Shown: positions 1 through 25,253 of the stretch, in pieces
How the letters are laid out: every line of letters begins with the position of its first letter
Numbering within the stretch: position 1 is the first letter of the stretch
Virus record (IMG/VR): IMGVR_UViG_3300036715_001810
Coordinates: 1 to 25,253 of that record
Reading direction: 5' to 3' (one strand)
Length of the DNA: 25,253 bases
DNA from: a virus
Made by a program: the position numbers and the translations under genes
Notes under the pieces: generated by a model
Databases searched by the model: none
The model's input: only the letters and a program-made list of their open reading frames with translations
What the model was told of the DNA's origin: nothing

Positions 1-21
1 CTATAATACTCTTATTACCTA

Positions 22-50
22 TTAAGAAAATAGAACCTTCTTCCTATAAT
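22..50 (+). promoter_or_regulatory. Candidate sigma70-like promoter
   Basis: TTAAGA at 22-27 (four of six matches to the -35 consensus) is followed after exactly 17 nt by a perfect TATAAT at 45-50. It would transcribe rightwards through the hairpin cluster into the first gene. In DNA this AT-rich such matches arise by chance, so this is only a candidate. Confidence 0.22.
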
Positions 51-147
51 TCTCTTCTTTAAAACTAAACAAAACTGACGCAGATACTGAGAAAACTTAG
101 AATAACTTTTTTATTTCATAGAACGCTTTGTAAAACGATTTTAGACA

Positions 148-174
148 CCATATGCTATGGGGTTAGCATAACCC
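148..174 (+). promoter_or_regulatory. Overlapping, mutually exclusive hairpins in the leader
   Basis: CCATA (148-152) pairs with TATGG (156-160), and GGGTT (160-164) pairs with AACCC (170-174), giving two small tandem hairpins. The same bases can instead form one longer hairpin, TATGCTA (151-157) with TAGCATA (164-170): seven perfect pairs and a 6-nt loop. The arrangement is a potential two-state RNA element or a binding site for a dimeric protein. It is small, and no known riboswitch family was recognised. Confidence 0.3.
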
Positions 175-310
175 ACTCAAGTGTATTTTAAAGATTGACT
201 GGAGCGAAGGAAACGGTACCTTTGTTGCTGAGCGGTGAGTGACATTTACGTTTTCGTTTGTTGGGAATGCTTTTGAATTCTTTTGCAGGTAAAAAGTTGA
301 AATAGTATAG

Positions 311-320
311 TTAGATATAA
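311..320 (+). promoter_or_regulatory. TTAGATATAA box upstream of first tail gene
   Basis: The 10-mer TTAGATATAA ends 34 nt before the ATG at 355. The same 10-mer ends 30 nt before the tail sheath ATG (11619-11628). A TTGAAA at 297-302 lies upstream at a short spacing. It may be a late-promoter -10-like element, but two occurrences in AT-rich DNA are weak evidence. Confidence 0.22.
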
Positions 321-354
321 GATTAGTGTTAACTATTAATATGATATTTTTAGT

Positions 355-1944
355 ATGCCATATTACTTAGAAAAAAATAATGTTGGGACCGAAGCGGTGT
401 ATACGTTAGGTGATGGTAAAAGCATGGAAATAACTTGGAATCAAGCATATCCAAGCAATCCATTAAATAAAATAGCATATAACATTTACGTATCAAATTC
501 CTATGAAACAGTGTTTACGGAAGGTCCAAAATATATTTCTTATGAAGCCAAGAATTTTATTCGTTTGACGGATTTGATCCCTGGTCAAATGTATTATTTT
601 GGTGTAAGACCAGTTGAATATAGTCCTATTTTATATGATCTTTCTTTATTACCAACATTTGGTGATTCAACATATTATCCAGAAAGTATTTTAAGAGATA
701 ATTTATCAATTAATGGATTGGAAATTAAGATGGTAGATACATCTGAATTTCCAGCTTCAGGATTTGTAAAAATAGGAACAGAAATTATAAAATACTCATC
801 TAATAATTTAAGTTTAAATAATTTACTTATTTCAACATTATCAGATAGAGGAATCAATTCAAAAGTAAGAATGCATAATGTAGATGGTTATGATGGATAT
901 ACATATCAACCAACTTATATTAAATATTACGTCCAAACAGAGGCTTTGGAATATGATCGTGTATTTAAAAACCAAAGTAGATTTGAATATCCAGAATATG
1001 CTTATACATCTGCAGATGGTTATAAACAAGTTACTTCAGATGATTTAACTTCTGATTTATCCGCGTCAGATTTACAAAATAAAGATTTCCCTTATCAAGA
1101 TTATAAAGGGTATCGTAGAGTTGATCCCGTATTACTTATGACAGGTGTATGTGTTGGATCTTATATTGGTGGAGAACAATATTGTGTAGATGGTTATAGT
1201 GGAGTTGGAAGAACATTAAGAGGTTTTTCTTTGCAAGATAGAAACAATCAAAACCAAGAGGAGCTTCTTGAAATTGTTGGAGAGCCTGTTGTTTTATTAC
1301 GTCGTGCTCACACAGGTATTCGTTGCAGTTGTTTTACTCCAGGGCGTGAGTCTCCACAATCAAGATGTGAGTATTGTTTTGGTACTGGTTTTATTCCTGG
1401 TTACAATCAATTCTTTTATGAAAGAAGGAGTGATGGCAGGATTCTAACAAGATTTTCTCCATCCAAAGAACAAGTTAAGTTGTCAGATTTGGGATTTGAA
1501 TCTGAATTTTCAACAGAATGCTGGACGTTAACATATCCAACTATAAAAGATCGTGATATTTTAGTTAGATATGGAGTTGATGGTGAAGAAGAATTTAGGT
1601 ATGAAGTTATAGATGTTGCTAGAAACAAAACAATTGTGGGTCAACAAGGTGCACAAAAAATGCAAGTTCAAAGAATAAGAAAAACAGATATTTATTATCA
1701 AATACCTGTATTTAAAGATAGCTCAAAGATACCGAGAAAAGTATTATTGGAGTTTGGTGGAAATAGTGCCGTACCTCCACACACACATGAAATTGTTTTG
1801 TCTGAAAATATCACAAATATAAGTCAAGTAAATCAAGTAAGTTCTATGAGTCAAGGTCATTCTCATATTATTAAAAATGGCTTAATTTTAGGAATTGGTG
1901 CGGGTAGTGCTTTGCAACATACGCATATCGTAAAACTTACATAA
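355..1944 (+). CDS. FN3-like virion structural protein with Cys cluster and C-terminal HxH motifs
   Basis: This 529-aa protein is probably a virion or baseplate/fibre-associated structural protein; no specific family was firmly recognised. Residues about 22-95 look like a fibronectin type III-like beta-sandwich (ITW, YNIYVS, IPGQMYYFGVRP). A conserved-looking block follows (FPASGFVKIG, then RMHNVDGYDGY at about 172-182). Cys324, Cys326, Cys338 and Cys341 (CxC then CxxC followed by GTGF) look like a zinc knuckle. The C-terminus carries three His-x-His pairs (H476/H478, H502/H504, H522/H524), like the metal-binding HxH motifs known from the T4 gp37 fibre tip. The start is uncertain: no Shine-Dalgarno sequence precedes ATG 355, but an in-frame stop at 337 prevents a longer form. 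The next ATG (424) is preceded by AGGTGATGG but would cut into the FN3-like domain. Confidence 0.6.
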   Translation: MPYYLEKNNVGTEAVYTLGDGKSMEITWNQAYPSNPLNKIAYNIYVSNSYETVFTEGPKYISYEAKNFIRLTDLIPGQMYYFGVRPVEYSPILYDLSLLPTFGDSTYYPESILRDNLSINGLEIKMVDTSEFPASGFVKIGTEIIKYSSNNLSLNNLLISTLSDRGINSKVRMHNVDGYDGYTYQPTYIKYYVQTEALEYDRVFKNQSRFEYPEYAYTSADGYKQVTSDDLTSDLSASDLQNKDFPYQDYKGYRRVDPVLLMTGVCVGSYIGGEQYCVDGYSGVGRTLRGFSLQDRNNQNQEELLEIVGEPVVLLRRAHTGIRCSCFTPGRESPQSRCEYCFGTGFIPGYNQFFYERRSDGRILTRFSPSKEQVKLSDLGFESEFSTECWTLTYPTIKDRDILVRYGVDGEEEFRYEVIDVARNKTIVGQQGAQKMQVQRIRKTDIYYQIPVFKDSSKIPRKVLLEFGGNSAVPPHTHEIVLSENITNISQVNQVSSMSQGHSHIIKNGLILGIGAGSALQHTHIVKLT

Positions 1945-1952
1945 GGAAAAAT

Positions 1953-3290
1953 ATGGCAATAGGTACAAATAGCACTACAGTTGTTACTGTGGGTGAATTT
2001 AAAAAACATGTTGATGGTACAAATTATAAACATCAAGCAAGTCAAATAACATTAGTACCAACTGTAAGCGTATCTGGTACAACATATACAAATGTTCAAT
2101 CTGTTATACAAGCATTATCTACAGGTGGATCTGGTAGTAGTGCAGATGGATATTTCACCTCTACTTATTTGCAATGGTTTCCAGTTGGCACTTTATTTCC
2201 ATCTCAAGAATCTGTAGCGGGATTGGCGTTAACAAATCAAACAGTATCAGCAACAATTGGTTTTAACTGGTCTGGCGTATCCGCATATGAATATGATAGT
2301 TTGTATAAAGTATCAGCAGAAGTTTTAGCAAAAGATGGATATACAAACGCTGTATCTACATTTGATATTTCAGCAGTTTTTTTAAGATTAGGCGGCGCAG
2401 TAACAACAATTGAAGCTTCCTCTTATGATCATGAAACGCGTGGATCCAGCCCAACAACTTGGTCAGCAGTATTATCTTGGGATACAGGAACTCATAGACC
2501 TAAAGTAACTGTAACAGGTAGCGCAGATACTACAATACAATGGGCATCATTTATTTATGTAACTACAATGCCAATATTTCTTTCACTAACACCTTTATTT
2601 AGTTATTCTGCATTAGCGTGGGAATTGGATTTAACAGGTGATTTATTAGCTTCCTCTCAAATAAATTCTGCAGATTCTGCAGGTGGTTCTGGAAATGGAT
2701 CAAGAATATTTACACCAGCTGGTGAGACAAATCCATCTGCTGGCACTTCTTTGGGTTCTCATGCAACTTATCAAAATGAAGTTGCAAATTTATGGTCATT
2801 TGGCGCAGTTACTCCAAATTTTGTGTTAGGAGATATCATCACTAATACTGCTTTTACATTAATTTGTTATTTGAAAGTTAATTCATTTGCTGAAGAAGGT
2901 AATTCATTTTCAAATGTTCCTTGTATACTAAAAACAGGTGGTGGTGATTATTTTGGAATTGGAGGTTATAATGATGGAACCAATAATAAAATAATAGCAG
3001 GAATATTTGACGGCGCCACCAAAAACACAAGTGTAAATTGCCCAACAGATACTCCAGTTGTTGTAGCATTTCGTATGGGTTCTGGAGAGATGGATATACG
3101 AACAAATTTAACAACTTGGTCAACACCAGTTACAGTTTCCGCTATTGCTTCTGTTGCAGATTATTTAATCAATTACTCTGGTGCAGCTGTACCTAGCTTA
3201 AATGCAGATATACAAAGATTATCTGTTATACCAAGCTATTTAACGAATACACAAGTTCAAAATATTATGGATTATTTACTAGGGTATTAA
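1953..3290 (+). CDS. Tail fibre protein with C-terminal lectin-like (LamG/ConA-type) domain
   Basis: This 445-aa protein is probably a receptor-binding fibre. Residues 15-50 (FKKHVDGTNYKHQASQI, then YTNVQSVIQAL) match the short attachment motif often seen at the N-termini of tail fibres of large phages. A middle beta-rich segment (about 70-225) follows. The last about 215 residues have the feel of a concanavalin/LamG-like jelly roll, ending in the pattern RLSVIPSYLTNTQVQNIMDYL, where such domains often have a strand followed by a closing helix. AAGGA at 1943-1947, overlapping the stop of the preceding gene, supports the ATG at 1953. The esterase-like gene starts 1 nt after its stop codon, suggesting co-translation and a shared surface-glycan role. 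The fibre assignment rests on motif recognition and position. Confidence 0.65.
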   Translation: MAIGTNSTTVVTVGEFKKHVDGTNYKHQASQITLVPTVSVSGTTYTNVQSVIQALSTGGSGSSADGYFTSTYLQWFPVGTLFPSQESVAGLALTNQTVSATIGFNWSGVSAYEYDSLYKVSAEVLAKDGYTNAVSTFDISAVFLRLGGAVTTIEASSYDHETRGSSPTTWSAVLSWDTGTHRPKVTVTGSADTTIQWASFIYVTTMPIFLSLTPLFSYSALAWELDLTGDLLASSQINSADSAGGSGNGSRIFTPAGETNPSAGTSLGSHATYQNEVANLWSFGAVTPNFVLGDIITNTAFTLICYLKVNSFAEEGNSFSNVPCILKTGGGDYFGIGGYNDGTNNKIIAGIFDGATKNTSVNCPTDTPVVVAFRMGSGEMDIRTNLTTWSTPVTVSAIASVADYLINYSGAAVPSLNADIQRLSVIPSYLTNTQVQNIMDYLLGY

Positions 3291-3291
3291 T

Positions 3292-4479
3292 ATGTTTTTA
3301 AAAAAAAGAAGACGTGGTAGTAAACCAATTGTTTATGGTGTGATTGGAAATGGTCAATCGTTATCAGTTGGTGATCGTGCAGGATCACCATTATATTCAC
3401 CTTATTTTACAGGACCAGTTGCTGGTAGTTACATGTTAACAGATATAGCAAATGGCTTCACGAGTCCAGTATCAGATTGGATATTAACTGATATTCAGGA
3501 GCCTATGCGTGGGTCTGGTTATGGATCCATTTATCCTTTCAATGTTAGTTATCAAAGTCCACACACACCAATGGCTCAGTATCTTAACTTAAGTTTTGGT
3601 ATAAATTCCGCTCATACATGCGCTGGTGAGAGTGGACAACCATACTCTGTAATTAAAAAAGGTGGAACTGGTAACTCTTATGCATCTTCTATTGCTGAAG
3701 TTCAAAGGTTTAAAAATTTATTTGATGCTTTAGGTATGAAGTATGAAGTTCTTTGTGTGATTTGGACTCATGGTGAAAGTGATTATGGTGATACAAGTTA
3801 TAGTAATTATTTGATTGAAGTTCAAAATGATTACGAGACAGATATAAAAGCGATTACTGGTCAAACAAAAAGTGTACCATTAGTAATCACACAACCATCT
3901 GCAGGATTTCCAGTACCAGCTGGTGAATTTACAAATATACCAGATGAAATGTTAGAAGCTTATTTGGCGCATCCAGATAAGATTATTTTAGCTGGCTCTA
4001 AAACAGGTTTAGATTATGTTCCTGGTGATTATCATTTAAGTGCAGTAGGTACAACATTTCTTGGTTTTATGTATGCTATGTCTGTAAGACATTTGATTAC
4101 AAGTGCTGCTACATTTACACCATTATACGCAACAAATGTTTCTTTAAATAGTTCTGGTGATAACCCTATAATTACTGTTACATTTAATAGAAATGTTGTT
4201 GAAGATGATTCTTTGTATTCTGGTATGCATACAGTAGAACATACAAGTTGGTTAAATGGAAAAGGATTTGAAGTAATAGATTCTGGCAATTCTGAATTAA
4301 GTATATTATCCACTGTTATATCTGGTAGTACGGCTACAATAACAGTAGATACGGGTACTCCATATCGAGTAAGCTATGCTTTATATGGAGATGGAAGTGG
4401 AACAATTCGAAGAGGTTGCATTAGAGATGATGATCCAGATAATTATAATTGGCTTTGTCAATTTAGTCATTACTTCTAA
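3292..4479 (+). CDS. SGNH/sialate O-acetylesterase-like hydrolase (tail-associated)
   Basis: This 395-aa protein probably removes ester (acetyl) groups from host surface polysaccharide. SGNH-family signatures are visible in order: block I GNGQS with candidate nucleophile Ser23; WTHGESD at 158-164, corresponding to the W-x-QGE-x-D motif of the sialate O-acetylesterase-like (DUF303/SASA) group; and a terminal DYH at 246-248 with candidate catalytic Asp246/His248. About 120 C-terminal residues form a separate beta-rich domain, possibly Ig-like. The N-terminus has a basic stretch (KKRRR) and no fibre attachment domain, so how it joins the virion is unclear. AGGG at about 3285 supports ATG 3292. 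It is coupled to the lectin-like fibre gene. The fold is fairly secure; the substrate is inferred. Confidence 0.68.
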   Translation: MFLKKRRRGSKPIVYGVIGNGQSLSVGDRAGSPLYSPYFTGPVAGSYMLTDIANGFTSPVSDWILTDIQEPMRGSGYGSIYPFNVSYQSPHTPMAQYLNLSFGINSAHTCAGESGQPYSVIKKGGTGNSYASSIAEVQRFKNLFDALGMKYEVLCVIWTHGESDYGDTSYSNYLIEVQNDYETDIKAITGQTKSVPLVITQPSAGFPVPAGEFTNIPDEMLEAYLAHPDKIILAGSKTGLDYVPGDYHLSAVGTTFLGFMYAMSVRHLITSAATFTPLYATNVSLNSSGDNPIITVTFNRNVVEDDSLYSGMHTVEHTSWLNGKGFEVIDSGNSELSILSTVISGSTATITVDTGTPYRVSYALYGDGSGTIRRGCIRDDDPDNYNWLCQFSHYF

Positions 4480-4509
4480 CCATTTTTTTAACATATCACA
4501 AGGAGATTT

Positions 4510-4872
4510 ATGGATCTAAGTACATTTACTGGTTGGCAATTTTTGTTTTTATCTACTTTTATCGCTGGGATTACTTTAGTGATTCGTAAAGTGATTGAGT
4601 ATTATATTTTGGACAATCCTAATTTGCCTGGTGATAAAAAATCTAAAATATGGACTTCTTTGGTATTGCCATTGACACCACTTGTAATTGGTTGTTTGTT
4701 TGGTTGGTTGGTTTCTGGGTATCCATATCCAGAAGGGATCACACATGTAAGCGCCAGAATTGCATTAGGTATGGTTGCTGGTATGCTTAGTGGAAGTGTA
4801 TACCGTGTAATCAAAGAGTTGCTTGTAAAGCAAGCGCCTGAAGCATTGCAATCAGATGAATCTGATAAATGA
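4510..4872 (+). CDS. Small three-helix membrane protein, putative holin
   Basis: This 120-aa hydrophobic protein has three likely membrane segments: residues 9-25, 47-69 and 80-101. A charged loop (GDKKSK) lies between the first two, and the C-terminal tail is hydrophilic (KQAPEALQSDESDK). Size and topology fit a phage holin, which would permeabilise the inner membrane at the end of infection. A superinfection-exclusion or membrane-anchoring role would look the same. No endolysin gene is adjacent, which weakens the holin call. A strong Shine-Dalgarno sequence AAGGAG (about 4500-4505) precedes the ATG. It sits between the esterase and the giant fibre gene. Confidence 0.5.
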   Translation: MDLSTFTGWQFLFLSTFIAGITLVIRKVIEYYILDNPNLPGDKKSKIWTSLVLPLTPLVIGCLFGWLVSGYPYPEGITHVSARIALGMVAGMLSGSVYRVIKELLVKQAPEALQSDESDK

Positions 4873-4884
4873 TAGGTTTTAAAA

Positions 4885-7800
4885 ATGACAAATTACCCTA
4901 ATAGTTTAGATAATGACGTAACACTACCATCTGTAATTGATAATATTACAGAAAATGGTGCTGATGCTATTAACGCATTGAAATATGCTGTATTGGCTAT
5001 GCAACAAGAGTTGGGTATAAAACCAGCTGGTGTGTTATCAAGTTTAGTTGAAAGATTAAATGTTTCATTTAATTCAGATGGAACATTAAAATCTTCTACA
5101 TTAAATTCTTTAGGTGTAGCTACTTTACCAATTTATAATAATGAAGTTGCTGCTAGTGCAGGTATCTTAGAGTCTAAATTAGATTTAGATTATCCAACAG
5201 CACAATTACAAAATGATATTACATTGGTAAAATCACAAGCCGATAATTCAACGAGCTGGATATTTACCACTGGATCTAAATTACAACCACATATTTCTGG
5301 TAGTAATTATTATCATACATTGTCACATATTTTAGTTTCAAATTTAACATCAGATTATTTTAAAAACAAATTTGGTGTAAATAGAAATAATACAAATTCT
5401 TTTGAAGTTTTAAAAGATTTAAATGCTGATTTTGTAGATCATCAACAAAGTGATGGCACAGGTACATCAAGCGCTGTACTTACAAAGTCAGGAACTTCAT
5501 TTCCTTCTTCTTATGCTCATTTTGCGGGTGGTATTTTTATGGATACCACAAGGTTTGGGTATATTCCACAAACAAATAAATCTTTACAATCTGTTGTAGA
5601 GTTTTTGGATAATTCCTCAGTTTTCTTATATGGAACTCGTGTACAAAATCTTTATTCAAATGGTATTTCAAGGATATCAAGATCCGCTGATATTACAAGA
5701 GATGGGTATGGAAGTTCCATAGTATCTGATGTAAGAGCGACAACATTTTTACGTAATACTGGTGCAGCTTCTTATCCAGTAGATGATATTGAATTTGGTG
5801 ATGACATTATTCAACTCACACCATCTGGGGCAATATTAACAAGCCATCAATTTGACCATCAATTTTCTTTAATAAAACCTGGTGATATTATCAAGGTTAA
5901 TTATGGTGGTATTGAGCTGGATTTTCTTATTAAAGAAAAGAAATATTTACAATCTGGTGGCAATAAAACATTTATTGTTAGAATACATGGTAAAAACTTA
6001 AAGTATACAACATCGGCATCTGTCACAATATCAAAGCCACTTGTTAATGATAATAAGTTTGGCGCATTATCTGTATCTTCTGTTGAAAATGATTTTTCTT
6101 TTAAACCAAGTTTGATTGCAGCATCACCAAGAAGTGCAATGGTATGTGGTATTGGTTTTAATTCAAATTTAATTACAAATACAAATTATAATCTTTATTT
6201 AGCATTTTATCCAACAGGTAATCCATCAGATGGTTATGTTACTTTACCAGCTATTGATGTTACTGGTGATTTAGGTGTTTCTGCAGGTAAATATACTTTA
6301 GACTCTATTGTTTCATCTACAAATGAATCTTTTAGACAAAATGGATACAATCTAAGATTCCAAGCTTATTCTTATAAAGGTGAATTTGGTATTACAATGA
6401 CAGATCCAATAGGAAACTCTTCGTTTTCTATTATTTCTGGTATCATTGATTCAAATGGTTTTTATGATCAAATAGCTTCTGAGTTTACATATCCAAATAA
6501 TGTTATTGGTTTATTTAATTCAGGGTCTATTTTAGCAAAAGATGGTTTGGGTTTTGGACCTTCCAAAGGTAACTTTGCAAGTCCATTGCCCTTAACAACA
6601 TATGGATCTCCAGAGCAAGCTTATTTACCAACAAAGATATTTGCCCCATTAACTAGAAATAATTTTTATGTTAATGCAATAGAGTTAGATCGTTTATCAA
6701 AAGATGTAGACCAACTTAATGATGAGTATGGTGATGGTTATTGGCGCGCAGAATTGATCGGTAGAAATGTAATACCTGGAGTACGTGTTGGTGTTACTTA
6801 TCGTGTATACCAAGATTTATCTACATCTAAATTGGAACCAGGTAAAACAATCACGGTACAATCTGCTGGTTTTGGTACAATTATAGACTTTGGTAGATTT
6901 ATTATATCTAATGTTGATTATACAAATTGCAATACACTTGGTTACAGTGATATTACATTGTATGATGCAATTCATGCAAATGGATCATCACCAGCTGTTT
7001 CTTTAGGTTCCACTGGATTTGGCTCAGGTAATGAAAAATATGTAAGACTTTATTTTGGTGATGATTCTATTGGATTTAATTCAGAGAATTCTGCTGACAA
7101 TTCTGTTGTTGGTCCATTCAAAAGATTCTTTGAAGTTTATGTTGATCAATTTGGAAAAACATTTACTCATGAAAAAGCAAGAATGTATCTTGGTGCAGGC
7201 TCTCTTTCTGTAAATGGTAGTTCATTGGCTGGAAATGCTTACGCTTCATTTGGAGATATTACTTATGTATCTCCAAAATTCAAAGGTTTTACATCAGGTC
7301 AAATTAAGAAAATAAAATTAAATGTAAGTTTAAATACAACAACTGGTGTTGTACAAGGTTATTTAAGTTTAAATGCATATCCTGATTTATCTCACAATGG
7401 TCCAACTTCAATTGGTAGAATTGGTGAGAAAATAAGATTTTATGATGAATCAAATCTTGATTATATTGAGATTATATTTAAAAATGATCAAGTATACTCT
7501 ACATTTTCTTTACAAAATATTGATATCCAAATTTTTAGCAGTTTAGCAAATGATCAAGATATCATGCAAATTGCAACTTGTCAGTTAAATGATTCAACAA
7601 ATAAAGTTGAGCATTTAACTGACCAAAGAGAATTTGGTAATACAAGTGAAAAAGATTTAACAACATCAGCATTAGATTACATTGGTTCAACAGGTAAACA
7701 CACAAATATAAATGGTGTGTTAAAGGGATTTGAATTACAATCCAGCGCCTCTAATCCATATCAAGGTCAAATATTATTTAAAGGCGGTAGTGCATTAGTT

Positions 7801-10797
7801 AATGGTAAGATCGTACAAAAAGATACAGATTTTGTATCAATACCATTGGTTAAAGAAGTTGGTTTAATTGTACCACTAGATATTAAATGGGCAATTTGCA
7901 TCAATGATAAAGCTGACTTTGTTGTTTATCCATTATTGGAAGGTGCATCAGGTACAGAACGTGTAATGCACGTAATCAATCTTTTAACATCTCAAAATTA
8001 TGATTTAACAGCATATCTTTTTAAAGATTTAGTTGATAGAAAAGATTTGTGTGTATTGTATACTGTTTTATCAAATATAACAATACCTTCAAACTCACAA
8101 AGCCTTGTAATCAAAGATGCTCGTAGATTTGCTTATAATTCAGATACATCTGGTTTCGCAAAATATGGTGATAAAGAATTTGGTAATTATAGAAGTGCCG
8201 CCTCTCTTTTAGAGTGGATGGCTTTAAAACCAGAACTAACAACAGCACAACTTGGTGGCTGTACTTATGAAACAATTACAAGTGATGTAACTATTGGTGG
8301 ACATGCTACCTTAAAAGAAGTTGATGGTCAAAATAATTCGTTTATTCGAATGGTTGCGCCAGCATTTTATAGCTCACCAAATTTACATATAAAGAATAAT
8401 ATCATTTTAAAGAATGTTTCTTTATCATTAGAGGAAGCAACTGTTGTTTGTGCGGATGCATTAACAAATGTAACATTTGAAAATTGTACAATTACTGTAG
8501 GTACACCATCCACAAGTAAATATGGTTTATATGATACAATCTTCAATCTAACAAATGCAAATAATATTAGATTTATCAATAATACATTTGATATTTACTT
8601 TATAGATTCTGGATCTGGAAGTGATAATGGTGCTGCCTTTAAATTCACTAACTGCTCAAATGTTTTATTTAAAGGTAATACAGTTAATGTAACTTATAAT
8701 ACATCAGATACAGGTAATGTATTTGAAGGTGTGTCAAGTTCAGTGAAATTTGAAGACAATATAATTACCACAAATTCAAAGTGTGCAGTTAAACATGTAA
8801 ACACAAATATTGACATGTTTAATAATACTTTAAATGTAAGTTACAATCCATTTATTGCTGGTGACGGTTATTACTCACAAAGCAATTTTATTAATCATAA
8901 AATTGGTTATGTAAAAGGATATTGTTCAGTGCCAGTAGATTATGTACGTGTGAATAATAATAAGTTTGTTTATACAAATACATCTGGTTCTTATTTAGAT
9001 CGTAACTCTTATTTTGTATATGAGTTAGGTGCAGCAGGATCTTCTGTTAATAATTTTGAAGCAAATGATAATACATTTATAAACACAAATGCATTGTCTA
9101 GCAATACAGTATCTGAATTTGATGTAAGAGGTTTAATTGCAGTTGTTAACTCTTATTTTACATCAGTGCTTAATGAGGGTAATCTAAATACAGATAAACC
9201 AACAATCAAACACCTATCAATATCTAATAACTACTCTGATCAGTATGGTACAATACTTGTTAGTAGTGCATCTAAATTAACAGATAATAATGTTGAATAT
9301 ATACCAAATCCAGGATTATCTGTTTCAGGTGAAATATCAAACAATAAGTGTGGAAATATTGGATATTGGGTTGCTTCAAAGAATATAAATAATTCAAAGA
9401 AATCACAATTAAAAATATTTGGTAATATTTGTAAAATGATCGCTTCTATGAATCATAAAGGCTACATCTACAAACCAATGGCATTAAAATCAAATGGAAC
9501 CATTGAAACATTGATGGTTAATCATTATACAGGTCAAGTATCTATTGAAGATAATACAACATCTTGGATTGTTGGTGGACAAGCATTAGGTAATTCTTTT
9601 AATATCATTTCTGGTAATGAGTTATTTGCATACAACAATTCTTATAGAGTAAAATTCAATAATACAGATGGTTACTATCATATTGGATCTTTGACTGGAG
9701 ACAATGTAGCTATTTACAATATTGGTACAACAGATCTAACTGATTCAAAAAATATCAATTGTGTAATCAAAGACAATAAGTTAAACAAAGGCGAGATTGT
9801 AGACGCTTTAGGTGCTGTTACTTCCACATATGTTTATGAGTACTCAGGTATTTGTACAAATGTTAGTTGTGACATATATGGTAATACAATTGACTTTGTA
9901 AACAATCAAGATTTTAACGGTACAATGGATGCTAGAATTGTAGTATCAGCGTTGAATTTTAATATTCATCATAACACAATACTTAATACAAGACCAAATG
10001 GTAGCAGTACTAATTATTATATGCTAATTACTGGGTATGCGAACAAATATGTTACAAATCCATATGGATTTATTGTTGACAATATATTTGAAAATCCAAA
10101 ATATAATAACGCCACTGATGATGGTGCTTTTAGTTCAACCATTGTTGGTCGCATTAATGTTAATTTTTTTGATTATGAAGATATTGATAGGGTATTTGAT
10201 CAAGTAACTGCAGAAAGAAATAAAAATCAATCTAAACAAAAATTGATTCAATTATCTGGTAACTCTTATGGTGACAACAATGGCTCCGAAAAATATGGTG
10301 TTTCTATTAATGGTTCACCAAATAAAGTAACTGTAGAAACTGGTTCATACAAAGATATTGTTAATTCATTTGGTGATACATATTTTGGATATTATGCAAG
10401 CAAGATATCTTTAGAAGAGGCATTACCAACAAATGTTAAACCAACAAGTATATCTGGGTCTTTATTAAAAGGCGCTGGTAATGTTAATGATATTATATAT
10501 GTTAATTATAGGGTGGAACAAGTGATTAATACAATTGATTCACCACAAACACTTTCTACATTTTTAACAGATGTAACACCACCTACATTTACACCACTTA
10601 CTGAATCAGTGACATTATCTTTGTCAAATCCAGATACAGGTGTATTATTAAATCAAACGCAGTCATTATTAGCATATAACTTTAGAACAAATAAAAATAA
10701 AGAATTAAGACTTACTTTAAGTGGTGGTTTTGTTCAAAATGGCGCGAATGGTATTACTTTAGAAGTATCTGCTGCAGTTTTAATATATCGTTGGTAA
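4885..10797 (+). CDS. Giant tail fibre/spike with parallel beta-helix region
   Basis: This 1970-aa structural protein is probably a baseplate-attached receptor-binding fibre or spike. The N-terminus (YPNSLDNDVTLPSVIDN, ADAINALKYAV, SLGVATLPI, ILESKLDLDY, up to about residue 110) and SSYAHFAGGIF at about 207-217 resemble a conserved head module of fibres in large myoviruses. Residues about 920-1090 form a beta-rich module. From about 1120 to 1820 there are many short Asn-rich strands of the kind NxxFxxN (for example NNIRFINNTF, SNVLFKGNTV), the signature of a right-handed parallel beta-helix. The last about 150 residues form a separate beta-rich cap ending in AAVLIYRW. Only a weak AGG (4874-4876) precedes ATG 4885. 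No enzymatic motif was seen, so depolymerase activity is possible but unsupported. Confidence 0.72.
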   Translation: MTNYPNSLDNDVTLPSVIDNITENGADAINALKYAVLAMQQELGIKPAGVLSSLVERLNVSFNSDGTLKSSTLNSLGVATLPIYNNEVAASAGILESKLDLDYPTAQLQNDITLVKSQADNSTSWIFTTGSKLQPHISGSNYYHTLSHILVSNLTSDYFKNKFGVNRNNTNSFEVLKDLNADFVDHQQSDGTGTSSAVLTKSGTSFPSSYAHFAGGIFMDTTRFGYIPQTNKSLQSVVEFLDNSSVFLYGTRVQNLYSNGISRISRSADITRDGYGSSIVSDVRATTFLRNTGAASYPVDDIEFGDDIIQLTPSGAILTSHQFDHQFSLIKPGDIIKVNYGGIELDFLIKEKKYLQSGGNKTFIVRIHGKNLKYTTSASVTISKPLVNDNKFGALSVSSVENDFSFKPSLIAASPRSAMVCGIGFNSNLITNTNYNLYLAFYPTGNPSDGYVTLPAIDVTGDLGVSAGKYTLDSIVSSTNESFRQNGYNLRFQAYSYKGEFGITMTDPIGNSSFSIISGIIDSNGFYDQIASEFTYPNNVIGLFNSGSILAKDGLGFGPSKGNFASPLPLTTYGSPEQAYLPTKIFAPLTRNNFYVNAIELDRLSKDVDQLNDEYGDGYWRAELIGRNVIPGVRVGVTYRVYQDLSTSKLEPGKTITVQSAGFGTIIDFGRFIISNVDYTNCNTLGYSDITLYDAIHANGSSPAVSLGSTGFGSGNEKYVRLYFGDDSIGFNSENSADNSVVGPFKRFFEVYVDQFGKTFTHEKARMYLGAGSLSVNGSSLAGNAYASFGDITYVSPKFKGFTSGQIKKIKLNVSLNTTTGVVQGYLSLNAYPDLSHNGPTSIGRIGEKIRFYDESNLDYIEIIFKNDQVYSTFSLQNIDIQIFSSLANDQDIMQIATCQLNDSTNKVEHLTDQREFGNTSEKDLTTSALDYIGSTGKHTNINGVLKGFELQSSASNPYQGQILFKGGSALVNGKIVQKDTDFVSIPLVKEVGLIVPLDIKWAICINDKADFVVYPLLEGASGTERVMHVINLLTSQNYDLTAYLFKDLVDRKDLCVLYTVLSNITIPSNSQSLVIKDARRFAYNSDTSGFAKYGDKEFGNYRSAASLLEWMALKPELTTAQLGGCTYETITSDVTIGGHATLKEVDGQNNSFIRMVAPAFYSSPNLHIKNNIILKNVSLSLEEATVVCADALTNVTFENCTITVGTPSTSKYGLYDTIFNLTNANNIRFINNTFDIYFIDSGSGSDNGAAFKFTNCSNVLFKGNTVNVTYNTSDTGNVFEGVSSSVKFEDNIITTNSKCAVKHVNTNIDMFNNTLNVSYNPFIAGDGYYSQSNFINHKIGYVKGYCSVPVDYVRVNNNKFVYTNTSGSYLDRNSYFVYELGAAGSSVNNFEANDNTFINTNALSSNTVSEFDVRGLIAVVNSYFTSVLNEGNLNTDKPTIKHLSISNNYSDQYGTILVSSASKLTDNNVEYIPNPGLSVSGEISNNKCGNIGYWVASKNINNSKKSQLKIFGNICKMIASMNHKGYIYKPMALKSNGTIETLMVNHYTGQVSIEDNTTSWIVGGQALGNSFNIISGNELFAYNNSYRVKFNNTDGYYHIGSLTGDNVAIYNIGTTDLTDSKNINCVIKDNKLNKGEIVDALGAVTSTYVYEYSGICTNVSCDIYGNTIDFVNNQDFNGTMDARIVVSALNFNIHHNTILNTRPNGSSTNYYMLITGYANKYVTNPYGFIVDNIFENPKYNNATDDGAFSSTIVGRINVNFFDYEDIDRVFDQVTAERNKNQSKQKLIQLSGNSYGDNNGSEKYGVSINGSPNKVTVETGSYKDIVNSFGDTYFGYYASKISLEEALPTNVKPTSISGSLLKGAGNVNDIIYVNYRVEQVINTIDSPQTLSTFLTDVTPPTFTPLTESVTLSLSNPDTGVLLNQTQSLLAYNFRTNKNKELRLTLSGGFVQNGANGITLEVSAAVLIYRW

Positions 10798-10803
10798 TAA
10801 AAA

Positions 10804-11595
10804 ATGGGAGCGAATAATTTATTTTTAGGTGACATAAACAAAGTTTTTGGTTTAGTACAATCTTCAATGATTGTTTATCCAAAAGAAATGATTATTGCTA
10901 CATTAAAAGATTTTTTCTCACAAGATACATACTATCATTATGTAAAAGATGAATGGGGGTTTGCAAAAACCCCAAATCACCTTGACTTACCATTAGGTGC
11001 TGGTGTGAATGATAATATTACTTCAAGAGTATTTATTGGTGAATCATTTAGACAAGATAAGTCTTTTTATCCAGCTATTATTGTAAAGTCATCCTCTTCA
11101 AAATCAGTACCTGTTTCTATTAATAGAAATTATGGTAAAATAGAATATCAAGATATGTTGTTTGAAGATGGTTATGGAAATTCTAAAACAATAAAATATC
11201 CAATGCACTTTGTAACAGAAGGTGCATTTGAAGGTGGTATTTCAATTGAAATAAGTGCCAGATCTATGCGTGAAAGAGATGATTTGGTAGAGCGTGTAGC
11301 TATGTGTTTCACAGAGATTTATTTTAATGACTTGGTTGATGTTGGTATTATTATTAAGCCACCAGATATTGGCTCTCCATCAGAAAATGATGATAGAAAA
11401 GATAAACTTTTTAAAACACCAGTTTCTTTAAATATAAGAACACAATGGAAAAGAGTGTTTCCAATAAAAAATATTATCGATACTATTATATTTTCGATTG
11501 AATTCCAGGATTTAGTTAACCCAAATTCAGTGCCAGCCGCAAATTTAACAATAAATACGGACATATCATATACAGATATGATCCTAAACATATAA
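10804..11595 (+). CDS. Neck or tail-terminator-like structural protein
   Basis: This 263-aa protein lies directly upstream of the sheath gene, a usual slot for neck or tail-terminator/completion proteins (T4 gp15- or gp3-type roles). Visible features are an N-terminal helical part (INKVFGLVQSSMIVYPKEMIIATLKDFF), then a mixed alpha/beta core with a long strand (GGISIEISARSMRERDDLVERVAMCF, split here as strand then helix), and a C-terminal FSIEFQDLV strand. This strand-helix arrangement is compatible with the terminator fold, but the assignment is mainly positional. It follows the giant fibre gene by six bases. The upstream bases (GGTAATAAAA) give almost no Shine-Dalgarno match, so translation may depend on coupling. 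Confidence 0.45.
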   Translation: MGANNLFLGDINKVFGLVQSSMIVYPKEMIIATLKDFFSQDTYYHYVKDEWGFAKTPNHLDLPLGAGVNDNITSRVFIGESFRQDKSFYPAIIVKSSSSKSVPVSINRNYGKIEYQDMLFEDGYGNSKTIKYPMHFVTEGAFEGGISIEISARSMRERDDLVERVAMCFTEIYFNDLVDVGIIIKPPDIGSPSENDDRKDKLFKTPVSLNIRTQWKRVFPIKNIIDTIIFSIEFQDLVNPNSVPAANLTINTDISYTDMILNI

Positions 11596-11618
11596 TAATC
11601 AAACATTTAAAAAGAGAT

Positions 11619-11628
11619 TTAGATATAA
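11619..11628 (+). promoter_or_regulatory. TTAGATATAA box upstream of tail sheath gene
   Basis: This is a second copy of the 10-mer found before the first tail gene (311-320). It lies in the 63-nt gap before the sheath ATG, the longest gap between genes from 1944 to 15070. Sheath genes are often driven by their own strong late promoter, and the downstream unit ends at the terminator after the tube gene, so a promoter here is plausible but unproven. Confidence 0.25.
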
Positions 11629-11658
11629 AGTTTCAATCTTATCATAAGGACATATCAA

Positions 11659-14415
11659 ATGCCAATTCCTGGAGCTACAAATTTACTACCTGGTGCGTAC
11701 TCTGACGTTGTAACAGACACTCAAGGTGTTTCTGTTTCTGTTAGTGGACGTGTTGCCGCGCTTATTGGCGAGGGCTCAACGGATGAAGTACTAGTCTCTG
11801 CTGCTCTTGGTGGTGGCAAAGATGGTTTAAACTCATCATATACATCCAATCAAAACTCTGATAGCCGACACTTTCAGCTATCTCTTGCACCACTTGTTGA
11901 AAACAGAACAAAATTGTTTAAAAATGGCGTGCCACTTTCCATACTTGAGTCTACAATTGATTCTAATCCATTTAGTTCAAGATATGATGCACGTGTTGAT
12001 CCAGAAACTGGTCGTATTGAATTACAAACAGCTTCTTTGGTTGATCAAGGTGGCTCAAATTATACAAAATTAACAACAAATATTGGCGTGGGTTCTTTAT
12101 CAGGCTTAGCTTTACTTAATGTAAATGCTACAACTGAAACTTGGACAATCCGCTGTGTGTCTGTACAACGTGATTCTGGTGGGCTACCTATTGCAAAGAC
12201 TGCAAGATTTTTAGCATTCGGATCTGTATCTGGAACAAAACTTGATGCAAATGGTAATCCAATCATCTGGGTTTCTGATGGTTATACCTCATCAAATAGT
12301 GTACTTAGCTTTGCAATTGTAGAAGATGTTAGCGCTGCCACACCATTCCGCGATGGTGATGCATTTGTTATCAAAGTTAAATCAGGTGCTCTTAGTAGAG
12401 GGGATTCATTATCTTCAAATTATATTGGAGTATCTACACTTAATGATCCAGTTTACCTACAAGGCTTAACACAAGTTGTTGCTCGTCATGGTTCTATTAC
12501 AACAGACAATACATTATCTCTTGCAGCACAATTGGCATTCGCTAATCAAGCACCAGGAGTATTAACAGTACAAGCTGCACCTGCAATGCCAAGACGCGTA
12601 TCTTATGATTTGGTTGATTCTTTTAACGCAACATCTACAAATATTGATGACTTTTTATTTGCATTACCTTATGGTGTTATTCCAAGTTTAAATTCATCTA
12701 TCCATTTCTTTGAAACCAATTTAGCTACAGGTATAGAATCACAAGTATTACCAAATAAATATGATTATTATCAATTGGGTGAAGTTGGTAAACCAAGTAT
12801 ATCAACATTTACACAAAGTTCAACTTCAGTTTCTAGTGGTGGATACTCTTATTCATATACAGTCATTGAACAAGCGGCTGCTCTTACTTATGGTTTAGAT
12901 GGTTATGTTGCCAGAGTGTTGCCAGCTTTAAATAAAGGTGTGTTTTCAACAGCATCATTAACTTTTGATGCAAGTTATGTTGGAAAAACATTAAAAGTAA
13001 TTGATGGAACAAATGTCGCAAATAACGGTTCTTTTGTGGTTGATTCTGTATCAAATGGTAAGTTGTATTTCACAGTTTCTTCCTTTGCAGATTTTACAAG
13101 TGGATCTGGTGTAACATTTGCGGCAATAGATCCAGCAACTGGATTGGTAATGGCTTCTAGTTCAGGTACAGATGGTGTTTTAACAGCTTCTGTTGGTACA
13201 GGTACAGCCACACTTTCCAGCGCCGCAGTTGCTTTTAATACTGCATTAACTACACCAACAAATTATCGTTTAAGAATCTCTGGATCTGCAACAAATAATG
13301 GTTTGTATGATATTACATCTTACAACTCAGGAACAGATACATTAACAATTTCAAAAGCAGTTGTTATTGAGTCTAACCTTCGTTATGAAGTTCTTGATTC
13401 TAATAATGTTAGTTCTTATGTTGTTGTTAATAAAAATGTTGTACCTACTGGACATTCATTGCGTGTAACAATCATTGATGATCGTGATGCAGCATTCTAC
13501 GATCCAGGTTGGGTAAATGCCTTAGAATCTCTTGAGGCTGTTGAGTGTGACATTGTAACAGCATTTCCAAAGCAAACAATTTCCGCTGTATTTCAAAATG
13601 TAGTTTCTCACTGCAAAGCAATGAGTTCAATTGATAACAGAAAAGAAAGAGTTGCAATCATTGGTGCAATCAATGGTTTAACTCCAGATAATCTCACAGG
13701 TGTGAAAGCAGCTGCTGTAGAAGATCTCGGTGTATTAGAAGGTATCCAAGGCGATTCTGTAACAGAAGTATTGTCTGGTAACATTGAAGATTTAACAGAT
13801 TACTCTGTGCCGGCGGCTTATGGTAACACATACCGTGTTATTTACATGGCTCCCGATCAAATTGTAGTTAATGTGGGTGGACAAAACACTGTATTGGATG
13901 GTTTTTATCAAGCGGGTGCTTTAGCGGGTTATTACTCGGCACAAACAGCAATTGCAACACCAGCAACCAATAAGCCACTTAGTGGCTATACAATTCCACG
14001 TAGCCGTAGATATTCAACTTCAACATTAAAAGCTTTAACATCAGCTGGTGTATTTGTATGTCAACCAGTAGCTGGTGGTGGTACTGTTAAGTGGGGTCTT
14101 ACAACAACACAATCTGGCTTTATTGAAGAAAGAGAAGCGAGCATTGTATTTATTAGAGATAATATCGCTAAAACACTCCGTGCATCTTATGATGATTTTG
14201 TTGGTCAACCAGATTTGAATGATATCCAAGCTTCTATGCAAGCAAGATTGATTTCTGTATTGAGTTCTATGCAACCATCTAAAATCACACAATACAAAAA
14301 CCCTGTGGTAAGGCGTGACCCAACTGATCCAACCACATGGTTGGTATCTGTAAAAGTAATGCCAGTCTATGGTGTTAATTTCGTTTACATTCAAGTTGCA
14401 GTTGGACAAATTTGA
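11659..14415 (+). CDS. Contractile tail sheath protein
   Basis: This 918-aa protein polymerises around the tail tube and contracts at infection. The N-terminus (GATNLLPGAYSDV) has the usual PGVY-like opening of sheath proteins, and the C-terminal about 300 residues contain the conserved sheath core: IPRSRRYSTSTLKALTSAGV, VKWGLTTTQ, FIRDNIAKTLRASYDDFVGQPD, ending in a VYGVNFVYIQVAVG-like strand. At 918 aa it is much longer than T4 gp18 (659 aa). The excess lies in the middle (about residues 370-590) and includes two similar beta-rich units (427-476 and 515-566), probably a surface-exposed insertion. ATAAGGA at 11644-11650 is a good Shine-Dalgarno site for ATG 11659. The tube gene follows 13 nt downstream. 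Confidence 0.92.
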   Translation: MPIPGATNLLPGAYSDVVTDTQGVSVSVSGRVAALIGEGSTDEVLVSAALGGGKDGLNSSYTSNQNSDSRHFQLSLAPLVENRTKLFKNGVPLSILESTIDSNPFSSRYDARVDPETGRIELQTASLVDQGGSNYTKLTTNIGVGSLSGLALLNVNATTETWTIRCVSVQRDSGGLPIAKTARFLAFGSVSGTKLDANGNPIIWVSDGYTSSNSVLSFAIVEDVSAATPFRDGDAFVIKVKSGALSRGDSLSSNYIGVSTLNDPVYLQGLTQVVARHGSITTDNTLSLAAQLAFANQAPGVLTVQAAPAMPRRVSYDLVDSFNATSTNIDDFLFALPYGVIPSLNSSIHFFETNLATGIESQVLPNKYDYYQLGEVGKPSISTFTQSSTSVSSGGYSYSYTVIEQAAALTYGLDGYVARVLPALNKGVFSTASLTFDASYVGKTLKVIDGTNVANNGSFVVDSVSNGKLYFTVSSFADFTSGSGVTFAAIDPATGLVMASSSGTDGVLTASVGTGTATLSSAAVAFNTALTTPTNYRLRISGSATNNGLYDITSYNSGTDTLTISKAVVIESNLRYEVLDSNNVSSYVVVNKNVVPTGHSLRVTIIDDRDAAFYDPGWVNALESLEAVECDIVTAFPKQTISAVFQNVVSHCKAMSSIDNRKERVAIIGAINGLTPDNLTGVKAAAVEDLGVLEGIQGDSVTEVLSGNIEDLTDYSVPAAYGNTYRVIYMAPDQIVVNVGGQNTVLDGFYQAGALAGYYSAQTAIATPATNKPLSGYTIPRSRRYSTSTLKALTSAGVFVCQPVAGGGTVKWGLTTTQSGFIEEREASIVFIRDNIAKTLRASYDDFVGQPDLNDIQASMQARLISVLSSMQPSKITQYKNPVVRRDPTDPTTWLVSVKVMPVYGVNFVYIQVAVGQI

Positions 14416-14428
14416 TAAAAGGTGATTT

Positions 14429-15070
14429 ATGGCGGTAGAACCCAGAAACAGAAATACAAACTCAACTTTAAGTTCAGGAAATAACAATACAACATCAGTA
14501 GACCTTTCAACAAATATTATCATTAAAGTTGGTAATGTTCGTGTAGGCGCAATCAAAACAATCTCTGTTAGTGAAACAAGAGAAATTGCAATGATTACAG
14601 AACTTGGTCATGACGGAGTGATAGATTCTGTTCCAAAAAGTCATACAATGATTTCGGGTCGTATAACCCGTATACGTTTTGACAAGCTACGTTTATTCGA
14701 AGCTTTTGGACGCGGATTCGTTCATTTGAAAGCTCAAAGATATCCATTTGATATCGAGATTATTGACCGTAATGAAAATGATGACTCAAATAAAATCATT
14801 ACAACTGTTAAGAACGTTTGGTTTAGCTCACTAAATTATACACTTTCAGATAGTGACTGGATTATTGCTGAGGATTCTGATTATAAAGCTGAAACAATTT
14901 TCTCTACCAAAAATGGTGGAAACGTTGCTACAGGTGGAAAGATCAATGTACCTTATTACACAAATATTGTTGAAAGAGTTGTTGACTCTGGCGATATTCG
15001 CGGCTCCATGTCAGCAGGTGATTTAATCAACTTGCTTACAAACGGGGAAAGCGCGGGCACAATATTTTGA
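14429..15070 (+). CDS. Tail tube protein
   Basis: This 213-aa protein is the expected inner tube subunit. It lies immediately after the sheath gene, in the size range of tube proteins (T4 gp19 is 163 aa). The core is beta-rich (NIIIKVGNVRVGAIKTISVSET; SHTMISGRITRIRFD; DNNK-type loops then VWFSSLNYTLSDSDWIIAEDSDYKAE), matching the strand pattern and the typical region near the SLNYTLSxxDWxIxEDxxYKAE motif of contractile tube proteins. The first about 25 residues are polar and low in complexity (Asn/Thr/Ser-rich). AAAAGGTGA (14418-14426) gives a good ribosome-binding site before ATG 14429. A strong hairpin terminator follows 23 nt after the stop, so sheath and tube probably share a transcript end. 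Confidence 0.88.
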   Translation: MAVEPRNRNTNSTLSSGNNNTTSVDLSTNIIIKVGNVRVGAIKTISVSETREIAMITELGHDGVIDSVPKSHTMISGRITRIRFDKLRLFEAFGRGFVHLKAQRYPFDIEIIDRNENDDSNKIITTVKNVWFSSLNYTLSDSDWIIAEDSDYKAETIFSTKNGGNVATGGKINVPYYTNIVERVVDSGDIRGSMSAGDLINLLTNGESAGTIF

Positions 15071-15093
15071 TTTAAGTTTTATATGATTTTATC

Positions 15094-15131
15094 AAGGAGC
15101 AGATATATTATATCTGCTCCTTGTTATTTAT
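15094..15131 (+). terminator. Rho-independent terminator after the tube gene
   Basis: AAGGAGCAGATAT (15094-15106) pairs perfectly with ATATCTGCTCCTT (15110-15122): 13 base pairs around a 3-nt loop (a 12-bp stem with a 5-nt loop is more likely sterically). A T-rich but interrupted tail follows (TTGTTATTTAT, 15121-15131). It lies in the only sizeable gap after the sheath-tube pair. The imperfect T-tract means read-through is likely, which would suit graded expression of the chaperone and tape measure genes downstream. Confidence 0.75.
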
Positions 15132-15149
15132 AGGAATAATATGTATAAT
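15121..15149 (+). promoter_or_regulatory. Candidate promoter just after the terminator
   Basis: TTGTTA (15121-15126), 17 nt, then a perfect TATAAT (15144-15149). A transcript from here would begin inside the small 62-codon gene and carry the chaperone gene. The -35 overlaps the terminator stem. This could restart transcription after termination, but the match is easily coincidental in AT-rich sequence. Confidence 0.22.
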
Positions 15150-15329
15150 GATGATAACGATGTAATTGTGATTAGCGATTTATACGATGAATATAAGGGC
15201 ATTTCTAATGAAGATCATTTTAAATATGAATTAACTTTAGAAAATATTGTCGTAGAAACAAAAATAAGTAACGATGATAAAATAAAAGAATTAGTTATTA
15301 TTAATGTAATAAAGGAAAATATTTTATGA
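15141..15329 (+). CDS. Small acidic protein, unknown function
   Basis: This is a 62-aa, very acidic protein (MYNDDNDVIVISDLYDEY at the start) without recognised motifs, membrane segments or cysteines. AGGA (15132-15135) gives a modest ribosome-binding site. Its TGA stop overlaps the ATG of the chaperone gene (ATGA at 15326-15329), which suggests translational coupling. Its position between the tube terminator and the tail-assembly chaperone suggests an accessory tail-assembly role, but that is only inferred from position. It is probably a real gene, because it has a start signal and fills the gap with the usual coupled overlap. Confidence 0.6.
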   Translation: MYNDDNDVIVISDLYDEYKGISNEDHFKYELTLENIVVETKISNDDKIKELVIINVIKENIL

Positions 15330-15841
15330 AAGAATATGTTGTTGAAGATGCAAGTTTTGAGAGTGTAGTAAAAGATGCTAAAGAAAACAAGTCAAAAGGT
15401 ATTTACAAAATAGATCAAGATGCCAAAAAAAGAATAGAAGTTTTACTTGGCTTATATAAAGAAGAAAAATATGTTGTTTTTAATAATATAACTTATACAT
15501 TACAAACACTTTCTTTAAAAGAAACGAAAGAAATATTTAGCCATATGGGCAAGTTGGGTCCAATAACAAACCTTGTATATGACTCTGAGTTTCAGAAATT
15601 AACTTTAGCACGTGGTATTAAAGAAATAGAAGGTATTAATTTCTCCAATTATATTGGTGTTGAAGAATATCCAGCCGATGTGCAGGTTTCTTTTAAAGAA
15701 CAAGTAATTAATGATATGGATGTTTCGGTTATTTCCCATTTAATGAAAGAATGGGCTGTTTTCTCAAAAGAACATGATGAAAAATATACCATTAAAAACG
15801 AAGAGACTTTACAGGAAGTAGTTGAAGATATAAAAAAATAG
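15326..15841 (+). CDS. Tail assembly chaperone, short (gpG-like) product
   Basis: This 171-aa, soluble, mostly helical, charged protein lies between the tube and the tape measure genes. That slot holds the tail-assembly chaperone (lambda gpG/gpGT; XkdN and T4 gp57-type roles), which keeps the tape measure soluble and recruits tube subunits. Typical features are an N-terminal YVVEDAS then a strand-turn region (YVVFNNITYTLQTLSLKETKEI), and a C-terminal helical part. AAAGGA (15311-15316) supports ATG 15326. The reading frame ends ATA AAA AAA TAG TAA: a slippery A AAA AAA followed by two stops, so part of the ribosomes would shift -1 and make the longer product. No sequence-family match was checked. 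Confidence 0.75.
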   Translation: MKEYVVEDASFESVVKDAKENKSKGIYKIDQDAKKRIEVLLGLYKEEKYVVFNNITYTLQTLSLKETKEIFSHMGKLGPITNLVYDSEFQKLTLARGIKEIEGINFSNYIGVEEYPADVQVSFKEQVINDMDVSVISHLMKEWAVFSKEHDEKYTIKNEETLQEVVEDIKK

Positions 15842-15876
15842 TAAAGGAGCCAGAATACAGATTTATCTGGTTCCTT
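15832..15876 (+). promoter_or_regulatory. Programmed -1 ribosomal frameshift signal
   Basis: The slippery heptamer A AAA AAA (15832-15838) is in the correct phase of the chaperone gene (ATA AAA AAA). It is followed by tandem zero-frame stops TAG TAA (15839-15844). After a 5-nt spacer comes a stem: AAGGAGCCAGA (15844-15854) with TCTGGTTCCTT (15866-15876), 11 pairs including one G-U, with an 11-nt loop. An AGGA lies 16 nt upstream (15813-15816), somewhat far for the Shine-Dalgarno-like stimulator known from dnaX. No convincing pseudoknot partner for the loop was seen. All elements of a bacterial/phage -1 frameshift site are present. Confidence 0.85.
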
Positions 15877-16179
15877 GAACAAAAGTACAATTGTGATGCA
15901 AGTGATCCTAAAATAAAAGATATGGATCCAATAAAAAAAGCTTGGATATTTCATAATTGGATTGAAGATAAAAACGAACAAATTGAATTAACCAAAAATC
16001 AAATATATTTAATGGCATCATTCGTGAATCCAGAGGCTGTTAAAAAACTATTGAATAATGATGGTGTTCATACATCTGATGATAAAGACTTTGAAGAATC
16101 TTTAAGAATGGTTAGAGAATCTGATCCAGAAACTCCACCTCAAGAAGTAAAGAAAAAACGTAGACGACCAAAGGTTTAA
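15838..16179 (+). CDS. Tail assembly chaperone, frameshift extension (gpT-like part)
   Basis: This is the -1 reading frame, open from the slip site with no stop until TAA at 16177-16179. Joined to the preceding 171 residues it gives a 284-aa fusion. The extension (113 residues) begins IVKEPEYRFIWFLEQKY, contains a helical segment (PIKKAWIFHNWIEDKNEQ) and ends in a basic tail (KKKRRRPKV). It has an internal ATG at 15922, but no ribosome-binding site precedes it, and the 28 codons before it are open and protein-like, so expression by frameshifting is much more likely than separate initiation. In lambda the T extension binds the tube protein; the same role is inferred. The tape measure gene starts 3 nt after its stop. 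Confidence 0.82.
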   Translation: MVKEPEYRFIWFLEQKYNCDASDPKIKDMDPIKKAWIFHNWIEDKNEQIELTKNQIYLMASFVNPEAVKKLLNNDGVHTSDDKDFEESLRMVRESDPETPPQEVKKKRRRPKV

Positions 16180-16182
16180 TGG

Positions 16183-18207
16183 ATGGCTGATAATAACATT
16201 AATCAAGCAGTTGCTGAAACAGATGCACTTACAAAATCCCAAACTGAAGCGGCTGGTACAAGCCAAACATTAGGTAATGTTTTGGTTTCTACTGGTTTGC
16301 AAGCAGCTGGATTCGCAGATACATTGAAAGATGCATCTGGAAAAACCAGATCTTTTCATGAAGATTTAACTTCAATTACATCTGGTTTTTCTAACTTATC
16401 AAAAGTAATACCATATGTTGGTAATGATTTATCCAAAGTATTTAAAGCGTTGGGTGATAATCCATTTTTCCAAGGAGTTGCAAAATCTGTTGATACTACA
16501 AATGCATTATCATTATCTTTTATTAATGCTGCGGCTGCATCTGGTAAATTTAATGAACAACTTAAAGCATCTTCTGCGGATAAAGATGGTTTTAATTTTG
16601 CAGATGTTAATGATTCTTTATATCAATATCAATCTATTATTGGTGCTGTAGCTTCTCGAACAGGTGTGTCACGTAAAGAAACCGATAAACAAGCAGAGAG
16701 TTTATCACAATTATCTGGTGGATTAACAAACGTAAATTCTTTACTAAGTATAAATGGTCAAAATTATACTGCATTAGAAGCAAGTATAAAATTAGCTTAT
16801 TCTACTGGATTAAGTTTTGCTGAAGTAACATCTACTTTAAGTGATAGATTATCTAAAGTTTCAAGCTCAAAATTTCAATTACAAACAGATGAAGAGTCTA
16901 TAAATAAAGCATTAAGATATGTTTCTGTATTGGGTGATTTAAGTAAAACAACACAAATACCAATAAAAGATTTACGCTCCGCTATGGATGGGATATCTAC
17001 TTCATTTAGTATGATGGGAGATGTATCTGGTAGTTCAGCGAAAATTGTTGCCGATAACTTTGATCGTATGAGAGAAGCTGGTTTAACATCTGCCCAATCT
17101 ATTTCTATGATTCAAAATGTTACGAATAGCATTTCTAGTTTAAATGTAGCGCAAAGAGCATTCCTATCAAGTCAAACGGGTGGTCCAGGTGGATTACGTG
17201 GAGCATTTGAAATTCAAAAACTTATCAAAGAAGATAAGCTTGATGAAGTTTATGGGAAATTAGAACAATCTTTGAAAAAGCAATTTGGAAAAATTGTTTC
17301 ATTTGAAGAAGCAACCAAAAGTGAATCAGCGGCAGCACAATATCAAAAGCAATTAACAACATTGCGATCAGGACCATTTGATGGTTTGGCAAAAAGTGAA
17401 GGTGAAGCAGAACGCTTATTAGATGCTTTAAGCAAAGGTAAAGGCGGTGCATCCAATTTCGGTGGATCATTGAATAAAGAATTTGATATTGGTTCTCAAA
17501 TTTCCAGTTCATTAAAAACAACAGTTTCTCAATTGAAAAATACAATTGAAAATGAATCTGTTTTATCAGCATTAGATACTTCAAAATCCGTAAGAGGATC
17601 TATGACTTCATCTTACGGTGATGAGAGCTTTAAAATGGCTCAAGGTGAAATTGATCGAAAAAATCTTGATTTGAGTTTAAATGCACAATCAAAAACACGT
17701 GGTGATTTAGTTTCTACAAATAGAAACGCACTTGTTACAGAGGGTACGTTAATCGGATCTGCTGCGAAAGATTTTGAAACAAAGTTTGCTACAGAAATAT
17801 TAAAACCAACAAACGAAACTATAGCTAATTTAACATCTAAATTACATGACGCAACAAAAGCTGAGGCATCTGCTTTAAAAGAATCAATTGAAAAATTAAA
17901 AGAAGAAAAAAATGAATTTATAAAAACAATTTCTAGTTTTCCAAATTTTTCAGAATTAATATCAAACAAATTATTCAAGTCTGTTGACAAAAATGAAATA
18001 ACATCTGCTACAGAATCAAATATATCTAATATGACAAAAGAAAAGGGACCAAGTATAGACCAAATAGGTGAGGAAGCTCAAAAAATACAAACACAAGCTT
18101 CAACACAAAAAATAACTGTAGAAGTTCAACAAGTTTGTACAGATTGTGGAAAAAGACATTCTGACGGTCATGTTAAATCCGTCTACAATCCAACAGTGGG
18201 AGGTTGA
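16183..18207 (+). CDS. Tape measure protein
   Basis: This 674-aa protein fills the tail lumen and sets its length. It follows the chaperone genes and precedes baseplate genes, as is usual for tape measures. The sequence is Ser/Ala/Gln/Lys-rich and mostly helical, with a predicted coiled coil at about 553-585 (KLHDATKAEASALKESIEKL). Using the established ratio of about 0.15 nm per residue, the tail would be near 100 nm. The extreme C-terminus (652-663) is CTDCGKRHSDGH, a possible zinc-binding CxxC-H-H arrangement that is not a usual tape measure feature. AAAGG at 16170-16174 supports ATG 16183. A different coiled-coil tail protein cannot be excluded, but the position is decisive. Confidence 0.8.
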   Translation: MADNNINQAVAETDALTKSQTEAAGTSQTLGNVLVSTGLQAAGFADTLKDASGKTRSFHEDLTSITSGFSNLSKVIPYVGNDLSKVFKALGDNPFFQGVAKSVDTTNALSLSFINAAAASGKFNEQLKASSADKDGFNFADVNDSLYQYQSIIGAVASRTGVSRKETDKQAESLSQLSGGLTNVNSLLSINGQNYTALEASIKLAYSTGLSFAEVTSTLSDRLSKVSSSKFQLQTDEESINKALRYVSVLGDLSKTTQIPIKDLRSAMDGISTSFSMMGDVSGSSAKIVADNFDRMREAGLTSAQSISMIQNVTNSISSLNVAQRAFLSSQTGGPGGLRGAFEIQKLIKEDKLDEVYGKLEQSLKKQFGKIVSFEEATKSESAAAQYQKQLTTLRSGPFDGLAKSEGEAERLLDALSKGKGGASNFGGSLNKEFDIGSQISSSLKTTVSQLKNTIENESVLSALDTSKSVRGSMTSSYGDESFKMAQGEIDRKNLDLSLNAQSKTRGDLVSTNRNALVTEGTLIGSAAKDFETKFATEILKPTNETIANLTSKLHDATKAEASALKESIEKLKEEKNEFIKTISSFPNFSELISNKLFKSVDKNEITSATESNISNMTKEKGPSIDQIGEEAQKIQTQASTQKITVEVQQVCTDCGKRHSDGHVKSVYNPTVGG

Positions 18208-18209
18208 AC

Positions 18210-19115
18210 ATGCCATCTTTAAAAGAATTAATTAAATCAGCAGACACAGATTCATCTCAAGTTGTCACAAAAGTTGATCAACCTTTATCAAGTGTTGGTG
18301 GATTGCCATATGCATCTGTAGTAAATGAAAGACCCATCTACAGTGTGAATGATAGAAAAGTTATACATATTTTCCTACCACAAATGGGTGTGTTTAAATT
18401 TTTCATAAATCCAAAGCAAATCAATTATGGGTACTCAAAGATAACCAAATCTGTTCAAACAAAAGGCGGATTCTCTAATCAATATTGGGGGGAGTCTTTA
18501 CCAACTTTAAAGATACAAGGAACAACAGGGTCTTCTGGTATTGAAGGTATTAATGCTCTTTATGAGGCTTATAGAAGCGAGCAATATGCATTTGACCCAT
18601 CTGGCTTACTTTTGTCTGAACAAGCGTTTAAAGCGCCATTAGAGATCGCTGCAAAGAACATTATCGACTCCTCATTGAATGTAGCAAACTCAATTGCATC
18701 TGGAGGTAATGCTGGTCAATCAATTGGATCTTTATTCTCAGACGCATTATTACCAAACAACAGTACAATTTATCCAGATCCACCAACATTAGCTCAACTT
18801 GCTTTTTCTGTTGAAATTTATTATTCAGGTTGTGTGTACCGAGGTTGGTTTGAAGACTTTAGTCATACCGAAGATGCAGATAATTTTTTGCATAATTATA
18901 ACATAAGCTTTAAAGTCACCCAAAAAAGAGGGTATAGATTGAATTATTTGCCATGGCACAAAAGCCCCATTGGCGCGCCACATGATTCCCCTTATTCATT
19001 TGAAGATGATCGCAGTTATACAACCACACAACCAACAATAAATTATACAACCTTACCAACTACTGGTGTTAAAAGACAAGTTACACAACTTCAAAGAAAT
19101 GTTACAGGAAGATAA
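18210..19115 (+). CDS. Baseplate protein, tube-proximal (XkdP / Mu gp43-position-like)
   Basis: This is a 301-aa protein, taken from ATG 18210 rather than the upstream TTG at 18204 because GGGAGG (18198-18203) sits at ideal 6-nt spacing from the ATG. Recognisable elements: FKFFINPKQINYGYSKITK at about residues 60-80, QYWGESLPTLKIQGTTGSSGI at about 93-115 (split motifs of strand-rich baseplate proteins), and a second strand-rich half (VEIYYSGCVYRGWFEDFSH). It lies between tape measure and hub, the place of proteins that link the tape measure and tube to the hub in Mu-like and PBSX-like tails. A peptidoglycan-binding (LysM) domain is not evident. Its TAA stop overlaps the next ATG by one base. 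Confidence 0.5.
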   Translation: MPSLKELIKSADTDSSQVVTKVDQPLSSVGGLPYASVVNERPIYSVNDRKVIHIFLPQMGVFKFFINPKQINYGYSKITKSVQTKGGFSNQYWGESLPTLKIQGTTGSSGIEGINALYEAYRSEQYAFDPSGLLLSEQAFKAPLEIAAKNIIDSSLNVANSIASGGNAGQSIGSLFSDALLPNNSTIYPDPPTLAQLAFSVEIYYSGCVYRGWFEDFSHTEDADNFLHNYNISFKVTQKRGYRLNYLPWHKSPIGAPHDSPYSFEDDRSYTTTQPTINYTTLPTTGVKRQVTQLQRNVTGR

Positions 19116-22100
19116 TGAATAAATTCAAAGACTTTATAGGTTTTTTTGGAGATCAAATCAATTCTCAATTTGGGTTGGGTGAGAATAAGAATGCTTCTTT
19201 TTCTAATTTAACTGGTGATCAAAATTTTTACAATAAAATAAGTGACTTTTCAAATGTCATTGATAAAACTGAGCAAAGAGATTATGTAGAGGAAGGTTTT
19301 TTAAGTAATAACTTTCTAAGCAAACAAGCAAAAAGAAAAGATGTTATTTGGAATGCTCCAGAGGCAACCGTTCTTGTTAAAAAAAGAATGTTTTCTTCTT
19401 TAAAGCAAAATTATAAAGAAGAGTATCTTGATAATGATGAATATATATTTACGCAAGCTTCCAAGAAGTTATTTGCAAACAAGTGCCAACAAATATCATC
19501 TTATGAAAGATTGAACAAATTAAAAAATGTAATAGAGGTGGATAACTATATAGATCCATCATTACTTCCACTTGTTTTTGACTCGTTGAAATCATTAAAA
19601 AATGATATATCAAATTCAATTTATCTAAATCAAGGAGTATCTTCAACATTTGATTCTGTAATTAGCTCTGTCAAGCAAGCAATGTTGTTTTATGCTCAAA
19701 ATAAAACCACCACATGGATTGCAAGATCTGCTTTAAGTAATGGTTCTTTTAAGGGAATACTTTCTAAGTCTCTTCAAGACAATGGTACTGGAGTTATTGA
19801 GCTTACTAATTTTACAAGTATATCTACTTCATCTGGCGTTTCATTTGATGAAATGAATTCTTGCACAATTGATTTGGATGATCCTTATGAGTTGTCTATT
19901 ATTACTGAAAATGATATTGAGAAAGCAATATCAGATGTATCAGGTTTTAAAAATGGAAACATTGCTAAGATAGGTTTAGAAAATTTCAACTCTTTGATTG
20001 AACAAAGAACAATTGCATTATCTGGATTACGCGCCAATCGTTCAGCTGCACAAATTTCTTTTAACTACTCACCCAATGTTATTTTTGGTAAAAAGATGAT
20101 TTCTTTTATCAATCATATGGGTAACCCATTAGAGATTTTGTTTGATGCAGATGGAATATCTGCAAATGCAATAGGAGCTATTGTTGGTGATTCATCATTG
20201 ATTAAAGTGTATGATGATTATTTGGTAGGTTCAGAATTGTTAGGTAATAACGGTTTAAATAAAGATGAATTATCTTTGTTTAAAGATATTGTATCTTTGT
20301 CTTATAAAAAAATGTCTTTGGAATCAAGTACAGAAAGCAATGTTCGTTTGTACAATGAAAAGACAAATTATATAAGAAGAAAAATGAATTTGCATTACTT
20401 AGGTAAAACAATTATTCAACCCATGGATCAAGTTCATATTTACTTTAAATCAAATCAATCTCGTGATAATAATTTATTAACAGGAATCCGACAAACATTA
20501 AATGGTCAAACATATTTTGACAAGTTAGTAAACATATCTTCAGATTTAAAGAATTCATTATCTATCTTTGGTGTAAAGTCTGAGGAAGTAGATATAGAGA
20601 AATCCATATTTGGTTATCCAGATATGCCAAATTCTATTTGGTCTCTTTATAGAAATTACTATGTAAAAGATTCAGCTGGCACACATGTTTATGCTGGGCT
20701 TGTAAATAGATCAAATAGCAGATACAATAATGGTTTTTTTGGTTTAAGCATTTCGTGCTCTGACATGAAGGAGTATTTAAACAAAGGTAAGATTAACTTT
20801 AATCCTGGTGTTGATCAATTTAATGGGTCTTTTTTTGATCCATTAACTCCATTTAAAACTTCATTTGAAGATATATCTAATAATTCTAAAACACCAGAGT
20901 TCCTTGATATCAATAAAAAACTTCTTAAAGGTAATTATGAAACAAGCTTAGTAAAAGCGAAGTTTGGTAATAATTCTGGAAAAAATGTAACAACAACAAA
21001 TTTTATTTCTGATTCAATACCAGATTCAAGTGGTAAATTAAACAATGTTTTTTATGCTCCAGATGGTTTGCTTTATCGTTGGAAAGAAGGTATTTCTGTT
21101 CTAACACAATATGGAAATTCACAAAGTTATAATAATTCTTTTTATGTTGGAAGATCAAGAATATCCAAAAGTCCATTTAGTGGACAAGATATTATTAATG
21201 TTATATCATTGTCAGTAACAGGAATTCCTTATAACTATTATACTTATTATAAGGCAACCAAACAATTTGGAAGTTCATCTGATTTGTTTTATGCAGGTTT
21301 GACAAATGATTTGATTAAATCCAATCAAATGTGGGGAGACTTTGTTCCTTTTAAAAGCCAATCTGTAAGTCAAGCAGATGTTGTTAATTTATATACAACA
21401 CAGCAGAATATTACAAATGATAATGAACGCTTGAATGAATATATAAACCAAGTTCAATCTATTAAGTTTATTTTACAAAACTCAGGATTGAATAAAAATA
21501 ATGAACTTGTTAGAAGTGATGCTGATATCAATCAAATAAAAGAAATTGAAGAAACAATTATATCATTGTCTCAAAAAAATTCAGAGGCTTTAAAGAATGA
21601 TAACTTTAAAGTATTTGGAAATGATGTTGAGCTTTCTTTGGAAGATGAAGCTTACTTTGGATCTTCCAAAGATGCGACACGCAGAAAGAAATCAGCGTTA
21701 AGTATTTTGAGAAAAACAAACGCTTTAACAAGAAGGGTATCACGAAAAGTACGTGAGAATAGTGATGTTAATTTGTTTATTGTTGATGATGAGTATGATC
21801 AAAATATTGACATTTCTGTTTTTGAAAAAGAATTACAAACAGCTATACAACAATACAATTCATCAAGTAGTTATCTAAGCGTGAAAGATCAAATTAGCTT
21901 AGTTGCAAATTTACTTCATATGGAAGTTTATTGTGATACACAAGGTCATATACGAGCTAGGTTTCCAAAGTATAATAAAATACCAAGTTCTGTATTTTAC
22001 AGAATGATTGCTGTATCACGTGAAAGAGGAATACGTTTATTTCCAAAGTTCTTAGAGAATCTTTTTCAAGACCAAATCACAAATCAATTAAATCAACTTT

Positions 22101-23875
22101 CTATTTTAGAAGATGAGATACGTTTGTATGGTGCGTTATTTTTCTCACCAAATCCAAATTCAGATACTGAATTGGTTCAACAAATTAATTATAGTCAAGA
22201 TGGTAAGTTATCTTCATTTTCTTTTGTTTCAAATGCATCTGGTTCAATCAATTACATTGAGCTTTTGAGCGGTCAAACTTCAAGATCCGATGATTTGGAA
22301 AAAGCTTTTTCTATTACATTTGATCAGGTGAAAAATCAAAATAATATAAAATCATTATTATCAACATCGCAATTGGCAACAACTGTTTTAAATAACGTTG
22401 AAGTTTTTATTAGAAACAATGTTACTACAGATAATTTATTTAACAATTATGTTAAAAATACCTTACAAAGGTTAGAGTTAAAAACAGGTCAAAATATAGA
22501 AACATCATTAAGAAATGAATTGGTTGGTAATGCCACAAATAATACAAATCCAGTTAAGTTTAATTATGTTTTATTGTTAACAAAATTACAAACCTCAATT
22601 GCAAATCGTCAGAAGTCAATTAAAATTCTTTTTAAAGCATTTCAAAAGCTGCAACAAGGCAGAAGAATTGATCAAAACAATTTATCAACAAGCATCCAAT
22701 CTTTTGCAAGTAACTTTACAAAAGAAGATGAAAATGGTTTAAATGATTTTTATGCTGGATTAATAGAAGATGAAACATATGATGATCTTGGACCAAATTC
22801 AGGTAAAAGATACATTATAGATAATGCTCAAATTCTTTCTTATGATATTGCTGAAAATAAACCAAATTACACATACATTGAAGTAGCTGGTGTGCAAGGT
22901 GACTTTGCTTCAGGTTCATTGCCAAATTCAGCATTTGATAATGGCGGATTAATTACAGCAGCTGCAATTGATTATGATATGTGGCACATGTATGGTTTTC
23001 AAAGCCAAGGATCTACAGTAAAGATTCCATTTTTTACAAATGTAGATACACAGTGCGCGCCTTATGCAGCTTACCTATTAAGCAATGCTAGAAAGAATAT
23101 ATTATCAGGAACAATATCTATTGTTGGCAATGAGTACATGCAACCTGGTGAGGTTATTTATTTACCACAAAGAAACTTATTGTTTTATGTAACTTCTGTA
23201 TCACATTCTTTTAATTTTGGCTCTAACTTTGAAACAAAACTAACTGTATCTTATGGTCATACTCCAGGTGAATACATTCCAACAACATTAGATGTAATTG
23301 GCAAAACAATATACAATAATTCTAGGAAGAATGAATTTGTTGTTTATAGACAAGCAGATGGTAATGCGATTGGCGCTTTGGAAGTTCACGGAAAGAATGC
23401 AACGGAGTTAGCATCAGAAGATATATTGTCATCCAATGATAATAGAAACTTATTGGAAAAATTAGGTCTTTTATTAAAAGCAGCAATTGCGAATGCAAAT
23501 AGAGTTGTTATCAATGAATCTATTGGTAATAACATTATTGCAGGTGAAACTGGAATTGATAACAAGAATAATCAATATATTCAAAAACCAACAATTGAAT
23601 TTAGATTTTATAATGCGGCATTGTATAATAACATCAATCCAAGTATAGAGGTAATTATTTCTTACATTAAAAAATCTGCAAATTTGGATTCTGTGCCTTA
23701 TGAAATAAAACTTATTAATAAAGGTGATGATATAACCCCATCACAAGCTGCAATTTCTTTATCGAGAAAAATATCTATACAGTTAAATTCTCAAAAAGCA
23801 ATTATGGGTGATATGGAATATTCTTTTGATTCAGTGATTGATTGTTATATTATCTTTAAAGATGGAGAAGTTTGA
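19115..23875 (+). CDS. Large baseplate hub-like protein
   Basis: This 1586-aa protein probably forms the central baseplate hub (role of T4 gp27, Mu gp44, P2 gpD). Visible regions: a mainly alpha-helical N-terminal half of unknown function; a coiled coil at about 767-830; a very basic stretch at about 849-884 (RRKKSALSILRKTNALTRR); and a hub-like region with ANLLHMEVYCDTQGHIRARFP (931-951), then YVTSVSHSFNF and GHTPGEYIPTTLDVIGK at about 1362-1397. The last about 190 residues form a separate C-terminal domain. Ordinary hub proteins are around 400 aa, so most of this chain is additional. AGGA at 19106-19109 supports ATG 19115. Its TGA stop overlaps the next ATG by one base. Confidence 0.6.
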   Translation: MNKFKDFIGFFGDQINSQFGLGENKNASFSNLTGDQNFYNKISDFSNVIDKTEQRDYVEEGFLSNNFLSKQAKRKDVIWNAPEATVLVKKRMFSSLKQNYKEEYLDNDEYIFTQASKKLFANKCQQISSYERLNKLKNVIEVDNYIDPSLLPLVFDSLKSLKNDISNSIYLNQGVSSTFDSVISSVKQAMLFYAQNKTTTWIARSALSNGSFKGILSKSLQDNGTGVIELTNFTSISTSSGVSFDEMNSCTIDLDDPYELSIITENDIEKAISDVSGFKNGNIAKIGLENFNSLIEQRTIALSGLRANRSAAQISFNYSPNVIFGKKMISFINHMGNPLEILFDADGISANAIGAIVGDSSLIKVYDDYLVGSELLGNNGLNKDELSLFKDIVSLSYKKMSLESSTESNVRLYNEKTNYIRRKMNLHYLGKTIIQPMDQVHIYFKSNQSRDNNLLTGIRQTLNGQTYFDKLVNISSDLKNSLSIFGVKSEEVDIEKSIFGYPDMPNSIWSLYRNYYVKDSAGTHVYAGLVNRSNSRYNNGFFGLSISCSDMKEYLNKGKINFNPGVDQFNGSFFDPLTPFKTSFEDISNNSKTPEFLDINKKLLKGNYETSLVKAKFGNNSGKNVTTTNFISDSIPDSSGKLNNVFYAPDGLLYRWKEGISVLTQYGNSQSYNNSFYVGRSRISKSPFSGQDIINVISLSVTGIPYNYYTYYKATKQFGSSSDLFYAGLTNDLIKSNQMWGDFVPFKSQSVSQADVVNLYTTQQNITNDNERLNEYINQVQSIKFILQNSGLNKNNELVRSDADINQIKEIEETIISLSQKNSEALKNDNFKVFGNDVELSLEDEAYFGSSKDATRRKKSALSILRKTNALTRRVSRKVRENSDVNLFIVDDEYDQNIDISVFEKELQTAIQQYNSSSSYLSVKDQISLVANLLHMEVYCDTQGHIRARFPKYNKIPSSVFYRMIAVSRERGIRLFPKFLENLFQDQITNQLNQLSILEDEIRLYGALFFSPNPNSDTELVQQINYSQDGKLSSFSFVSNASGSINYIELLSGQTSRSDDLEKAFSITFDQVKNQNNIKSLLSTSQLATTVLNNVEVFIRNNVTTDNLFNNYVKNTLQRLELKTGQNIETSLRNELVGNATNNTNPVKFNYVLLLTKLQTSIANRQKSIKILFKAFQKLQQGRRIDQNNLSTSIQSFASNFTKEDENGLNDFYAGLIEDETYDDLGPNSGKRYIIDNAQILSYDIAENKPNYTYIEVAGVQGDFASGSLPNSAFDNGGLITAAAIDYDMWHMYGFQSQGSTVKIPFFTNVDTQCAPYAAYLLSNARKNILSGTISIVGNEYMQPGEVIYLPQRNLLFYVTSVSHSFNFGSNFETKLTVSYGHTPGEYIPTTLDVIGKTIYNNSRKNEFVVYRQADGNAIGALEVHGKNATELASEDILSSNDNRNLLEKLGLLLKAAIANANRVVINESIGNNIIAGETGIDNKNNQYIQKPTIEFRFYNAALYNNINPSIEVIISYIKKSANLDSVPYEIKLINKGDDITPSQAAISLSRKISIQLNSQKAIMGDMEYSFDSVIDCYIIFKDGEV

Positions 23876-25253
23876 TGTATGCTGAATCTTATGGCTTATT
23901 AAAAGTAGCCACAATTAAATCTGTAGATGTACAATCTGGTTTAATGGCAATTTCTTTAGATTTTGCCAACTCCATTGTGCAAGCTTCAGACTCCATTACA
24001 GTAAATATAAAAATACCTTACTCAACATATTATAAAAATGGTGTGTTTTCAGGTTCATTACCATCTGCTGGTACACAAGTTATTGTTGGTTTAGGATCTG
24101 GGGGTGAGTATTTTTTCGTTTCTTATTTTGGTAACAATGCAATAAACATACCTGACTTATCAGACAATCAATACATCTTAAAAAACTCAGATTATAATAT
24201 AATAAATCTAACATCAAAAGATGAGTTGATTCTTGGTAATGATTTATCTTATCATTATTACTCAAATAAAAATAATAAATTCTCTGAGATAAATTATCCA
24301 AATATTTATACAATATCATCCGGCAAGTTATCATCAAATGGTGTTATCAAACGCGATCTTGTAAATAATTTAAATTACGGATCAAAGTTATCATCTATTT
24401 TATTTGAAAAATCTCTTGTAAATATTGGCTTTGACCCATCTGTTACAGTAAATCATTTAATTACTTCTCAATCAAAAAACCCCGGTTTAGTTGAAGATCG
24501 TGAAATTATTTTTGAATTTGATAGAGAATCTTTTGTTGAATCTGATATTATTGAAAAAGAAAAGTATTCAGAGAAAAAGCAAACTGTAGTAAAATATAAT
24601 TTACCAAATAGATATGATAGCAAAGTAAATACATTATCATTGGGTATGAATCAACCCAATCACTTGATTGAGATTATCAAGGGAACAGTTGTTGATACAT
24701 TTGGAAATATACTTGATATTAATAGGTATCCAATACAATTAAACAAAGATAATATTACTTTAAACAACTCAAATGAATCAAACAAAAATAAAGAAGTTGT
24801 ATTTTCAGAATTAAAAAAGCGCCATAGAAAAGGAATTGCTTTTCATTTTGAATTGAATGCTAAAAAACAAAATACAATTATTGATTTTGATTCAAGAGCA
24901 GATAAAGCGAAAGAAAGATCAAGATTATTTTTTGATATTGATAAAGAGGGTCAATTAAAAGCAAATATACCAGCTTCTTCTGAAACTGGCAACATACCTA
25001 TTCTTGTTAGATATGAGAATTTCTCCGCTTTTTCTGCAGAAGATAATGGGAATCCAAACAAATTTATTTTTAGAGAAGATAACTTAGATATTTTCCATGA
25101 TTCATTTGTTGCGGATGGAGCTTTTTTTTCTATAGATAGAAAAAATAAAAAAGGAGGATCTATTTCAATCATTGATGATGGTGCAAATAGGTATCCAAAT
25201 GATAGAATATTAAATACTCCATTGGCTCATGGTACTGCTCATCATGATATTTT
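23875..25253 (+). CDS. Baseplate spike-like protein with N-terminal OB-fold (partial)
   Basis: The reading frame is open from ATG 23875 to the right edge (459 complete codons shown), so the protein is incomplete. The first about 85 residues have the short beta-strand pattern of an OB-fold (LLKVATIKSVDVQSGLMAIS, SGSLPSAGTQVIVGLGSGG), as in the N-terminal domain of T4 gp5 and gpV-type spikes. Around 353-378 there is FDIDKEGQLKANIPASSET, resembling a conserved spike/hub-associated block. GGAG (23864-23867) gives a Shine-Dalgarno site, and the ATG overlaps the hub stop by one base, implying coupled translation with it. Spike identity is likely by gene order (hub followed by spike in Mu and P2) but the rest of the protein is not visible. 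Confidence 0.5.
   Translation, partial: MYAESYGLLKVATIKSVDVQSGLMAISLDFANSIVQASDSITVNIKIPYSTYYKNGVFSGSLPSAGTQVIVGLGSGGEYFFVSYFGNNAINIPDLSDNQYILKNSDYNIINLTSKDELILGNDLSYHYYSNKNNKFSEINYPNIYTISSGKLSSNGVIKRDLVNNLNYGSKLSSILFEKSLVNIGFDPSVTVNHLITSQSKNPGLVEDREIIFEFDRESFVESDIIEKEKYSEKKQTVVKYNLPNRYDSKVNTLSLGMNQPNHLIEIIKGTVVDTFGNILDINRYPIQLNKDNITLNNSNESNKNKEVVFSELKKRHRKGIAFHFELNAKKQNTIIDFDSRADKAKERSRLFFDIDKEGQLKANIPASSETGNIPILVRYENFSAFSAEDNGNPNKFIFREDNLDIFHDSFVADGAFFSIDRKNKKGGSISIIDDGANRYPNDRILNTPLAHGTAHHDI

Follow-up and report, generated by a model that had tools for sequence, protein, structure and literature searches.

Bacteriophage lambda makes a short tail assembly chaperone, gpG, and a -1-extended one, gpGT, from a locus upstream of the tape measure gene, and its ribosomes slip on G GGA AAG. 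A comparable three-part bacterial signal is known from Escherichia coli dnaX, an otherwise unrelated gene, in which an upstream Shine-Dalgarno (SD) element, an A-rich heptamer (A AAA AAG) and a downstream stem-loop act together; there the shift yields a short, not an extended, product. The nearest annotated system to the locus described here is that of Bacillus phage G (JN638751), a phage of about 500 kb; its gp181 and gp182 lie directly upstream of the tape measure gene and are annotated as one tail assembly chaperone whose two frames are joined by a frameshift. We found no literature statement on frameshifting in the chaperones of jumbo phages, and the evidence from phage G is its annotation. 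In the description given for lambda, the short form sits on the tape measure and tube subunits are brought in by the long form (PMC5009743). Reporters carrying tail assembly chaperone junctions shift at 6-7%, and a cassette with A_AAA_AAA at 10% (PMC3711429).

The window, that is the whole stretch of DNA analysed, is a virus record of 25,253 bases, and its features are collected in Table 1. A tail sheath gene, a tube-like gene, a 171-aa chaperone gene, its -1 extension and a gene for a 674-aa protein in the tape-measure position follow one another in this order. The first half of the chaperone is homologous to phage G gp181 (hhalign probability 96.9, E 1.3e-10) and the -1 extension to the C part of gp182 (profile E 2e-16). 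Both junctions are of the -1 type, A AAA AAC then TAG in phage G and A AAA AAA then TAG in the window; phage G differs in that gp182 has 367 aa with a longer C part, and in that its downstream sequence is unlike that of the window. To lambda, a siphophage, no sequence homology was detected, and the virus of the window is a myophage. We take the junction, with a probability of about 95%, to be a programmed -1 frameshift that would give a short and a long tail assembly chaperone.

Table 1. Positions of the features in the window.
Feature	Position	Strand	Description and basis
Tail sheath protein	11659..14415	+	tblastn to annotated tail sheath proteins
Tail tube-like protein	14429..15070	+	Position and weak PHROG matches to virion structural proteins
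Chaperone gene, 0-frame	15326..15841	+	171 aa, gpG-like (TAC-N); ORF, fold, homology to phage G gp181, position
Weak SD-like AGGAAG	15813..15818	+	13 nt before the heptamer, at the place where most relatives have AGGAGG
Slippery heptamer A AAA AAA	15832..15838	+	In phase with the 171-codon gene; same in 105/105 distinct homologous junctions
-1-frame extension, T-like domain	15838..16179	+	113 aa, predicted to be reached by frameshift only; phrog_25000, homology to phage G gp182
Tandem 0-frame stops TAG TAA	15839..15844	+	TAA at 15842-15844
Stem, 5' arm	15844..15854	+	11 bp; RNA folding
Stem, 3' arm	15866..15876	+	RNA folding; 11-nt loop at 15855-15865
674-aa protein, tape-measure position	16183..18207	+	Position; same order as in phage G and Okubovirus records annotated tape measure

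Judged by its predicted structure, the first product is a gpG-like protein whose fold resembles phage tail assembly chaperones. Its AlphaFold2 model (pLDDT 85) is matched by Foldseek to the tail assembly chaperone of Rhodococcus phage Finch (E 9e-6), to phage G gp181/gp182 (E in the 1e-5 range) and weakly to GT of N15 (probability 0.96, E 0.2), and the -1 extension matches phrog_25000 "tail assembly chaperone" in an alignment that starts at its first residue. Fold and sequence searches of the PDB gave no match to the chaperone, and neither did blastn and tblastn of its halves in phage records; homology to named phages surfaced with profiles only. A scan of genome contigs for the C part gave none that was confirmed, and therefore no host is suggested. 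The gpG/gpGT arrangement proposed by the first-pass annotation thus holds on all points that sequence can address, namely gene order, homology to phage G, fold and the A7 junctions.

Other features of the neighbourhood were also recorded. In the gap between tail tube and chaperone (15095-15125) the sequence CAAGGAGCAGATATATTATATCTGCTCCTTG makes a long hairpin with a T-rich stretch after it; a similar one is present in the nearest relative (L002), and a terminator is annotated at the corresponding place in the Okubovirus record Adastra. A 62-aa ORF at 15141-15329 has a weak match to phrog_15617, and its stop overlaps the ATG of the chaperone gene (ATGA); it is present in L002 and is not listed as an ORF in locus L005. 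The called TTG start at 18204-18212 is probably wrong, since an ATG at 18210 would give MPSLKEL, and L002 keeps ATGCCATCTTTAAAA. Further away, a protein of 1970 aa (4885-10797) contains numerous short Asn-rich repeats and may be a beta-helix tail protein, and one of 395 aa (3292-4479) matches the tail fiber protein family phrog_4201 with E 7e-37.

The 171-codon gene ends ...GAA GAT ATA AAA AAA TAG TAA AG..., its last codons being ATA (15830-15832), AAA (15833-15835), AAA (15836-15838) and TAG (15839-15841), and the A run at the junction is exactly seven long. The in-phase heptamer, the tandem stops, the 5-nt spacer and the 11-bp stem lie to the base where they had first been placed, and the A of TAA at 15844 is indeed both the last base of the tandem stop and the first of the stem. 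The heptamer by itself proves little, because in-phase heptamers of the form XXXYYYZ occur by the dozen within the AT-rich window. The -1 frame is free of stops from 15826 to 16176 and closes at 16177-16179, so that ORF reading bears out the earlier prediction of a 284-aa fusion (171 + 113); when the same bases were shuffled 20,000 times, 112 open codons never resulted.

Relatives of the locus, on contigs as long as 480 kb, were gathered by a sheath-protein profile, a DNA motif and C-part profiles, and all gathered loci were scanned with the C-part profile, which gave 105 distinct junctions. The relatives, about a hundred in number, are uncultured and many of them lie on very large contigs. 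A7 is exact and at the same place in all 105 junctions, which come from viral contigs; this count and the other conservation statistics are over related sequences. A stop (TAA or TAG) follows A7 directly in 98 of the junctions, and TCR or CCA in the other 7. The tandem stop, described at first as a tidy detail, is present in the window but is not conserved: a second stop is found in fewer than half of the junctions and follows from the way in which the -1 frame begins, with conserved codons, and we therefore treat it as incidental. Homology in the -1 frame among the relatives begins at the first codon. L002 differs from the window in 72 of 854 bases, and the longest run in which the two are identical, 79 nt (15806-15884), spans the SD-like element, the heptamer and the stem. 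Codon changes between the two in the C part are 11 synonymous vs 2 nonsynonymous, and both halves of the chaperone are under purifying selection.

Across the family an internal SD-like element lies 13 nt upstream of the heptamer, and its codon usage indicates that it is selected. GGAGG ends at exactly this distance in 55 of 104 loci, and at codon -8 the glutamate codon is GAG in 82 of 89 cases (92%) vs 32% elsewhere in the same genes; glutamate at codon -5 is almost never encoded by GAG. The spacing at which SD elements stimulate -1 shifts is 9-14 nt (PMC5009743). The element of the window is degenerate, CAGGAAGT, with -5.1 kcal/mol vs a family mean of -9.9. The first-pass annotation had called the signal of the window complete; its heptamer and stem stand, but this upstream element, conserved in the family and weak in the window, had been overlooked.

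RNA folding recovers the predicted 11-bp stem in the window with -16.5 kcal/mol (z -5.5) after a spacer of 5 nt, a stem-loop a few nucleotides after the heptamer as in signals of the dnaX type. None of 200 dinucleotide shuffles was as stable, and almost no synonymous recoding that keeps the -1-frame protein has a stem as strong (z -3.1, p 0.007). The downstream regions of the family are also stabler on average than their synonymous recodings (mean z -1.1, Wilcoxon p 3e-10), and in about one third of the loci, the window among them, the hairpin goes strongly beyond this synonymous null. The stem of the window is one of two alternative registers that share a common 5' arm. In register A, that of the window, the 3' arm lies at +28 to +38 after A7 with an 11-nt loop, and in register B at +21 to +29 with a 6-nt loop; each is 7-8 SD stronger than the synonymous null, in statistics that are not corrected for kinship. 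The full 11-bp stem is common only to the window and its nearest relative, so that the stem-loop noted at first is real in the window but not family-wide. Covariation in related phages, which had been proposed as a check, is absent across the family for the window's own stem because most relatives use the other register. For register B the pairing of positions 8-14 with 21-27 after A7 does covary, at a level reached in 0 of 500 shuffles, which ignore kinship, and slid registers score much lower. Hairpins are stronger in the 14 loci whose SD is weak (mean z -2.2 vs -0.95, p 0.019); a trade-off between SD strength and hairpin strength is not claimed, because independent pairs on a tree give it no support. 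A search of 15000-16300 against Rfam gave nothing above the gathering score.

In the mechanism that we propose, most ribosomes would read ATA AAA AAA and terminate at TAG, and the short chaperone of 171 aa would result. In a minority the stem-loop 5 nt downstream would cause a pause, aided, weakly in the window, by pairing of the SD-like element with 16S rRNA; in these ribosomes the two lysyl-tRNAs could re-pair one base back on A7, and ATA GTA AAG... would then be read into the 113-codon -1 frame to give the 284-aa long chaperone. The shift would be translational and, we infer, would take place at a frequency of a few percent; as in lambda, the short form may coat the tape measure and the long form may bring in subunits of the tail tube, and both this role in tail assembly and the product ratio are put forward as proposals. 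Against the frameshift reading we count that in E. coli A_AAA_AAA is a weaker site than A_AAA_AAG (PMC5009743), that the SD of the window is degenerate, and that its 11-bp stem is found again only in the nearest relative and has no covariation in the family.

The sole serious rival is transcriptional slippage on A7, in which RNA polymerase drops one A and normal translation gives the fusion. The run is a homopolymer, the resulting protein would be almost identical in sequence, and poly-A runs are so used in some IS elements; selection against such slippage is, however, usually seen from 9 A (PMC1088944). The run of the family is fixed at 7 in every relative and does not vary in length, the well-spaced SD-like element selected upstream would have no role in transcription, and phage G manages with the six A of A AAA AAC. 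For these reasons we judge transcriptional slippage unlikely.

Less probable still is that the -1 frame is a gene of its own, an 85-aa protein from the ATG at 15922, and the heptamer incidental. The output of the ORF caller is exactly this, and similar loci are so annotated in several public records; that the halves are easily taken for unrelated ORFs, as had been anticipated, is true of Eggerthella phage LE2-3 and Bacillus phage SP8. The ATG at 15922, however, is the first start codon of the extension, is preceded by 28 conserved codons in the same frame and has no SD just upstream; the position of the first start varies among relatives, 98 of 104 loci lack any start within 10 codons of the junction, and A7 is invariant. 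Homopolymer runs also attract indel errors, and an error of sequencing or assembly, or an indel that has cut a gene in decay in two, would yield the same two frames. This we regard as the most improbable of the explanations, as the same junction recurs in 105 distinct loci from many metagenomes and, in analogous form, in the isolated phage G, with both halves kept by purifying selection. Independent starts and sequencing errors are both very unlikely because the A7 junction and the -1 frame are conserved and starts near the junction are mostly absent.

Two further groups of phages bear on how this junction is built. In Eggerthella phage LE2-3 the genes LE23_86 and LE23_87, annotated as two genes, follow sheath and tube as in the window, and their junction has A AAA AAA then TAA, an SD-like GAGGTGG upstream and a strong hairpin 5 nt downstream; the C part differs in having no detectable homology. 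At L008 9509-9874 the "hypothetical protein" LE23_87 resembles a -1 extension of LE23_86, and the hairpin is very stable. The chaperones of SPO1-like phages (Herelleviridae), such as Bacillus phages Adastra and SP8, have a homologous T-like domain (profile E 1e-11 to 7e-5) and the same gene order, but their second frame lies in +1 relative to the first and is joined further upstream, with no A7. CCTTTCG is common to the junction in all 5 SPO1-like loci examined, and in L274, L275, L277 and L278, where it lies near locus position 1460, it would let a +1 slip on TTT C connect the two frames. The record of Adastra calls the product a "+1 frameshift product", and it is the one record that annotates it so. 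Since the SPO1-like C domain stands in the +1 frame, homologous chaperones appear not all to shift in the same direction.

It may be, at roughly even odds, that one chaperone family kept its protein junction and rebuilt the decoding signal around it: the jumbo-phage clade would have a -1 shift on A7 driven by an SD or by a hairpin with two registers, phage G would use A AAA AAC, and the SPO1-like phages would shift by +1. If so, what selection acts on would be the ratio of the products, whatever mechanism brings it about. The 105 junctions with an invariant A7 form a comparative set in which the contributions of SD and stem-loop to -1 frameshifting vary naturally, and they tell annotators of large uncultured phages that two ORFs, readily passed over as unrelated genes, should be joined. 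The frameshift mechanism itself is textbook, and an annotated homologue already exists in phage G; what is added to these known systems is the comparative set and the overlooked SD element.
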